A stretch of DNA of 64,000 nt, from the NCBI RefSeq assembly GCF_004217145.1, contig NZ_SHKR01000011.1, forward strand, positions 930,001 to 994,000, read 5' to 3'. The notes beneath the pieces are model-generated. The model had not been told where the DNA came from and searched no databases. It saw only the letters and a program-made list of their open reading frames with translations. Made by a program: the position numbers and the translations under genes. This stretch comes from Kribbella rubisoli. Its GTDB lineage: Bacteria > Actinomycetota > Actinomycetes > Propionibacteriales > Kribbellaceae. Below, piece by piece: positions 1-64,000 of this stretch. Numbering within the stretch: position 1 is the stretch's first letter; each line of letters begins with the position of its first letter.

Positions 1-459
1 ACGATGATCGAGGGCGTGGAGCGGTCCGGCGACGCGCGCTCCTACGTGAAGGGCTTGCTGGACGCGGGCGAGCGGCTGATGGGCTTCGGGCACCGCGTGT
101 ACCGCGCCGAGGACCCGCGCGCCCGGGTGCTTCGTCGTACGGCGCGTGAGCTGGACGCCCCGCGGTACGAGGTCGCGGAGGCGCTGGAGCAGGCCGCACT
201 GGCCGAGCTGCGCGAGCGGCGGCCGGACCGGGTGCTGGAGACCAACGTGGAGTTCTGGGCGGCGATCGTCCTCGACTTCGCGGAGGTGCCGCCGCCGATG
301 TTCACGTCCATGTTCACCTGTGCGCGGACGGCCGGCTGGAGTGCGCACGTCCTGGAGCAGAAGCGGACCGGCCGGCTGATCCGGCCGTCGGCGATCTACT
401 CCGGCCCTGCTTCCCGGCCCGCTGACGCCATCGAGGGCTGGAACCCTGACTGGGCCTAG
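1..459 (+). CDS. Citrate synthase-like protein, C-terminal part (5' end outside window)
   Basis: The frame is open from base 1, so the gene starts upstream. The visible 152 codons are the C-terminal part of a citrate synthase fold: a GHRVY motif near residue 28 of the visible part, then an ETNVEFWAA segment and the TARTAGWSAH-like stretch (here CARTAGWSAH) followed by EQKRTGRLIRP. Canonical citrate synthases carry the catalytic aspartate in an NVDF motif; here the same position is Glu (NVEF). I recall this variant as usual for the actinobacterial 'citrate synthase 2' clade, so true citrate synthase activity is not certain. It may act on oxaloacetate and acetyl-CoA or a related acyl-CoA. A serC gene lies 1.8 kb downstream, as in mycobacterial citA regions. 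Confidence 0.9.
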   Translation, partial: TMIEGVERSGDARSYVKGLLDAGERLMGFGHRVYRAEDPRARVLRRTARELDAPRYEVAEALEQAALAELRERRPDRVLETNVEFWAAIVLDFAEVPPPMFTSMFTCARTAGWSAHVLEQKRTGRLIRPSAIYSGPASRPADAIEGWNPDWA

Positions 460-483
460 GGCGTATCTCCCGTCCCCGCGCCC

Positions 484-1236
484 TCAGCGGTCCTGGCTCG
501 GGGTGCGGCCGGTGCGTTGTTTGTACTGGCGGCTGAAGTACGGAACGTCGGTGTAGCCGAGGGCGGCGGCTGTCTCGGTGACAGTCATGCCGCTCTCGGT
601 GAGCAGTTGGTGCGCGCGGTCGATCCGGGCCTGGATGAGGTACTGCGCGGGTGACATCCCGAACTGCGCGACGAACCTTCTCGTGAACTGGGCACGACTG
701 AGGGAGGCCTTGGAGGCCATCTCCGCCACGGTCCAGTCGCGGCCGGGATCCTGCCGGAGCTGCCGCGCGATCTCGTCGACGGCGGTGTCGGTGACGCGTC
801 GGCCCGGGGTGTGGACGGCGTCCCAGATCAGCGCGATCAGTTGCTCGAGGCACAGTTCCGCCTGGCGCCGGCCGAGCGCATCCTGCCTGCGGTACGACGC
901 GTCGCTCGTCCGGGCGAGGACGCCGAGCAGCTCGCGGTCCATCACCTCGCCCCAGCGCGGGTCGGGCGCTGCGCCGGTGGTCTGGAAGTGCATGCCGAAG
1001 ACCAGCAGCCGGCGGTGCGGGTCGTGGGTGGCGCGCGGCGCATCACCGGGCTGGAAGACCGCACAGATGCCGGGGTGCAGGTCCTGGCGTTCGCCGTTGA
1101 GAACCAGCTCGCCGCGGCCGTCCATCACGCACCAGAGCAGGTGGTCCGCCAGCGGGCGCGAGGTCCACGACCAGCTCGGCTCACACCGCCAGAAGGTCGG
1201 TGCGGACCTCAGCTCGAGCTCCAGTCGCTGCAACAA
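484..1236 (-). CDS. AraC-family transcriptional regulator with cupin-like sensor domain
   Basis: About 250 residues. The N-terminal part looks like a cupin-type effector domain (ELVLNGERQDLHPGICAVF region). The last ~100 residues are a double helix-turn-helix AraC domain with the signature region GYTDVPYFSRQYKQRTG. The frame is open upstream to 1350, but that would overlap the divergent gene. A GAGGAG ribosome site at 1245-1250 sits 8 bases before a TTG at 1234-1236, so I choose the TTG start. This leaves about 100 bp of shared promoter with the divergent PhyH-type dioxygenase, its likely target. Family members bind DNA as sugar- or metabolite-responsive activators; the effector is unknown. 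Confidence 0.85.
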   Translation of the reverse strand: MLQRLELELRSAPTFWRCEPSWSWTSRPLADHLLWCVMDGRGELVLNGERQDLHPGICAVFQPGDAPRATHDPHRRLLVFGMHFQTTGAAPDPRWGEVMDRELLGVLARTSDASYRRQDALGRRQAELCLEQLIALIWDAVHTPGRRVTDTAVDEIARQLRQDPGRDWTVAEMASKASLSRAQFTRRFVAQFGMSPAQYLIQARIDRAHQLLTESGMTVTETAAALGYTDVPYFSRQYKQRTGRTPSQDR

Positions 1237-1337
1237 AAGTTCAACTCCTCGCGCGAATCCTCCGTGGTTCGGCGCCGGTACCAGGCAGGAGAATTGGTTC
1301 CGACAAGCAGCGTAGAGCACATCCGCGGGAGTCGTGC

Positions 1338-2189
1338 ATGAGCGTTTCATCCAACGTCGACGTCGTACTTCGGGAAGAGTTCGAGCGGACCGGTTACACG
1401 CTGGTGCGTGGGCTGTTCAGCACCGACGAGGTCGACCGGTTGCGGGACCACTACATGGAGGTCCGGCAGCGCGGTCCGCGGGCGAACGACTTCGCGGGGC
1501 ACAACTCCACCGACCGCGACCCGCTGAAGCGGTACCCGCGGATGGCGCAGATGCACCGCTGGGACGAGGCGTCACTGCAGTGGATGATCGACCCGCGGAT
1601 CGACGAGGTCATGACGACGCTGCTCGGGCGGTCGCCGTACGCCGTCCAGACGATGGTCTACTTCAAGCCGCCGGGCTCCCGCGGGCAGGCGTTGCACCAG
1701 GACAACTTCTATCTGAAGGCCGATCCGGGGACGTGCGTCGCGGCGTGGATGGCGCTCGACCGGGTCGACGAGGCGAACGGGTGCCTCGAGGTCGTGCCCG
1801 GCTCGCACCGGTGGCCGATCCTGTGCACGGAGAAGGCCGACACCACGGTCAGCTTCACCGACGTCACGGTGCCGCTGCCGTCGACCGGGTCCGCCGTACC
1901 GGTCGAGATGGAGCCAGGCGACGTGCTGTTCTTCCACGGGGCGCTGGTGCACGGGAGCAACCCGAACGTCACCACGGACCGGTTCCGGCGGGCGCTGATC
2001 GGCCACTACATCGAGGGCGAGGCGGAGCGGGTCGCGCAGTACTACCACCCGGCGCTCCGGATGGACGGGACCGAGCTCACGCTCGAGGTGGCCGAGGGTG
2101 GCGGCGCCTGCGGCGAGTGGACCGAGACGCCGGACGGACCGGTCGCCGTCCTGACCGGCACGCAGACCATCACCCGCAAGCACGAGTAG
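1338..2189 (+). CDS. Phytanoyl-CoA dioxygenase (PhyH) family protein
   Basis: 283 residues, a non-heme Fe(II)/2-oxoglutarate dioxygenase of the PhyH family. The metal-binding triad is visible: H120-x-D122 in the LHQDNFY segment and H205 in LVHGSNPN, with a following arginine-rich segment (FRRALIGHY) that would hold 2-oxoglutarate. ATG at 1338 follows GGGAG at 1327-1331 by six bases. The gene diverges from the AraC regulator, so a small inducible catabolic or biosynthetic unit is likely. PhyH members hydroxylate very different substrates (fatty acyl groups, ectoine, natural products), so no substrate is claimed. No partner enzyme is adjacent. Confidence 0.85.
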   Translation: MSVSSNVDVVLREEFERTGYTLVRGLFSTDEVDRLRDHYMEVRQRGPRANDFAGHNSTDRDPLKRYPRMAQMHRWDEASLQWMIDPRIDEVMTTLLGRSPYAVQTMVYFKPPGSRGQALHQDNFYLKADPGTCVAAWMALDRVDEANGCLEVVPGSHRWPILCTEKADTTVSFTDVTVPLPSTGSAVPVEMEPGDVLFFHGALVHGSNPNVTTDRFRRALIGHYIEGEAERVAQYYHPALRMDGTELTLEVAEGGGACGEWTETPDGPVAVLTGTQTITRKHE

Positions 2190-2253
2190 TCCGCGCGGTG
2201 AGCCCCGGGGCGGTGGGTTGGGCCGGGTGTGCGAGGATAGAGCGCGCTGACAG

Positions 2254-3422
<1,169 letters not shown>

Positions 3423-3435
3423 CCAGAGCCACCGA

Positions 3436-3477
3436 ACAGCCGCCGTACCTCACGTGGGTACGGCGGTTGTTTCCTTT
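3436..3477 (+). terminator. Rho-independent terminator after serC
   Basis: CCGCCGTACC at 3440-3449 pairs perfectly with GGTACGGCGG at 3457-3466 around a 7-base loop. The stem can be extended by AACAG/TTGTT, and a T-rich tail runs to 3477. It ends serC and separates it from the convergent gene, whose stop codon begins at 3480. Confidence 0.85.
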
Positions 3478-3479
3478 GC

Positions 3480-4424
3480 TCAGAAGTTGATGCGGAGGAC
3501 GACTCGGCGGTTGCCGGGGCGGCTTACTTCGGTGAAGCCGGCGGCGGTGAACATGGCGAGCGTGCCGACGGAGCCGCCGTCGACGAGGTCGGGGTAGCCC
3601 TCGATGGCCTGGGCTCCGCGGGCGCGGGCGAAGGGGACGGTGGCTCGGGCCAGGGCGCGGCTGATTCCTCGGCGGCGGTAGCCGGCGCGGGTGACGAAGC
3701 AGGTCACGGCCCAGACGGTCGGGTCGGTCCTGTCCTCGTTGCGGCCCAGCCACGGGACGCGAAAGTCGCGGAGCAGCCTCGGGTGGTCCGCGCGCGGCGC
3801 GACGGCACACCAGCCGACGGGCTCTCCGTCGAGGTACGCGATCAGGCCGCTGGTCTCCTGCGCCTTGCGGTCGCCGCAGGCTGTCTGGTCGCGCAGCCGG
3901 GCGCCGAGCTCCTCGGGGCCTTCAGAATCCCACGACTCCTTGGGCAGCATCCGGAATCGCTGGCACCAGCACCGTCCGGGATCGCCCGCGCCGAAGACCG
4001 CCTGCAGGTCCTCCCACGACGCCTCGTTCGCCGGGACGATCGTGAGCTGCTCATCGGTGACCGGCTCCCGTGAACCCGGCGTACGCGGAACAGGAACCCG
4101 CTTCGCCGTGGTCCGCCGCATCGGCTTTCGAGCCGGCGCCTCGAACGTGAGCTGAAGGTCGACCGTGTCCCCTGCGTCCAGCCCTTGGGGCTTACGTACG
4201 CCGTCCTTCAGCGGCAGCAGGTAGCCACCGTCCTTCGACCACAGCGACGTCTTCCACTCCGTGCTTCCGAGGCGAGCACGGATGGGCAGCATGCCCCAGC
4301 TGTTGTGGCCGGCCGCCGACGCCGCCGCCTTCAGCGCGGCGACATCCTCGTCCGGGACGGGAACGAAGTAGTACGGCGCCGGACCGCGCCACTCGATGAC
4401 CTCGCCGCTGAACTCATGCTCCAT
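3480..4424 (-). CDS. DUF1905 - GNAT acetyltransferase fusion protein
   Basis: 314 residues with two domains. Residues ~1-100 match the DUF1905 type of small beta-barrel (start MEHEFSGEVIEWRGPAPYYF, later GGYLLPLKDGVRK). Residues ~130-314 are a GNAT N-acetyltransferase with the acetyl-CoA loop in YRRRGISRAL and a CWCQRFRM segment seen in one GNAT subgroup. Each domain is common alone; substrate is unknown. It is convergent with serC and has no obvious operon partner. Start ATG at 4422-4424. Cytosolic, no signal peptide. Confidence 0.8.
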   Translation of the reverse strand: MEHEFSGEVIEWRGPAPYYFVPVPDEDVAALKAAASAAGHNSWGMLPIRARLGSTEWKTSLWSKDGGYLLPLKDGVRKPQGLDAGDTVDLQLTFEAPARKPMRRTTAKRVPVPRTPGSREPVTDEQLTIVPANEASWEDLQAVFGAGDPGRCWCQRFRMLPKESWDSEGPEELGARLRDQTACGDRKAQETSGLIAYLDGEPVGWCAVAPRADHPRLLRDFRVPWLGRNEDRTDPTVWAVTCFVTRAGYRRRGISRALARATVPFARARGAQAIEGYPDLVDGGSVGTLAMFTAAGFTEVSRPGNRRVVLRINF

Positions 4425-4473
4425 GCCCTGATGCTAGGACTGGTTCCGGACGTACAGCTTCCGGATTTGTGGA

Positions 4474-5568
4474 TCAGACGTGCGGGCGGCGGTGGCCGGT
4501 AGGTGGGGACTGGCCGGTCAGGCGGTCGTTCTCGGCTTGGCGGTCCCGGCGTTCGCGGCGCCCGGGCGGGAACGTGACGATCGTGATGATGAGCGCGAAC
4601 AGGGTGGCGCCGATGATGATCCAGCGGAGGTTGTGGCTCTTACCCGAGTCGGAGTTGCTGGAGTCGGACGTCGTGGCCGGCTTCGGCGTCGCGCCGGCGG
4701 ACGGCGGAGTGGATGTGACTGCCTTGGCGGGAGCCGTCATCTGGTAGACGGCCGAGTTGGCGCCTTCGCTGCCGACGAGGACGGTGTTGTCGGTCGGGCC
4801 CACCGCGACGGTCTCGCCCTGGCCGAGGACTGCTGCGCCGCGGGCGACCACGTTGGGGGTCTCGCCCCAGGCGACCGTTGCGACGTCGCTGTACGTCCGG
4901 AGCACCACGCGCTGTCCGTCCGGCATGAACGTGCCGTCGGTGATGATGCCGGAAGGCGCCGGCGCGAGCTTCGAGAGGTCGTTGGTGCCTTGGCGGCTCG
5001 GGGCCGGCGGGGCGGCGTAGATCCCGCCGGCGCCCTTGAGCTCCTTCGTCACGATGTACAGCTGGCTGGTGCCCGGCTCGATCAGCAGCGTCTCGGCGTC
5101 GTGTGCGCCGTCGGGGTACTTGAAGTCGAACTGGTGGTACCTGAGGTCGGCGTCCTCGAGCGTCGCCGGCTCCGGGATCGTGTAGATCTCGATCTGGTCC
5201 CGGCTGGCCTTGTTGTCGCCGATGTCCGCGATGTAGATCGTGCCGTCCCGGTCGACGCCGAGCGCCTCGACGTCGGTCACCTTCGCGCCGAACCGCAGTA
5301 CCGCCTCAACCTTGCCGGTCGTGCCGTCGATCGCGAACACCCGGCCGGTGTCACCGGAGTCGTTCACGGTGTAGTACGTGCCGGGGTGCTTCACGCTCTT
5401 CGCCAGACCGGACGACTCCTTGATCCGGTCGTCGCTGATCGTGAACAGCTTCTTCGGAGCGGCCGGGGTCGCCTCCACCGTCGCCGAGGCGGTTGTGGGA
5501 AGTGCCACACCCGCCAGCGTGCAGAGCGTCGCCCCCACCAGCGCGAACGCAGTCCGAAGTCGCGTCAC
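4474..5568 (-). CDS. Secreted, C-terminally anchored beta-propeller-like protein of unknown function
   Basis: About 364 residues. I choose the GTG at 5566-5568 because it overlaps the upstream stop codon (GTGA), implying translational coupling, and because it directly precedes a good Sec signal peptide (TRLRTAFALVGATLCTLAG, cleavage near ASA). The body has repeated YxVND/IYIADIGDN/LYIVTKEL-like strands suggesting a beta-propeller. A low-complexity Ser/Thr/Pro linker and one membrane helix (RWIIIGATLFALIITIVTF) with a basic tail follow at the C-terminus. It is therefore likely displayed on the outer face of the membrane. No catalytic motif seen; function unknown. Confidence 0.75.
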   Translation of the reverse strand: MTRLRTAFALVGATLCTLAGVALPTTASATVEATPAAPKKLFTISDDRIKESSGLAKSVKHPGTYYTVNDSGDTGRVFAIDGTTGKVEAVLRFGAKVTDVEALGVDRDGTIYIADIGDNKASRDQIEIYTIPEPATLEDADLRYHQFDFKYPDGAHDAETLLIEPGTSQLYIVTKELKGAGGIYAAPPAPSRQGTNDLSKLAPAPSGIITDGTFMPDGQRVVLRTYSDVATVAWGETPNVVARGAAVLGQGETVAVGPTDNTVLVGSEGANSAVYQMTAPAKAVTSTPPSAGATPKPATTSDSSNSDSGKSHNLRWIIIGATLFALIITIVTFPPGRRERRDRQAENDRLTGQSPPTGHRRPHV

Positions 5569-6809
5569 AAGCCCACCCCGGCGCCCGCCGGCGGTAGGAG
5601 GAGCTGGGCCAGGCGGGGGTTGACCTGCCACTCGGTGACCAGGGCCTCGTACTCGGCCTGGAGCTCGGCGGTCGGCTTCGCGCCGGTCCGCGCAGCGCGA
5701 AGCAGCAGATTGCGCGGCGTGTGCTGACTGTCCACGAACTGCACGACCTCCACCCGGTAACCGACCTGTCGGAGCACCGCCGCCCGCAACGAATCCGTCA
5801 GGACGTCGGCAAACCGCTCACGAACGATGCCATATCGCGTCATCAACGCATAAGGCGCCGGTGGTGTGACGCTCTTGAGCTGCTTTTGGATGTCGTGATG
5901 ACAACAAGGGGCCGCGAGCACCAGCTGAGCCTCCCAGCCGACCGCCCGCGCGAGCGCGTCGTCGGTCGCGGTATCGCAGGCGTGCAGCGCCAGCACAACG
6001 TCCGGCCGTACGTCGAGCTCGGCCGCCTGGATCGTCGCGTCGACGAACCGCAGGTGATCCTGCCAGCCGAGCGCCTCGACCACCCGCGCGTTCCGCTTCC
6101 GGGCCGCCGGGTTGTGGTCGATCCCGGTCATCCGGACGTCGTGCCCGGCCGCGGAGAGCAGGTGGTACGCCGCCAGCGTGAGGTACGCGTTCCCGCAGCC
6201 GAGGTCGACCACCTGCAGCGGCCGGTCCGTCGCGATCCGGCCCGCCCCGATCGCCTCGTCGAGCGCAGGAGCGAGCAGCTTGCAGAACTCCTCGATCTGC
6301 TTGTACTTCGCCTGCCGCGACGGCTTCACACGGCCCTGGTGGTCGCTGATACCCAGCTCGATCAGGAACGGCGCGGCCGGGTCGAGCACCCGCTGCTTCA
6401 CCCGGTCGTGCCCCGTCTCCTGCTCCCGGCTGTCCTCCTGCCGGTGCAGCAGCTCCTTGCCCTTCTTGGTGTACCGCAGCCGCAGGGTCTCGTCCGTCGT
6501 CTCGACATGCCACGACCCGTACGGCAGGTCGAGGAGCTCCTCGACCGCCTTCTCCACGTCGGCCGCGGCGACGTTCCGCGTGTGGGCCTGCCGCTCGTCG
6601 AACTCGGTGATCTGCAGGTGCCGCTCGCCCTTCAGATCGACGTACCGCACCTCGACCCGCAGGTACGCCGGCGGGTCGAACCCGCGGCGCCGCCCGGACG
6701 CCAGCGCCCGCACCAGACTGCCCTGGTCCAGCAGGGCAGCACGAACCACCTCCAGCGCCCCGGCCTCCGCCGACCGCGCCGGCTCGCCCGACCGCACCAC
6801 TGGTTGCAT
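5565..6809 (-). CDS. SAM-dependent methyltransferase (METTL25/Methyltransf_32-like)
   Basis: 414 residues. The middle holds a Rossmann methyltransferase: the glycine-rich VVDLGCGNAYLTLAA motif, then MTGIDHNPAARKRN, LALHACDTATDDAL and APCCHHDIQKQL. The last two motifs are characteristic of the Methyltransf_32 family, of which eukaryotic METTL25 is a member. The N-terminal ~150 residues are a separate conserved region. The frame stays open further upstream, but the ATG at 6807-6809 gives a normal protein and keeps clear of the antitoxin promoter. It is coupled to the downstream secreted protein by a GTGA overlap. The substrate (RNA, protein or small molecule) is unknown. Confidence 0.85.
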   Translation of the reverse strand: MQPVVRSGEPARSAEAGALEVVRAALLDQGSLVRALASGRRRGFDPPAYLRVEVRYVDLKGERHLQITEFDERQAHTRNVAAADVEKAVEELLDLPYGSWHVETTDETLRLRYTKKGKELLHRQEDSREQETGHDRVKQRVLDPAAPFLIELGISDHQGRVKPSRQAKYKQIEEFCKLLAPALDEAIGAGRIATDRPLQVVDLGCGNAYLTLAAYHLLSAAGHDVRMTGIDHNPAARKRNARVVEALGWQDHLRFVDATIQAAELDVRPDVVLALHACDTATDDALARAVGWEAQLVLAAPCCHHDIQKQLKSVTPPAPYALMTRYGIVRERFADVLTDSLRAAVLRQVGYRVEVVQFVDSQHTPRNLLLRAARTGAKPTAELQAEYEALVTEWQVNPRLAQLLLPPAGAGVGL

Positions 6810-6944
6810 CGCGCCATTGTCTCCGACCCCCACCCCCGATCTCAAAAGGGTCTCGGAAACCCACCGTCGCAACCCCCGAACTCCCCGTACACTCCCCGCT
6901 GCGCCGGAATACGACGGTCGCATTCCTTTGCGCGGACGAGGCGT

Positions 6945-6960
6945 GTAGCACATGTGCTAC
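6945..6960. promoter_or_regulatory. 16-bp perfect palindrome, toxin-antitoxin operator
   Basis: GTAGCACATGTGCTAC is a perfect palindrome ending 9 bases before the antitoxin ATG. Phd/YefM-type antitoxins autoregulate by binding such palindromes. The short distance to the start suggests a very short or absent 5' leader. Confidence 0.75.
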
Positions 6961-6969
6961 CTTGGATCC

Positions 6970-7221
6970 ATGGACGCCCTCGGACTTCGTGAGCTTCGGC
7001 AGCACGCAAGTGATCTCGTCCGCCGCGCCGAAGCCGGCGAGCACTTGGTGATCACTGTGTCCGGCCGCCCTGCGGCTGTGCTCGGACCACCGGAGCGGGA
7101 CCATTGGCGGCACTACGAGGAGATCGCAGACGTACTGGCCCAACGCACCGATGACGCCTGGGAAGCCGATCGCGACCTCATCGACCAAGACCTCGTCGAT
7201 CCCTGGGAGCCGAAGGAATGA
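6970..7221 (+). CDS. Phd/YefM-type antitoxin
   Basis: 83 residues. The N-terminal LGLRELRQHASDLVRRAEAG and VITVSGRPAAVLGP motifs are those of the Phd/YefM DNA-binding fold. The acidic C-terminal half (DDAWEADRDLIDQDLVDPWE) would wrap and inhibit the toxin. An upstream in-frame ATG at 6952 falls inside the operator palindrome, so I prefer the ATG at 6970. The stop overlaps the toxin start as ATGA. Phd-type antitoxins are often paired with PIN toxins in Actinobacteria. Confidence 0.9.
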   Translation: MDALGLRELRQHASDLVRRAEAGEHLVITVSGRPAAVLGPPERDHWRHYEEIADVLAQRTDDAWEADRDLIDQDLVDPWEPKE

Positions 7222-7598
7222 GGGCGCTGCTCGACACCAGTGTCCTCATCAAAGGGCTGGACGACCCAGTCGACGCCGAGCTCGCGATCAGCGCCATCAG
7301 TCTCGCCGAGTTGCACTTCGGCGTACTCGTTGCCAAGTCACCGGAGATCCGCGCCGCCCGCCTGCGCCGTCTTGCAGGTATCGAGCGTGCCTTTGAAGCG
7401 CTGCCCGTGACTGACGCCGTGGCCCGCATATACGGCTCCTTCGCGGCGGCGGTCGCGGCTGCGGGAGGGCAGCCGCGCGCCCGCGCGTTCGACCTGGTCA
7501 TCGCGGCGACCGCGGCAACCCATGAGGCCGCCCTCTACACGCGAAACCCGAAGGATTTCCACGCAGTCCAGGAACTCGTCGAGATCATCGCTGTCTGA
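7218..7598 (+). CDS. VapC-type PIN-domain toxin (putative ribonuclease)
   Basis: 126 residues, a PIN fold. Conserved acidic residues are present: D6 in LLDTSVL, E31 in LAELHFG and D92 in AFDLVIAATA, followed by LYTRNPKDF. All are expected for an Mg2+-dependent VapC ribonuclease. It is translated from an ATGA overlap with the antitoxin, ensuring coupled synthesis. The active site looks intact, so the module is probably functional. RNA target (tRNA or rRNA in characterised VapCs) cannot be predicted. Confidence 0.9.
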   Translation: MRALLDTSVLIKGLDDPVDAELAISAISLAELHFGVLVAKSPEIRAARLRRLAGIERAFEALPVTDAVARIYGSFAAAVAAAGGQPRARAFDLVIAATAATHEAALYTRNPKDFHAVQELVEIIAV

Positions 7599-7674
7599 CC
7601 ACTCCCCGAATCACCTCAAGCCGACGAGACACGACTTGGTGAGGCGGCGTTTGTGCTGGTCTTGCGGGTGGCGT

Positions 7675-8040
7675 CTATTCGAGCTTCTGGTCGTCGGTGA
7701 GGAGGCCTAGGGAGCGGAGGCGGGTGGCGATTCCGCCTTCCTGGCGGCCGAGGGTGGTGACCAGGTCGTCCTTGGTGGCGCCGTTGTGGAACATCTCGAT
7801 CAGGGTCTGCTCGTCCTCGGGAGACCACTGGGTGAAGGCCTTCGGGTGGTTCTTGCGGGCCTGCTCGATCTTGCGGGTCATCGAACGCGGGTTGAGCAGT
7901 TCGAGGGAGCGGATCCGGGCCTGGCGGTGGCGGCCGACCTCCTCGCCCTCGCGCCAGAACACCACCGCCCCGTCGTCGAACGTCATCAGGTCGGCGGGGA
8001 CGTCGCAGTAGTCGGCGTCCTCGAGCATCACGCGCATCAT
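7675..8040 (-). CDS. Small protein with Myb/SANT-like helix-turn-helix
   Basis: 121 residues. The frame is open much further upstream, but an ATG-ATG pair at 8035-8040 has a GGAGAG ribosome site 8 bases before it, so the gene starts there. The C-terminal half (TQWSPEDEQTLIEMF ... GATKDDLVTTLGRQ ... IATRLRSLGL) looks like a Myb/SANT- or GcrA-like three-helix DNA-binding unit. The N-terminal half (VPADLMTFDDGAVVFWREGE) is a conserved small beta region. Probably cytosolic and DNA-binding; targets unknown. Convergent with the VapC gene and divergent from the ArsR-like gene. Confidence 0.65.
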   Translation of the reverse strand: MMRVMLEDADYCDVPADLMTFDDGAVVFWREGEEVGRHRQARIRSLELLNPRSMTRKIEQARKNHPKAFTQWSPEDEQTLIEMFHNGATKDDLVTTLGRQEGGIATRLRSLGLLTDDQKLE

Positions 8041-8150
8041 TGCTGGTTCTCTCCATTCACGGTGGATGCGTGGTCGACAGAGAAGATGCCGCGATCCGAC
8101 CCCGCCGGAGCGCCCGATCCGCAACCTGTGGACAACCAACCGCACAACTT

Positions 8151-8193
8151 CTTTGCAAAATCTCTTTGCAAAGAGTCTTTGCAGTCCTATGCT
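8151..8193 (+). promoter_or_regulatory. Three 13-bp-spaced CTTTGCA repeats overlapping a promoter
   Basis: CTTTGCAAA at 8151, CTTTGCAAAG at 8164 and CTTTGCAG at 8177 recur every 13 bp; the middle copy is a full palindrome. TTTGCA at 8165-8170 and TATGCT at 8188-8193 have a 17-bp spacing, fitting a -35/-10 pair whose start would fall at the ATG at 8201, i.e. a leaderless mRNA. Repeats covering the -35 suggest autorepression by the encoded ArsR-like protein. Confidence 0.6.
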
Positions 8194-8200
8194 CAACACC

Positions 8201-8788
8201 ATGAGCGACGAGACCAACCCCGAGCCGCCCCGCACAGTCCGGCTGGACCGCCACCTGGTGCGCGCCCTGGCCCACCCGATGCGCAACCGGATCGTCGGCC
8301 TGCTGCGGGTGTACGGCCCGCAGACCGCCACCACCCTGGCCGGCCGGCTCGGCGTGAACACCGGCGCGACCAGCTACCACCTCCGCCAACTGGCCGACGC
8401 CGGCCTGGTGGTCGAGGACGACAGCCGTGGCAATGCACGCGACCGTTGGTGGAAGTCCGCGCACCAAGGCACCGAGTTCAACAAGGCCGAGCTGCTCGAG
8501 CAGGAGCCTGAGCTGGCGCTGGGCTTCCTGCACGGCGTCGGCCAGACGTACGCCGAGAACATCTTCAGCTACATCGACGCGATGCAGACGATGCCCGAGG
8601 ACTGGCGTGACGCCAGCGTGCTGTCCGACTACTTCTTCCACCTGCGGGCCGACCAGCTCGACGCGATGATGCACGAGGTCATGGCGGTGCTGGAGAAGTA
8701 CAAGACGCCGGACCTGACCGCTCCTCTGCCGGAGGGCGCCGAGCAGGTGACGGTTCAGATCCAGGCCTTCCCGCGCGAGACGCGGTAG
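8201..8788 (+). CDS. ArsR-like winged-helix transcriptional regulator
   Basis: 195 residues from the ATG at 8201 (another in-frame ATG lies at 8189). The N-terminal winged helix is clear: LVRALAHPMRNRIVGLLRVYGPQT, LAGRLGVNTGATSYHLRQL and ADAGLVVEDDSRGNARDRWW, an ArsR/helix-turn-helix-20 arrangement. The C-terminal ~110 residues form a helical ligand or dimer domain typical of regulators paired with MFS exporters. An MFS gene begins 21 bases after its stop, so the pair is probably one transcript controlled through the repeats upstream. No metal-binding cysteine cluster is visible, so a metal sensor is unlikely. Confidence 0.85.
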   Translation: MSDETNPEPPRTVRLDRHLVRALAHPMRNRIVGLLRVYGPQTATTLAGRLGVNTGATSYHLRQLADAGLVVEDDSRGNARDRWWKSAHQGTEFNKAELLEQEPELALGFLHGVGQTYAENIFSYIDAMQTMPEDWRDASVLSDYFFHLRADQLDAMMHEVMAVLEKYKTPDLTAPLPEGAEQVTVQIQAFPRETR

Positions 8789-8809
8789 CAGGGCATAGGG
8801 GTGAGGCAG

Positions 8810-10093
8810 ATGAGCGACAAAGGAAACCGCGCGCCGCTGATCGCGTTCCTGGTGGCGAACGTGGTGTCGGTCTGCGGCACCAGGGTGAGCGCCATCGCGA
8901 TCCCCTGGTTCGTGCTGATCACCACCGGGTCGCCGGTGAAGACCGGTCTGGTAGCCATGGCGGAGATGACGCCGCTGGTCCTCGTCAAGGTCGCCGGCGG
9001 CCCACTGATCGACAAGGTCGGAGCACGCCGCATCAGCGTCGTCGCGGACACCGCAAGTACTGCGGTAGTAGGCCTCGTCCCACTCCTCCACACGCTGGGC
9101 CTGCTGCACTTCCCAACGCTTCTCGTACTGGTTGCGATCGCCGGCGCCTGCCGGGGACCGGGTGACTCCGCGAAGGAGACCCTCATCCCGGACATCGCCC
9201 GCGCGGCAAGGGTTCCGCTGGAACGAGTGACTGGCCTGGAGAGCACGACGGAACGCCTGGCCGGCTTCTTCGCGTACGCACTGGCCGGTGGACTCATCAC
9301 CCTCGTCGGAGCGGTCAACGCACTCTGGATCGACGCCGCATCGTTCGGCGTATGCGCCCTACTGATCACCCGCTGGATCCCCAAGCCCACCAAGCAGCCG
9401 ACCACCACCGAAGCTGAACAGGGCTACGGACAGCGGCTCCTCGAGGGCTGGCACTTCCTCCGCACCGACAAGCTGCTGCTTCCGCTGGTCACCATGATCG
9501 CCGTGACCAACCTGCTCGACGCCGCGACCAGCACGGTCCTGCTACCGGTCTGGATCAAGACGCATGGCTACGGCCCCGGACACACCAGTCTGATCCTCAC
9601 TGCGTTCGGAGTGACCGCCACCGCATTCGCCTTACTGGCTTCGGCAATCGGCGACCGGATCCCTCGCAAGCTGGTCTTCACGGTGGCCTTCCTCATCGCC
9701 GGAGCACCGCGCTTCATTGCCCTGGCAGCAGGCGCACCGATCTGGGCCCTCATGGCGGTGTACGCCGTGGGCGGCATCGGCGCCGGCTTCATCAACCCCG
9801 TGCTCGGCGCGATCCGCGTCGAACGGATCCCCAGCCACCTGCTCGGCCGAGTCAACTCGCTGTCGAACGCGGCCTGCTGGACAGGCGTACCGCTCGGTGG
9901 TGTAGTCGCCGGACTGGCCATCGCAGGCATCGGCTTCGCGCCCGCAGTGCTTGCCGGAGGCGCCATCTACCTGATTGCCACCATGTCGCCGGTGCTGATC
10001 GGCCGGCACGAGAGCTGGAAGGCTACACAGGATCCGACGGGTCCTCAGGAAACGGCGGCTGATCCGGATCGGGTGGCAGTCGCAGCACCTTAG
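8810..10093 (+). CDS. MFS transporter, putative drug/metabolite exporter
   Basis: 427 residues with about 12 hydrophobic segments. The order and the GGPLIDKVGARRI cytoplasmic loop after helix 2 fit the DHA3/MFS_3 exporter group (EntS-like). ATG at 8810 is preferred over a GTG at 8801 because a GGTGAGG ribosome site lies just before it. It follows the ArsR-like regulator closely and is probably co-transcribed, which suggests export of the regulator's ligand. Its 3' end runs 71 bp into the convergent membrane protein gene. Confidence 0.85.
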   Translation: MSDKGNRAPLIAFLVANVVSVCGTRVSAIAIPWFVLITTGSPVKTGLVAMAEMTPLVLVKVAGGPLIDKVGARRISVVADTASTAVVGLVPLLHTLGLLHFPTLLVLVAIAGACRGPGDSAKETLIPDIARAARVPLERVTGLESTTERLAGFFAYALAGGLITLVGAVNALWIDAASFGVCALLITRWIPKPTKQPTTTEAEQGYGQRLLEGWHFLRTDKLLLPLVTMIAVTNLLDAATSTVLLPVWIKTHGYGPGHTSLILTAFGVTATAFALLASAIGDRIPRKLVFTVAFLIAGAPRFIALAAGAPIWALMAVYAVGGIGAGFINPVLGAIRVERIPSHLLGRVNSLSNAACWTGVPLGGVVAGLAIAGIGFAPAVLAGGAIYLIATMSPVLIGRHESWKATQDPTGPQETAADPDRVAVAAP

Positions 10094-11126
10094 CCTTCGT
10101 GGTGCTCTCCACCTCGCGCCGCATCCGGTCGCGCTCCGCCCGCAGCAGGCCAAGCATCACCAGGTCCAGCAACATTCCACCCGCGGCCGCGAACTGCGTC
10201 GCAGCGAACTGGAAGACCTGTGTCATCAGCAACGACACCAGGACAGCCAGCTCGAACAACCGCACCGCCCGGGCCCGATTGCCCTTCCGCAACGCCAGCG
10301 CACCCCGTACCGTGAACATTGCCGACAGCAAGCTTCCGGCCGTAACACCCAACACTGGAAGGTGATTCAGCCCATCGCCGACGACAATCGCGATGAGCAG
10401 CGCCCCAACCACCTGCAGCGCCAGTACGGCGACAGCCATCCGCGGCGCCTTCGGGTGCGTGGCGAGTCGCTCGAACCCGCGCTGCAGCGCCTGCCACCCC
10501 GCATCGACCGGAGCAGCCAACTCGACCTCGTCGGCCGGGCACGCGGCCAGCAAGTCCCTGGTCTCCTGCCGCCCCTGCACCTGCAGGGGCACCGCGCGCA
10601 GCAGCTCTGACGCTTCCGCACGGCGACGCCGCGACAGCCCCCCGGCGACGCCCTCGACAGCGTGGTCGATGACGTTGGCCAGCTCCTCCCGCGGGTCGAT
10701 CGGCCGCCGCGTGGTGAGGAACCGGAATCCGAGAATGATCAGCACGAAGACGACGTACACGATCGCCGCGGTCGGCTTGTAGAAGTAGTTGTTGTCCGAG
10801 GTGACGAACTTCCCCACCTCGTCGATGAACAGCCCGAAGCCGATCCCGCCGACCGTCGCCGCGGCCGGCCGGACGACGGGTCCGACGTACCCGAGCAGTA
10901 GTGAGATCGCGATCAGCATCAGCAGGCCGCCGGGCAGCACGTGCGCGATGTGCAGACCCTTGCCGCCGATCTGCGGGTAGCCGCTCAGGCTGAGGATCAG
11001 CCGGGTCACCAGGACCGTCGCCACCCCCGACACCACGAACGTCGTCAGGTGTTCCCCGGACCGCACATTGCGGACCAGTCCGGCCCGCATCAGGTACGAC
11101 GACCGCGCGGCGGTGCTGTTCGTCAT
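10023..11126 (-). CDS. Multi-pass membrane protein of unknown function
   Basis: 367 residues with about 7-8 predicted membrane segments in two groups: residues ~25-140 and ~240-340. They are separated by a soluble, charged central region rich in Arg and Glu (RPIDPREELANVIDHAVEG). Motifs such as GFGLFIDEVGKFVTSDNNYF in the second loop look conserved but match no family I can name. ATG at 11124-11126; further upstream in-frame starts would enter the promoter of the ABC operon. The 3' end overlaps the convergent MFS gene by 71 bp. Confidence 0.6.
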   Translation of the reverse strand: MTNSTAARSSYLMRAGLVRNVRSGEHLTTFVVSGVATVLVTRLILSLSGYPQIGGKGLHIAHVLPGGLLMLIAISLLLGYVGPVVRPAAATVGGIGFGLFIDEVGKFVTSDNNYFYKPTAAIVYVVFVLIILGFRFLTTRRPIDPREELANVIDHAVEGVAGGLSRRRRAEASELLRAVPLQVQGRQETRDLLAACPADEVELAAPVDAGWQALQRGFERLATHPKAPRMAVAVLALQVVGALLIAIVVGDGLNHLPVLGVTAGSLLSAMFTVRGALALRKGNRARAVRLFELAVLVSLLMTQVFQFAATQFAAAGGMLLDLVMLGLLRAERDRMRREVESTTKAKVLRLPPDPDQPPFPEDPSDPV

Positions 11127-11248
11127 TGGCGGGACGTTACCCGGGCCCCGGACCCAGCACAGCCGCAGAGCGTTTGAGACGTGTGAATACGAATCCACTT
11201 CGCTATTGCGCTTCGTCCACCGGCGGCTTAATCTCTCGCGTAGCGGAA

Positions 11249-11269
11249 TATCACTTCCACTAAGTGATA
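11249..11269. promoter_or_regulatory. Inverted repeat, likely operator of the first sugar ABC operon
   Basis: TATCACTT at 11249-11256 and AAGTGATA at 11262-11269 form a perfect 8-bp inverted repeat with a 5-bp spacer. It lies about 120 bp upstream of the first permease gene, within the 263-bp region that otherwise holds no gene. The binding protein is unknown. The half-sites differ from those before the second importer (20108-20138). Confidence 0.5.
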
Positions 11270-11389
11270 CCCGCCCGCCCCCGCCCCCTAACCGGCCGAA
11301 GACCTTCCAGAGCTGTGATCCGAAGGCTTCGGCCGATTTTCCGGCCAGCTTCTACATCGGTGAAGAAGGACTCCTGAGAGGAGGCCACC

Positions 11390-12352
11390 ATGAGCACGAG
11401 CACCGAGATCTCGGCTCCGGCAGGCCGTGAACCGACAGCTGAGGTCCCTCCCCCGGCACCGCGTCCCAGACCCGGCCGGCGCACGGACCGGGTCGCGTAC
11501 CTCTTCCTGCTCCCCTGGTTCACAGGACTGCTCCTGCTGACAGCCGCACCCCTGCTGGGATCGCTGTACCTGTCGTTCACCAAGTTCAACCTGCTGCAGT
11601 CACCGCACTGGAACGGCTTCGGCAACTACGTGAAGATGTTCACCGACGACCCGCGCTACCTGCAGTCGTTGAAGGTCACCTTCATCTACGTCGCCCTCAC
11701 CGTCCCGCTGCAGCTGGGATTCGCACTCGCGGTCGCCGTGATGCTGAACCGCCCGATGCGCGGGATGGCCTTGTACCGCTCGATCTACTACATCCCCTCG
11801 CTACTCGGCGGCAGCGTCGCGATCGCGGTGATCTGGGGCCAGCTGTTCGACGACGACGGCGTCCTGAACGCCTTCCTCGCGTTCTTCGGCGTCGGCGGCC
11901 GCAGCTGGATCTCCAACCCCGACACGGCTCTCTACACGCTGGTGCTGCTGAACATCTGGCAGTTCGGCTCGCCGATGGTGATCTTCCTGGCCGGCCTCAA
12001 ACAGATACCGCAGGAGCTGTACGACGCCGCCTCGGTCGACGGCGCGAACGCCTGGCGCCGGTTCTGGTCGGTCACCGTGCCGCTGCTGACGCCGATCATC
12101 TTCTTCAACGTGGTGCTGCAGATCATCCAGGCGTTCCAGGCCTTCACCCCGGCGTACGTCGTGAGCGGCGGCAGCGGAGGCCCGTCGGATTCCACGTTGT
12201 TCTACACGCTTTACCTGTACCAGCAGGGTTTCACGAACCTGAACATGGGCTACGCCTCCGCGATGGCGTGGGTGCTGCTGCTGATCATCGCGATCTTCAC
12301 GCTGATCAACTTCGGGCTCGCCCGCCGCTGGGTCTACTACGAGGACCGCTGA
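11390..12352 (+). CDS. CUT1-family sugar ABC transporter permease (MalF type)
   Basis: 320 residues, six membrane helices after a Pro-rich cytoplasmic N-terminus. The EAA loop that docks the ATPase is visible near residues 210-235 (YDAASVDGANAWRRFW then VTVPLLTP). A strong GAGAGGAGG ribosome site precedes ATG 11390. First gene of a four-gene unit: permease, permease, binding lipoprotein, putative glycoside hydrolase. Its stop overlaps the next start (TGATG). No ATP-binding subunit is encoded nearby; in Actinobacteria a shared MsiK-type ATPase usually serves such importers. Confidence 0.9.
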   Translation: MSTSTEISAPAGREPTAEVPPPAPRPRPGRRTDRVAYLFLLPWFTGLLLLTAAPLLGSLYLSFTKFNLLQSPHWNGFGNYVKMFTDDPRYLQSLKVTFIYVALTVPLQLGFALAVAVMLNRPMRGMALYRSIYYIPSLLGGSVAIAVIWGQLFDDDGVLNAFLAFFGVGGRSWISNPDTALYTLVLLNIWQFGSPMVIFLAGLKQIPQELYDAASVDGANAWRRFWSVTVPLLTPIIFFNVVLQIIQAFQAFTPAYVVSGGSGGPSDSTLFYTLYLYQQGFTNLNMGYASAMAWVLLLIIAIFTLINFGLARRWVYYEDR

Positions 12353-13212
12353 TGACGACACTCCAGCACGCTCCCGAAGCCCGGCGGCGCACCCGCAGAT
12401 GGCTGACCCATCTCGCGCTGATCGCCGGCACCCTGGTGATGGTCTATCCGCTGCTGTGGATGGTCGGCGGCTCCTTCAAGGACGAGTCCGACATCTTCTC
12501 GCAGCTCAACCCGTTCCCGAGCTCGCTCAACCTGCGTAGCTACATCGCCGGCTGGACCGCGACCGATCCCACCTTCACCCGGTTCTACATCAACTCGATG
12601 CTGATCGCGGTGCTCGCGGTGGCCGGCAACGTGATCGCCTGCACGCTCACGGCGTACGCGTTCGCCCGGCTGGAGTTCCGCGGCAAGAAGGTGTTCTTCG
12701 CGATCATGCTCGGCTCGATCATGTTGCCGGCGCACGCGCTGCTGATCCCGCAGTACGTGCTGTTCTTCCACCTCGGCTGGGTGAACACCTATCTCCCGCT
12801 GGTGGTGCCGAAGTTCCTGGCCACCGACGCGTTCTTCATCTTCTTGATGGTCCAGTTCATCCGCACGATCCCGCGGACACTGGACGAGGCCGCGATGATC
12901 GACGGCTGCGGCAAGGTCCGCATCTTCAGCCGGATCATCCTGCCGCTGACCGGACCGGTGCTGATCACCACCATGATCTTCACCTTCATCTGGACGTACA
13001 ACGACTTCTTCTCCCAGCTGATCTACCTGTCCTACCCCAGCAGCGAGACCGTGCCGGTCGCGTTGCGGCGATTCGTCGACGCGACCGGCGACTCGTCGTA
13101 CGGGCAACTGCTGGCCATGTCGGTGCTGTCGCTGGTGCCGACCTTCATCGTCTTCCTTCTCGCCCAGCGCCGGATCGTCGAGGGCATCGCCACGACCGGC
13201 CTGAAGGGCTAG
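12352..13212 (+). CDS. CUT1-family sugar ABC transporter permease (MalG type)
   Basis: 286 residues, six membrane helices. The EAA loop is near residue 177 (LDEAAMIDGCGKVRIF then RIILPLTGP), the standard MalG arrangement, and the protein ends with the short IATTGLKG tail typical of this subunit. ATG at 12352 overlaps the MalF-type stop codon. With the preceding gene it forms the heterodimeric membrane channel of an oligosaccharide importer fed by the lipoprotein encoded 18 bases downstream. Confidence 0.9.
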   Translation: MTTLQHAPEARRRTRRWLTHLALIAGTLVMVYPLLWMVGGSFKDESDIFSQLNPFPSSLNLRSYIAGWTATDPTFTRFYINSMLIAVLAVAGNVIACTLTAYAFARLEFRGKKVFFAIMLGSIMLPAHALLIPQYVLFFHLGWVNTYLPLVVPKFLATDAFFIFLMVQFIRTIPRTLDEAAMIDGCGKVRIFSRIILPLTGPVLITTMIFTFIWTYNDFFSQLIYLSYPSSETVPVALRRFVDATGDSSYGQLLAMSVLSLVPTFIVFLLAQRRIVEGIATTGLKG

Positions 13213-13230
13213 CCCGAAAGGACCCCTGTC

Positions 13231-14541
13231 ATGACCACACAACTCGACCGGCGGCGCTTCCTGCAGGCCGGACTCGCGGCCGGCGTACTCGCACCTCTGC
13301 TGGCCGCCTGCAACCTCGACCCCGCGGCCAAGGAGGCGAAGAACTCGGTCCGCTTCTCGAGCTACGGGGACCCGACCAAGCTCGGCCTGCGCAGCAAGCT
13401 CGCCGACCAGTACACCTCGAGCCATCAGAACGTGAAGATGGTCTTCGAGGGCACCGCGACCGCGGAGTACTGGGACAAACTCGCCACCCAGATGGCCGGC
13501 GGCAACGCGCCCGATGTCATCAACATCGACGCCCCGCGGATCGGGCAGTACGGCGCGGCCGGGGCACTGCAGTCCCTGGACAAGTACACCCCGGACCCCA
13601 TCGACACCAAGCCGATCGACCACAACCTGCTCGTCCAGGGGCAGCTGAAAGGCGAGCAGTTCGGCATCCCGGTCGCGATGAGCACCTACAGCATGGGGTA
13701 CGACGTGACCGTGCTCGACCAGCTCGGCCTGGAGCACCCGAACGAGACCTGGACCTGGGCCGACTTCGCAGCGCTGGCCAACCAGATCCGGCTGAAGTCC
13801 GGCAAGAAGATCTACGGCGCGGAGGACCCCAGCGGGGACACGGCGTCGTTGCAGATCTTCCTGCGCGGCAAAGGTCAGGACCTGTACAAGGACAACACGC
13901 TCGCGTTCACCGACGCCGCACTGACCGAGTGGTTCGAGTACTGGGCCGCGCTGCGTGCGACCGGCGGCACGATCCCCGCCGATATCGCCGCGCAGTCCAA
14001 GTACGGCGACTGGCCCAACAGCCCGCTGGTCAAGAAGCAGGCGGCGCTCGCGCACATCCAGACGCCCAACCTCAAGGGCGGTTTCCAGGATCTGACCAAG
14101 AACACCATCGACATCACGCTGCCACCGCGGAACGCCAAGGACGGCAACTGCGGGACCTTCCCGGCGCCGAGCAGCTTCCTGTCGCTCAACGCCAAGAGTC
14201 AGCGTTCGGACGACGCCGCCGCGTTCATCAACTGGTTCGCCAACGGCGCGGAGGCCGCGAAGACCTTACGGCTGATCAGCGGACCGCCGGCCTCGTCGGC
14301 GGGCCGCGATGTCCTGCTGAAGGGCAGTGACCTCTCGGCGAGCGAGAAGCAGGTGCTGGCCTACACCGACCTGGCGCTGAAGAACTCCGCCGCGCCGCCG
14401 CAGGCCAGCCCGGCCGCGTCGACCGCCGTCGGCGACCTCCTGCTCAAGGTCAGCCAGGACATCGCCTTCAACAAGATCTCGATCAAGCAGGCCGTGCCGA
14501 AGTTCATGGCCGACGCCGGCAAGACCCTCGACGGCAAATGA
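13231..14541 (+). CDS. Extracellular sugar-binding lipoprotein of ABC transporter (Tat-type signal)
   Basis: 436 residues, a family 1 (MalE-like) solute-binding protein. The N-terminus has a twin-arginine motif (DRRRFLQAGL) and a lipobox ending LLAAC, so export is likely via Tat with lipid anchoring on Cys27. Typical later motifs are GNAPDVINIDAPRIGQYGAAG and GIPVAMSTYSMGYD. AAAGGA precedes the ATG. It delivers the substrate to the two upstream permeases. A putative intracellular glycoside hydrolase follows after 10 bases, suggesting an oligosaccharide as ligand. Confidence 0.9.
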   Translation: MTTQLDRRRFLQAGLAAGVLAPLLAACNLDPAAKEAKNSVRFSSYGDPTKLGLRSKLADQYTSSHQNVKMVFEGTATAEYWDKLATQMAGGNAPDVINIDAPRIGQYGAAGALQSLDKYTPDPIDTKPIDHNLLVQGQLKGEQFGIPVAMSTYSMGYDVTVLDQLGLEHPNETWTWADFAALANQIRLKSGKKIYGAEDPSGDTASLQIFLRGKGQDLYKDNTLAFTDAALTEWFEYWAALRATGGTIPADIAAQSKYGDWPNSPLVKKQAALAHIQTPNLKGGFQDLTKNTIDITLPPRNAKDGNCGTFPAPSSFLSLNAKSQRSDDAAAFINWFANGAEAAKTLRLISGPPASSAGRDVLLKGSDLSASEKQVLAYTDLALKNSAAPPQASPAASTAVGDLLLKVSQDIAFNKISIKQAVPKFMADAGKTLDGK

Positions 14542-14551
14542 TTGGAGCCCT

Positions 14552-17071
14552 ATGAACGAGCAGAACCCCGTCACCACCGGCAGCACCGCCACCTGGGCGA
14601 TGGAGCAGCTCGTCCAAGCCCTCGCAGAGAAGGGGATCACGGCCACGGACCCGCCGGTCCGGCTGGCCACCCCCGACGAGGTCCCCGCCCCGGACCTCGC
14701 GGACGTGCCCGAGTCGTACGCCGTACTCCGTGTCGACGGCGAGCTCGTTGTCGTTAGCAACGACGAGATCGGGCTGCGCTGCGGAGTGCTCGAACTCGCG
14801 GACCGGGTCGCCGCGGGCGAAGATCTCGCTGGTACGACGCCGTTCGCCGAGCAGCCCGCCGTACCGGTGAGGGGTGTGGTGCGGTCGTTCTCCAGCGTGG
14901 ACGAGGACACACCCTGGTTCCACGACCAGCGGTTCTGGACCGAGTACCTGACCTGGCTGGCCGCGTCCCGGTTCAACCGGTTCCACCTCGCCCTCGGCAT
15001 GCAGTACAACTACGGCGCCGATCGCCACGGCGCGACCGACAACTACCTGTGCTTCGCCTACCCGTTCCTGTTCGACGTGGACGGGTACGACGTACAGGCT
15101 GAAGGGGTCGGCGCGGACGAGCAGAAGCGCAACCTCGACACGCTGCGCTTCATCGCTGCAGAGAGCAAACGGCGCGGGCTGAAGTTCCAGCTCGGTCTGT
15201 GGAACCACGCGTACGACTACGGCCGCGACTCGGTGCACCGGTACCCGATCACCGGGATCGGTCCGGAGACCCATGCGGAGTACTGCAAGGCCGGTATCGC
15301 CAAGCTGCTCGAGGAATGTCCCGACATCGACGGGCTGACCTTCCGGGTGCATTACGAGGGCGGCATCCCCGACGACAAGCACGAGATCTTCTGGCGAGCC
15401 GTCTTCGAAGGCGCGAACTCGGTCGGCCGGCCGCTCGAGATCGACATGCACGCCAAGGGCGTCGACCAGGCTCTGCTCGACGCCGTCGACCTGCCGAACC
15501 TGTCCCCGGTGCTGTCGGCGAAGTACTGGGCCGAGCATGTCGGCCTGCCGTACCACCAGGCCTCCATCCGGGCCAAGGAGACGGCGAAGCCCGTCCCGGC
15601 CGGCCACGAGATGAAGGGCATCACCGAGTTCTCCCGCCGGTTCACCCGCTACGGGTACGGCGACTTCCTGAACGAGGACCGGAACGTCGACCTGATGTTC
15701 CGGGTCTGGCCGGGAACCCAGAAGCTGCTGGCGTGGGGCGATCCCGCGATCGCGGCCGGGTACGGGCGGCTGTCGACCTTCGGCGGATCCCGTGGCGTCG
15801 ACCTGTGCGAACCACTGTTCTTCAAGGGTCGCAAGGGCAGCGGCGAGGTCGGCGGGCGCGATCCGTACATCCGCGAAGACCTCAGGTTGTCTGACAACCG
15901 GGAGTGGACCAAGTACCGCTACGGCTATCTGTTGTGGGGTCGACTCCTCTACAACCCCGACGCCGAGCCCGAGACGTGGCGTCGTCACCTGCGCTCGACG
16001 TACGGCGAGGCCGCGGCGCACGTGGAGGACGCTCTAAGCCCACTCAGTCGGATCCTCCCGCTGGTGACCGTGGTCCACGGCGTCGGCGGATCGAACAATG
16101 GCTACTGGCCCGAGGTGTACCTCAACCTCCCGATCTCGTCGCGCGTCGAGTCGCCCCACTACGCCGGCGACACCGACCCGCCCGCGAACTGGGGCGGTGT
16201 GAGCCCGTTCGACCCGACGACGTTCTACGCCATCGACGAGTACGTCGCGGCGCTCGCGAGCGGCGAGGTGTCGGCGAAGTACACGCCGCTCGAGGTGGCC
16301 GCCTGGATCGAGCGACTGGTCGACGACGGACAGCAGGCTCTCGACCGCGCTCGTCAGACCGCGGACGAGTCGGACGCGCAGGTCCGCCGGGTCCTGATCG
16401 ATCTGGAGATCCTGGTCAGGATGGGCCGGTTCTTCGCCGGCAAGTTCCGCGCCGCGGTCGACTACTCGATCTACCGGTCGACCAAGCAAGCCAGTGCACT
16501 GGAGTCCGCGGTCAAGGTCTACCAGTCGGCGAGGGACGCGTACGCCGAGATCCCGGCCATCGTCGACGGCGTCTACCAGCGCGACCTGCGGTTCGGTGTC
16601 GAGACCTCCGAACACGGTCACTGGGCGGATCGGATTCCGGACATGGACGCCGACCTCGCAGCCCTCGCAGAGGAACTGCAGGAGGCGACCGGCGCGCAGC
16701 AGGCCACTCAGCTGGCTCAAGCACCGGCCCGGCCGGCCACCACCGGCATCGACCACCAGGTGCCGGAGAGCTTCGACCGGGGCAAACCGGTCACGCTGTC
16801 GCTCGAGGTCGTGGATCCGGACGTGACCGGCGCAACACTGCACTACCGGCACGTGGACCAGTCAAAGCCCTGGCAGCAGGTCCCGATGAAGCTGTCCGGT
16901 CAGACGTTGTCCGGCACGATCGAAGGTGAGTACACGGCGTCGACGTACCCGCTGATGTACTTCTTCAGAGTGCAACACCGGTCCGGCGGGCAGGCGCTCT
17001 ACCCCGGTCTGGCCGCCGACCTGTCCAACCAGCCGTACGTCGTCCTGGGTTCCGCGACCGTCACCGGATGA
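14552..17071 (+). CDS. Putative intracellular glycoside hydrolase of unassigned family
   Basis: 839 residues, no signal peptide. Residues ~1-110 resemble the N-terminal alpha/beta domain found before GH20/GH67/GH115-type barrels (ESYAVLRVDGELVVVSNDE). Residues ~120-480 look like a TIM barrel (WLAASRFNRFHLALGMQYNY, FQLGLWNHAYDYG, GLTFRVHYEGGIPDDKHE), with an alpha-helical region after it. A beta-sandwich-like module occupies ~735-830. Acidic residues in HYEGGIPDD are candidate catalytic groups, but this is a guess. TTGGAG precedes the ATG. It is the last gene of the ABC operon and so probably cleaves the imported oligosaccharide. I cannot place it in a numbered GH family. Confidence 0.6.
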   Translation: MNEQNPVTTGSTATWAMEQLVQALAEKGITATDPPVRLATPDEVPAPDLADVPESYAVLRVDGELVVVSNDEIGLRCGVLELADRVAAGEDLAGTTPFAEQPAVPVRGVVRSFSSVDEDTPWFHDQRFWTEYLTWLAASRFNRFHLALGMQYNYGADRHGATDNYLCFAYPFLFDVDGYDVQAEGVGADEQKRNLDTLRFIAAESKRRGLKFQLGLWNHAYDYGRDSVHRYPITGIGPETHAEYCKAGIAKLLEECPDIDGLTFRVHYEGGIPDDKHEIFWRAVFEGANSVGRPLEIDMHAKGVDQALLDAVDLPNLSPVLSAKYWAEHVGLPYHQASIRAKETAKPVPAGHEMKGITEFSRRFTRYGYGDFLNEDRNVDLMFRVWPGTQKLLAWGDPAIAAGYGRLSTFGGSRGVDLCEPLFFKGRKGSGEVGGRDPYIREDLRLSDNREWTKYRYGYLLWGRLLYNPDAEPETWRRHLRSTYGEAAAHVEDALSPLSRILPLVTVVHGVGGSNNGYWPEVYLNLPISSRVESPHYAGDTDPPANWGGVSPFDPTTFYAIDEYVAALASGEVSAKYTPLEVAAWIERLVDDGQQALDRARQTADESDAQVRRVLIDLEILVRMGRFFAGKFRAAVDYSIYRSTKQASALESAVKVYQSARDAYAEIPAIVDGVYQRDLRFGVETSEHGHWADRIPDMDADLAALAEELQEATGAQQATQLAQAPARPATTGIDHQVPESFDRGKPVTLSLEVVDPDVTGATLHYRHVDQSKPWQQVPMKLSGQTLSGTIEGEYTASTYPLMYFFRVQHRSGGQALYPGLAADLSNQPYVVLGSATVTG

Positions 17072-17147
17072 ACGCTGCGATCACGACGATCGCGATAAGC
17101 GCTGCCAGCACGATAGAGGTGACGAGTCGACGGGTCCGGGGGTCCAC
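17061..17147 (-). CDS. Possible 28-residue membrane miniprotein
   Basis: A GTG-started frame encodes a basic N-terminus (DPRTRRLVTS) followed by one hydrophobic helix (IVLAALIAIVVIAAF) and a terminal Arg, a classical single-span small protein layout. It overlaps the end of the hydrolase gene by 11 bp on the other strand. The ribosome site is weak (TGAG), and the start lies inside the hairpin at 17137-17170, so it is only a candidate. Confidence 0.35.
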   Translation of the reverse strand: MDPRTRRLVTSIVLAALIAIVVIAAFIR

Positions 17148-17170
17148 TTGCTCAGGTTAGTGGACCCCCG
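17137..17170. terminator. 11-bp stem hairpin between convergent genes
   Basis: CGGGGGTCCAC at 17137-17147 pairs perfectly with GTGGACCCCCG at 17160-17170 around a 12-base loop. There is no T-tract on either side. Its position between the end of the putative hydrolase and the end of the convergent acetyltransferase fusion suggests a bidirectional, tail-less terminator. Confidence 0.5.
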
Positions 17171-17180
17171 TCCGGCTCGT

Positions 17181-18824
17181 TCACCCCAGTGGGTAGTGGA
17201 GGGCGATGAGGGGTTCGGGGCGGTGGACGCCGCGGGGGCGGTAGCCGAGGGCGTCGGAGAGGCCGAGGTAGTCGGATAGCAGCCAGATGATGGCTAGCCA
17301 CATCTCAGTGCCTTGGAGGCCGGGGATTGCGCGGTCGTCGGTGCCGTCGGGGGCGAAGGCGAAGCCGGCGCCGTCTACCCAGCGCGGGAGGATCGCGCGC
17401 AGTTGTTCCTCGGCCCAGCGGCGGGCGTCCTGCTCGCCGTACGTCGTCTGTTTGCCGGCCAGCCACAACGGGTGGATGACGTCGAGGATGTTGCACGAGT
17501 TGTAGTTGTCGCCGGTGAACATGCGTCGGTCGTTGCTGTGGGCAAGGACAGTCGCGACCGCTTGTTCGGGATACGGGAGCGGGAGGCCGAACTGGGCGTA
17601 GGTCCCGCGGGTGAGGCGGTAGAAACCGTTCACGACCTGCAGCCAGCCGTCGTCGGGATGTTGGTGGCCCCAAGCACCGGTCGTCGGATCGACCCGCGTG
17701 ACGAGCCACCCCGTCAGGGCCTCGAGCGGCCCGGATTCGTCGTGGTCACGGAGATTCCGGGCGATCGCGGTGCCGAGATGGTCGATACCGGACCCGGCCG
17801 ACCAGGACCTCCTTGCCCAGGGCAAATTGTCCAGGTCGGCGAAGGTGAACGCGGTGTCGATCGGGTGCTCGAAGCTGCTGCCGAGGACCTGGAGCGCGTA
17901 GCCGACACACAGCACGTGGTAGCCGGCCGGGCCTTCCAGGACAGAGAGTTTGGTGTCGTCCGGAAGGTCCAGCCCGGAGTCGGAGAGGTCTCCCGGTGCG
18001 ACCAGTCCGGTCTTCGGGTCCTGCCGGTGACGCAGCCGACGGACCAGGTCGTCACGGGTGTGCCCGAGCGGAGTACGGCGTACCAGCAGGTCGGCGATCT
18101 CGATGGCGTCGCACCACGGCCGCACCGCCGGCTCATGACCGAGGTCCGGACGGTCGACGAAACGCTCGCCGTCCCAGCAGCGAGCGAGTACGTCGTCCAC
18201 CTGCGAACGCGCCTTGGCGGCGAAGGCGGTCAACTGGGCCCGGAGGTCACCTGACATGGAGGAGGATCCTGTTCGCGAGCGGAGGACGCGGGCGGGGTTG
18301 CCGGCGGCGACCGAGTTGGCCGGGATGTTCTTGGTGACGACCGCGCCGGCGCCGATGATGGTGTGTGGGCCGACGGTGACGCCGTCGAGGATCGTCACGT
18401 TGGAACCGATCCAGACGTCGTCGCCGATCGTGATGCCGAGGGCGGTGTGAGGTTGCTTGAAGATCGGCTGGCCGGGAGCCGTGCCGTGGTTGAACGCGAG
18501 CAGCGACGTGTGGGCGCCGATCCGAACGCCGTCGCCGATCATCACCTTGCCGCGGACCGCGGAGAACGGGTTGATCGTGGAGTCGGATCCGAGCGTGATG
18601 CTTCCGGTGACATAGGCGTGTGCCGCGATGTACGAACGCTCCCCCATCGTCAGTTCGTCGCAGTACACAGCAGCCGACTCCGCGACGTACACATCCTCGG
18701 AGAGCCGGACCGACCCGCCCAGGCGCGCCTGCCGTTCGGCCTGGCGATCGCGTTCGGCCTCGGAGGCCGTTCGCTTGTACTCCCACGGCAGGAAATCGAG
18801 TCGCAACGGCTCATTCGGCAGCAT
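17181..18824 (-). CDS. Hexapeptide O-acetyltransferase fused to an alpha/alpha-toroid-like domain
   Basis: 547 residues. Residues ~35-185 form a left-handed beta-helix acetyltransferase: repeated hexapeptides (ITLGSDSTINPFSAVRGKVM, IGDGVRIGAHTSLLAFNHG, ITIGDDVWIGSNVTILDG, IIGAGAVVTKNIPANSV), close to the galactoside/maltose acetyltransferase type. Residues ~195-540 are a helical domain with Trp/His-rich segments (WGHQHPDDGWLQVVNGFYRL, GDNYNSCNILDVIHPLW) resembling (alpha/alpha) barrels such as those of glycan-processing enzymes. It lies between the sugar importer operon and the LacI gene, so modification of a carbohydrate is likely. Fusion is unusual; the helical domain's function is not known. 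Confidence 0.6.
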   Translation of the reverse strand: MLPNEPLRLDFLPWEYKRTASEAERDRQAERQARLGGSVRLSEDVYVAESAAVYCDELTMGERSYIAAHAYVTGSITLGSDSTINPFSAVRGKVMIGDGVRIGAHTSLLAFNHGTAPGQPIFKQPHTALGITIGDDVWIGSNVTILDGVTVGPHTIIGAGAVVTKNIPANSVAAGNPARVLRSRTGSSSMSGDLRAQLTAFAAKARSQVDDVLARCWDGERFVDRPDLGHEPAVRPWCDAIEIADLLVRRTPLGHTRDDLVRRLRHRQDPKTGLVAPGDLSDSGLDLPDDTKLSVLEGPAGYHVLCVGYALQVLGSSFEHPIDTAFTFADLDNLPWARRSWSAGSGIDHLGTAIARNLRDHDESGPLEALTGWLVTRVDPTTGAWGHQHPDDGWLQVVNGFYRLTRGTYAQFGLPLPYPEQAVATVLAHSNDRRMFTGDNYNSCNILDVIHPLWLAGKQTTYGEQDARRWAEEQLRAILPRWVDGAGFAFAPDGTDDRAIPGLQGTEMWLAIIWLLSDYLGLSDALGYRPRGVHRPEPLIALHYPLG

Positions 18825-18907
18825 GGGAAAACGCTATCCAAAACACCGCGAGCCCGCCAGCCCCGAAATGCCGCTGCTAATCTCCCGTCTGTGCGGGGAG
18901 CCAGGCG

Positions 18908-19993
18908 ATGACGACGAGCGGATCAGTGACCGACGGCGATGACGTCGGCGACGACGGCCCACAGGGGAGCACGCGCCGCAGTCATCGGGTCACGATCAGC
19001 GATCTCGCGCGCCGGCTGCACATCTCGAAGGCGTCGGTCTCGTACGCGCTGAACGGACGGGCCGGAGTCAGCGAGGAGACCCGGCAGCGGGTGCTCGATC
19101 TGGCCGAGGAGCTGGGCTTCCACCCGAACTCCGCCGCGGTCGCACTGTCGGCAAGCCGGACCCGGACGATCGGGATCGTGATCGCCCGCGACCCGGCGCT
19201 GATCTCCACCGAAGCGTTCTACATGCGCACGCTGGTCGGCATCGAGCAGTACCTGAACGAGGTCGATTCGTCGCTGCTGCTGCGGCTCACGGGCGAGCAC
19301 GGCGAGGATCTCGACGTACTGCGGCGGTGGTCGCGGCAGGGACGGGTCGACGGGTTCATCCTGTTCGACGAGCACGACGACGACCCCAGGATCCCGCTGC
19401 TGAAGGAGCTCGGGGTTCCGTGTGTGGTGGTGAGCTCGAACGCGCCGGACGACTCGGTCGGGCGGTTGATCAGCTCACCGGAGGAGACGGTCGGGCTGCT
19501 GCTCGACCATCTGGTCGAGCTCGGGCATCGGGACATCGCGCATATCAGCGGGCCGTTCACGTTCGTCCACGAGCGGTTGCGGGTGCAGATCCTGCAGGAG
19601 CAGGCCGAGCGGCGCGGGGTCGCCGTACGGCAGATCGAAGGCAGCTACCGCTACGACGACGGCGCCGAGCTGACCCGTCAGCTGCTGGCCGATCCGAATC
19701 CGCCGACCGCGATCGTGCTCGGGAACGACCTGATGGCGGTCGCGGCCCTGCGGGTCGCGATGGATCTCGGTACGGCGGTACCGGCCGAGGTCTCGATCCT
19801 CGCCTGGGACGACTCGCCGCTGTGCGAACTCGCCCGGCCCGGTATCACCGCGGTCGACCAGAAGACGATGGAACGCGGGCGGGCAGCCGCCGATCTCCTG
19901 CTCCGAATCGTCACCGTCGAGGGCGAAAAACACGAGGAAGCGCCGGCCGGCGAGCTCCGGGTCCGGGATTCCAGCGGTCCGGCGCCTTTCTGA
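18908..19993 (+). CDS. LacI-family transcriptional regulator
   Basis: 361 residues. After a ~25-residue acidic leader comes the LacI helix-turn-helix and hinge: VTISDLARRLHISKASVSYALNGRAGVSEETRQRVLDLAEELGFHPN is one continuous domain at residues ~28-75. A periplasmic-binding-like effector domain follows (IGIVIARDPALIS, DGFILFDEHDDD, AIVLGNDLMAVAALR). GGGGAG lies upstream of the ATG. It is encoded directly upstream of the second sugar importer, whose promoter carries AACCGGTT palindromes with the central CG step favoured by LacI proteins. It is the likely repressor of that importer, with a sugar as inducer. Confidence 0.92.
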   Translation: MTTSGSVTDGDDVGDDGPQGSTRRSHRVTISDLARRLHISKASVSYALNGRAGVSEETRQRVLDLAEELGFHPNSAAVALSASRTRTIGIVIARDPALISTEAFYMRTLVGIEQYLNEVDSSLLLRLTGEHGEDLDVLRRWSRQGRVDGFILFDEHDDDPRIPLLKELGVPCVVVSSNAPDDSVGRLISSPEETVGLLLDHLVELGHRDIAHISGPFTFVHERLRVQILQEQAERRGVAVRQIEGSYRYDDGAELTRQLLADPNPPTAIVLGNDLMAVAALRVAMDLGTAVPAEVSILAWDDSPLCELARPGITAVDQKTMERGRAAADLLLRIVTVEGEKHEEAPAGELRVRDSSGPAPF

Positions 19994-20104
19994 CCACTTT
20001 CAAGACTCTGTGAATTCATTCGGATTCGAAGAGTGTTGGATTGCGCTTACCGTTGCCTCGCGAGAGGTTGGATCAGTCACGAGGTCGTAACGAAGACCCC
20101 GGAA

Positions 20105-20141
20105 CTGAACCGGTTAGGGTTTCGAAACTTAACCGGTTAGG
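20105..20141. promoter_or_regulatory. LacI-type operator cluster before the second sugar importer
   Basis: Two AACCGGTTAGG copies (palindromic cores 20108-20115 and 20131-20138) are spaced 23 bp apart and flank a third perfect palindrome, GTTTCGAAAC, at 20119-20128. All three have a central CG step as in LacI-family sites. They lie 67-97 bp upstream of the binding-protein start. Confidence 0.75.
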
Positions 20142-20204
20142 TCAGTATGGGGCCGATCCGCCTTCGCAGCTCTGTGGAGGCTCGACGGGACGAGGGAGTC
20201 CGAC

Positions 20205-21524
20205 GTGAGACTGCGTTCGTTAGTAGCCGCGGTGGCGGCGACCGCCATGGGAATCAGCCTCGCCGCGTGTGGTGGTGGGGACAAGAACGACTCCTCCGGC
20301 GGCGGTTCGGGTGGTGACCAGACGCTGACCTACTGGGCCAGCAACCAGGGCACCAGCCTGGACAACGACAAGGAGGTGCTGACCCCGGTCCTGCAGAAGT
20401 TCACCCAGGACACCGGCATCAAGGTCAACCTCGAGGTGATCGGCTGGAACGATCTGCAGACGCGGATCCAGACCGCGATCACCTCCGGCCAGGCGCCGGA
20501 CGTGGTCAACATCGGCAACACCTGGGCGGCCTCGCTGCAGGCGACCGACGCGTTCCTGCCGTTCGACGGCGACGCGATGGGCGCGATCGGCGGGAAGGAC
20601 AAGTTCGTGCCGACGGCTCTGGCGACCGGCGGCAAGGAGGGCACCGACCCGACCTCGGTCCCGCTCTACGGTCTGGCCTACGGCCTGTACTACAACAAGG
20701 CGATGTTCGCCGCGGCCGGCCTGCAGCCGCCGAAGACCTGGGAAGAGATGGTCACCGACGCGCAGAAGCTGACCGTTCCCGCCAAGAAGCAGTGGGGTAT
20801 GGCGCTCGCGGCCGGCAGCTACACCGAGAACGTGCACTTCGCGTTCATCAACGCGGCGCAGAACAAGGCCGACTGGTTCGACGCCGACGGCAAGCCGACG
20901 TTCACCGGTGACGGCAACGTGCAGGGCGTCCTGCGGTACCTCGACCTGATGCAGAAGGACAAGGTCGCGAACCCGTCGAACGCGCAGTACGACAACGGCA
21001 CCAAGTCGGTCAACGACTTCGCCACCAAGAAGGTCGCGATGGTCATCAACCAGAACAACGCCGACTCCTCGATCGTTGCCAACGGCATGAAGGCCGGCGA
21101 GTACGGCGTCGTACCGTTCCCGGCTCCGTCCGGCGCCGAGCAGGTCGCCAGCCACGTGGCCGGTATCAACCTGTCGGTGTTCAAGAACACCAAGCACAAG
21201 GATGCGGCGCTGAAGTTCGTCAAGTACATGACGGACGAGGCCACGCAGACGACGCTGGGCAAGCCGTTCTCCTCGCTGCCGGTACTGAAGGACGCCAAGC
21301 CGGTCTTCACCACCGACGCGGCCGAGGCGGCGACGTTCCAGGACGTCTACAACACCAAGTCCAAGCCGCTGCCGCTGGTGCCGGCCGAGGACCAGTTCGA
21401 GAGCACCGTCGGCAAGGCGATGAACTCGATGTTCGCCAAGATCGCCACCGGTGGCACGGTCACGGCCGACGATGTGAAGGCGGCCCTGAAGACCGCCCAG
21501 GATCAGGTGGCCGCAGGTAGCTGA
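20205..21524 (+). CDS. Extracellular sugar-binding lipoprotein of second ABC transporter
   Basis: 439 residues, family 1 solute-binding protein. A Sec lipoprotein signal is clear (RLRSLVAAVAATAMG then LAAC, lipidated Cys near residue 22), followed by a Gly/Ser-rich tether. MalE-like motifs follow (ITSGQAPDVVNIGNTWA, YGLAYGLYYNKAMFAAAG). GTG start with GAGGGAG 6 bases before it. Two permease genes follow, after a strong hairpin that may set a higher level of this protein than of the permeases. Regulation is probably by the upstream LacI protein. Ligand unknown; no hydrolase lies in this operon. Confidence 0.92.
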   Translation: MRLRSLVAAVAATAMGISLAACGGGDKNDSSGGGSGGDQTLTYWASNQGTSLDNDKEVLTPVLQKFTQDTGIKVNLEVIGWNDLQTRIQTAITSGQAPDVVNIGNTWAASLQATDAFLPFDGDAMGAIGGKDKFVPTALATGGKEGTDPTSVPLYGLAYGLYYNKAMFAAAGLQPPKTWEEMVTDAQKLTVPAKKQWGMALAAGSYTENVHFAFINAAQNKADWFDADGKPTFTGDGNVQGVLRYLDLMQKDKVANPSNAQYDNGTKSVNDFATKKVAMVINQNNADSSIVANGMKAGEYGVVPFPAPSGAEQVASHVAGINLSVFKNTKHKDAALKFVKYMTDEATQTTLGKPFSSLPVLKDAKPVFTTDAAEAATFQDVYNTKSKPLPLVPAEDQFESTVGKAMNSMFAKIATGGTVTADDVKAALKTAQDQVAAGS

Positions 21525-21533
21525 CCCGCGCTC

Positions 21534-21562
21534 AGTGGCCCGGACTACTCGTCCGGGCCACT
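21534..21562 (+). terminator. Intercistronic hairpin between binding protein and permeases
   Basis: AGTGGCCCGGAC at 21534-21545 pairs perfectly with GTCCGGGCCACT at 21551-21562 around a 5-base loop, starting 10 bases after the binding-protein stop. There is no T-tract, so partial termination or 3' end stabilisation is more likely than full termination. Confidence 0.7.
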
Positions 21563-21612
21563 GCCCGCGTCAGCCCCCACGACCGATCCGACAGACAGGA
21601 GGCGACCAGTCG

Positions 21613-22593
21613 ATGTCCGTCGCCACACAGGAAGCGACGCCGGCCGCCGCGAAGCCTGCGAAGAAGAAGACCAAACGCGGCCCCGAACACCGCCCCGGCC
21701 TGAACCGTTGGCTGCCGTATCTGCTGCTGGCGCCGGCCGTGCTGGCCGAACTGCTGATCCACATCATCCCGATGGTGGTCGGCATCTGGATGAGCTTCAT
21801 CAAGCTGACCAAGTTCTTCATCGCGAACTGGTCCGCGGCTCCGAGCGCCGGGCTCAACAACTACAAGGTCGCGCTGGACTTCAACAACGCGGTCGGTGAG
21901 GGCCTGCTGAAGTCGTTCGGCGTCACCGTCGCCTTCTCGCTGATCACGGTCGCGTTGTCGTGGGTGCTCGGGATGGCCGCGGCGGTCGCGCTGCAGCCGC
22001 CGTTCCGCGGGCGCGGCATCATCCGGACGTTCTTCCTGGTGCCCTACGCGTTGCCGGCGTACGCCGGGATCCTGACCTGGAACTTCATGCTCCAGCGTGA
22101 CACCGGTGCCGTGAACCACGTGCTGAACCAGTTGCACCTCAGCGACGGCCGGACGTTCTGGCTGATCGGCAGCAACGCGCTGGTCTCGCTGATCGTCGTC
22201 GCGACCTGGAAGCTGTGGACGTTCGCGTTCCTCACGCTGATGGCCGGCCTGCAGAGCATCCCCGGCGATCTGTACGAGGCCGCGTCGGTGGACGGCGCGG
22301 GCAACCTCCGGCAGTGGCGCAACATCACGCTGCCGTCGCTGCGGCCGGTCAACCTCGTGCTCGTACTCGTCCTGTTCCTATGGACGTTCAGCGACTTCAA
22401 CACGCCGTACGTGCTGTTCGGTACGGCGCAGCCGCCGGCCGGTGACCTGATCACGTTCCACATCTACAACGCGTCGTTCCTGACCTGGAACTTCGGCACC
22501 GGTGCGGCGATGTCCGTCCTGCTGCTGATCTTCCTGATGATCGTCACCGGCGCCTACCTGCTCGTCACCGGAAGGAGGTCGCGTCGTGCGTGA
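21613..22593 (+). CDS. CUT1-family sugar ABC transporter permease (MalF type)
   Basis: 326 residues with a Lys-rich cytoplasmic N-terminus (AKKKTKRG) and six membrane helices. The EAA docking loop is near residue 220 (YEAASVDGAGNLRQWR then ITLPSLRP). ATG at 21613 is chosen because AGGAGG lies at 21597-21602; the frame is open further upstream, but that region contains the hairpin. It partners the MalG-type permease, whose start overlaps its stop by 8 bp. Confidence 0.9.
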   Translation: MSVATQEATPAAAKPAKKKTKRGPEHRPGLNRWLPYLLLAPAVLAELLIHIIPMVVGIWMSFIKLTKFFIANWSAAPSAGLNNYKVALDFNNAVGEGLLKSFGVTVAFSLITVALSWVLGMAAAVALQPPFRGRGIIRTFFLVPYALPAYAGILTWNFMLQRDTGAVNHVLNQLHLSDGRTFWLIGSNALVSLIVVATWKLWTFAFLTLMAGLQSIPGDLYEAASVDGAGNLRQWRNITLPSLRPVNLVLVLVLFLWTFSDFNTPYVLFGTAQPPAGDLITFHIYNASFLTWNFGTGAAMSVLLLIFLMIVTGAYLLVTGRRSRRA

Positions 22594-23425
22594 GACCCAG
22601 GGGTTCAAGATCTACCGCGGTGTCGTGCTGACCGTGCTCGGCCTGTTCGTGCTCGTCCCGCTGTACGTGATGATCACGTCGTCGCTCAAACCGCTGAAGG
22701 ACGTGCAGGGCGCCTTCAGTTGGTGGCCGTCGAACCTGACGCTGGCGCCGTTCGTGGACATGTGGAAGACGGTGCCGCTGGCCCGGTACTTCGTGAACAG
22801 CACGATCGTCTCCGTGTCGGCGACGGTGTTCTCGGTGGCGATCGCGATCCTGGCCGCGTTCGCGGTGTCGCGGTTCCGTTTCCGCGGGCGGACGGCGTTC
22901 ACCACGACCGTACTGTCGACGCAAATGTTCCCGGGCGTGCTGTTCCTGCTGCCGTTGTTCCTGATCTTCGTGAACATCAACAACTCGTTCGGGCTGCAGC
23001 TGGTCGGGACGCGGCTCGGGTTGATCATCACGTACCTGACGTTCAGCCTGCCGTTCTCGATCTGGATGCTCGCCGGGTACTTCGACAGCATCCCGCGCGA
23101 GCTGGACGAAGCGGCACTGGTGGACGGCTGCGGGCCGATGGGCGCACTGTGGCGCGTCGTACTCCCGGCAGCCCGGCCCGGTGTGATCGCAGTTGCGATC
23201 TACTCGTTCATGACCGCCTGGGGCGAGGTCCTGTTCGCGTCCGTCATGACAACCGAGGCCAACCGCACCCTGTCGGTCGGCCTACGCCAGTACTCCACCC
23301 AAACCAACATCTACTGGAACCAGATCATGGCCGCGGCCCTGGTAGTCAGCGTCCCCGTGGTGATCGGCTTCCTCCTCGCCCAACGCCACTTCGTAGCCGG
23401 CGTAACCGCCGGCGCGGTCAAGTAG
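22586..23425 (+). CDS. CUT1-family sugar ABC transporter permease (MalG type)
   Basis: 279 residues, six membrane helices. The EAA loop is near residue 172 (LDEAALVDGCGPMGALW then VVLPAARP). The GTG start at 22586 is preceded by GGAAGGAGG inside the end of the upstream permease gene, so translation is coupled. Last gene of the importer; no ATPase gene follows. It is succeeded by palindromic DNA rather than by a sugar-processing gene. Confidence 0.9.
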   Translation: MRETQGFKIYRGVVLTVLGLFVLVPLYVMITSSLKPLKDVQGAFSWWPSNLTLAPFVDMWKTVPLARYFVNSTIVSVSATVFSVAIAILAAFAVSRFRFRGRTAFTTTVLSTQMFPGVLFLLPLFLIFVNINNSFGLQLVGTRLGLIITYLTFSLPFSIWMLAGYFDSIPRELDEAALVDGCGPMGALWRVVLPAARPGVIAVAIYSFMTAWGEVLFASVMTTEANRTLSVGLRQYSTQTNIYWNQIMAAALVVSVPVVIGFLLAQRHFVAGVTAGAVK

Positions 23426-23458
23426 CCCCAACACGAACACCCCCACCCACGCGACCAT

Positions 23459-23541
23459 CTGAGGGGTCAACCCCTTGGCTTGCCGGTTGCGGACCCGGAT
23501 TCTCGCGGTGCAACCGACCAGCTGAGGGGTTGACCCCTCAG
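23459..23541. terminator. Nested palindromes between convergent genes
   Basis: A perfect stem CTGAGGGG/CCCCTCAG with a TTGA loop occupies 23522-23541. A degenerate twin (CTGAGGGG-TCAA-CCCCTTGG) lies at 23459-23478. Between them CGGTTGC (23484-23490) pairs with GCAACCG (23510-23516). No other function is apparent for this ~130-bp gap between the sugar permease and efeB, so a bidirectional terminator is the simplest reading. Confidence 0.55.
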
Positions 23542-23557
23542 ACGTTCAGTCATGAGG

Positions 23558-24808
23558 TCAGGTGAAGAGTTTTTCACCCCAGTGGCCGCCGGGGGTTACG
23601 CCTGGGGGGCAGGCGAAGATGCCGGAGCCTACGTGGTGGATGTACTCGTTCATCGTGTCGCTCTTGGCGAGCTGGTTCTGGATGGGGATGAACTGTTTGC
23701 GGGGGTCGCGTTGGTAGGCGAGGAAGAAGAGGCCCGCGTCGAGGCGACCTAGGCCGTCGGAGCCGTCGACGAAGTTGTAGCCGCGGCGGAGTAGTTCGGC
23801 GCCCTTGTTGAAGGTGGGGTGGGCCAGGCGGACGTGTGAGTCGGCGGGGATCTTCGGCTGGCCGTCGGCCTGCTTGGCGTTGAAGTCGAGCGTGTCGAAC
23901 TCGTCGGACTTGCCCAGCGGAGCACCCGTGCCCTTGCCGCGGCCGATGATGCCTTCCTGTTCGCCGAGCGACGTACGGTCCCAGATCTCGATGTTCATCC
24001 GGATCCGGCGCGAGACCAGGTACGAGCCGCCGACCATCCAGTCCGGGCCGTCCTCGGGCTGCACCCACAGCTGCTGCTCGAGCTTGTCGGCGTCTTCGAG
24101 CTTGAGGTTGTTGGTGCCGTCCTTGAAGCCGAACAGGTTCCGCGGCGTCGACTGCGCCCGCGACGTCGACGACGTACGGCCGAAGCCGAGCTGCGAATAC
24201 CGTACGGCGACGCGTCCGAAGCCGATCCGTGCCAGGTTGCGGATCGCGTGTACTGCGACCTGCGGGTCGTCGGAGCAGGCCTGTACGGCGATGTCGCCGT
24301 ACGAGCGGGTCGGGTCGAGGTCGTCGCCGATGAAGTGCGGCAGGTCGACGAGTGCCTTCGGGCGTTTCGCGGCGAGCCCGAACCGCTTGTCGAACAGGCT
24401 CGGTCCGAACCCGACGGTGATCGTCAACCGCGCCGGCGGCAGCCCGACCGCCTCGCCAGTGTCCTCGGGCGGTGCTTCGTCCGGTCCGTTCACCGCGCCG
24501 TACTGCCCGATGTCGCGACCGGCCGTCAGCAGCGCGGCCGCGGCGGTCCATTCCTTCAGCAGCCCGATCAGCTCGTCCCGGCTCGTCGTCGTCACATCAA
24601 ACGCGGCGAAGTGCAGCCGATCCTGCGCCGGCGTCGTAATCCCCGCCTGATGCGGCCCATGAAACTCAACCGGCCCGGTGTTATCAGCCGCCTGCGAGGG
24701 TTCGCTGGCCAGAGCTGAGTGTGCGGCGTACCCGGCAACCCCGGTCGCGACCGCTGCACCCGCGGCCCCGAACAGGCCGCGCCTCGAGATTCCTTTGCGC
24801 TCGGTCAT
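23558..24808 (-). CDS. efeB: DyP-type heme peroxidase EfeB
   Basis: 416 residues. The N-terminal twin-arginine signal (SRRGLFGAAGAAVATG) predicts Tat export. The dye-decolorising peroxidase hallmark GxxDG is present as GFKDG near residue 227, and AHPTFNKGAELLRRGYNF near the C-terminus is typical of the family. EfeB helps the EfeUO iron-uptake system, by peroxidase or heme-related chemistry outside the membrane; the exact role is debated. The ATG overlaps the efeO stop (ATGA), so the three genes form one operon controlled by the iron boxes upstream of efeU. Confidence 0.92.
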   Translation of the reverse strand: MTERKGISRRGLFGAAGAAVATGVAGYAAHSALASEPSQAADNTGPVEFHGPHQAGITTPAQDRLHFAAFDVTTTSRDELIGLLKEWTAAAALLTAGRDIGQYGAVNGPDEAPPEDTGEAVGLPPARLTITVGFGPSLFDKRFGLAAKRPKALVDLPHFIGDDLDPTRSYGDIAVQACSDDPQVAVHAIRNLARIGFGRVAVRYSQLGFGRTSSTSRAQSTPRNLFGFKDGTNNLKLEDADKLEQQLWVQPEDGPDWMVGGSYLVSRRIRMNIEIWDRTSLGEQEGIIGRGKGTGAPLGKSDEFDTLDFNAKQADGQPKIPADSHVRLAHPTFNKGAELLRRGYNFVDGSDGLGRLDAGLFFLAYQRDPRKQFIPIQNQLAKSDTMNEYIHHVGSGIFACPPGVTPGGHWGEKLFT

Positions 24809-25944
24809 TTCTTTGCGATCACTCCGGCGACCTGGCTGACGGGTTCGGCCAGGCCGTCGACTACGGCGCCGAGGGCCTTCTTCTCTGCCTCGCTTGCCGT
24901 GTACGGCTTGAAGCCGTCGCCGTCGCGGTACTTGTCCAGCGACGCGAACACCGCTTTGAAGTTCGTGTCCAGCTGCGCGACCAGTGCCGCGTCGCGGGAC
25001 TGCAGTGCCGGACGGAGCGCCTGGATCGCGGCCTGCGACCCCTCGACGTTTGCCTGGAAGTCCCACAGGTCGGTGTGTGAGTAGCGGTCCTCCTCGCCGG
25101 TGACCTTGCCGGTCGCGACCTCGTCGAGCAGTTCCTTCGCGCCGTTCGCCAGCTGCAGCGGAGTCAGTTTCACGACCTTGGCCTTCGCGACCACCGTCTT
25201 CACGTCGGTCAGCAACTGGTCGGCGTACTTGTCCATGCCCTTGGTGCTGTTGGAGACCCAGAGCGCCTGCTCGATCCGGTGGTACCCGGTCCACTCGGTG
25301 CCCGGCTCCACATCGTTGACGCGGGCGTCGATCTTCGGGTCCAGGTCACCGAAGGACTCCGCGACCGGCTCGATCCGCTCCCAGTACGTCCGCGACACCG
25401 GGAACAGCGCCTTCGCCTTCGCGACATCACCGGCCTTCACCGCGGTCACGAACTCGGTGGTCTTCTGCTCCAGCGCGATCGCCTGCGAGTTCACGTACCG
25501 CTGGTAGCTCGACGTCGCCTGCTTCAGCTCGGTGTCGGTGTCGACCTGAGCGGGCGCGTCTCCGGTCACGGTCAGGTCGCCGCGGATCCCGTCGCCGACC
25601 ATGCCCGGTTTGCAGACCGCCTGGTACTTGCCGGTCGGCAGCTCGACGATCAGGTCCCGCTTCAGGCCCGGGCCGATGTTCTCGACCTCGCCCATCACCC
25701 GGTCGCCCTCGGCGTACACGTAGAACTCGGTGATCTTGCTGCCGCCGTTGGCGACCGAGAACGTGCTGGTGCCGGACTTCACGTCGCGGCGGCTGAGGTC
25801 ACAACCCGAGTCGGACGCCTTGACCGTCACCGGACCGGTGCCGTCGTCCTTGGCTGCGGGCTCGTCCTTCGCGCACGCGGTCAGCGCGCCGATACTGATG
25901 ACGACGCCGAGGATGGCGGCCCGACGGGGCAATGAGGTGGACAT
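24805..25944 (-). CDS. efeO: Iron-uptake lipoprotein EfeO (cupredoxin + M75 domain)
   Basis: 379 residues. A lipoprotein signal is present (start SLPRRAAILGVVISIGALTA followed by lipobox Cys). Residues ~40-135 are a cupredoxin-like domain (VANGGSKITEFYVYAEGDRV, KYQAVCKPGM). The rest is an imelysin/M75-like helical domain with the HxxE metal motif as HRIE near residue 220 (WTGYHRIEQALW). AGGAGA precedes the ATG. It is exposed outside the membrane, where it is thought to bind iron for the EfeU permease encoded 32 bases upstream. Confidence 0.93.
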   Translation of the reverse strand: MSTSLPRRAAILGVVISIGALTACAKDEPAAKDDGTGPVTVKASDSGCDLSRRDVKSGTSTFSVANGGSKITEFYVYAEGDRVMGEVENIGPGLKRDLIVELPTGKYQAVCKPGMVGDGIRGDLTVTGDAPAQVDTDTELKQATSSYQRYVNSQAIALEQKTTEFVTAVKAGDVAKAKALFPVSRTYWERIEPVAESFGDLDPKIDARVNDVEPGTEWTGYHRIEQALWVSNSTKGMDKYADQLLTDVKTVVAKAKVVKLTPLQLANGAKELLDEVATGKVTGEEDRYSHTDLWDFQANVEGSQAAIQALRPALQSRDAALVAQLDTNFKAVFASLDKYRDGDGFKPYTASEAEKKALGAVVDGLAEPVSQVAGVIAKK

Positions 25945-25976
25945 GGTTCTCCTGAGCGGGGATGTGAGGTGGTGGA

Positions 25977-26828
25977 TCAGGCCGCTTCGCCGGCGGTCTT
26001 GGCCACCGGTACGGGCGGCGGCGTGGAGCTCTTCACCGGACGGAAGTAGAGCACCAGCACCGGGACCAGATAGACGACCCACGCGGTTGCCTCGAGCACG
26101 GTCGGGGTCGGGTTGAAGTTGAAGATGCCCTTGAGCAGTACGCCGTACCAGCTGTCCGGCGGGATCACGTGCGAGATGTCGAAGGCCAGATGCTGGATGC
26201 CCGGCAGGATGCCGGCCTCCTGCAGGTCGTGGAACCCGTACGCGAAGATGCCGGCCGCGACCAGGATCAGCACCGCGCCGGTCCACTTGAAGAACACGGC
26301 CAGGTTGATCTTGACCGCGCCCTTGTAGATCGCGACGCCGAGCAGGACCGAGGTCCCCAGGCCGAGCAGGACGCCGATCAGCGGTACGGCGGTGGTCGCG
26401 GTGGCGGCCGACGCGTACACGATGAACGCGGTCTCGATGCTCTCCCGGAACACCGCCAGGAACGCGAGGATGACGACGGCGCGGGAGCCGACCTCGAGGG
26501 CCTGCCCCATCCGCTCGCGCAGTTCCTTGGCGATGCTGCGGGACGCCTTGCGCATCCAGAAGATCATCCAGGTGACGAAGCCGACCGCGACGATCGACAT
26601 CACCCCGCCGACGGTCTCCTGGGTGGTGAACGACTTTGCGGTCAGCGCGGTGACGAACTGGAGCAGGCCCCAGGCGACCGCCGCGACGCCGAGCGCCGAG
26701 GCGACACCGATCCACACCAGTTTCAGTCGATCGCGATGCCCTGACTTGACCAGGAACGTGGCGAGGATGCTGACAACCAGCGAAGCCTCGAGTCCTTCAC
26801 GGAGTCCGATCAGATAATTCGCGAGCAT
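25977..26828 (-). CDS. efeU: Iron permease EfeU (FTR1 family)
   Basis: 283 residues with seven hydrophobic segments. Both REXXE iron-transport motifs of the FTR1/EfeU family are present: REGLEA at residues 10-15 and FRESIE near residue 128. This is the membrane channel of the EfeUOB system and the first gene of the operon. The promoter region contains two IdeR/DmdR-like boxes, so expression should rise under iron limitation. ATG at 26826-26828. Confidence 0.95.
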   Translation of the reverse strand: MLANYLIGLREGLEASLVVSILATFLVKSGHRDRLKLVWIGVASALGVAAVAWGLLQFVTALTAKSFTTQETVGGVMSIVAVGFVTWMIFWMRKASRSIAKELRERMGQALEVGSRAVVILAFLAVFRESIETAFIVYASAATATTAVPLIGVLLGLGTSVLLGVAIYKGAVKINLAVFFKWTGAVLILVAAGIFAYGFHDLQEAGILPGIQHLAFDISHVIPPDSWYGVLLKGIFNFNPTPTVLEATAWVVYLVPVLVLYFRPVKSSTPPPVPVAKTAGEAA

Positions 26829-26848
26829 GACGGAAGTCTTTCCCAGCG

Positions 26849-26882
26849 TTAGGTACGGCTAACCTTGCTGAGGTTAACCTAA
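26849..26882 (-). promoter_or_regulatory. Tandem IdeR/DtxR-like iron boxes upstream of efeUOB
   Basis: TTAGGTACGGCTAACCTTG at 26849-26867 matches 15 of 19 positions of the classical box (TTAGGTTAGGCTAACCTAA). A second site, TGAGGTTAACCTAA at 26869-26882, contains the perfect palindrome AGGTTAACCT. Both lie within 55 bp of the efeU start, and the second overlaps the stop codon of thpR. Iron-loaded IdeR/DmdR would repress efeUOB here. Confidence 0.8.
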
Positions 26883-27437
26883 GAAATCCCATTCGCCTAC
26901 TGTGTCGTACGCCGCACTGTGCCCCGGACCCTCACCGAGCCGGGATTCGATCAGACGCAGGCTGCCCGCGGTCCAGACCGGACCGTCGTACGTGTCGAAA
27001 ACCCTGACCCACCTGGTCACGTCGATCGGCCGCCGCAACCTGGCCAACGTGACATGCGGGGTGAACTTCCGGCCCTCGACGGCAACGCCGGCGCGACTCG
27101 CCGCCGCTCGCGTGGTCGTCGACAAATGCTTGAGCGATTCGGTGTCGTCGCGCACTCCGGCGTACAGCACCCGTGCGTCCGGTACGCCGGGGAACGCGCC
27201 CGCGCCGGTGAGCTGCAACTCGAACGGCTTCTGCCGTTGTGCAGCCGATTCGAGCCGCTCCTCGAGCTCCTCGGTCTTCCAGTCCGGTACGTCGCCGAGG
27301 AACGCCAGCGTGATGTGCCAGTGCTGGTCCGAGGCCCACCGGATGTCGTCATCCGGATGCTCCCGCCGCGGCTCGACGAACTCGTTCAGATCCTCCACAA
27401 CTTCGATGGGTGGCACCACGGCCACGAACAATCGCAT
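26874..27437 (-). CDS. thpR: RNA 2',3'-cyclic phosphodiesterase (2'-5' RNA ligase family)
   Basis: 187 residues, 2H phosphoesterase fold. The two HxT motifs that form the active site are present: H41 in HWHITLAF and H128 in TPHVTLARL, with normal spacing. The family hydrolyses 2',3'-cyclic phosphate ends of RNA; physiological role in bacteria is unclear. Its stop lies inside the second iron box, so readthrough from this gene into efeUOB would pass the IdeR sites. Divergent from the riboswitch-led MFS gene. Confidence 0.88.
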   Translation of the reverse strand: MRLFVAVVPPIEVVEDLNEFVEPRREHPDDDIRWASDQHWHITLAFLGDVPDWKTEELEERLESAAQRQKPFELQLTGAGAFPGVPDARVLYAGVRDDTESLKHLSTTTRAAASRAGVAVEGRKFTPHVTLARLRRPIDVTRWVRVFDTYDGPVWTAGSLRLIESRLGEGPGHSAAYDTVGEWDFLG

Positions 27438-27497
27438 CCCCCGAGATTAGGCGGTCCGAGGTGCGGACCGCGTGTTAATTTGGGGGTCGATCGACAG

Positions 27498-27600
27498 GAC
27501 GTGGCTAGGGTTCCGCCGCCCGCGGGCGGGCTGGTCCGAGCGCCACGACCCACCGCGACGGTGGGCATCTGAAGGGGCAAAAGCCTGGTAGGGCGACGTC
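27498..27600 (+). ncRNA. ykkC-family riboswitch (probably guanidine-I)
   Basis: The conserved ykkC-yxkD core is readable in order. CGTGGC (27500-27505) pairs with GCCACG (27542-27547). Inside lie CTAGGGTTCCG (27505-27515), a GC-rich hairpin (27516-27530) and CTGGTCCGAG (27531-27540). A second hairpin follows (ACCCACC/GGTGGG, 27548-27565), then GGGGCAAAAGCCTGGTAGGG (27574-27593). GACGT/ACGTC can close the outer helix. The last conserved block differs slightly from the B. subtilis ykkC leader. Subtype 1 senses guanidine; subtypes 2a-2d sense ppGpp, PRPP or nucleotides and cannot be excluded by eye. It precedes the MFS start by about 40 bases. Confidence 0.85.
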
Positions 27601-27641
27601 GGCGCACTTGACCGTGCCGTCGAACGCCCGAGGTGATGTCC

Positions 27642-28811
27642 GTGTTCCGTCGTCCCGCCGACTTTCGTTCCGTCCTTGCGCTGCCCCGGATCAAGTCCCT
27701 GGCCGTGAGTTCGCTGCTGGCCCGGATGCCGAAAGGCATCATGCCGCTGACGCTGGTGCTGCTGGTGACGCAGCGGACCGGGTCGTACGCGCTCGCCGGC
27801 ACGGTGACCGCGCTCTTCGCACTCGGCGACGCGGCGACCGCTCCCTGGCAAGGTCGCCTGGTTGATCGATTCGGGTACGCCCGGGTGCTGATCCCGATCG
27901 CCGTAGTCCACGTGGCGGCCACGATCGGTCTCGTCAGCACGAGGACTCCCGCAGTCCTCGGCGCACTGGCTGTCCTGGCCGGTCTCGGCGTACCACCGAT
28001 CTCCGGAGCCGTGAAAGCCTTGTGGGCGGAGATGGTCAGCGAAGACCAACTCCCGGCGGCGTACGCGATGGAATCCCTGCTGCAGCAGAGCTTCTTCCTC
28101 TTCGGGCCCCTGCTGGCGACCGGACTGATCGCACTCGCCGGGCCCCCCGTCGCCGCGCTCACAGCCGCCATATTGGTTGCCGGAGGCACCTTTGGTTTCG
28201 TCCTGGCAGCTGGTCCGCGCCGCCCCCGTCCACACGAGCGTTTGCGCCACGGCGCCTTGCGGATAGCCGCGGTCCGGATCCTGACTGCGAGCACCTTGCT
28301 GCAGAGTCTGACGTACGGCGTTCTGCCGATCGCGCTCGTTGCCTCGGCAGCACGGGCCGGCGCACCGACGACGGCCGGAATCGTCCAAGCGACACTGACC
28401 CTCGGTGGACTGATCGGGGGCATGCTCGATGGATCGAGAGACTACGTCCGGCTGATGGTGTGGTTCGGGTGTGGGCTGGTGCCCCTGTCGATCTTCGCCG
28501 CTATCGAGTCCCCGGCCGGCCTGATCGGGCTGGCAGTCACGCTGACGGCGACCGGCCTGCTGGCTACGCCGCTGGCCATGTCCGGATACCTGTTGATCAG
28601 CCGCGCGACGCCGGCCGATTGCCGCACCGAGGCGTTCGCCTGGCAGTCGACCGGCCTGGCGATCGGTACGGCGCTCGGATCCGCGCTCGGCGGGACATTG
28701 GTCGACCGCGGTGGCCCCGCGCTCGCGTTCGCCGTACCGCCTGTCGCAGTCGGGCTCGCTGCGAGCCTGGCCGCGACGCTCCGGAGGCGGATGCCTTCCG
28801 TCTTCGGCTGA
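27642..28811 (+). CDS. MFS transporter under ykkC riboswitch control
   Basis: About 389 residues, 12 hydrophobic segments, with the MFS loop DAATAPWQGRLVDRFGYAR after helix 2. I choose the GTG at 27642 because a perfect GAGGTGAT anti-16S match lies at 27630-27637; a GTG at 27633 and an ATG at 27636 are also in frame but would overlap that site. The riboswitch just upstream implies that the pump is induced by its ligand; if this is a guanidine-I type, guanidine or guanidinylated compounds are candidate export substrates. The stop overlaps the next start as TGATG. Confidence 0.85.
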   Translation: MFRRPADFRSVLALPRIKSLAVSSLLARMPKGIMPLTLVLLVTQRTGSYALAGTVTALFALGDAATAPWQGRLVDRFGYARVLIPIAVVHVAATIGLVSTRTPAVLGALAVLAGLGVPPISGAVKALWAEMVSEDQLPAAYAMESLLQQSFFLFGPLLATGLIALAGPPVAALTAAILVAGGTFGFVLAAGPRRPRPHERLRHGALRIAAVRILTASTLLQSLTYGVLPIALVASAARAGAPTTAGIVQATLTLGGLIGGMLDGSRDYVRLMVWFGCGLVPLSIFAAIESPAGLIGLAVTLTATGLLATPLAMSGYLLISRATPADCRTEAFAWQSTGLAIGTALGSALGGTLVDRGGPALAFAVPPVAVGLAASLAATLRRRMPSVFG

Positions 28812-30283
28812 TGTCGCGTCAGACTGCGGCAATGGACGAGTTGAAGCTGCCGTCGCCGTGCGTGGTGATCCTGGTCGGGCCGGGCGCCTCGGGGAAGTCG
28901 ACGTGGGCGGCGGAGCGGTTCGGGGCAGACCTGATCGTGTCGAGTGATCGGTTGCGGGCGTTGGTCGGGGCCGGTGAGGACGATATTGCGGCCAGTGCGG
29001 ATGCATTCGCGTTGCTGGATGTCGTGGTGCGGCAACGAATCGGGCGGCGGCTGACGACTGTTATCGACACCCTGGGACTGGACAGAGAACGACGCGCGGC
29101 GTGGCTCGGATTGGCGCGGGAAGCTGGAATGCCCTGTGTGGCCGTGGGTTTCGACACGCCGGCCGCGGAGTGCCGGAGACGGAATCGGGAGCGGGACTCG
29201 AAGCGGATTCCGGCCGATGTGCTGACCTCGCAACTGAAGTCGTGGGCGGCGACCAAGAAGGAGCTGGCGGACGAAGGGTACGACCAAGTTCTGCAACCGA
29301 CGGCTGTCCGAGTGGTTCCCGAGGCATTTGTCGAGGCAGGCGCGGCGGCCGTGCGGCAGGCGGAGAGGCCGAGCGGGCTGCGGTTCGGTTTGCAGTTGAG
29401 CAGCTACACGCATCCAGGTGGTCGGGCGGGGATGGCTTCGTGGGTGCGGGACGTGGCCGCGCGGGCGGAGGCGGTCGGGTTTGATGCGATCTACGTCATG
29501 GATCACTTCCGGCAGATTCCGCAGGTGGGGCGGGCCTGGGACGACTTCCTGGAGAGTTGGACGACGCTTGGGTATCTGGCTGCCTGTACGACGCGTGTGC
29601 GGCTCGGCACGCTGGTCTCAGGGATCACGTATCGGAACGTCGCGCATCTCGGGAAGATCGCGGCGACGCTCGACGTACTGAGTGGTGGGCGCGCGGTGTG
29701 TGGGGTCGGGCTCGCGTGGTTCGAGGCCGAGCACAAGGCTTATGGGTGGTCGTTCCCGCCGGTGGGTGAGCGGTATGCCCTGCTCGAGGACGCGTTGCAG
29801 TTGCTGCCGGTTTTGTGGGGACCAGGCAACAAACCGTTCCACGGCAAGGTTCTCGACGTACCGGACACGACCTGCTACCCGCGACCGTTGCAGGAACACC
29901 TGCCAGTGCTCGTGGGTGGGAGTGGGCCGCGAACCCTCAGGCTCGCCGCGCGCTACGCCGACGCCGTGAATGTGTTCGGCGACGTCGCCGCAGTACGGAA
30001 GGCCGCAACCCACCTCGGGGACAGACCCGTCGAGCTGACGCATCTGTCGACAACGCTCGTGGGCAAGGACTCTCAGGAGGTCGACCAGCTCGTCCAGAAG
30101 CTGCGACCGCGCAACGTGAACCCGGCCCGGTACGCCGCGATGGTGAACGCGGGCACGGTGGACGATCAGATCGGGCGGTTCCGCGAGCTGTCCGAGGCGG
30201 GTGTGGCCGAGGTGATGATCAGCCTGCCCGACCTCGAGACGCTCGACACGGTCGCCGACGTGATCTCAGCCTTCCGGGTGTAG
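28811..30283 (+). CDS. P-loop NTPase (kinase-like) fused to LLM-class F420-dependent oxidoreductase
   Basis: 490 residues. Residues ~10-190 are a small AAA/polynucleotide-kinase-like P-loop domain with Walker A GPGASGKST near residue 24, IVSSDRLRAL after it and a lid-like RRRNRERDSKR segment. Residues ~190-490 are a luciferase-like monooxygenase fold of the F420-dependent type (LRFGLQLSSYTHPGG, FDAIYVMDHF, RVRLGTLVSGITYRNVAHLGK, GRAVCGVGLAWFEAEH). The start overlaps the MFS stop, so both genes share the riboswitch-led transcript. The combination suggests phosphorylation plus redox chemistry on one substrate, but this is inference. A second in-frame ATG lies at 28832. Confidence 0.8.
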   Translation: MSRQTAAMDELKLPSPCVVILVGPGASGKSTWAAERFGADLIVSSDRLRALVGAGEDDIAASADAFALLDVVVRQRIGRRLTTVIDTLGLDRERRAAWLGLAREAGMPCVAVGFDTPAAECRRRNRERDSKRIPADVLTSQLKSWAATKKELADEGYDQVLQPTAVRVVPEAFVEAGAAAVRQAERPSGLRFGLQLSSYTHPGGRAGMASWVRDVAARAEAVGFDAIYVMDHFRQIPQVGRAWDDFLESWTTLGYLAACTTRVRLGTLVSGITYRNVAHLGKIAATLDVLSGGRAVCGVGLAWFEAEHKAYGWSFPPVGERYALLEDALQLLPVLWGPGNKPFHGKVLDVPDTTCYPRPLQEHLPVLVGGSGPRTLRLAARYADAVNVFGDVAAVRKAATHLGDRPVELTHLSTTLVGKDSQEVDQLVQKLRPRNVNPARYAAMVNAGTVDDQIGRFRELSEAGVAEVMISLPDLETLDTVADVISAFRV

Positions 30284-31669
30284 ATCGAGCTGCAGTAGGG
30301 CGTTCTCGATCAGTTCGGGCATGGCGGGGTGGATCCAGTACTGGCCCCGGGCCATCGCGTACGCGTCCAGCTCGAAGCTCATCGCCTGGATGATCGGCTG
30401 GATCACGGTCGGCGCCTGCGGGCCCATGATGTGCGCGCCGATGATCTGGCCGGTCTTCGGGTCGGCCAGGATCTTCGCGAACCCGGTCGTGTCCTCCATC
30501 GCCCAGCCGTACGCGATATCGGCGTACCGCTGAACCGCTTTGACATAGGGGATCCCGCGCTCCTTCGCCTCCTCCTCGGTCAAGCCGACGGAGGCGATCT
30601 GCGGCGCGCTGAAGACCGCGTGCGGTACGAAGCGGTGGTCGGACTCGATCCGGTCGTCGGGGTTCAGCAGGTTGTGCTTCACCACCCGCGCCTCGTGGTT
30701 CGCGACGTGCTTCAGCTGGTGCGGCGTGGTCACGTCGCCGAGCGCGTAGATGCCGTCGACGGTGGTCTGCTGGTACGCGTCCACGACCACGCGCGCCTCG
30801 TCGTCCACCTCGACACCGGTGGCGGCCAGGTTCAGCAGGTCCGAGTTCGGCTCCCGGCCGACCGCGACCAGGAGTTCGTCGACGATCAGCTCGTCGGCCC
30901 CGTCCGGGTTCAGCATCCCGACCAGGATCGAGCCGTCGTCGCGTCGCTCAACCCGGATGGTCTCGTGGTTCAGGCGTACGTCGTACAGCTCCTGGGCGAT
31001 CTTCGTGTACGCCGTGGCGAGCTCGCCGTCCTCGTGCCGGAGCAGCACGCTCGAGCGGGCCACGATCGTCACCTCGACCCCGAACGACGCGAACACGTGC
31101 GCGAACTCGGCCGCGACGAACCCGCTGCCGATGATCGCCAGCCGGCGCGGCAGTTCCTCGAGCCGCATGACCGTGTTCGAGGTGTGGAACCCGGTCTCCT
31201 CGAGGCCCGGGATCGGCGGCACGATCGGCCGGCTGCCGGTGGCGAGCACGAACTGGTCGGCGCTGAACACGCTCGTCGACCCGTCCTTGTTGTCGACAGT
31301 CAGCTCCTTGAACCCGGTGAACCGGCCGGTCCCGTCGTACACGGTGACGTTGGCGTTGTCCGGGTTGTGGTGCCGGTACTCCGAACCGCCCGCCGCGATC
31401 GGGTCGATCCGGCCGAAGATCCGGTCCCGGACGTCGGGCCAGCGGACGCCGAGCAGCTCCTCGTCGACGCCGTACCGTGAGCTCTCCGACGGGGTCGCGG
31501 CGACGTCGGCGGCGTGCACGAACATCTTGGTCGGGATACAGCCGACGTTGAGGCAGGTGCCGCCGAAGGTGCCGCGCTCAACGATCGCGACCTTCCGGTC
31601 GGCGAACCGACGGTTCACGATCGTGTTGCCGGATCCTGTCCCGATGATCACCAAGTCGTAATGCGTCAC
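30266..31669 (-). CDS. mtr: Mycothione reductase
   Basis: 467 residues, FAD/NADPH pyridine nucleotide-disulfide oxidoreductase. The redox pair is C39 and C44 in GGTCLNVGCIPTK; the FAD motif IIGTGSGN is at the N-terminus and an NADPH motif IGSGFVAAEFAHVFASFG follows. The C-terminal dimer domain carries the catalytic His in YWIHPAMPEL. The overall sequence and length fit mycothione reductase, which keeps mycothiol reduced in Actinobacteria, rather than glutathione or lipoamide reductases. The 3' end overlaps the convergent LLM fusion gene by 18 bp. Confidence 0.92.
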   Translation of the reverse strand: MTHYDLVIIGTGSGNTIVNRRFADRKVAIVERGTFGGTCLNVGCIPTKMFVHAADVAATPSESSRYGVDEELLGVRWPDVRDRIFGRIDPIAAGGSEYRHHNPDNANVTVYDGTGRFTGFKELTVDNKDGSTSVFSADQFVLATGSRPIVPPIPGLEETGFHTSNTVMRLEELPRRLAIIGSGFVAAEFAHVFASFGVEVTIVARSSVLLRHEDGELATAYTKIAQELYDVRLNHETIRVERRDDGSILVGMLNPDGADELIVDELLVAVGREPNSDLLNLAATGVEVDDEARVVVDAYQQTTVDGIYALGDVTTPHQLKHVANHEARVVKHNLLNPDDRIESDHRFVPHAVFSAPQIASVGLTEEEAKERGIPYVKAVQRYADIAYGWAMEDTTGFAKILADPKTGQIIGAHIMGPQAPTVIQPIIQAMSFELDAYAMARGQYWIHPAMPELIENALLQLDLHPEG

Positions 31670-31725
31670 ACCTCATTGTGGCGCTTACACGCAAGTCGGT
31701 GCGGTGGACCCGTTCAGCAGGGAAG

Positions 31726-32439
31726 ATGGGCAGGGTGGGTAGTGGTGAGCTGACGAGCACGAACGGCACGGTCGTCTGGGACGGGATCGGGGTCCTCCGG
31801 CTCCGGTACGACGGAACTCGGGCCGGACTGGATCCGCTGACCGGCTCGTTGTGGACCCGGTTGGGCGAACGGATCCTGCCGGTCGAGGCCCTGCAGTCGG
31901 TCGAGGTCGGCGCCGCGGGCTTCAAGCTCATCCTCCGCGACGGGGCCGACCCGCTGCAGTCCGTGACCGGCGGTCACGTCGTACTGGATCCGTACGACTT
32001 CCCGGAGGTCGATCCCGCGCTCGCGGAGCAGATCGCCCGCGACATCCGCAGTACTCTCGTCCGCCGCGACGTACAGGCGACGCCGTCCGCTCGCTGGTTG
32101 CTCGCACCACCGGCCGCGCCCGACCGGCTCGAGGGCCGCGACGCGATCCTGTCGGTGGCGAACGGGCGGCTCACGTTCGACTACAAGCGGTCCGCGGGCC
32201 GGAAGAAGAAGTCCCTCGGTGAGCGGTGGTCGGTACCGCTGGGCGAGATCATCGACGTCGAGTGGACGCCGAACCAGGGCCGGTTCAACACCCGCGGCTT
32301 CCTCCGGGTCGCCACGGCCGGTACGCCGCTCGAGCGCCCGAAGCCGAAGCACGACCCCGCGGCGATGCTCATCCCAGCCGGCGCCGACGTCGACGCCCTG
32401 TTCTTCGCCGCCCGCCTGCTGACCCGGATCCGGCCCTAA
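31726..32439 (+). CDS. DUF4429 domain protein
   Basis: About 237 residues built from two similar beta-rich halves: ELTSTNGTVVWDGIGVLRLRY near the start and RDAILSVANGRLTFDYKRSA near residue 145, each followed by a VDALFFAARL/ALAEQIARDI-type helix. This matches the DUF4429 repeat known from Actinobacteria; function unknown. Start is uncertain: ATG 31726 fits the first conserved strand, while an in-frame GTG at 31678 would lengthen it by 16 residues. Convergent with the MFS gene, with stop codons overlapping by 4 bp. Confidence 0.75.
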   Translation: MGRVGSGELTSTNGTVVWDGIGVLRLRYDGTRAGLDPLTGSLWTRLGERILPVEALQSVEVGAAGFKLILRDGADPLQSVTGGHVVLDPYDFPEVDPALAEQIARDIRSTLVRRDVQATPSARWLLAPPAAPDRLEGRDAILSVANGRLTFDYKRSAGRKKKSLGERWSVPLGEIIDVEWTPNQGRFNTRGFLRVATAGTPLERPKPKHDPAAMLIPAGADVDALFFAARLLTRIRP

Positions 32440-33818
32440 GCGACTCTGGGCCCGACGTCCTGCTTCGGGCCGACGTCCTGCTTCGTGCCGACGTCCTGCT
32501 TCGGAGCGGGCGCGGGCTCGTCCTGGAGCGGGACAGTCTCCAGGACCGCCTTGTCGCCGAGCAGGTCGGTCTGCGGCAGCACCTCGAGGTGCGGGCGCGG
32601 CAGCAACCGCGGCCGGATCGCGAGACCGCGCCGCCGCGAGAAGTACAGCACCGAGGCGACGGTCCCGAGCACGGTCAGCCCACCGCCGACGATCAGCGAG
32701 TACCGCGCGCCGAGCACCTGGCCGATCCAGCCGATGAACGGCGAGCCGATCGGCGTACCGCCCATCAGGACCGTCATGTACAGCGCCATCACCCGGCCGC
32801 GCATGGTCGGCTCGATGCTCAGCTGCATGGTCGCGTTCGCCGAGGTCAGCATGGTCAGCGAGGCCAGGCCGACGATCGGCAGCACCAGCGCGAAGGTCAG
32901 GTACGTCGGCATCAGGGCGCTGACGATCTCGGCGATACCGAACGCGAGCGCGGCGCCGATCACGAGGCGAGCCCGGATCCGGACCCGGCGGGCGGCGAGC
33001 AACGCGCCGGACAGCGAGCCGATCGCGAGGACCGAGCCGAGGATGCCGTACTCCCCCGCGCCCTTGTGGAACACACTCGTCGCCATCAGCGCCGAGGTGA
33101 GCTGGAAGTTCAGGCCGAAGGTGCCGGCGAAGAACACCGCGACCAGGACCATCATCAGGTCCGGGCGGCGCCATAGGTAGCGCATGCCGTCGCGGATCAT
33201 GCCCTTCTCGCGGCCGGCGGGCTTCGGGGTGTGCAGCTCGGACACGCGCATCAGCCGCAGCGAGACGATCACAGCGGCGTACGTGAATCCGTTGACCAGG
33301 ATTACCGGACCGGTGCCGATCCAGTTGATCAGCAGACCGGCCAGCGCCGGGCCGAGCAGCCGGGCGGCATTGAACGACGCCGAGTTCAGCCCGACGGCGT
33401 TGGACAGCTCGTCACGGCCGACCATCTCGACGACGAAGGCCTGCCGGGTCGGGGCGTCGAACGCGGTGCCGACGCCGAACAGCAGAGCCAGCAGGTACAC
33501 CTGCCAGGTCTGCACGACACCGCCGATCGTCAGACCGCCGAGCGTCAACGCAACGGTGGCCATGAAGATCTGGGTGATCGTCAGCACGGTCCGCTTCGGG
33601 AAGCGGTCGGCGACCAGACCGGCGTACGGACCGAACAACAGGGCAGGCAGGAACTGGAGTCCGGTGACGATGCCCAGCGCCGTACCGGAGTGGGTCAGCT
33701 CGAGGACCAGCCAGTCCTGGGCGACACGCTGCATCCAGGTGCCGACGTTCGAGACGATCGCGCCGGAGGCGTAGAGACGGAAGTTGCGGACTTTGAACGC
33801 GCGGAAGGTCGGGCTCAC
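32436..33818 (-). CDS. MFS transporter co-transcribed with MarR regulator
   Basis: 460 residues, 12 hydrophobic segments of the DHA3/MFS_3 kind (GPYAGLVADRFPKRTVL loop). The GTG at 33816-33818 overlaps the MarR stop (GTGA), showing translational coupling. The C-terminal cytoplasmic tail ends in three KQDVG(T/P) hexapeptide repeats encoded by perfect-register 18-bp DNA repeats. Likely an efflux pump derepressed when the MarR protein binds a ligand. A MarR gene also sits near cspB in mycobacteria. Confidence 0.87.
   Translation of the reverse strand: MSPTFRAFKVRNFRLYASGAIVSNVGTWMQRVAQDWLVLELTHSGTALGIVTGLQFLPALLFGPYAGLVADRFPKRTVLTITQIFMATVALTLGGLTIGGVVQTWQVYLLALLFGVGTAFDAPTRQAFVVEMVGRDELSNAVGLNSASFNAARLLGPALAGLLINWIGTGPVILVNGFTYAAVIVSLRLMRVSELHTPKPAGREKGMIRDGMRYLWRRPDLMMVLVAVFFAGTFGLNFQLTSALMATSVFHKGAGEYGILGSVLAIGSLSGALLAARRVRIRARLVIGAALAFGIAEIVSALMPTYLTFALVLPIVGLASLTMLTSANATMQLSIEPTMRGRVMALYMTVLMGGTPIGSPFIGWIGQVLGARYSLIVGGGLTVLGTVASVLYFSRRRGLAIRPRLLPRPHLEVLPQTDLLGDKAVLETVPLQDEPAPAPKQDVGTKQDVGPKQDVGPRVA
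32452..32505 (-). repeat. Three tandem 18-bp repeats within MFS coding sequence
   Basis: CCGACGTCCTGCTTCGGG at 32452 is repeated at 32470 and 32488 with one or two changes. It encodes three KQDVG(P/T) units at the very C-terminus of the MFS protein. Replication slippage probably makes the copy number variable between strains. Confidence 0.85.
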
Positions 33819-34264
33819 TGGGCCGCCAGGCGTTCGAGAACAGGTGCTGCCTTGCGCAGGATGTCGCGCTCCTCGGGGGTCAATTGCTTCAGCTTGGTCT
33901 GCAGCCACTCGTCGCGGCGGCGCCGGTTCGCGTGGATCAGCTCGTCGGCGCGGGAAGTCAGCTCGACGACGATCTGACGCTTGTCGGTCGGGTGCGGGCG
34001 GCGGATCACCAGACCCGCCTCCTCCATGTTCGTCACGATCCGCGTCATCGACGGCGGCTTCACCTGTTCGTGGGAAGCCAGCTCGCCGATCGTCATCGAC
34101 TCGTGCTTGGACAGCGCGCCGAGCACGCTGAGCTGGTTCGCGGTGAGGTCGTGACCGGGCTCACGCTGGCGCCGGATCTGCCGGGACAACCTGAGCATCG
34201 AGGACCGCAGGGCACTGGCCAGCCCGACGTCACTCTTCACCTGCTGGGCTACGACTTCGGGCAT
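33815..34264 (-). CDS. MarR-family transcriptional regulator
   Basis: 149 residues with the MarR winged helix: LTANQLSVLGALSKHESMTI, ELASHEQVKPPSMTRIVTNM, then the wing VIRRPHPTDKRQIVVELTSRA. It is the first gene of a regulator-exporter pair. The AT-rich promoter (34265-34310) carries AGTTAG and AGTTAA half-sites that could be its operator. Probably autorepresses and releases DNA on binding a toxic ligand exported by the following MFS protein. Confidence 0.9.
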   Translation of the reverse strand: MPEVVAQQVKSDVGLASALRSSMLRLSRQIRRQREPGHDLTANQLSVLGALSKHESMTIGELASHEQVKPPSMTRIVTNMEEAGLVIRRPHPTDKRQIVVELTSRADELIHANRRRRDEWLQTKLKQLTPEERDILRKAAPVLERLAAQ

Positions 34265-34348
34265 GTCTTTACCTTAACTCATTACCTTTGCTAACTATAA
34301 CCGGCGATCGGAAGCTGATATTCCCGGCCCCCGCTAGAGTTCCGGGTC

Positions 34349-35452
34349 ATGAGCGTCGAGCTGGAGCGGTACGAGCAGCGGTTCCGGCGGGCCGGGCTGC
34401 CGCTGTTCATCGAGGACTTCTCGCCGACGCACGACATCTTCACGCGGGCCACGCCTCTGCTCGTGCTGGTGTTCCTGGCCGAGATGCTCGGGGCAACCTC
34501 ACTGGACTGGCACTGGTGGCAGAACCTGCTGGCCGCGCTCGGCGGACTGATCGCGCTGGTGGCCGGCTTCGGCCTGCTGAACAGGTTGCGCGGGCGGCCG
34601 TTCCGGTCGTTGCCCACCCGCTTCGGCATCCCGGAGCTCGCGGTCTTCGTCCTACTGCCCGCGCTGTTGCCGCTGGTCACCCAGGAGCAGCTCCGGCAGT
34701 TCTTCGGGATCGCCGCCGGGAACCTCCTGCTCGTCGGCCTTGTGTACGCCGTGGTCGGCTACGGCCTGGTCGGTACGACGCTGTGGGGCCTGCGCCGACT
34801 CGCGGGTGAGCTGGCGAACTCCGTGGCCAGCCTGGTCCGGGCGCTACCGCTGCTGCTGATCTTCTCGCTGGTGCTGTTCATCACCGCGGACACGTGGCAG
34901 GTGTTCGCGGGCATGCCGGTCGCCTTCCTCGTCTTGCTTGCGGTCGGCTTCGCCGTACTCAGCAACCTGTTCCTGATGCTGCGACTGCCACGCGAGCTGG
35001 AGACGATCGAGCGCGACGTCAGCTCCGGGCCGCCCCTACGCCGCGTCCAGCGGATGAACCTCAGCCTCAGCCTGGTGATCCGCCAGTGGATGCAGGTCCT
35101 CGTCGTCAGCACCGGCGTCGGGCTGCTCTTCGTTGCCTTCGGCATGCTCGCGATCAGCGACCACATCTACCAGCAGTGGGGTATCGACCACGGCAAGTGG
35201 TCGCACACCCTGCTCGTGCTGGACCATCCGGTGGTGATCAGCTCGTCACTGGTGAAGGTTGCCGTCGGCATCGCAACCTTCACCGGCCTGTACTACTCTA
35301 TCGCGCTGCTGACGGACGCGACGTACCGCGCCGACTTCCTCGAAAGCCTCACCACCGAGCTCCGCGACCTGTTCGTCACCCGCGCCGAGTACCTGGAGCT
35401 GCGCGGAGGACCTCAGGTCAGCCAGTCGGTCAGCGGGCCGATGGCGAAGTAG
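34349..35452 (+). CDS. Multi-pass membrane protein of unknown function
   Basis: 367 residues with about eight membrane segments and an amphipathic N-terminus (LERYEQRFRRAGLPLFIEDF). No transporter or enzyme motif is recognised. The loop before segment 7 carries charged residues (RELETIERDVSSGPPLRRVQ). The 3' end overlaps the convergent NCS2 permease gene by 40 bp. Likely a cytoplasmic-membrane protein; role unknown. Confidence 0.65.
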   Translation: MSVELERYEQRFRRAGLPLFIEDFSPTHDIFTRATPLLVLVFLAEMLGATSLDWHWWQNLLAALGGLIALVAGFGLLNRLRGRPFRSLPTRFGIPELAVFVLLPALLPLVTQEQLRQFFGIAAGNLLLVGLVYAVVGYGLVGTTLWGLRRLAGELANSVASLVRALPLLLIFSLVLFITADTWQVFAGMPVAFLVLLAVGFAVLSNLFLMLRLPRELETIERDVSSGPPLRRVQRMNLSLSLVIRQWMQVLVVSTGVGLLFVAFGMLAISDHIYQQWGIDHGKWSHTLLVLDHPVVISSSLVKVAVGIATFTGLYYSIALLTDATYRADFLESLTTELRDLFVTRAEYLELRGGPQVSQSVSGPMAK

Positions 35453-36885
35453 ACGACGAACAGGGCGGCCACCACCCACATCAGCGGGTGGACCTGGCGG
35501 GCCTTGCCGCGGACGGCTTTGAGGATGACGTACATGACGAAGCCGGCGCCGATACCGGCGGAGATCGAGTAGGTGAACGGCATCAGGATGATGGTCAGGA
35601 ACGCCGGGAACGCGACCTCGATATCGTCGAAGTCGATCCCCTTCACCTGCGTCATCATCAGGAAGCCGACCAGGATCAGCGCGGGTGTCGCCGCCTCGTA
35701 GGGGACCAGCGTGACCAGCGGCGCGACCACCATCGAGATCAGGAAGCAGATCCCGGTGATCACGCTCGCCAGGCCGGTCCGCGCGCCTTCACCGACCCCC
35801 GACGCCGATTCGATGTACGAGGTGTTGCTGGACACGGATGCGGCGCCACCGGCGGCGGCCGCGACGCTGTCGACGATCAGGATGCGCTGCGAGTTCGGCG
35901 GGATGCCGTCCTTGTCGAGCAGACCGGCCTCGGCGCCGATCGCGGTCATCGTGCCCATCGTGTCGAAGAAGTCGGCCAGCATCAGCGTGAACACCAGCAG
36001 CAGCGCCGACACGACGCCGATCTTCTCGAACGAGCCGAACAGGCTGAACTCGCCGATCGTGTCCAGGTTCGGTTTCGTGAACCAGTGGTCCGGCAGCTTC
36101 GGCACGCTCAGGCCCCAGCCGCCGGGGTTGTCCGCGGTCCGGGCGCCGATGTTCGCGATCGCCTCGATGACGATCGCCAGCACGGTCGCGGCCAGAATGC
36201 CGATCAGGATCGCGCCCTTCACCTTCCGCGCGTACAGCGTGACGATCAGGATCAGGCCGACCACGAAGACCAGCACCGGCCAGCCGCGGAGCGTGCCACC
36301 GACGCCCAGTTCCACCGGCGGACCGGTCGGCGCGGCGGGACGGCGTACGAAGCCTGCGTCGATCACCCCGATGAAAGCGATGAACAGGCCGATGCCGACG
36401 CTGATCGCGATCTTCAGCTGGAGTGGAACCGCCTCGAAGACCGCTTTACGGAACCCGGTGAGCACCAGGATCAGGATGATCAGGCCCTCGAGCACGACCA
36501 GGCCCATCGCGTCCGCCCAGGTCATCTTGGTCGCGACCGAGAACGCGATGAACGCGTTCAGGCCGAGCCCGGTGGCCAGGGCGAGCGGGAAGTTCGCGAC
36601 CACGCCCATCAGGATCGTGACCACGCCGGCCACCAGCGCCGTCGCGACCGCGATCTTCGCGATCGCGGCCGCCGGGTCGGTGCCGCCGCCGACGAACTGG
36701 CCGGCGCCGTCCTTGACGGTGCCGATGATCAGCGGGTTCAGCACGACGATGTAGGCCATCGTGAAGAACGTGACCAGCCCGCCGCGGATCTCCCGTCCGA
36801 GCGTGGATCCGCGTTCGCTGATCTTGAAGAAGGAGTCGAGGACACCGGAACCGGAGCGGGCCGTCGAGGCCAGGGGCGAGCTCAT
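35413..36885 (-). CDS. NCS2-family purine permease (AzgA-like)
   Basis: 490 residues, about 12-14 membrane helices. The N-terminal segment (TLGREIRGGLVTFFTMAYIVVLNPL) and the later GLNAFIAFSV, FFDTMGTMTAIGAEAGLL and SSNTSYIESASGVGEGARTG motifs are those of the AzgA-like branch that imports adenine, guanine or hypoxanthine by proton symport. Stand-alone gene, divergent from DUF2530. Substrate within the purines not resolved. Confidence 0.92.
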   Translation of the reverse strand: MSSPLASTARSGSGVLDSFFKISERGSTLGREIRGGLVTFFTMAYIVVLNPLIIGTVKDGAGQFVGGGTDPAAAIAKIAVATALVAGVVTILMGVVANFPLALATGLGLNAFIAFSVATKMTWADAMGLVVLEGLIILILVLTGFRKAVFEAVPLQLKIAISVGIGLFIAFIGVIDAGFVRRPAAPTGPPVELGVGGTLRGWPVLVFVVGLILIVTLYARKVKGAILIGILAATVLAIVIEAIANIGARTADNPGGWGLSVPKLPDHWFTKPNLDTIGEFSLFGSFEKIGVVSALLLVFTLMLADFFDTMGTMTAIGAEAGLLDKDGIPPNSQRILIVDSVAAAAGGAASVSSNTSYIESASGVGEGARTGLASVITGICFLISMVVAPLVTLVPYEAATPALILVGFLMMTQVKGIDFDDIEVAFPAFLTIILMPFTYSISAGIGAGFVMYVILKAVRGKARQVHPLMWVVAALFVVYFAIGPLTDWLT

Positions 36886-36958
36886 GACCGCATCGTGCCA
36901 GCTCCTACCGGCCAGTTGCGAGCACTGACGCCAATCCGTTGCAGGTTAAGGTGGGGGC

Positions 36959-37270
36959 GTGAGCGAGGAGCAGGGCGGGACCAAGAAGCGCACCGACCCC
37001 ACGAGCCAGCTGGCGCGCGGGGAGCTGGTGCACGCCGAGGTCAAGCCGCTGGACCTGTCCGGCATCCCCAGCGTCATCACCGGTATCGCCCTGTGGGTGG
37101 TCGCCTTCGTCGTCCTCCTGATCTTCCACGGCCGTTTGGAGGACAACGGCCTCGACTGGTGGCTCTGGGTCCCGGTCGCCGGCTTCGGCCTCGGCCTCAT
37201 CGGCCTCTGGTACTGCAAACGCCGCTGGACCGCCATCCAAGCCGGCCACCGCCCCGCCACCGAAGACTGA
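36959..37270 (+). CDS. DUF2530 small membrane protein
   Basis: 103 residues. Two membrane helices (GIPSVITGIALWVVAFVVLL and WWLWVPVAGFGLGLIGLWYC) sit between a charged N-terminus and a short basic tail (KRRWTAIQAGHR). This matches DUF2530, restricted to Actinobacteria; the mycobacterial counterpart also lies close to DUF3027, serC and a MarR gene. GTG start at 36959 with AAGGTGG before it. Function unknown. Confidence 0.85.
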   Translation: MSEEQGGTKKRTDPTSQLARGELVHAEVKPLDLSGIPSVITGIALWVVAFVVLLIFHGRLEDNGLDWWLWVPVAGFGLGLIGLWYCKRRWTAIQAGHRPATED

Positions 37271-37321
37271 TCCCCCCTCGCCGTCGAGCAGGCGCATGCC
37301 GACGGCGACAACACCGGCTGG

Positions 37322-38344
37322 TCAGGCGGGAACGACGTACGGGAAGGTCTTCTGGCGCAGGCTTGCGGTCACTGACGGCTTGAGTCCGGACGGTACTGCG
37401 GTGCCCGCGACCATCGACAGCATCACCTCGGGAGCGTTGTCGGCGAGGGTGCGGCCGTTCCGGGTCGCGAATCCGAAGGTGGCCGGCGTTCCCACGACGT
37501 ACGGGAGGACGTCCGGGAACAGCTCGCGAGCGACTGTCTCGCCGTAGCCTTGCGGGTCGTCCGACGTACCCGCCGCCGCGACGACAGCGGCCACCCGATC
37601 CTCCAGGTTCTTGCCGTCGGCCTCGAAGTCCTGCGCTGGGTGCCGGGCGTTGGCCGGATACGTGAAGCGAGTGTCGTCCGGCCAGAAGATCGGCCACATC
37701 ATCGGGTGGCCGGCCCGGTTGATCTGCCGCCATCCGCCGGCGTCGGTCGCCAGCTTCGTGGTGCACCAGACCCCGATCTGCGTACCGGGCTCGAGCACCG
37801 GGTGCTGGTGCGAGATCTCCAGCACGATCGACTCGACGGTCGTGCCGGTGAAGCTGTTCTGTGCCTGCTCGGGCTGCCAACCGGACAGGTCCACCGCGGT
37901 GCCGTCGTGTACGGCGCCGTTCACCCGCGCCAGGAGCGACAGGTCGATGTAGAACGAGTCGTGGATCCGGCCAGCCCACAGCCGGACGTCCGACCCGTCG
38001 CACGCCTCGCCGGTGGTGCCTTCGAGGACGAGTTCTCCGTCGGCAGCGTCCTCGCGGGCATCGTCGCCGGTCAGCAGGTGCAAGGCCAGGGACTGCCGGC
38101 CGTCCGAGCCGCGCGCCCCGAAGGACACTCGGTAGGTGAGCGTCTCGAACTCCGCGTTGTCGGCGTGCACCTTGAACTCGTAGCGGGCCTCGTCGTGAAA
38201 GCCCGGCTGGATATCCGGCCCGGTGATCGTCGAGTTGACGTCCATGACGAACACCGTGCTCGCCGTTGCGGGGAAGACGTACAGGTCGTCGATGTAGAGC
38301 CGGCCGTTCTGCCTGGCGAGCGGCGTGTCGAGATGGTGCGACAT
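37322..38344 (-). CDS. DUF4331 family protein
   Basis: 340 residues. Begins SHHLDTPLARQNGRLYIDDLYVF, the DUF4331 signature, with VFVMDVNSTITGP after it. A HPMMWPIFWPDDTRF segment and a C-terminal SVTASLRQKTFPYVV complete the family pattern. No signal peptide is present in the chosen frame (ATG 38342-38344, AAGGAAA upstream); the frame is open to 38458 but that would cover the LysR operator. It diverges from a LysR gene that is its likely regulator. Biochemical role unknown. Confidence 0.8.
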   Translation of the reverse strand: MSHHLDTPLARQNGRLYIDDLYVFPATASTVFVMDVNSTITGPDIQPGFHDEARYEFKVHADNAEFETLTYRVSFGARGSDGRQSLALHLLTGDDAREDAADGELVLEGTTGEACDGSDVRLWAGRIHDSFYIDLSLLARVNGAVHDGTAVDLSGWQPEQAQNSFTGTTVESIVLEISHQHPVLEPGTQIGVWCTTKLATDAGGWRQINRAGHPMMWPIFWPDDTRFTYPANARHPAQDFEADGKNLEDRVAAVVAAAGTSDDPQGYGETVARELFPDVLPYVVGTPATFGFATRNGRTLADNAPEVMLSMVAGTAVPSGLKPSVTASLRQKTFPYVVPA

Positions 38345-38447
38345 GATCGCTGGTTTCCTTCCATCGGTGGCGGCCGAGGCGGCCGCCGGTTCTGCACCGA
38401 GCATCTCCGCAGGCAACGAGCGGGGGTACCCGCCAAGTCGGCAACTC

Positions 38448-38468
38448 CTCATAATCAATGGTTATGAG
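38448..38468. promoter_or_regulatory. Inverted repeat overlapping the LysR start codon
   Basis: CTCATAA (38448-38454) and TTATGAG (38462-38468) form a perfect 7-bp inverted repeat with a 7-bp spacer, including an ATA-N9-TAT core like LysR boxes. The second arm contains the ATG at 38464. Binding could block both lysR and the divergent DUF4331 gene. Confidence 0.6.
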
Positions 38469-39366
38469 CGACACGTCGCCCGACCTCGACAGCCTGATGC
38501 TGCTCACACTCGTCGCCGAACTCGGCAGCCTCGGCCAGGCCGCCGAACGGATGCGGATCAGCCAGCCGGCCGCCAGTAAGCGGCTCAGCATGCTGGAACG
38601 CAGGCTCGGGCTGCCGCTGGCAGAGCGGGGTACCCGAGGCTCCGTTCTGACCGTTGAAGGCAAGGCTGTCTGCCATTGGGCCGAGCGCGTGCTCGCCGAG
38701 GCCCGGAACCTGACGGCCGGGGCGGCCGCCCTCCGTGCCGAGCGGGCCCACGACTTGCGACTTGCGTCCAGCATGACGCTCGCCGAGAGCTTTCTGCCGG
38801 CCTGGGTCGCCGAACTGCAGCGACAGTCGCCCGGCCTTCAGCTCAGCCTGAAGGTGACCAACTCCGAGCAGGTCGCCGCGCTGGCCGCACGCCACGAGAT
38901 CACGATCGGGTTCTTCGAAGGTCCCACCGTGCCGCCCGGACTCAGCTCACGGACCGTTGCCACTGATCGGCTCGTGATCGTCGTCGCCCGGACACACCCC
39001 TGGGCCCGGCGCCGCCGTCCTGTGGAACTCACCGAGCTCGCCGACACCCCGCTCATCGTGCGCGAACAAGGCTCAGGGACGCGCGAGACGCTGGCCCGGG
39101 TTTTCGCCACCGCCGGCCTCCGGCCCGTAGAGCCGCTGATGGTCCTGGAGGTCAATGCAGCCGTACGGCGCGCAGCGGCCGCCGGCATCGGACCCGCAGT
39201 ACTGAGTGCTGCCACGGTCGAGGACGATCTGTCGCTCGGTCACCTGGTGGAGATCAACCTCGTCGGCGCGGACCTCCACCGGAGACTCCGCGCCGTCTGG
39301 CCCAAGGCCCACCCGTTACCGCAGGTCGCGGAGGATCTTCTCCGGATCGCCCGCCACTCCCGCTGA
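38464..39366 (+). CDS. LysR-family transcriptional regulator
   Basis: About 300 residues. N-terminal helix-turn-helix is clear (LVAELGSLGQAAERMRISQP, ASKRLSMLERRLGLPLAERG), followed by a two-lobed effector domain (LRLASSMTLAESFLPAWVAE, TDRLVIVVARTHPW). ATG 38464 is preferred, though an in-frame ATG at 38458 exists; neither has a clear ribosome site and the start lies in the inverted repeat, so the mRNA may be leaderless. Probable control of the divergent DUF4331 gene; ligand unknown. Confidence 0.88.
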   Translation: MSDTSPDLDSLMLLTLVAELGSLGQAAERMRISQPAASKRLSMLERRLGLPLAERGTRGSVLTVEGKAVCHWAERVLAEARNLTAGAAALRAERAHDLRLASSMTLAESFLPAWVAELQRQSPGLQLSLKVTNSEQVAALAARHEITIGFFEGPTVPPGLSSRTVATDRLVIVVARTHPWARRRRPVELTELADTPLIVREQGSGTRETLARVFATAGLRPVEPLMVLEVNAAVRRAAAAGIGPAVLSAATVEDDLSLGHLVEINLVGADLHRRLRAVWPKAHPLPQVAEDLLRIARHSR

Positions 39367-39371
39367 GCCGA

Positions 39372-40169
39372 CTACGTCGGGTCGACGAGCTCCAGCGTGT
39401 CGTAGCCGGTGGTGTCGAAGGCGTGGTCGGGGGTGGGGGGCTCGGGGATGTCGATCGTGGCGTCGGAGTGGGCGCCGCAGCCGTAGTCGTAGGCGACTAC
39501 GCGGGCCTCGCCGGGGGCCATCTCGTTGGCGCAGACCCCGAAGGCCTGGCCCAGGCTGTCGGCCAGGCGGATCCAGTAGCCGCACGAGTGGCACTTGTAC
39601 GGGACGGCCTGCGCGATCGGCGAGGTCGGCCCGAAGTCACCGGCGTACCAGCGTTCGGCCGCATCCTCGCGCCCGAACGGCGACAGCACGCGCTCACGAC
39701 CGAGCCCGAGCTCCTCGACCACCGTGAGGACGTCCTCAGGAGCGTCCGACGTGTCGGTGAAACCCGGCTCGAGGCGCGGATCGTCAGGGAGGGTCGGGAA
39801 CAGGTCGCCGGGACGGAGGTCGCCGGGCTGGACGCGCTCCGACCACGGGACCCACTCGGGCGCGGTGATCGCGACGTCGCCGGGCAGCATCACGACCTCG
39901 TTGACCGTGACGGTCTTGGCGCGAGAGGCGCGCGTGACGGTGACCGCCCAGCGCCAGCCGCGGTACCCGGGGTGGGTGGAGGCGAAATAGTGGGTGACGA
40001 GGCGCTCGCCCTCGACCAGATGACCGAGGTGCTCGCCTACCTGTGCGGCGCCGGCCTCGGCGATCGCAGCTTCACGGGCCGGTTCGACCGCCGCGACGGC
40101 AATGGCGTCGGGTTTGGCGCGGACCGGTTCCGGAGCTCTGACGGGAGTCACAATCGCCCATTCTCGCAC
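39372..40169 (-). CDS. DUF3027 family protein with zinc-ribbon-like cysteines
   Basis: 265 residues, actinobacterial DUF3027. Conserved regions: RLVTHYFASTHPGYRGWRWA and VVMLPGDVAITAPEWVPWSE in the N-terminal half; four cysteines in YKCHSCGYWI, VCANEM and YGCGAHS suggest a zinc ribbon in the C-terminal half. Start is a GTG at 40167-40169; an in-frame GTG at 40149-40151 is an alternative. The mycobacterial homologue is next to serC; here 36 kb separates them. Function unknown. The end is convergent with the LysR gene. Confidence 0.85.
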   Translation of the reverse strand: MREWAIVTPVRAPEPVRAKPDAIAVAAVEPAREAAIAEAGAAQVGEHLGHLVEGERLVTHYFASTHPGYRGWRWAVTVTRASRAKTVTVNEVVMLPGDVAITAPEWVPWSERVQPGDLRPGDLFPTLPDDPRLEPGFTDTSDAPEDVLTVVEELGLGRERVLSPFGREDAAERWYAGDFGPTSPIAQAVPYKCHSCGYWIRLADSLGQAFGVCANEMAPGEARVVAYDYGCGAHSDATIDIPEPPTPDHAFDTTGYDTLELVDPT

Positions 40170-40258
40170 GCCCGCCGTCGTACTCCGAACTGCCGTCGAT
40201 CAACCGCCCGTACGCGCGGTAACTGCGCTCTGTCCCCGCCGCGAGGCAGGATGGTTCC

Positions 40259-42331
40259 ATGCACTCCCCCGACCCCGACGACCCGCAGGTCGGCCCCGGC
40301 AACCGCGAAAGCGACGCCGCGGGCCGGTCGCGCGGCGACGCCGACCGGAGGCGGGAGGAGAATGGCAGCCAGCGGGGCGCCGAGCAGGCTGCGAACCGGG
40401 CGGCTGCGCACGAGCAGGCGGGTGGTGGCATGGGGGGCAACACCGACGGGACCAACGGCCGAGCCAGCAGCTCAGACGCGGGCGGCGGGGCTGCGGCGGG
40501 GAAGTCGGCGGGTGAGCGGTTGACTGATGCCCGGGGGCGGGTGGGGTCTGCGAGCAAGAAGGTCGGGCACGCGTCGAAGGTGGGGGCCGAAGGAGTTGCT
40601 TCGGCTTCCAAGAAGGCGGCTGAGGTCAGCGGGAAGGTCGGGCGGGCGACTGGCCGGCGGATCCGTGGGCTGACGGGTGCTCAAGGTGCCGGCGAGTCGG
40701 GGCTTTCGCGGCTGATCGAGCTGGGCGCGGTCAACGCGGCCGGTGATACGGCGTTCGCCGTTTCGCTGGCCGGGACGGTGTTCTTCACCGTGCCGAGCGA
40801 TCAGGCGCGCGACCGGGTGGCGTTGTTCCTGCTGCTGACGATGGCGCCGTTCGCATTGATGGCGCCGCTGATCGGCCCGATCCTCGACCGGTTCAGGCAC
40901 GGGCGGCGCTGGGCGATCGGCGCGACCCTCGGCGTACGCGCATTCCTCGTCTGGAGTCTCGCCTCCTCGATCTCCGGCCACGGCTCCGCCTGGCTTTACC
41001 CGGCGGCCCTCGGCTGCCTCGTCGCTTCCAAGGCGTACGGCGTCACGCGCGCCTCCGCCGTACCGCGTCTGCTCCCGAAGCAGATCACGCTCGTCACGGC
41101 CAACTCACGCATCTCGCTGGCCGGTGTCGCCGGCGCGACGATCGGCGCCGGAATCGCGGCCGCGTTCGCCGCGATCGGCCCGCAATGGTCGCTGCGCTGG
41201 GCCGCGCTGGTGTACATCGTCGGCCTGATCCTCGCGATCCGCCTGCCGAGCGCGGTCGACTCCCCCACCGACGAAGAAGTCACTGGTACGGCGGGGCGCG
41301 AGGCACGCCGGCGCGCAATCACCGCAGCAGTCGCACGCGGGATCCGCTGCAATCTCGGACTGCGGTTCGTGTCCGGATTCCTGACCATGTATCTGGCGTT
41401 CCTGCTCCGCGACCAGCCGATCAGCGGCGTGAAGGGCGCGGTCGCGGCCGGTGCGGTGATCGCCGCGGCCGGTATCGGGAACAGCCTCGGCACCCTGCTC
41501 GGATCGTTGCTCAAGGCCCGTAAACCGGAAGCGGTCGTGCTGGTGGTGCTGCTCGCGGACGCGATCGTCGCGGTCGCGGTGGCGGTCCTCTACGGTCTGC
41601 CGATCCTGATTGCGCTCGGCCTGGTGGCCGGGTTGTGCAGCTCGCTCGGCAAGCTGTCGTTGGACGCGATGATCCAGCGGGACGTCCCGGAGTCCGTGCG
41701 TACATCGGTCTTCGCTCGCTCGGAGACCGTGCTGCAACTGGCCTGGGTGATCGGCGGCGGCTGCGGGATCGTGCTGCCGCTGATCCCGCGGCTCGGGTTC
41801 GGGTTCCTCGCGGGCGTGCTGGTGATCGTGGTTTTCCTCGTACTGCGGATGCGCCCGGCGGCCCGCCCCGCCGACGGACCGCTCCGCCCAGGCGGCCTCG
41901 GCGGACCACGGCCCGGCCCACGCCCGTCCGGGCACGGGCACGACGGACACAGGCACGACGACCGATCGGAGAGCAGGCCGCGTGCGGACAGCACCACGCG
42001 GACGATCCTCACCACAAGCGTCGCCGAGCAGCGCGCGAACCGCGCGCGCCGCTCAGACTCCGGCGAGGAGCCGACCATCGAATGGCGCGGCGGCGATCAA
42101 CCGCCCGCAGGCCGCCCGACAGACCACCAGCCAGACCCGACCCGCCGCCCCGAGCCCGGTAGGCGTCCCGGGCCGCCGCCGGCCGGCAAGTGGTGGAGCG
42201 GCCAGCCCGACGAGGACGAGGACACCCAGAACCAAGCCCCCTGGGCCGAAGAGCCGACCGAGGAACGCAACCAAGGCAACCCCTTCAAACGCCGCCCCGG
42301 CACCAACAACCACCGCCACCCACCCCGCTGA
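40259..42331 (+). CDS. MFS transporter with long disordered N- and C-terminal tails
   Basis: 690 residues, far longer than a usual ~400-residue MFS protein. Residues ~1-145 are a polar tail rich in Gly, Ala and Lys repeats (KKVGHASKVGAEGVASASKK). Residues ~150-540 contain about 12 membrane helices with FALMAPLIGPILDRFRHGRR as the MFS loop. Residues ~545-690 are Pro/Arg/His/Asp-rich and probably unfolded. Divergent from DUF3027, an arrangement also known in mycobacteria. Substrate unknown. Confidence 0.85.
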   Translation: MHSPDPDDPQVGPGNRESDAAGRSRGDADRRREENGSQRGAEQAANRAAAHEQAGGGMGGNTDGTNGRASSSDAGGGAAAGKSAGERLTDARGRVGSASKKVGHASKVGAEGVASASKKAAEVSGKVGRATGRRIRGLTGAQGAGESGLSRLIELGAVNAAGDTAFAVSLAGTVFFTVPSDQARDRVALFLLLTMAPFALMAPLIGPILDRFRHGRRWAIGATLGVRAFLVWSLASSISGHGSAWLYPAALGCLVASKAYGVTRASAVPRLLPKQITLVTANSRISLAGVAGATIGAGIAAAFAAIGPQWSLRWAALVYIVGLILAIRLPSAVDSPTDEEVTGTAGREARRRAITAAVARGIRCNLGLRFVSGFLTMYLAFLLRDQPISGVKGAVAAGAVIAAAGIGNSLGTLLGSLLKARKPEAVVLVVLLADAIVAVAVAVLYGLPILIALGLVAGLCSSLGKLSLDAMIQRDVPESVRTSVFARSETVLQLAWVIGGGCGIVLPLIPRLGFGFLAGVLVIVVFLVLRMRPAARPADGPLRPGGLGGPRPGPRPSGHGHDGHRHDDRSESRPRADSTTRTILTTSVAEQRANRARRSDSGEEPTIEWRGGDQPPAGRPTDHQPDPTRRPEPGRRPGPPPAGKWWSGQPDEDEDTQNQAPWAEEPTEERNQGNPFKRRPGTNNHRHPPR

Positions 42332-42404
42332 CACCCAACTAACAGCCCCGCTGGCGGGCGACCGGGTGGGGATCCACGCCGGCCGCCGCAGGGTTTGGGA
42401 CGGG

Positions 42405-43961
42405 TTAGAGGGCTGGGGTTAGGTCGGCCTCCTCGGGGGCGGGCTCGGGGGTTTGGGTGGGGGTGGGGTGGGTGGTGCCGCGGAGGGTGAGGGTGGCTAG
42501 GACGGCGGTGGTTAGTAGGAGGAGGGTGCCGACGACGGCCACCACGTTCATGCTGTGGGTGAAGGCGTGGCGGGCGGTGGTCAGGACGGTGTCGGCTAGC
42601 TGAGCTGGGAGGTGTGCGGCGGCGGCGGTTGCGGCCGGTAGGCCCTCACGGCCGGGGGCGGCGACGCCTGCGGGCAGGTCGGACGGGAGGTCGGCGCGGT
42701 ACGCCGCGGTGCCGATCGAGCCCAGGATCGCGATCCCGAGCGCCCCGCCGAACTCCGAGCAGGTCTCCATCACCGCGGACGCCGAGCCGGCGCGCTCCGG
42801 GGCGACCGAGCCGACGACAGCCTCGGTGACCAGGGTCATCACCATCACCAGACCGGCAGCCAGCAGACCCGCGCCGGCCAGGGGCACTGCCAGCGAGGAG
42901 TCGACGTGCACCTGGGTGAGTACGGCGTACCCGGAGGCGGCGAGAACGAACGCTCCGCCGATCACATACGCACGGTCCATCTTGTTCGCCAGCGCAGTAG
43001 CCAGCGGAGCCGCGCCACCGACCAGCACCGACGGGGCCAGCGACCACAGCGCCGCCTTCAGCGGGCTCAGCCCGTGCACGAGCTGCAGGTACTGGGTCAG
43101 GAACACCGCGTTGCCCACCAGCGCGAGGGTTCCAACAGTGTTGGCAGCCAGCGAACCGCTGAACGCCCGGTTGCGGAACATCGAGAGGTCGACCATCGGG
43201 TACGCCGCAGTCCGCTGCCGCTGCACGAACAGCACCCCGAACAGCAGCCCGGCCACGATCGCCACCACCGGAAGCATCGACGCGCCGTTGGCCGCGATCT
43301 CCTTGATCCCCCAGATCACCGGCAGTACGGCGGCCAGCGAGAGCACCGAACCCAGCAGGTCGAACCGTCCACCGGCAGGAGTCTTGAACTCGGGCAGCAG
43401 GATCGGCGCGAGCACCAGCAGCAGGATCATCGCCGGGGTGTTGATCAGGAAGACCGAACCCCACCAGAAGTGCTCCAGCAGGAACCCGCCGAGCACCGGC
43501 CCGAGGGTGATCCCGCCCATCATCACCGCGCTCCAGAACGCGATCGCCTTCGACCGCTGCTTCGGGTCGTGGAACATGTTCCGGATCAGCGCCAGGGTCG
43601 ACGGCATCAGGGTCGCGCCGCCGATCCCGAGAAGGGCGCGGGCCGCGATCAGCTGCTCCGGGTTCTGCGCGTACGCCGCCGCGACCGAGGCGAGCCCGAA
43701 GCCGACCGCCCCGAAGATCAGCAGCCGGCGACGGCCGATCCGGTCGCCGAGCGAGCCCATGGTGATCAGCAGGCCGGCCAGCACGAACCCGTAGATGTCG
43801 AAGATCCACAGCTGCTCGGTCGCCGACACGCCGAGGTCCGCGCTGATGAACGGGACCGCGAAGTACAGCACCGACACATCCATCGAGACCAGCAGCAGCG
43901 GCAGTGCGAGCACGCCGAGCGCGATCCACTCCTTGCGTCCCGCGAGTTCCGGCTTACTCAT
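42405..43961 (-). CDS. DHA2-family multidrug efflux MFS transporter
   Basis: 518 residues with 14 predicted membrane helices, of the EmrB/QacA/SmvA type: LLLVSMDVSVLYFAVPFIS in helix 1, GSLGDRIGRRRLLIFGAVGF in the loop after helix 2, and GPVLGGFLLEHFWWGSVFLINTP in helix 5. GGAGGGG precedes the ATG at 43961. The divergent TetR gene and the shared palindromes indicate drug-inducible expression. Substrates probably cationic or amphipathic drugs, by family analogy. Confidence 0.9.
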   Translation of the reverse strand: MSKPELAGRKEWIALGVLALPLLLVSMDVSVLYFAVPFISADLGVSATEQLWIFDIYGFVLAGLLITMGSLGDRIGRRRLLIFGAVGFGLASVAAAYAQNPEQLIAARALLGIGGATLMPSTLALIRNMFHDPKQRSKAIAFWSAVMMGGITLGPVLGGFLLEHFWWGSVFLINTPAMILLLVLAPILLPEFKTPAGGRFDLLGSVLSLAAVLPVIWGIKEIAANGASMLPVVAIVAGLLFGVLFVQRQRTAAYPMVDLSMFRNRAFSGSLAANTVGTLALVGNAVFLTQYLQLVHGLSPLKAALWSLAPSVLVGGAAPLATALANKMDRAYVIGGAFVLAASGYAVLTQVHVDSSLAVPLAGAGLLAAGLVMVMTLVTEAVVGSVAPERAGSASAVMETCSEFGGALGIAILGSIGTAAYRADLPSDLPAGVAAPGREGLPAATAAAAHLPAQLADTVLTTARHAFTHSMNVVAVVGTLLLLTTAVLATLTLRGTTHPTPTQTPEPAPEEADLTPAL

Positions 43962-43978
43962 GATGCCCCTCCGAAGAT

Positions 43979-44053
43979 TTATCTGTTTACGCCGCACACT
44001 GTGTGCGCCATACACAGACCATACAGGCGACTGTCTATGCTGTAAACAGATAA
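43979..44053. promoter_or_regulatory. Operator region between DHA2 pump and TetR genes
   Basis: TTATCTGTTTAC (43979-43990) and GTAAACAGATAA (44042-44053) are perfect 12-bp inverted copies flanking the region, and CGCACAC-T-GTGTGCG (43993-44007) is a separate palindrome between them. The outer arms sit next to each gene's ribosome site, fitting a TetR repressor that silences both promoters. Confidence 0.75.
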
Positions 44054-44063
44054 GGTGGTGGAC

Positions 44064-44789
44064 ATGGAAGAGGACGAACTGCCGCGGGTGCTTCAGCAGC
44101 TCTGGGGGATCGAGGGACGGAGCCGGCCGGGACCGAAGCCGGCGTTCCAGGTGCGGGACATCGGGGATGCGGCGATCAAGCTCGCGGACGCGGGCGGGCT
44201 GAGCGCGGTGTCGATGAGCAAGGTGGCAGCGGAGCTCGGTGTCACGACGATGGCGCTCTACCGCTACGTCGAGGCGAAGGACGACCTGTACGTCGTGATG
44301 CTCGACCAGGCGTTCGGGCTACCGCCGGAGGTGAGCGAGACGGCCGACTGGCGCGAGCGGATCACCACCTGGGCAGAGGCGTTCCAGGCCGCGCTGCAGG
44401 AACACCCCTGGATCCTGCAGGTCCCGGTGTTCGAGCCGCCGCTCTCACCGAACCAGCTGGTCTGGATGGAGACCGGCCTGAAGGCGTTCGAAGGTACGCC
44501 GTTGGAGCCGAACGACCGGATGTCCGCGATGCTGCTGGTGAACATCTTCGTTCGCGGCACCACCGGGCTCAGCGTGAACATGCTGAACATGCCGCCGGCC
44601 GAGGCCGTCGCAGCCGGCGAGCGCTACACCCGGAGGCTGCGGATGCTCGCGACCCCGGATCGCTTCCCGGCCATCGCGACGACCATGGACGGGCCGCAGG
44701 ACTTCATCGACAACGACCCGACCGAGTTCCGGTTCGGTCTGACCACGGTCCTCGACGGGATCCAGTCGTTGATCAGCCGCCGCGGCTGA
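44064..44789 (+). CDS. TetR-family transcriptional regulator (TetR_C type)
   Basis: About 241 residues. The DNA-binding part (VRDIGDAAIKLADAGGLSAV, MSKVAAELGVTTMALYRYVE, KDDLYVVMLDQAFG) lies at residues ~30-85 after a basic leader (GRSRPGPKPAF). The ligand-binding part resembles the TetR_C group of drug-pump repressors. ATG 44064 is chosen, as AAGGTGG at 44052-44058 is well placed; GTGs at 44055 and 44058 are in frame. Divergent from the DHA2 pump it probably represses. Confidence 0.9.
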   Translation: MEEDELPRVLQQLWGIEGRSRPGPKPAFQVRDIGDAAIKLADAGGLSAVSMSKVAAELGVTTMALYRYVEAKDDLYVVMLDQAFGLPPEVSETADWRERITTWAEAFQAALQEHPWILQVPVFEPPLSPNQLVWMETGLKAFEGTPLEPNDRMSAMLLVNIFVRGTTGLSVNMLNMPPAEAVAAGERYTRRLRMLATPDRFPAIATTMDGPQDFIDNDPTEFRFGLTTVLDGIQSLISRRG

Positions 44790-44792
44790 CCG

Positions 44793-45176
44793 TCAGAAGT
44801 CGAGCTTGTCGGCGACGCCGCGCAGTACCGTGGCCACCTGCTTGGCGGACTTGTTGTCGGGCTGGCGGCCGCGGCGGTAGTTCTCACCGATCCGGTCGAG
44901 GAGTTTGATCAGGTCCTCGATGACGACCTGCATCTCCTCCGGCTTCGGGCGCATCGCCTTCGCGACCGACGGCGGCGGGTCGATCAGCCGGACCTGCAGG
45001 GCCTGCTCGCCCTTGCGTCCCTCGACGACGCCGAACTCGACCTTCTGCCCGGGCTTCAGGTTGGTGACACCGGCCGGCAAGGCCTCGGCGCGGACGTAGA
45101 CGTCCCCGCCCTCCTCCTTGCTGAGGAAACCGAACCCCTTGTCGGAGTCGTACCACTTCACCTTGCCAACGGGCAC
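44793..45176 (-). CDS. Cold-shock-domain protein with C-terminal extension
   Basis: 127 residues. Residues 1-65 form a cold-shock domain with RNP1-like KGFGFLSKEEGG and RNP2-like VYVRAE. The GKVKWYD start is canonical. A ~60-residue helical extension (EEMQVVIEDLIKLLDRIGEN then KQVATVLRGVADKLDF) follows, as in the actinobacterial CspB-like form. GTG start at 45174-45176. It binds single-stranded nucleic acid; stand-alone gene whose end is 3 bp from the convergent TetR gene. Confidence 0.9.
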   Translation of the reverse strand: MPVGKVKWYDSDKGFGFLSKEEGGDVYVRAEALPAGVTNLKPGQKVEFGVVEGRKGEQALQVRLIDPPPSVAKAMRPKPEEMQVVIEDLIKLLDRIGENYRRGRQPDNKSAKQVATVLRGVADKLDF

Positions 45177-45302
45177 GGGAACCTCTTCATCAGTATCGTC
45201 GGAAGCGAACGAGCCGTGAGGCCCGCTCAGGAAACCCAGCGTACGTGACCCGGCGCAACCGCGCCTCCGGGAAACTACCTGATCCGGCAGTCTTCCCGCA
45301 CC

Positions 45303-46778
45303 TCACAAACTCCGATACTTTTCGGGATCCGCGAGCCGCTCGTTCATCGACCCGGACCGGAACCCGCGCGGGTCCACCTGCGCCGCCGCGAACCCTTCGG
45401 CCATGACCGCATCGACCAGCTCCCGGTGGTCGACCCGATCGAGGAGCGCCGCGTCGATCTCGATCGAGGCACTCTCGCCGAGATCACGCACCCGCACGTT
45501 CTGCACGTCGTACGACGCCAGCCGCGCGCGGACCGCCTGCTCGGCGCGGTCCACCCGTACCAACAGGTTCGGCGTGATGCGGATGCCGTACGCGATCCGG
45601 CTCGACAGGCAGGCCGCGGCCGGCTTGTCCGACGTCTCGAGGCCCCAGCTACGCGACGCCGTACGGATCTGCGCCTTGGTCAGCCGAGCGTCCCGCAAGG
45701 GCGTCAGCGCACCGCGCTCGAACGCGGCCCGGATCCCCGGCCGGAAGCCGGCGATCGCGTCGTCGGCGTTCGTGCCGGTGGCGATCGCGGTGATGCCGAA
45801 CTCGTCCGCGATCGGCTGCAGCGTCTCGATCAGCTCGGCCTTGCAGAAGTAGCAGCGGGCGCCCGAGTTGGCCTGGTAGCCCTCGCGCTCCATCTCGTGC
45901 GTATGCGGGCTGACATGCCGTACGCCGAGAGCGTCGGCGAAGCGCGCGGCCGGCTCCAACTCCGCCGCCGGAAGCGACGGCGATACCGCGGTCGCCGCGA
46001 CGACGTTGGCCGCGCCGATCGCACGGGCCGCGGCCGCGAGCAGGAACGCCGAGTCGGCGCCGCCGCTGAACGCGACGACCATCTTGTCGTACGACGACAG
46101 CCGCTTCATCAACGCTTCCAGCCGCTGCTCGAGCACGTACTCGTCGAGCCAGGCCGGGAACTCCGTCAGGTCGTTCAGTACGACGTCAGCGCCGTACGCC
46201 CGCAGCTCGTCCGCGGTGAACGGACCGGTCGCGACCGATACCGCGAGGGCCCCCGCCGCGTGCGCTCCGTCGATGTCGGCGGTGTGATCGCCGACGAAGA
46301 TCGTCGCCTCGTGCTCGCGCAGCGCCGTACCCTTCTCGGCTCCGTGCAGATCGCCGACCGGCTCGTCGACGTCCAGGCCGAGGTGCTCGAGGTGCAGCCG
46401 GACCGACGGGGTGTACTTCGCGGAGACGACCATCGTCCGCCCGCGCAACGCCCGGATCGCGGCCAGCGACTCGGCGACGCCCGGCAGCGGCAGGCTGCCC
46501 GTGATCGCGTGCGACGGGTAGTGCTCGCGGTACCGCGCGACCATCGCGTCGACCTGCTCCGGCGGGAACCAGTTCGCCATCTCCCAGGTCAGCGGCGGCC
46601 CGAGCCGGCTCACCACCAGGTCGGTGTCGATGTAGACCCCGGTCTCGGCGGCGAGCAGGTCCCAGACGGCCTGGATCCCCGGCCGGGAGTCGATCAGCGT
46701 CATGTCCAGGTCGAATCCGACCACGAGCTCCGGCACATCGGCGGCGGTCGGGGCGGGCTGGATCTCGGCGGTTGACAC
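45303..46778 (-). CDS. larE: HAD hydrolase fused to LarE-type ATP-dependent sacrificial sulfur transferase
   Basis: About 491 residues. Residues ~15-220 are a HAD phosphatase: GFDLDMTLIDSRPG, TMVVSAKYTPS and FVGDHTADIDGA. Residues ~225-491 are LarE-like: PP-loop VVAFSGGADSAFLL near residue 235, CYFCKAEL near 307 and AACLSSRIAYG near 388. LarE adenylates and sulfurates the nickel-pincer nucleotide precursor. The CYFC pair plus the third Cys fits the variant reported to hold an iron-sulfur cluster. Start GTG 46776-46778 is chosen; the frame extends upstream but overlaps the tetR promoter region. No larB or larC is nearby. Confidence 0.85.
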   Translation of the reverse strand: MSTAEIQPAPTAADVPELVVGFDLDMTLIDSRPGIQAVWDLLAAETGVYIDTDLVVSRLGPPLTWEMANWFPPEQVDAMVARYREHYPSHAITGSLPLPGVAESLAAIRALRGRTMVVSAKYTPSVRLHLEHLGLDVDEPVGDLHGAEKGTALREHEATIFVGDHTADIDGAHAAGALAVSVATGPFTADELRAYGADVVLNDLTEFPAWLDEYVLEQRLEALMKRLSSYDKMVVAFSGGADSAFLLAAAARAIGAANVVAATAVSPSLPAAELEPAARFADALGVRHVSPHTHEMEREGYQANSGARCYFCKAELIETLQPIADEFGITAIATGTNADDAIAGFRPGIRAAFERGALTPLRDARLTKAQIRTASRSWGLETSDKPAAACLSSRIAYGIRITPNLLVRVDRAEQAVRARLASYDVQNVRVRDLGESASIEIDAALLDRVDHRELVDAVMAEGFAAAQVDPRGFRSGSMNERLADPEKYRSL

Positions 46779-46858
46779 GTCCCCAACCCTACGTGCTCCG
46801 AATGAACCACCGGCAGCCGAGACCAAATTGGACATTCTGCGATGTTCTGTCCGAGCAC

Positions 46859-46886
46859 TTGACATCAGAGGCCATTTTGTAAACCC
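46859..46886 (+). promoter_or_regulatory. Probable promoter of tetR-R2lox
   Basis: TTGACA at 46859-46864 is a perfect -35 element. A weak -10 (TGTAAA, 46879-46884) follows at a short 14-bp spacing, and the ATG at 46895 lies 10 bases further on, with no ribosome site, so the transcript may be leaderless. GGACA and TGTCC (46830-46852) flank the region upstream. Confidence 0.4.
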
Positions 46887-46894
46887 TCGACCTC

Positions 46895-47488
46895 ATGACC
46901 TCGTTTGCCGATCGGACCAAACGCCGGCTGCGTGACGAGCTGCTCGACGCGGCGCAGGAGGCGGTGGTCGCCGGTGGGTACGACGGACTCCGGATGGCCG
47001 AGGTGGCTCGCCGGACCGGGGTCTCGCGGCAGACCGTCTACAACGAGTTCGGGGACAAATGGGGCCTGCTGGAAGCAGTCGCGGCCCGCGAGACCGAACG
47101 GTTCCTGCTGGATGTCAACAACGCGATCGCCGAGCAGCCCAACCCGATCGACGGCCTGCGGGCCGCGGTCGAGCGGGCGCTGACGCTGGCCGGCGAGAAC
47201 CCGCTGATCAAGGCGGCGCTGAGCCAACCCGGATCCGACCAGGCCAGTCAACTGCTGACCACACGGGGGCAGCAGGTCATTGAACTGGCCCACCTCCGGC
47301 TAGGTGCCCACGTCAGGGAGCACTGGCCGGAGGTTCCCGCAGAGGACGCGACCAGCTGCGTGGACGTCGCCTTGCGCGTCGTCATCAGCCACATCGTCAC
47401 GCCGGGCCCTCCCCCGGCGGCGGTGGCCGATCAGCTGGCTCGCGTCCTCTCACCCTTCCTCGCCGAGTCCCGGAGGTTGCACGTATGA
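46895..47488 (+). CDS. TetR-family transcriptional regulator
   Basis: 197 residues. DNA-binding domain: [59 protein letters not shown] at residues ~12-70. The remainder is a helical ligand domain. The stop overlaps the R2lox start as ATGA, so both are made together; this TetR-R2lox pairing is also known next to the mycobacterial R2lox gene. Likely controls its own operon; ligand unknown but plausibly a lipid or fatty acid like that bound by R2lox. Confidence 0.9.
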
Positions 47489-48435
47489 ACGACCTGCATC
47501 GGAAAGGCTTCACCACGCTGAAGGCCGGCGGCCTCAACTGGGACGCGCTGCCGTTGCGGCTGTTCGACAAGGGCAACCGCAAGTTCTGGAACCCGCGTGA
47601 CATCGACTTCAGCCAGGACGCGAAGGACTGGCAGGAGCTGAGCGCGGACGACAAGGACAACGCGTTGATGCTCTGCTCGCAGTTCATCGCGGGCGAGGAG
47701 GCTGTGACCGAGGACCTGCAGCCGTTCCTGCAGGCGATGGCTGCCGAGGGCCGGTTCGGCGACGAGATGTACCTGACCCAGTTCTGCTTCGAGGAGGCCA
47801 AGCACACCGCGGTCTTCCGGCTCTGGCTGGACGCTGTCGGCGTCACCGACGACCTGCACCACTACGTCGAGAACAACCCGGGGTACCGCGCGATCTTCTA
47901 CGAGGCCCTGCCCGTCGCGCTGAAGTCGCTGGCCGACGATCCGTCACCGGCCAACCAGGTCCGCGCATCCGTCACCTACAACCACGTGGTGGAAGGGACT
48001 CTGGCCCTCACCGGCTACCACGCGTGGAACCTGCTCTGTACGGCGCGCGGCGTACTGCCCGGCATGCAGGAGCTGATCCGCCGGATCGGCGACGACGAGC
48101 GCCGGCACATGGCGTGGGGCACGTTCACCTGCCGTCGGCACGTCGCCGCGGACGAGGGGAACTGGAAGGTTGTCACCGACACGATGGAGGAACTCCTCCC
48201 CCACGCGCTGACGCAGATCCAGTGGGCGATGGACAACACCGCCGCGCTCCCGCCGGAGATCAACCCGACCGCGCTGATGACGTACGCCGGCGACCGCGCC
48301 ACACGTCGACTCGGCGCGATCGAGTCGGCCGTCGGCGCGGACGTGGCCGGGATCGACCTCGACTACTCCCCCGAGAAGCTCGAGGACGACTTCGGCGACG
48401 AGGACTCAGCCGCGCTGGCGGCGGTTCGCCAGTAG
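47485..48435 (+). CDS. R2-like ligand-binding oxidase (R2lox, Mn/Fe)
   Basis: 316 residues, ferritin-like. All metal ligands of mycobacterial R2lox are conserved with an offset of three: E71, E104, H107, E170, E205 and H208. The residues that form the unique Val-Tyr ether crosslink are V74 and Y165. R2lox proteins assemble a heterodinuclear Mn/Fe centre, bind a long-chain fatty acid in a hydrophobic pocket and probably perform two-electron oxidations; the natural reaction is unknown. This is not a ribonucleotide reductase subunit despite the fold. Its 3' end overlaps the convergent MFS gene by 30 bp. Confidence 0.93.
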
Positions 48436-49563
48436 AACGATCAGCGCTGCCGTCGCGAGTACTGCGGGAAGCCAGGTGACCGTCGTCGTACCGAGGTGGT
48501 CGGCGACCTGGCCGCCGGTGAAGGCGCCGAGCGCGATCGATCCGTTGTAGACCCCCACCAGGACAGCGGACGAGGATTCGGGGGCGTTGGGCGCGGCGGC
48601 GTGTCCCCAGGCTTGCGTGCTGACGCTCGTACCGCCGTACGCAAGGCCCCAGATCACCAGCAGGACAAGGGATCCGGCGACGGTGGTGCCGAGGACGGGC
48701 ACCGCGACGGTAGCGAGCGCGATGCCGGCGGCGATGACCGCGAGGGCGCGGGTCGGGCGGAGGGCGCCGGTCAGGAAGTTGCCGACGACACCGGCCACGC
48801 CGTACGCGAGCAGCAGGGTCCCGATCAGCGCCGGACCGGAGTGCGGCTCGAGGAGCGGACGGATATAGGTGTACGCCGCGAAGTGGCCGGTCACGATCAG
48901 CGCGACGAGGACCAGACCGACGCGAACGTCCTTGATTTGCAGGACTTCTCGTACGTCGGACAGCTGCACGGATCGCTCGGGGGCGAGGCTCGGGAGGAAG
49001 GCTGCGATCGCGGCGGCGAGGCCGAGTGCGAGCAGTCCGACGCCGGCGAACGCCCAGCGCCAGCCGATGAGCTCGCCGACGTACGCACCGGCTGGAATGC
49101 CAAGCACAGATGCGATTCCGATGCCGCTGAAGATGAGCGAGGTCGCCGGGCCGGCGGCATGCTCGGGTACGACGCGACGCGCGAGCCCGATCGTCAGCAA
49201 CCAGACACCGCCGATCGAGATGCCCATCAAGATGCGCGCTGCGCTGAAGACCCAGTAGACCGGTGCGATTGCGGCAACGAATGCCGCGAAGGCGAGCAGC
49301 ACCATCAGTCCGCCCAGAACTGCCCGGCGGTCCCGCCTGCCCAGGACCAGCGGCAGGACAGGCGCGGCCAATGCGGAGACCACGCCGGTGGTGGTGAGCG
49401 CCAGGCCTGCGGTGCCTTCCGATACGTGAAGTGATCCGCCGATTGGAGTGAGCAGACCCACGGGAAGCATCTCGGCCGTCACCACGGTGAACACAGTCGC
49501 CGACATGACTATGGATGCGGTCCAGCCCCGGGTGTCCACCCCGTCCGCGCAGATCGTCGTCAT
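48406..49563 (-). CDS. MFS transporter (sugar-efflux/arabinose-type)
   Basis: About 385 residues, 12 hydrophobic segments. Motifs [20 protein letters not shown] and [19 protein letters not shown] are typical of the AraJ/YdhP-like efflux group. Start is uncertain: ATG 49563 has GGAGG only one base away; GTG 49539 and ATG 49506 are in-frame alternatives. Divergent from a LysR gene, with the palindrome at 49621-49635 between or near them; likely an inducible exporter. Confidence 0.85.
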
Positions 49564-49620
49564 ACCTCCAGTGAGCGGCCGCAAGGCCACCCGGAACAAC
49601 GGCGATGTAGTCATGCTTGT

Positions 49621-49635
49621 ATTAGCTGAGCTAAT
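49621..49635. promoter_or_regulatory. Perfect LysR-type palindrome
   Basis: ATTAGCT-G-AGCTAAT is a perfect 15-bp palindrome with the T-N11-A form expected of LysR boxes. It lies 16 bp before the lysR ATG and 57 bp before the divergent MFS start. Confidence 0.75.
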
Positions 49636-49651
49636 CGATGAAGGTGGAACC

Positions 49652-50536
49652 ATGGCCGTCGAGATCCGCGAACTGGAGTGCTTCCTGGTGCTCGCGGACG
49701 AGCTCCACTTCGGCCGTACGGCGGAACGCCTGTACCTCTCGCAGAGCCGGGTCAGCCAACTGCTCCAGTCGCTGGAGCGCCGCATCGGCGGCCCGCTGTT
49801 CGAGCGCACGAGCCGCCGGGTCGCGCTGACGCCGCTCGGCAAGGAATTCCTGACCTCGCTGCGCCCGGCGTACGCGGCCTTGGAGCGGGTCGTCGGGGAT
49901 GCCCGCGAGTACGCCGCGAATGTGAAGGGCAAGCTCCGGATCGGCTTCCAGGGCGCGGCCAACGACACCGTCCTAGGCGCCGTGGCGAAGTTCCAGTCCC
50001 ATCACCCGGACTGTTTGATCGACGTCTGTGAACTGCCGCTCAACGACCCCTTCGGCGCGGTACGCCGGGGTGACGTCGACGCGGCAGTCGTCATGCTGCC
50101 GATGGCCGAGGACGACCTCGTGCTGGGCCCGGTCTTCTCGCGCCAGCAGCAGACCCTCACGGTCGGCTCGGGTCATCGGCTCGCCTCGCGGTCGTCGATC
50201 GACGCGGAGGAACTGGCCGAGGAGACGCTGATTGCGATCGCGGGACCCGCACCCGGCTACTGGCGACAGGCCCAGGCGCCGACGCAGACACCCGCCGGCG
50301 CGCTGATCCACCGTGGTCCGGATGTCCGGACGCTGCAGGAAGGCTTGTCGCTGATCGCCGCAGGTCGCGGCGGCATGCTCGTGTGCCGCCCGACCGCCGA
50401 GCGCAACCAGCACTGGGACGGCATCGTCAGCATCCCGCTCACCGGCGTACCCGAGTCGGCCCTCGGCCTGGTCTGGCGCCGCGGCGAGGACACTCCCGCA
50501 CTGAAGTCCTTCGCGGATCAGCTACGCCTGAAGTAG
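49652..50536 (+). CDS. LysR-family transcriptional regulator
   Basis: 294 residues from ATG 49652, which follows AAGGTGG by 5-6 bases; the longer open frame overlaps the divergent MFS gene and is not used. N-terminal helix-turn-helix: LVLADELHFGRTAERLYLSQ and VSQLLQSLERRIGGPLFERT. The effector domain begins near residue 90 (KLRIGFQGAANDTVLGAVAK). Probably binds the T-N11-A palindrome just upstream and regulates the divergent exporter. Confidence 0.9.
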   Translation: MAVEIRELECFLVLADELHFGRTAERLYLSQSRVSQLLQSLERRIGGPLFERTSRRVALTPLGKEFLTSLRPAYAALERVVGDAREYAANVKGKLRIGFQGAANDTVLGAVAKFQSHHPDCLIDVCELPLNDPFGAVRRGDVDAAVVMLPMAEDDLVLGPVFSRQQQTLTVGSGHRLASRSSIDAEELAEETLIAIAGPAPGYWRQAQAPTQTPAGALIHRGPDVRTLQEGLSLIAAGRGGMLVCRPTAERNQHWDGIVSIPLTGVPESALGLVWRRGEDTPALKSFADQLRLK

Positions 50537-50579
50537 TCCTCGCGGCGCCGGGTTTGGGGCGGTTGGCAGACTGGGGCCT

Positions 50580-51056
50580 GTGACAACGGTGTTGACACCT
50601 GCGGAGCGGCGGGGTGCGTCGTTCGCGAGCGCGATGGCTGCCGTGGTTCGCCGGTTGCCGTGGGGGTTGTCGCGGCTTCCGGCCAGCCTGCTCGGATTCG
50701 TGGTGATCAACGGGTTCACGTTCGGCGTGGACCTCGCGCTGCTGACCGGGTTACGGTCGTGGGCGCGGCTGCCGCTCTGGCTGGCGATCACTCTCGCCTA
50801 CGCGGCTGCGTTCGGGCTGAGCTACGTGCTCAATCGCACGTTGAACTTCCGCTCGCACGGCGAGGTGGGGCCACAGGTCGCGAAGTACGTGGGTGTGATC
50901 GTGGTCAACTATCTGGTCTGGATTCTCGGGGTCGGCGCCGGGCTGGGCGCACTCGGCGTCGAGTATCACCTCAGCCGCGTCGTCGCGGGTGCCTGCGAGG
51001 GTGTTTACATGTACTGCGCGCTTCGCTGGTTCGTGTTCCGGAGCAGCCGGGAGTAG
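50580..51056 (+). CDS. GtrA-family membrane protein
   Basis: 158 residues, four membrane helices: LLGFVVINGFTFGVDLALLT, LWLAITLAYAAAFGLSYVLN, YVGVIVVNYLVWILGVGAG and the last with RVVAGACEGVYMY. RTLNFRS and the C-terminal RWFVFRSS motifs are typical of GtrA, thought to flip or handle polyprenyl-linked sugars for cell-envelope glycosylation. GTG start. The last 52 bp overlap the convergent glycosyltransferase gene of the Nit1C operon. Confidence 0.88.
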   Translation: MTTVLTPAERRGASFASAMAAVVRRLPWGLSRLPASLLGFVVINGFTFGVDLALLTGLRSWARLPLWLAITLAYAAAFGLSYVLNRTLNFRSHGEVGPQVAKYVGVIVVNYLVWILGVGAGLGALGVEYHLSRVVAGACEGVYMYCALRWFVFRSSRE

Positions 51057-52150
51057 AGGTCCAGGTGCGCGTCGGCGGCTGCTGTCCAGGTGTAGGTGGC
51101 GGCGACCTCGCGGCCGAGGTCGGCGCGGCTGTGGTCTGTCAGCGCGTCACGGAGGGCGTTCGCGAGGGCGGCAGGACCGGTCGCGTAGGTCGCAGCGTCG
51201 CCGAAGATCCCGCGGAAGACGGGTAGGTCGGAGACGACGAGCGGGACGCCTGCCGCCAGCGCCTCCAGCGGGGCGAGCCCGAACCCCTCCTTGATCGATG
51301 GAAAGGCGAACACCTCGGCACCCGCCACCAGGCTCGGCAGATCGGCGTCGTCAACAGGCCCGAGCACGACGGGCACGACACCGAGCTCCGCGGCCCGCTC
51401 ATCCCAGGCCGCCCGGTAGGACCGGTAGTCGAAAAGCGTCTCGCCACCAGCGATCACCAGCTTCAGCTCGCGGTCACTCGCCCCCGCGACCTGGATTGGC
51501 TCCGCCGCCGTCAGTTGGGCGTAGGCCTCGAGCAGGTCGAGGGAGCCCTTGCGCGGTTCGATGCCGCCGACGGTCAGCACATACCGGCCCAGCCGGCGAC
51601 GCCAACCGTCCTGCCGAGCTACTGCGACTGGATCGTCCGACGCGGCTGTTGCGAAGCGGGTGGCGTCCACGCCGTTGGGGATTACTGTTGCCTTGAGCCC
51701 CCAACCGGTGAGGAGCTCGTCGGCGACAGCGGCGGAGACGCAGACGTGCGCGTACGGGTCGACGATCGCGCGTTCATGACACGCCGCCAGCTCCGGCGTA
51801 CTGAAATGGTCGAGGTGATGCACCGTCCGGATACAGCGGCCGGCCGCGTTCGCGCTGATGCAGTCCTGCGCGTGCACGACGTCGTACTGCGATCCGTCGA
51901 ACGCATCACGCAGTACCGCGATCGACCGGAGAATGCGCGGGCCGACACCCTCACCGGGCACGTCCGGGAACGGGACCAGCGACAACCGCACCCGCGGATC
52001 GACCGGGCGGAAGAAGCCTTCGTCGCCACCGCGCGCGAGCGACCACACCGTCACGTCGGCGCCCGCCGCCGCCAGCGCCTCCGCCAGGTAGAGCGTGTGC
52101 ACGACACCGCCCCGCGGTTTGGTCGAGTAGCTGAGCAGCGCGATCCGCAT
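51005..52150 (-). CDS. MSMEG_0565-family glycosyltransferase (Nit1C cluster)
   Basis: 381 residues, GT4-like GT-B fold. Donor domain motif VFAFPSIKEGFGLAPLEALA with the E-x7-E type pattern, acceptor side LLSYSTKPRGGVVHTLYLAE, and VHHLDHFSTPELAACHERA typical of the MSMEG_0565 family that accompanies Nit1 nitrilase clusters. ATG overlaps the upstream nitrilase-like stop by one base (TGATG). It is the last gene of the operon. The sugar donor and acceptor are unknown; it may glycosylate the final product of the pathway. Confidence 0.88.
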   Translation of the reverse strand: MRIALLSYSTKPRGGVVHTLYLAEALAAAGADVTVWSLARGGDEGFFRPVDPRVRLSLVPFPDVPGEGVGPRILRSIAVLRDAFDGSQYDVVHAQDCISANAAGRCIRTVHHLDHFSTPELAACHERAIVDPYAHVCVSAAVADELLTGWGLKATVIPNGVDATRFATAASDDPVAVARQDGWRRRLGRYVLTVGGIEPRKGSLDLLEAYAQLTAAEPIQVAGASDRELKLVIAGGETLFDYRSYRAAWDERAAELGVVPVVLGPVDDADLPSLVAGAEVFAFPSIKEGFGLAPLEALAAGVPLVVSDLPVFRGIFGDAATYATGPAALANALRDALTDHSRADLGREVAATYTWTAAADAHLDLYSRLLRNTNQRSAQYM

Positions 52151-52968
52151 CAGTACACCTCCGGACGGCGTTCGCCGAGATGGTGCAGCACCCGGCGGGC
52201 GGTCTCGATCTCGGCGCGTACGTCGACCTCCGCGATCGCGATCCCGGCCTTGGACCAGGTACGGGCGACGATGTCGCCACCCGGGCCGACAACCTTCGAC
52301 TGACCGAGGAACCGCAGGCCGCCGATCGAGCCGGTGAGGTTGGACGAGACCAGCACGACCTGGTTCTCGGCCGCGCGGGACCGGTCGTAGAGGTCGAACA
52401 GCCGGGACTGGCGGTCCTCGTTCATCCGCGCGGCCCGATTGGTGATGCTCGTCGGCCACGCGCACAGGCAGGCGATCACGTCGGCGCCGTCGACGGCGAG
52501 CGCCCGGGCCGCCTCCGGGAACGTCTTGTCGTAGTCGATCATCATCCCGATCCGGCCGACCGGTGTGTCGAACCCGGCGAACTCGTTGCCTGCGGCATAG
52601 ATCGCGCGTTCGCCCGGCGGCTGGTGCACCTTGCGGTGATGTCCGAGTACGCCGTCACCGGTGACACACAGCGCGGTGTTGAAGCGGTCCGGCCCGTCCG
52701 CCTCGCAGAAGCCGAAGCAGACCACCATCTCGCCGGCCATCGCGATCACCTTGGAGATCAGCGGATCGTCGAGCGTGAGCGCAGGCGGGAGATCGTCGTA
52801 CGTCGGATTGCTCAGGTCGTTGAGGTATCCGCCGAGCACTGCGTCCGGCAGCACGAGCAGCTGGACCTCCTCGCGACGTCCGTGCCGGATCAGTGCCTCG
52901 ACCCGGGACAGGTCGAACTCCAGGTCCCGGGTGAACCCTGCGGCAACCGCTCCGATCTTCAGACCCAT
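52150..52968 (-). CDS. Nitrilase-fold protein lacking two catalytic residues (Nit1C cluster)
   Basis: 272 residues, clearly a paralogue of the upstream nitrilase: same start (GAVAAGFTRDLEFDLSRVE), same GVLGHHRKVHQP and same DTPVGRIG segments. The catalytic lysine is kept (K113), but the nucleophilic cysteine is aspartate (D145 in MMIDYDK, where the paralogue has MICYDK) and the catalytic glutamate is aspartate (D42 in LVLPDAVLGGY versus LALPEGALGGY). Flanking residues are well preserved and the frame is intact, so it looks like a maintained non-nitrilase or partner subunit rather than a decaying copy. The ATG overlaps the paralogue's end by 10 bp. Confidence 0.9.
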   Translation of the reverse strand: MGLKIGAVAAGFTRDLEFDLSRVEALIRHGRREEVQLLVLPDAVLGGYLNDLSNPTYDDLPPALTLDDPLISKVIAMAGEMVVCFGFCEADGPDRFNTALCVTGDGVLGHHRKVHQPPGERAIYAAGNEFAGFDTPVGRIGMMIDYDKTFPEAARALAVDGADVIACLCAWPTSITNRAARMNEDRQSRLFDLYDRSRAAENQVVLVSSNLTGSIGGLRFLGQSKVVGPGGDIVARTWSKAGIAIAEVDVRAEIETARRVLHHLGERRPEVY

Positions 52969-53786
52969 GCCAGCTCGTAGGCCTCCGGCCGGCGATCCCG
53001 CAGATGTCCCATCGACCGGCGGGCGAGCTCGAGCGCCAGCTCGACGTCCAGCTCGGCGATCGCCATCCCCTCGGTCACCCCGGTGTCCGCCAGGATCTCG
53101 CCGCCGGGGTCGACCACCTTGGCGCTCGCCACGAACCGCAGTGAGCCGAACGTGCCGGACTGGTTCGCCGACACCCAGACCACCTGGTTCTCCAGCGCTC
53201 TCGCCCGGTCGAACAGGTCGAACCGCCGCTTCCAACGATCCTTCGCGAGGTCCGGGTCCGGGTTCGTCCGAGCTCCCGGCCACGCCGACACGCAGACGAT
53301 GATCTGCGCTCCGTCCAGGGCGAGCGTCCGCGCGGCCTCCGGAAACGCTTTGTCGTAACAGATCATCAGACCCAGCCGCCCGACCGGTGTGTCGAACGCC
53401 TCGAACCGGTCGCCGGCGGCGAAATGCGCGTCCTCGTGCAATGGCTGATGCACCTTGCGGTGATGTCCGAGTACGCCGTCACCGGTGACACAGACCGCGC
53501 TGTTGTAGATCAGCCCGTCCACTGCCTCGGCGTACCCGGCGGTCACGACCAGGTCGCCGGCGAGCTTGGCCAGGCGGGCGATCTCGGGGCCGTCCGCGGT
53601 GAACGCGGGCGGCGGCTCCGCGGTGCCGTCGAGGCTGAGCAGGTACCCGCCGAGCGCGCCTTCGGGGAGCGCGAGCAGCTTCACGCCGGCCGCGCGGGCT
53701 TGGTTGATCAACTGCTCTACGCGCACGAAATCGGCTTCGAGGTCGCGGTCGAAGTTCGCGGCCACGGCCGCCATTCTGAGCGTCAT
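52959..53786 (-). CDS. Nit1/Nit6803-type nitrilase (Nit1C cluster)
   Basis: 275 residues, carbon-nitrogen hydrolase. Full catalytic triad: E42 (LLALPEGALGGY), K111 (LGHHRKVHQP) and C143 (LGLMICYDKAFPEAA). Shorter than plant or Rhodococcus nitrilases but like the cluster-associated Nit1 group. It hydrolyses a nitrile or cyano compound to an acid or amide; the true substrate is not known. ATG overlaps the GNAT-AIRS stop (ATGA). It would work with the adjacent catalytically altered paralogue, which is encoded in a 10-bp overlap. Confidence 0.92.
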   Translation of the reverse strand: MTLRMAAVAANFDRDLEADFVRVEQLINQARAAGVKLLALPEGALGGYLLSLDGTAEPPPAFTADGPEIARLAKLAGDLVVTAGYAEAVDGLIYNSAVCVTGDGVLGHHRKVHQPLHEDAHFAAGDRFEAFDTPVGRLGLMICYDKAFPEAARTLALDGAQIIVCVSAWPGARTNPDPDLAKDRWKRRFDLFDRARALENQVVWVSANQSGTFGSLRFVASAKVVDPGGEILADTGVTEGMAIAELDVELALELARRSMGHLRDRRPEAYELAWV

Positions 53787-55222
53787 GCTGCTCCCATCCC
53801 GGTCACTCCGGCGGCCAGCGCCTCGGTGACCTCGCCGTCCGGCCAGCGCAGTACGACGCCTTGTCCGGTGGTCAGCTCGCCGCAGACGGCACTTGTCGCC
53901 GGGCCCGCTTCGATAGGACAGGTCGTGAGCATCGCGAAGCCGGGGAAGCAGGTCAGCCAGTCCCCCATCGATGCCGTCCCCGGCTTCGGTACGGCGGCAA
54001 CGTCCAGCACCGCCGCGCAGCCCGAGGCCTCGGCGAGCATCCCGAGCGTGCCGACGACTCCGGCCATCGACACATCCTTCGCGGCCGACGGCCGCGCGCG
54101 GCCCACCGCTGTCACCATCGTGCGCAGTTCGTCCGGGGTGCGATGGCTGGTCGAGTCCCATTGCCGCCCGGCGTACCCGGGTCGCCAGCCGCCACCGAGG
54201 TCGGCCGTCAGCCGGACCTGCTCGCCCGAACGTCCGCCGCCACCGGCCACCGGATGGGCGGTCCGGCCGAACGCGGTCACGCTCAGAGCCGCCGGCACCC
54301 CCAACTGCGTATGCCCGCCGAGAATCGGTACGCCGAAGGCCGCCGAGGCTCGCTTGAGCCCGGTCAGAACGCGTTCCGCGGCGGCTGCGTCCCGGGCGCC
54401 GAGCGCATCCAACAGACCGACCGGTACGGCGCCCATCGCGGCAAGATCGTTGACGTTCACCAGGACCGAACACCAGCCGGCCCACTCCGGATCCCGCTCG
54501 ACCATCGCCGGCAGGATCGCATCACACGCTGCGACAAGCTCGCTGCCCGGAACCGGCGCACCATCGTCGCCGACGTACCCGTCCGGCCCGATCCCTTGCA
54601 ACAAAGGGCCGAGCGCACTCTTGGTCGCCGCGACAAGCCGTGCAATCCGCCCGATCGGCCACCGCATCAACACATGCGGCGTACTCGCAACCGTCACCGG
54701 CCGGACGGTCTCCCACCCAAGCCGCGTGAAGAACCGCTGAGTCCCAAGCTGCACAGTCGCGTCGAACCGCAAAGCACCAGCCTCCTCAGCCCGAGCACAA
54801 GCAGCTCGCACCAAGGCAGCTCCCACACCAGCCAGCTTGTTCGAGGCGGAGGAGGTGCCACGTGCCCGCCCACGCTCCGGGGCACCTGACTGACTACCGG
54901 CGACGACCAGGCGGCCGCCTTGCCACCAGCCGATGTCGGGGCCGGTTGTTGCTGGGCCTAGGCGGACGCCGCCGATTACCGTGCCGTCGGCTGTGCGGGC
55001 GACCAGGACGATCGTTCTTGGATCCTCGTCGTGGTCGTCGAGGTCGGTGTTGTCGAACAGGCCTTGGTGTTCGACGAAGGCCTCGTGCCGCAGGTGGTAG
55101 TACGCGCGCCGGGCAGCAGCGTCCGCCTCCTCGATCAGGAAGGGCGGTGGCGGATCACCCAGCAGTGCGCGGACGTCGGCCGCTCGCATCACGCCGGCGG
55201 TCTGGACCACCGTCGTACTCAT
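53783..55222 (-). CDS. GNAT acetyltransferase fused to AIR-synthase-like protein (MSMEG_0567 / sll0786-sll0787)
   Basis: 479 residues. Residues ~15-200 are a GNAT domain (YYHLRHEAFVEHQGLF, VGAALVRAACARAEEAGALR). Residues ~210-479 are a PurM/AIR-synthase-like ATP-binding domain (GIGPDGYVGDDGAPVPGSEL, VLVNVNDLAAMGAVPVGLLD, ILGGHTQLGVPAALSVTAFG). In Synechocystis these are two genes (sll0786, sll0787); in mycobacteria and here they are one. Start ATG 55222 overlaps the radical SAM stop (ATGA). Suggested role: ATP-dependent ring closure or activation plus acetyl transfer on the cluster's unknown metabolite. Confidence 0.88.
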   Translation of the reverse strand: MSTTVVQTAGVMRAADVRALLGDPPPPFLIEEADAAARRAYYHLRHEAFVEHQGLFDNTDLDDHDEDPRTIVLVARTADGTVIGGVRLGPATTGPDIGWWQGGRLVVAGSQSGAPERGRARGTSSASNKLAGVGAALVRAACARAEEAGALRFDATVQLGTQRFFTRLGWETVRPVTVASTPHVLMRWPIGRIARLVAATKSALGPLLQGIGPDGYVGDDGAPVPGSELVAACDAILPAMVERDPEWAGWCSVLVNVNDLAAMGAVPVGLLDALGARDAAAAERVLTGLKRASAAFGVPILGGHTQLGVPAALSVTAFGRTAHPVAGGGGRSGEQVRLTADLGGGWRPGYAGRQWDSTSHRTPDELRTMVTAVGRARPSAAKDVSMAGVVGTLGMLAEASGCAAVLDVAAVPKPGTASMGDWLTCFPGFAMLTTCPIEAGPATSAVCGELTTGQGVVLRWPDGEVTEALAAGVTGMGAA

Positions 55223-56289
55223 GAACCGGCCGCCGACAACAGGCTGCACGCGCCACAGGCCGCGCACCCTGCACCTTGGTCCGCGCCGCGCATCTCCGCC
55301 TCCGCGAGCAGCGCCGCAACCCGGGCCGTCACGTCACGGACCACGGCGGGATCCGGCGCCGTCACCCCATCGGCCCGAGCAAGCGTCCCGAGCATCGGCC
55401 GCAGCGGTACGACGAACGGGTACACCCCGCGCTCGATCAACCGCCCCGCCCCGGCGACCAACTCGTCCGGATCCTCCCCCATGCCGATCAGCAGGTACGT
55501 CGACACCCGGTTCCGCCCGAACACCCGGACAGCCTCGTCCCACGCCGCCTCGTACTCCGCCATGCTGACCGTCGACTTCCCCGGCATCCACTTCCGCCGT
55601 ACGTCGTCATCCAGCGACTCGACATGGATCCCGATCGACGTCGCCCCCGCATCGCGCAACTCAGCCAGCACGGACAGATCACCAGGCGGCTCGATCTGCA
55701 CCTGGATCGGCAACCCCGGCACGGCATCCAGCACAGCCTTCACCGACCGCACCAGATTCCGCGCCCCCCGATCCCGCCCGGTCGTCGTACCCGTCGTCAT
55801 CACCATCTGCGTCACACCATCCAGCCGCACCGCCGCCTCAGCGACCTCGGCCAGTTGCGCCGGCGTCTTCGCCGCGATCGTCGCCCCGGCCCGCAGCGAC
55901 TCCTCGATCGAGCAGAACCGGCAACGCGTGGACTCGTCGTACCGGATGCAGGTCTGGACGACCGTGGTCGCGAGCACGTCCTTCCCGTGCAGCAAGGCGA
56001 TCTGCCGGTACGGGACGCCGTCGGCTGTCGTCAGGTCGTAGAATCGCGGCCGGCGCACCGGCTCGACCGACAGCCCCAGACTGAGCCCGTCGCGGAACAC
56101 CCCGCCGTCCCGGACCTGATAGGGGCTATCGGCAACGATCGGGAGGGTGGCGTTGGCACCGTCGACGACCAGGTGCCCGTCGTCGCTCGGCCCGGCGCCC
56201 TTGCTGCGACGGACGGGTGCGTCCACCTGCACGCCGTACACGGCCATCTCGGCCCGGACGGCCAAGGCTTCCTCGGTGCCAACGCTCAT
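55219..56289 (-). CDS. MSMEG_0568-family radical SAM protein (Nit1C cluster)
   Basis: 356 residues. The cluster-binding cysteines are C, x8, C, x2, C in TCIRYDESTRCRFCSIEE, a wider first gap than the standard CX3CX2C. GTTTGRDRGARN and IQVQIEPPGDL follow in the barrel. Three more cysteines near the C-terminus (GCAACGACS) may hold an auxiliary centre or bind substrate. Related to the biotin-synthase-like branch. It likely carries out the key radical step in making the pathway metabolite. Start ATG at 56287-56289, 11 bases after the upstream gene. Confidence 0.9.
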   Translation of the reverse strand: MSVGTEEALAVRAEMAVYGVQVDAPVRRSKGAGPSDDGHLVVDGANATLPIVADSPYQVRDGGVFRDGLSLGLSVEPVRRPRFYDLTTADGVPYRQIALLHGKDVLATTVVQTCIRYDESTRCRFCSIEESLRAGATIAAKTPAQLAEVAEAAVRLDGVTQMVMTTGTTTGRDRGARNLVRSVKAVLDAVPGLPIQVQIEPPGDLSVLAELRDAGATSIGIHVESLDDDVRRKWMPGKSTVSMAEYEAAWDEAVRVFGRNRVSTYLLIGMGEDPDELVAGAGRLIERGVYPFVVPLRPMLGTLARADGVTAPDPAVVRDVTARVAALLAEAEMRGADQGAGCAACGACSLLSAAGS

Positions 56290-56300
56290 TGTCGACCGCC

Positions 56301-56822
56301 TCAGAACATGTAGGTCGAGTTGATGATGGCGCCCTTGCGGGCGTAGTGGATCAGCGCGTCCTGCACGTCCAGCGGGTGGGTCGGGATGACGCCCTCGATC
56401 AGGTCCTCCTCGCGGGCGCCGTGCAGCGACAGGCCGAACCGGCAGCAGTACACCTTGCCGCCCTCGGCGATGAACGTCTTCAGCGACTCGTTGATGTTGT
56501 GCTCGCCGGGGAAGGCCGAGTTGCCGGTGGTCGGGAACCCACGCGTGGCCAGGCAGTTCAGCGAGCCCGGGCCGTAGAAGTAGATCGCGGACTCGAACCC
56601 CTTCCGCTGTGCGCGGGTCGCCTGCAGGATCGCGACGAAGCTCACCGACGACTCGTGCGCGATGCCGTGCACCAGGGTGAAGTAGGTCTCGCCGTCCTCG
56701 GCCTGGTAGTCCGGGAAGACCTTGGTGCCGCCGTAGATGCTGGAGCCCTGCGGCAGCGACGGGTGCGGGATCTCCCCCAGGCTCTTGGTCTCGAGGTCGG
56801 TCAGTTCGGCGGTTTCGGGCAT
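56301..56822 (-). CDS. MSMEG_0572/Sll0783-family nitrogen-starvation response protein
   Basis: 173 residues, soluble, no signal peptide. Conserved parts: GGTKVFPDYQAEDGETYFTL, FESAIYFYGPGSLNCLATRG, EGGKVYCCRFGLSLHGAREE and the C-terminal GAIINSTYMF. These define the Sll0783/MSMEG_0572 family, named from induction under nitrogen starvation in a cyanobacterium. The fold may be DsrE-like; conserved cysteines sit in SLNCLAT and VYCCRF. Biochemical role unknown, but the family is a marker of Nit1C clusters. Confidence 0.9.
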   Translation of the reverse strand: MPETAELTDLETKSLGEIPHPSLPQGSSIYGGTKVFPDYQAEDGETYFTLVHGIAHESSVSFVAILQATRAQRKGFESAIYFYGPGSLNCLATRGFPTTGNSAFPGEHNINESLKTFIAEGGKVYCCRFGLSLHGAREEDLIEGVIPTHPLDVQDALIHYARKGAIINSTYMF

Positions 56823-56837
56823 CTCGTTGCTCCTTGA

Positions 56838-57656
56838 TCAGTCGTACAGGTGGGAGAAGGTGCGGTGGAAAACCTGGTCGGCGAGTTCGCCGTCGCCTAT
56901 CGCGGCGCGCATCCGGGCGAGCTCGCCGGCGTGGTCGCCCCAGGGCTGGTCGCTGGCGAACAGCACCCGGTCGTGACCGATGCCGCGGCGCTCGATCTCG
57001 GCGGCCAGCCAGCCCGGGGCGAAGCCGATCGCCCAGGACAGATCCGTGTAGACCTGCTTACCGGCTTCGATCCAGTCGAAGAACCGGGAGCCGATCAGCT
57101 TGATGTGACCGCTCATCCCGCCACCGAAATGGACCAGATGCAGCGGTACGTCGTCGGCGTACGTCTCGATCAGGTGACCGATGTGGTCGATGTCGGACGC
57201 GGCGCCGGGCGAGGTGTGCACATGGACGACGAGCCCGTGCCTGCGCGCGGTCGCGAAAATCTCGTCCAGCTGAGGACGTACGGCGTCGTCGGTCGGGTGG
57301 CCGCCGAGCAGGAAGCTGAGCTTGAGCACCCGTACGCCGGGCTCCGCCGCCAGCGTGAGCGCCTTCGCGGTGAGCTCCGCGTCCTGCGGCCGAGGCGAGA
57401 CCCAGAGGCCGGCGCGGATCCGGTCGTCCCGGGCGGCCGCCTCGACCACGAGCTCGTTGAAACCGAACGAGACGGCGACATCCGGTACGCCGTAGTTGGG
57501 GATGACCAGCGCCCGCTCCGTCCGCTCGGCGTCGAGGTCGACGATCAACTCGTCGATCGTCGCGCGCGCGGTGATGTCGGGGTTGACCGGAGGCCCGCCG
57601 TAGAAGGGATAGGCCGGGAGTACGCCGAGATGGCGGTGGGCGTCGCAGACGTACAT
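56838..57656 (-). CDS. Amidohydrolase-2 family protein in Nit1C operon
   Basis: 272 residues, metal-dependent TIM-barrel hydrolase. Typical ligands: DAHRHLG at the N-terminus (HxH), the barrel histidines in VVHVHTS and LHLVHFGGG, and the late aspartate in LFASDQPWGD. These proteins act as amidohydrolases or decarboxylases of small acids. It starts one base after the stop of the flavoprotein gene and is 15 bases from the Sll0783-like gene, so it belongs to the operon. It is not in the minimal cyanobacterial cluster as I know it, and so may supply or degrade the pathway substrate. Confidence 0.85.
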   Translation of the reverse strand: MYVCDAHRHLGVLPAYPFYGGPPVNPDITARATIDELIVDLDAERTERALVIPNYGVPDVAVSFGFNELVVEAAARDDRIRAGLWVSPRPQDAELTAKALTLAAEPGVRVLKLSFLLGGHPTDDAVRPQLDEIFATARRHGLVVHVHTSPGAASDIDHIGHLIETYADDVPLHLVHFGGGMSGHIKLIGSRFFDWIEAGKQVYTDLSWAIGFAPGWLAAEIERRGIGHDRVLFASDQPWGDHAGELARMRAAIGDGELADQVFHRTFSHLYD

Positions 57657-57657
57657 G

Positions 57658-58914
57658 TCAGGCCACCGTCCGATGCAGGCCGGCGATCCAGTGCACGCCG
57701 GCCCGCTGCTCGACGATCCGTTCGGCGACGTACTGCGCGTCGTCCGCGACGCCGCCGAAGCGGCCCGAGCCCCAGGTGTGCTGCCAGGGCAGACCGATGA
57801 AGTACAGGCCGGGGACGTTCGTCACCCCGAGCCGATGGGTCGGATAGCCCTGGCCGTCGAAGACCGGGACCCGGATCCATCCGTCGTCGCGCCGGAACCC
57901 CGTGCTCCAGATGACCGCTCCGATCCCTTGCAGAGAAAGGGTTCCTGGTGCCGTCTCAGGGTGCCAGACGGGCCTGTAGCGCGCTTCCTCGGGAGCGTCG
58001 ATTCGCTCGGCGGCGATGTACGCGTCGATCGAGTCCTTGATGCCTTCGGACACCGCGTCGGCGCGGTCGAGGTTCTGCTGCAGGTCGGCCGCGAACCGGA
58101 GCGTGTCGGGGTCCGCGTCGATCAGCCGGCCGTAGAGCCGCATCCCTTCCAGGGCGAACTTCCGCAGGTCGATATCCCGGCCGCCGTCGCGACCGGTGAC
58201 GTAGTGGTTCGCCCGCAACCGGACCGCGTCCGCGTCGTCGAACTCCTCGATTCCCTTGCGGTAGTACCCCATCCGGTCCAGCCAGGTGACCACGTCGAGA
58301 CCGCGGTAGAACCGCGCTACCCGCGGCGCGCTACCGGTCGCGAGATGGACCGTCCGCCCGGCCAGATGCAGATCCTCGGCGATCTGGCACCCGGACTGCC
58401 CGGTGCCGACCACGACGACATCACCCTCGGGCAATTGCTCAGGACGCTTGTACTGCGAGGAATGCAGCTGCATGACCGAAAGCCGTTCGGCCAGGGGCGG
58501 GATCCTCGGCGACTGGTACGGACCGGTCGCGACCACTACCTGGCCGGCCGTGATCGTCCCGGCCGTGGTGACGATGCGGAACCCGGCGTCGAGCCGGGTC
58601 GCTCGGACGCCCTCGACGATCGGCACATCGAACGCCTGGCGGTAGTTCTCCAGGTAGTCGACGATCTCGTCGCGGACCATGAAGCCGTCCGGGTCGGCAC
58701 CGTCGTACGGGAAGCCCGGCAGGCGGCATTGCCAGTTCGGGGTGACCAGGCAGAACGAGTCCCAGCGGCGGTTCCGCCACTCGGCGCCGACGCGATCTGC
58801 CTCCAGTACGACGTGATCCACGCCGTGCCGGGACAGCTGCCAACTGGTCGCGAGGCCCGCCTGGCCGCCGCCGATCACGACGACGGAGTGGTGCGCACCG
58901 TCGGTGAGTTGCAT
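57658..58914 (-). CDS. MSMEG_0569-family flavin-dependent oxidoreductase (Nit1C cluster)
   Basis: 418 residues, flavoprotein monooxygenase fold (YUCCA/FMO-like). FAD motif VVVIGGGQAGLATSWQL at the N-terminus; NADPH motif VVVVGTGQSGCQIAEDL near residue 165; RWDSFCLVTPNW and GLYFIGLPWQHTWGSGRFGG are family signatures. First gene of the eight-gene operon. It probably hydroxylates an amine or similar group in the product. ATG at 58912-58914; about 130 bp upstream, before the HxlR gene, should hold the operon promoter. Confidence 0.9.
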   Translation of the reverse strand: MQLTDGAHHSVVVIGGGQAGLATSWQLSRHGVDHVVLEADRVGAEWRNRRWDSFCLVTPNWQCRLPGFPYDGADPDGFMVRDEIVDYLENYRQAFDVPIVEGVRATRLDAGFRIVTTAGTITAGQVVVATGPYQSPRIPPLAERLSVMQLHSSQYKRPEQLPEGDVVVVGTGQSGCQIAEDLHLAGRTVHLATGSAPRVARFYRGLDVVTWLDRMGYYRKGIEEFDDADAVRLRANHYVTGRDGGRDIDLRKFALEGMRLYGRLIDADPDTLRFAADLQQNLDRADAVSEGIKDSIDAYIAAERIDAPEEARYRPVWHPETAPGTLSLQGIGAVIWSTGFRRDDGWIRVPVFDGQGYPTHRLGVTNVPGLYFIGLPWQHTWGSGRFGGVADDAQYVAERIVEQRAGVHWIAGLHRTVA

Positions 58915-59043
58915 GCCGGCTCCCGGGGTCTCGGTCCGTCCTGGATGTGTTCCAGTGAAGGACCGCCCGATTGCCCCGCTGTTGCCCCCGGAACAAACTC
59001 ACGTTTCCAGATTGACGCCCGGTGTTTCGGGTGGGTAACCGCG

Positions 59044-59472
59044 TCAGGGGAGTTTGTGGACCTCGGTGTCGGCCGGGGTGAGGAGGCGGCCGTCGGCGGC
59101 ATGGACCTCCAGCGGTTTCAGCGGCTTGTGGTTGCGGCGGTCGAGGAGTTGGGAGTGGGGCTCACCGGGGGCGAACGCGAACGCCTCGCCCCACTGGCGG
59201 AGGGCGACGATCACGGGGAACAGCGCCTCGCCCTTGGCGGTCAACTGGTAGCCGGTCGGCACCTGTTCGAGGATGCCGTTCTCGACCAGCGCACGCAGGC
59301 GGGCGCTGAGGATGTTCTTGGCGACGCCGAGACTGCGCTGGAACTCGCCGAACCGCCGGCTGCCGTCGAACGCGTCCCGCACGATCAGCAGCGACCACCA
59401 ATCGCCGACCGCGTCCACGGAGCGCGCGACCGGACAGCTCTCCTCGTCGAAACGGGTCCGTTTGACCACCAT
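59044..59472 (-). CDS. HxlR-family transcriptional regulator
   Basis: 142 residues. HxlR signature: CPVARSVDAVGDWWSLLIVRDAFDG, RRFGEFQRSLGVAKNILSARLRALVENG (positions ~13-65) and the wing GYQLTAKGEALFPV. Cys13 is the conserved N-terminal cysteine often used for redox or electrophile sensing. It diverges from the MFS gene with two overlapping palindromes between them, its probable operator. It lies upstream of and in the same direction as the Nit1C operon, so control of that operon is possible but not shown. Confidence 0.9.
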   Translation of the reverse strand: MVVKRTRFDEESCPVARSVDAVGDWWSLLIVRDAFDGSRRFGEFQRSLGVAKNILSARLRALVENGILEQVPTGYQLTAKGEALFPVIVALRQWGEAFAFAPGEPHSQLLDRRNHKPLKPLEVHAADGRLLTPADTEVHKLP

Positions 59473-59481
59473 CCACCTCCT

Positions 59482-59527
59482 GGTTGCAACATGCTACCAA
59501 TTTCTTCTACGGTAGCAACATGCAACC
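59482..59527. promoter_or_regulatory. Paired imperfect palindromes between HxlR and MFS genes
   Basis: GGTTGCAACATGCTACC (59482-59498) and GGTAGCAACATGCAACC (59511-59527) are each imperfect palindromes and swap arms relative to each other, with centres 29 bp apart. The MFS ATG at 59520 lies inside the second. They are the likely HxlR operators. Confidence 0.75.
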
Positions 59528-60703
59528 AAGCCAGCGCGTGCTCCTCGCGGTCGCGGCGGGGGTCGCGGTCTCGACCGTCTACGCGGCCCAGCCGCTACTG
59601 GTCACGATCGGTGCTGACCTCGAGATCGGCCGGGCAGGGTCGGCCTGTTCGTCACCGTCACCCAGCTCGGGTACGCCGCCGGCCTGTTCTTCCTTGTCCC
59701 ATTGGGTGACCTGCTCGACCGCCGACGGCTGATCCGGCTGCAGTTCTTGCTGCTGGCAATTGCCCTCCTGCTGACCGGGATCGCCCTGAACGCTGCGATA
59801 CTGCTGGCCGGCCTGGCCGCGGTCGGCGCGCTCGCGGTCGTCACCCAGTCCTTGGTCGCGTACGGCGCTTCACTGAGCGCACCGGCCGAGCGCGGACGTA
59901 CCGTCGGCACGATCACCACCGGCATCGTTATCGGCATTCTGCTGAGCCGGACCGCGTCCGGCATCCTCACCGACCTCGCGGGCTGGCGAGCCGTCTACCT
60001 GACCGCGTGCGCTGCCTGCCTCGTAATCGGATGTTGCATGCCCCGCACGGTCCCGCAGCCCAAGGCAGGCTTGACGTACGGCGCGCTGCTCCGCTCCACG
60101 GTCAGCCTCTGGGGCGAGCCATCGTTCCGAGAGAGCGCCATCCGCGCCTTTTTCATCTTCGGCTCGTTCGGCACACTGTGGAGTTCGATCGCGCTGCCGC
60201 TGACTTCGCGGTCGTTGTCGCATACAGAGATCGGCGTGTTCGGGCTGATCGGCGCGGCCGGTGCGCTGGCCGCCGGTCCGGCCGGCCGGCTGGCCGATCG
60301 GGGCCATGGGCAACTGGTCACGCTGATCGCTTCGGTGCTACTGGCAACGAGTTGGCTCGCGACGGCGCATCTTCTTGTGGGGCTGGCGATCGGAGCGGTC
60401 CTGCTCGATCTCGCCGTACAGGCCATCCATGTCACGAACCAGAGCATGATCTATCGGCCGGAGCTCGGCAGCCGGTTGATCGGTGGCTACATGGTGTTCT
60501 ACTCGTTGGGCAGCGGACTGGGCGCGATCGCGTCGACCGCGCTCTACGAACGTGCCGGCTGGAACGCTGTCTGTCTGCTCGGCGCTGCCTTCGGCGTCGG
60601 CAGTCTGGTCACGTCAGTCCGAGGTCTTGGCTGGATCACCAGACAAGACCTAAGAGTTCGACGGAGCGCTCGCGCATCTCGACCTTGCGAATCTTGCCCG
60701 TGA
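59520..60703 (+). pseudogene. MFS transporter interrupted by a frameshift
   Basis: The N-terminal part (MQPSQRVLLAVAAGVAVSTV, AAQPLLVTIGADLEIGR) is in one frame to about 59635. The protein then continues without gap in the -1 frame (RVGLFVTVTQLGYAAGLFFL, VPLGDLLDRRRLIRLQ) to 60703, giving ~394 residues when joined. One base appears to be missing near 59634-59636; no slippery heptamer is visible. Apart from this the protein is normal, with the loop and helices conserved, so it is either a recent null mutation or a sequence error. Divergent from HxlR, its likely regulator. The 3' end overlaps the convergent acyl-CoA ligase gene by 68 bp. Confidence 0.75.
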
Positions 60704-62261
60704 CGGTCATCGGGAAGTCGTCGACCAGCAGGACGTACTTCGGGATCTTGAAGTGCGCGAGTTTGCCGGTGGCAAAGGTTTTGACGGCGTCGGCGTCGAG
60801 GGGGTCGGCACCCGGCTTCAGCTTGATCCAGGCGCAGAGCTCCTCGCCGTACCGTTCGTCGGGGACACCAATGACCTGGACGTCGGCGATCGACGGATGG
60901 GTGTAGAGGAACTCCTCGATCTCCCGCGGATAGACGTTCTCGCCGCCGCGGATGACCATGTCCTTGATCCGGCCGACGATGTTCACGTACCCGTCCTCGC
61001 GCATCGTCGCGAGATCGCCCGTGTGCATCCAGCGGGCCTGGTCGATCGCCTCCGCGGTCTTCTCCGGCTCGTCCCAATAGCCGAGCATCACCGAGTACCC
61101 GCGCGTGCACAGCTCGCCCGGTTCGTTCCGCGGTACGACGAGACCGGTAGCCGGGTCGACGAGCTTCACCTCGACGTGTGGCATGACGCGGCCGACTGTC
61201 GACGTACGGCGGTCGAGATCGTCGTCGCGCCTGGTCTGCGTGGACACCGGCGACGTCTCGGTCATCCCGTAGCAGATCGCGACCTCGGCCATGTGCATGT
61301 CGGCGACGCAACGCTTCATCACCTCGACGGGGCACGGCGATCCGGCCATCACGCCCGTACGCAGGCTGGTCAGGTCGTACTCCGCGAAGTCCGGCAGACC
61401 GAGCTCCGCGATGAACATCGTCGGTACGCCGTACAGCCCCGTGCACCGCTCGTCCTGCACGGCCTTGAGCGTCGCGGCCGGATCGAACGCCGGCCCGGGG
61501 ATCACCATGCAGGCGCCATGAGTGGTGCAGCCCAGATTGCCCATCACCATGCCGAAGCAGTGATAGAAGGGCACCGGGATGCACAGCCGGTCGTCCGCGG
61601 TGAACGCGATCGTCTCGGTGACGAAGAAGCCGTTGTTGAGGATGTTGTGGTGGCTGAGGGTCGCGCCCTTCGGGAACCCCGTCGTACCGCTGGTGTACTG
61701 GATGTTGATCGGATCGTCGAAGGACAGCTCGGCTTCGCGGGCATGGAGTGCGTCGACCGTGATCCGGCTTGCGTCGTCGCGGAGCGCGTCCCAGTCGCCG
61801 GTGCCGAGGTAGATCGTCTCCTCGAGCGCGGGGCACTTCGGCCGGACCTCCTCGACCATCTCGCGATAGTTGCTGGTCTTGAATTCGGTCGCGGAGACAA
61901 GCATCCGGACGCCGGACTGGTTCAAGGCATAGGCCAGTTCGTGGGTCCGGTACGCCGGGTTGATGTTCACCAGGATCGCGCCCATCAACGCGGTCGCGTA
62001 CTGCGTGATCGTCCACTCCGCCTGGTTCGGCGCCCAGATGCCGACCCGGTCGCCCTTCGCGATCCCCCGCGCCAGCAGGCCGCGCGCGACGAGCTCGACC
62101 TCCGCGCCGAACTCGTCGTACGTCCACCGCCTTCCGGTCTGGACCTCCACCAGGGCCTCGCGATCGCCGTACTCGTTGATCGTTCGTCTCAGGTTGGCGC
62201 CGATCGTTTCACCCAGCAACGGAACCTCGGACACCCCGGACGCGTACGACGGAAGGCTCAT
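60636..62261 (-). CDS. AMP-forming acyl-CoA synthetase
   Basis: 541 residues, adenylate-forming enzyme. Motifs: AMP-binding [11 protein letters not shown] near residue 190, [14 protein letters not shown] near 340, [24 protein letters not shown] and the catalytic lysine motif in MTVTGKIRK near the C-terminus. It activates a fatty or aromatic acid as acyl-AMP then acyl-CoA, of the FadD35-like medium/long-chain type by overall sequence. Single-gene unit; not part of the Nit1C operon. GAGGTGA lies shortly before the ATG. Confidence 0.92.
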
Positions 62262-62413
62262 CTTTCAATCGTCACCTCGCTCACATGCCTCTGCAAGTGC
62301 ACGTGCGGCAGGAAACAGGGGGTGGACGGCAAGCAATGTCCTTACCAACTCTGCGTCACAACGGTAGCGCTGTGTGGTTGGACCGTTACATTAGTTGTGA
62401 GAGGTGTGAGGCG

Positions 62414-63871
62414 ATGGACCGATCGATGGAAGGTCACGCCCGCAGCGACCGTCCGCCCGGACGTACCGCCGAGGCGGCCCAACGTACCGCTGCGGTACAG
62501 GAACGCGTCCAGGCCCTGGGCAGCATCCTGGCCGACGCGCTGGCTGTCGATGTCAACGGCACCGATCTGCAAACCCTCAAACGTGCTCCCCTGCGGGCTC
62601 CGCCGACCGTGTCGCCGTCCGATCTCGAAGCGCATCCCGGACCTGTCTGGGATGCGTTCGTGCCCCACCCACCGTTTCGCTGGTGGGGTGCCCAGCGCCG
62701 GTTCGCGCGGCGGCTCGCCGATGCCGAGGACCGGTTCGCGGAGGCGATCGAGCGGCACCGGGCGTCCGAGGAGACCCGTCGCGAGCGGGTCGCCAAGGCA
62801 CTGCGGGAGCAGGTCGAGCACCAGCGCCGGCTCGACGAGGCAACCGCGGAACAACATGCGCGGATCGACGCGTACGAACGCGCAGTGCAGAACCGCGGGC
62901 GGGCGGCGGTGACGCGCTACTTCACCAAGGCACTGGACCGGCTGCCGGAACCGCTGGACTTCCCCCGCCGGCGCAAGGTCGGGTACGTGCCCGAATCGAC
63001 GCTGCTCGCGGTGGAGTGGGACCTCCCCGACGTCAGCGTGGTGCCGGCCGAGGCGTCGTACCGCTATGACCGTGCTCTCGACGCGGTGCTCGCCGTACCG
63101 CGCGATCCTCTCGAGCTGCGGCGGCTGTATCAGCAGCTGGTGGCGCAGCTGGCCTTGCGGGCCTTGCACCTGGTCTTCGGCAGTGACAGGTACGGCGTGG
63201 TCGACACCGTCGTGTTCAACGGAATGGTGGAGTCGGTGGACCTCACCACCGGGCAGACCGTGCGGCCGTGCCTCATCACCTTGCGGGCAACGCGGGAGCA
63301 GTTCGAGGCACTGGTGCTCGACCAGCTCGACCCGGTGGCCTGCATACGGCACTACTTCGCTGCTGAGGTGTCACGGCATCCGGAGGAGCTGCAGCCGGTG
63401 GAGCCGGTGCTGGAGTTCGACCTGGCCGACCCACGCACCATCGAGGCAGTCGACGTGATCAGCGAGATCGACGCCCGCCCCAACCTGCTGGACCTGAGCC
63501 CCGAGTCCTTCGAGCACCTCGTGCACAACCTGCTCACCCGCATGGGCCTGGAGACCCGCCTGTTCCGCCGCGGCACCGACGGAGGCATCGACTGCGTCGC
63601 GTACGACCCCAGACCGATCACCGGCGGCAAGTTCGTCGTACAGGCAAAGCTCTGGACCCGCACCGTCCCGCCATCCGCCGTCCGCGACCTCTTCGGCACC
63701 GTAGTAGACGCCGGCGCCACCAAAGGCATCCTCATCACCACCTCCGGCTTCGGCCCCACCAGCTACCAGTTCGCCAACGGCAAACCCCTCCAACTAATAG
63801 ACGGCACCGCCCTCCTCTCCCTCTGCCACCTCCACAACATCCCCGCCCGAATAATCCCCAGAGCCAGCTGA
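62414..63871 (+). CDS. Mrr-like restriction endonuclease domain protein with coiled coil
   Basis: About 485 residues. Residues ~85-160 are strongly helical and charged (AIERHRASEETRRERVAKAL), probably a coiled coil. A conserved middle region follows (ELRRLYQQLVAQLALRALHL, DTVVFNGMVESVDL). Residues ~365-485 form an Mrr_cat PD-(D/E)xK nuclease: LDLSPESFEHLVHNLLTRMG, GGIDCVAYD (D near 391) and VVQAKLW (QxK near 411), then TKGILITTSGFGP. No methyltransferase or DNA-recognition subunit is next to it. It may act as a defence or repair nuclease, possibly methyl-directed like Mrr. ATG 62414 follows GTGAGG; the frame is open to 62285. Confidence 0.82.
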   Translation: MDRSMEGHARSDRPPGRTAEAAQRTAAVQERVQALGSILADALAVDVNGTDLQTLKRAPLRAPPTVSPSDLEAHPGPVWDAFVPHPPFRWWGAQRRFARRLADAEDRFAEAIERHRASEETRRERVAKALREQVEHQRRLDEATAEQHARIDAYERAVQNRGRAAVTRYFTKALDRLPEPLDFPRRRKVGYVPESTLLAVEWDLPDVSVVPAEASYRYDRALDAVLAVPRDPLELRRLYQQLVAQLALRALHLVFGSDRYGVVDTVVFNGMVESVDLTTGQTVRPCLITLRATREQFEALVLDQLDPVACIRHYFAAEVSRHPEELQPVEPVLEFDLADPRTIEAVDVISEIDARPNLLDLSPESFEHLVHNLLTRMGLETRLFRRGTDGGIDCVAYDPRPITGGKFVVQAKLWTRTVPPSAVRDLFGTVVDAGATKGILITTSGFGPTSYQFANGKPLQLIDGTALLSLCHLHNIPARIIPRAS

Positions 63872-63873
63872 CC

Positions 63874-63912
63874 ATGCCCTAAAAAGTGGGCATATGCCTG
63901 ATATAGTGGGCA
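63874..63912. promoter_or_regulatory. Repeated GTGGGCA motifs before the last gene
   Basis: AGTGGGCA occurs at 63885-63892 and again at 63905-63912, exactly 20 bp apart. The first copy overlaps the palindrome GGCATATGCC (63889-63898), and ATGCCC at 63874-63879 is its inverted partner. The spacing and the AT-rich surroundings suggest promoter plus operator for the gene starting at 63930. Confidence 0.5.
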
Positions 63913-63929
63913 CTGGAGGTGGGGTGTCC

Positions 63930-64000
63930 ATGCGATTCTCAGAGCCGATGTCCAGTGTCGTTCCCGGGTTGCACGGCCGGGTCCTCGGAGTGCTCGCGCG
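63930..64000 (+). CDS. Start of a gene, probably HTH-nucleotidyltransferase type (cut by window end)
   Basis: Only about 23 codons are visible from ATG 63930, which follows GGAGGT at 63915-63920. The segment MRFSEPMSSVVPGLHGRVLG resembles the N-terminus of small winged-helix proteins fused to an MNT-type nucleotidyltransferase (PLSSxxPGxRGxVLxVL). The repeats upstream fit an autoregulated, toxin-antitoxin-like gene. Family assignment is tentative. Confidence 0.45.
   Translation, partial: MRFSEPMSSVVPGLHGRVLGVLA

Follow-up and report, generated by a model that had tools for sequence, protein, structure and literature searches.

A ykkC-fold RNA before an MFS gene in Kribbella rubisoli is probably a non-guanidine riboswitch of orphan subtype 2d or a close offshoot

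What does a ykkC-family RNA sense when the gene that follows it encodes an MFS transporter? The question is raised by a locus of Kribbella rubisoli that lies in the stretch of DNA analysed here (the window; 64,000 nucleotides, contig C1:930001-994000 of an 8.6-Mb genome). The initial annotation saw a ykkC riboswitch with all conserved blocks, and suggested that the MFS protein may export guanidine or a guanidinylated compound and that a fused enzyme encoded downstream may process such a compound. We consider it likely that the RNA is a riboswitch on the ykkC fold that belongs to a non-guanidine branch, either orphan subtype 2d itself or a lineage that split off close to it, and that it controls an MFS exporter.

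The RNA occupies positions 27494–27593 (+) and matches all 107 positions of the RF00442 (Guanidine-I) model end to end. Its E value, 3.7e-11 in the local stretch and 2.6e-10 in the whole genome, argues against a chance match and bears out the claim that a ykkC-family RNA stands upstream of the MFS gene; no other Rfam family matched the local stretch at E values up to 10. The altered pocket leaves the score at 62.9 bits, 0.1 bit below the gathering score of 63, and an Rfam scan of the whole 64-kb window at gathering thresholds gave no matches. The annotation had named a covariance score below threshold as evidence against itself, and taken literally that is the result, by 0.1 bit. The RF00442 scan of the genome also found a second ykkC RNA elsewhere, a canonical guanidine-I RNA of 74.3 bits.

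Helices P1, P1a/b, P2 and P3 can all be drawn in the window RNA. In the RF00442 alignment, the 5′ strand of P1 (27500–27505, +) pairs with its 3′ strand (27542–27547, +), the P2 hairpin CCCACCG/CGGUGGG spans 27549–27565 (+), and P3 with the S-turn region, CAUCUGAAGGGGCAAAAGCCUGGUAGGG, spans 27566–27593 (+); covariation supports P1 and P2. Directly 5′ of the aptamer lies TTAATTT (27475–27481, +), a putative −10-like element picked out from the sequence and unscored. TANNNT-like stretches precede many related RNAs when these are inspected by eye. An inverted repeat, GGTCCG-AGGTG-CGGACC (27453–27469), sits between the aptamer and the divergent LigT gene; genus mates G037 and G015 do not show it in this form.

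Covariation was assessed in 88 distinct aligned RNAs, the window RNA included. The covariation score was 0.293 against 0.114 for shuffled alignments (0/500 shuffles as high), a result favoured by the fitting of the alignment to a structure-based model, and it dropped to 0.03–0.09 when the partners were slid. Standard pairs are formed in 90.7% of cells. By a weaker measure, 11 pairs changed on both sides against 9.0 after shuffling, with 30 of 500 shuffles as high. Most covarying changes sit in P1 and P2. Of the three P3 pairs, two are invariant and one is broken in 51 of the 88 RNAs; the drawn pairs that fail often are columns 23/105 (46 of 83 cells) and 185/197 (51 of 88).

The base that distinguishes guanidine riboswitches is changed in the window RNA. 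Guanidine RNAs carry an A at position 46 and subtypes 2a and 2b a pyrimidine, and sorting ykkC RNAs by this base splits guanidine-related gene contexts from others (available text of Knappenberger et al., PMC6031431). The equivalent of A46 in the window, within GGUCCGAGCG, is a C (27541), the diagnostic non-guanidine base of a GAGCG segment at 27538–27542 (+) placed by alignment and RNA comparison. The RNA therefore lacks the conserved A of guanidine-I and has, on a ykkC fold, the pyrimidine of subtype 2. Relative to guanidine-I (ykkC subtype 1, RF00442), it shares the overall fold and the generic blocks CUAGGGUUCCG, CUGGUCCGAG and AAAAGCC, but the S-turn strands CACGG and CGGGAG are replaced by AUCUGA and UGGUAG, and the model score and gene context differ as well. 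The statement that all conserved blocks are present thus holds for the generic blocks and fails for those of the guanidine-I pocket. One guanidine-I-like trait is kept, an extra nucleotide in the second strand (GG-U-AGG; GG-G-AG in guanidine-I).

The same split runs through the relatives. We compared 70 RNAs from the window's genome and related genomes, of which a regular expression caught 65 and the five uncaught were dropped. Thirty-seven of the 65 have A at the diagnostic position (A-type), and all 37 carry the guanidine-I blocks CACGG/CGGGAG; none of the 37 stands before a gene homologous to the EamA, TauE or MFS proteins of the reference set. One RNA has G at this position together with the guanidine-I blocks. 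The remaining 27 (C-type, the window included) precede 17 EamA genes, five TauE genes, three MFS genes (the window counted), one methyltransferase gene and one other gene, counts that are partly self-matching because the reference proteins were drawn from C-type loci. Within the genus, the C-type RNAs of G026 and G034 precede EamA genes. We rejected guanidine-I membership of the window RNA on its pocket bases (C at 27541, AUCUGA/UGGUAG).

EamA and TauE are the genes of a described ykkC subtype. According to the available text of a 2020 review (PMC7266159), the transporters regulated by subtype 2d RNAs are EamA (formerly phn_DUF6) and TauE, and the class is an orphan one of undetermined ligand; the available text of PMC5912903, which uses phn_DUF6 as the name of the 2d genes, places the 2d consensus nearest to that of guanidine-I and proposes as ligand a toxic compound that is small and charged. 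A search of named genomes with a C-type signature pattern gave at least 118 stretches, from which at least 80 loci were taken; the pattern was written from known C-type examples, so the sample is biased, and three loci (L143, L179 and L184) repeat genomes seen before. Among the matches listed, the downstream gene could be classified in 75 of these loci, with 69 EamA genes (one of another EamA sub-family) and six TauE genes (one of them, in L142, assigned from a short match with E 4e-7); none of the 75 has an MFS gene downstream. The DNA ends too soon downstream in the five of 80 listed loci that were left unclassified. TIGR03340 phn_DUF6 was the best NCBIfam match, below cut-off, of four of five EamA-type proteins tested, and 2A78 that of the fifth (L068). 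Judged by their EamA and TauE genes, then, the C-type RNAs are subtype 2d.

Two further variants turned up among the C-type RNAs. A CACCU/CUCGAG form of the pocket strands occurs in L146, L062, L064, L065, L068 and L069, before the other EamA sub-family (2A78 was the best match for L068, the sole one tested). The other is a C-type ykkC RNA at L061:1501-1619, whose 3′ block differs (CAUCUCCGGGAGAGAAACCCAGGGAGG); it lies in a genome belonging to the same class, before an ORF that resembles guaA (GMP synthase) by eye. The 257 PRPP (2b) RNAs in the available text of PMC5912903 are described as coming from Firmicutes.

Covariance models built for this comparison place the window RNA on the 2d side, though nearer the border than most 2d RNAs. 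Model R2 was made from 45 EamA/TauE RNAs and R3 from 30 guanidine-I RNAs; the window's branch is in neither, although R1, the model to which both alignments were fitted, contains it. The window RNA scores 76.8 bits with R2 and 61.9 with R3, a margin of +14.9. Ten held-out EamA RNAs have margins of +28.5 to +49.0 (L143 was not counted among them because it equals training member L034), and eleven RNAs with guanidine-I blocks favour R3 by 23.8 to 58.4, a test set that includes near copies of training members (L011, L076). The window's relatives are likewise intermediate (G037 +14.5, G050 +15.5, G023 +11.9, G015 +10.9); a divergent EamA RNA, L077, has +16.5, an MFS-associated RNA, L060, has +24.5, and the guaA-associated L061 is slightly better with the guanidine-I model (−1.4). 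The placement rests on gene association and on these models rather than on the published 2d consensus drawing. With subtype 2d the window RNA shares the fold, the pyrimidine at the diagnostic base, a transporter gene directly downstream and the pocket signature, GAGCG and CAUCUGA, that EamA/TauE-associated RNAs carry. It differs in its smaller margin, in an extra U in the S-turn strand, in a platform hairpin that abuts rather than covers the Shine-Dalgarno, and in its gene, which is MFS_1 rather than EamA/phn_DUF6 or TauE.

The MFS transporter gene lies at 27642–28811 (+) and encodes 389 aa (PF07690, E 9.2e-23). Starts at GTG 27633 and ATG 27636 are also possible; GTG 27642 was chosen because the ATG of G037 aligns there. 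From the aptamer end to these starts is 40–49 nt, in agreement with the roughly 40 bases first noted. No solved structure related to the protein was found at E 0.01. The MFS of L060 was considered as a member of one close family with it and rejected, as the two have no significant similarity though both match PF07690. In the genus, a full-length MFS of at least 70% identity is present in two of 38 genomes; the G037 protein is 71% identical to that of the window (genome G000), with dN 0.22 and dS 0.72 (dN/dS ∼0.3). G023 has a frameshifted MFS gene with a well-kept RNA, and G015 a decayed RNA with only a remnant of the MFS gene. Across genera, MFS homologues matched in 76 of 394 genomes; an R1 search of 29 such loci of other genera (32–38% identity) found no RNA, with one chance match of 7.2 bits (E 7.3), and window-type MFS relatives in other genera were therefore dropped as further targets.

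How the RNA could act is suggested by the EamA and TauE loci. There, the aptamer 3′ end is complementary to a Shine-Dalgarno segment 22–52 nt downstream of AAAAGCC, and the two change together (GGACCC/GGGUCC, GGAACC/GGUUCC, GGAGCC/GGCUCC, GGCUCC/GGAGUC). In 73 distinct loci and a fixed zone, the longest Watson-Crick run averages 5.52; permuting the partners lowers this to 4.49 (sd 0.09), and none of 300 permutations is as high. A run of at least 5 occurs in 61 of the 73, in statistics that ignore relatedness. Some tails match poorly, namely GGAUCU (five loci, runs of 4), GGAUCC (two loci, 3–4) and five single odd tails (four at 2–4). A zone based on the start codon gives a weaker signal in 63 loci (5.54, with 4.72 for tails that were shuffled; 47 of the 63 loci exceed their own mean). 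The covariation of tail and Shine-Dalgarno fits a translational ON switch at these loci.

The exact pairing of the EamA loci is missing in the window. Its leader has only an abutting hairpin, predicted by minimum-free-energy folding at 27591–27629 (+), in which GGGCG (27591–27595), overlapping the aptamer 3′ end, pairs with CGCCC (27625–27629), ending just before the Shine-Dalgarno GAGGTG (27630–27635, +). GAGGTG is found at a like place in G037 and G023, and the G023 sequence has a counterpart of the hairpin, GCGAG with CUCGC. The whole leader of the window folds no more stably than shuffled sequences (z −0.93). We infer an ON switch both because of this arrangement and because the available text of PMC6031431 describes guanidine-I, PRPP and ppGpp RNAs as ON switches. 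Without ligand, the aptamer 3′ end (GGUAGGG...) would be base-paired to the sequence adjoining the Shine-Dalgarno, holding back translation of the MFS gene; with ligand in the P3/S-turn pocket, the aptamer would take up its 3′ end, free the ribosome site and allow the pump to be made.

The gene downstream of the MFS gene looks like a bystander. It encodes a fusion of an AAA_33 kinase-like domain and an F420-type LLM domain (28811–30283, +; PF13671, PF00296; alternative ATG at 28832) and runs in the same direction, its start overlapping the MFS stop (TGATG). To the left, a divergent LigT-type RNA 2′,3′-cyclic phosphodiesterase gene (26874–27437, −; TIGR02258) borders what appear to be the inserted RNA and MFS gene. 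Farther left (23558–26828, −) are an EfeU iron permease gene (NCBIfam) and then, by eye, genes for an EfeO-like protein and a Tat-exported DyP-type peroxidase. Of 38 genus genomes, 34 carry the fusion gene unbroken and two carry it in pieces; in the other two it was not found. Among 30 fusion loci examined, the RNA is present in three (G000, G037 and G015) and absent from 27, and a genome-wide search found no further RNA beside a fusion gene. LigT stands within 1.5 kb upstream of the fusion gene in 29 of the 30; 26 have LigT and no RNA, with a gap to the fusion start of 30–34 nt in 18 and of 45–757 nt in eight. The fusion proteins most identical to that of the window, in G009 (94%) and G010 (93%), belong to loci without RNA and MFS gene, and that of G015 is 92% identical. 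In G023 the RNA and MFS gene (RNA at C1:3732022) are far from the fusion gene (C1:962403).

From these comparisons, the RNA and the MFS gene appear to come together and separately from the fusion enzyme, whether by transfer or by repeated loss. The RNA of G023 has so far survived longer than an intact MFS gene beside it. The suggestion that the fused enzyme processes the ligand is not borne out, and since the fusion gene also resides in genus mates that lack the RNA we do not count it as part of the system. It would be co-directional only because the RNA and MFS gene sit between LigT and a resident gene.

Several other explanations of the RNA deserve to be weighed against a riboswitch of, or next to, subtype 2d. 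That it is a guanidine-I riboswitch with the MFS protein as guanidine exporter is very improbable: the general fold, the near-threshold RF00442 match and the 61.9 bits still scored with the guanidine-I model speak for it, but the diagnostic C and altered pocket blocks speak against it, as do a canonical guanidine-I RNA elsewhere in the genome and the fact that related C-type RNAs mostly precede EamA and TauE genes. Guanidine as ligand, as first suggested, is disfavoured by the absence of the blocks found in all 37 A-type RNAs, and these points together with the placement on the 2d side make a guanidine exporter unlikely. A shade less probable still is a ppGpp, PRPP or NDP riboswitch (subtypes 2a–2c). 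The pyrimidine at the diagnostic base is common to 2a and 2b, and a 4-bp outer pairing, CGAC/GUCG, may form that would be comparable to helix P0 in PRPP RNAs (the base and the helix are both described in the available text of PMC6031431); this putative P0 is also possible, by eye and invariantly, in five of five members of the window's branch, and the genes are an MFS transporter gene followed by the LLM fusion gene rather than amino-acid, purine or NUDIX/HAD genes. We give least credence to a decaying relic without function. Such decay is seen in G015, whose RNA has lost conserved bases along with most of the MFS gene, and the MFS gene of G023 is frameshifted, but the window and G037 keep the branch-conserved core bases and an intact MFS gene under a dN/dS of ∼0.3, and RNA decay that accompanies MFS loss is what a working pair would be expected to leave.

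Closer to the reading of subtype 2d or a close offshoot is the idea of a separate ykkC specificity with a ligand of its own, common to the MFS-associated RNAs of the genus and the methyltransferase-associated RNA of G050; we think this rather unlikely. By eye, the five RNAs of this branch (the window, G037, G023, G015 and G050) have ACNGGACGUGGC 5′ ends in common, all contain an extra U (GGUAGG, GGUUGAG), and all could form the CGAC/GUCG outer pairing. Their margins of R2 over R3 are intermediate (+10.9 to +15.5), and their genes are different ones (MFS, methyltransferase). Against this, many EamA/TauE RNAs also have the GAGCG and CAUCUGA signature, and the EamA-associated L077 has a similar margin (+16.5). 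It is conceivable, if doubtful, that the branch evolved its specificity from the 2d pocket, for a toxic metabolite of its own, and that RNA and exporter moved as a self-regulated resistance cassette that landed between LigT and the resident enzyme gene.

On the reading that we prefer, subtype 2d or a close offshoot, the MFS protein of the window would do the job done elsewhere by EamA/phn_DUF6 or TauE transporters. Several target genes bear on the ligand. C-type RNAs precede genes for EamA, TauE, the window MFS, the L060 MFS (weakly similar to ArsK) and, outside the genus, a SAM-dependent methyltransferase (L037:5143-5982) directly after the RNA of the window's branch in G050. Among the matches listed, a VOC (glyoxalase/FosA-like) gene occurs in at least 15 of the 80 named loci, in Amycolatopsis and Saccharopolyspora, and within 2 kb of the RNA in 14, downstream of EamA (L204, L141, L145, L209, L150, L163, L193, L216, L200, L185, L157, L210, L213 and L187; L199 at a distance); a GNAT gene follows EamA in at least three, in Microbacterium (L139, L191 and L215). 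The window MFS, the fusion and the methyltransferase have no match among the 80 listed loci. These targets would be typical of exporting or defusing a toxic compound, and the ligand is probably a small toxic compound related to guanidine, but not guanidine.

According to the initial annotation this association is not known to be described, and MFS genes are not listed for ykkC subtypes in the available text of PMC7266159 and PMC5912903. Literature searches that covered sources other than the three primary subtype papers found no paper on an MFS-linked ykkC riboswitch in Actinobacteria, from which we do not claim absence from print, and no later report of a 2d ligand.

The window RNA belongs to an orphan class that is already known, and with it the 2d target list grows from EamA and TauE to include two dissimilar MFS transporters, a methyltransferase and, in some genera, VOC and GNAT genes near EamA. 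The covarying platform of the EamA and TauE loci offers a concrete ON-switch model for compound screens with translational reporters. Each added target gene narrows the ligand search for 2d, the ykkC subtype whose ligand is still being sought (available text of PMC7266159).
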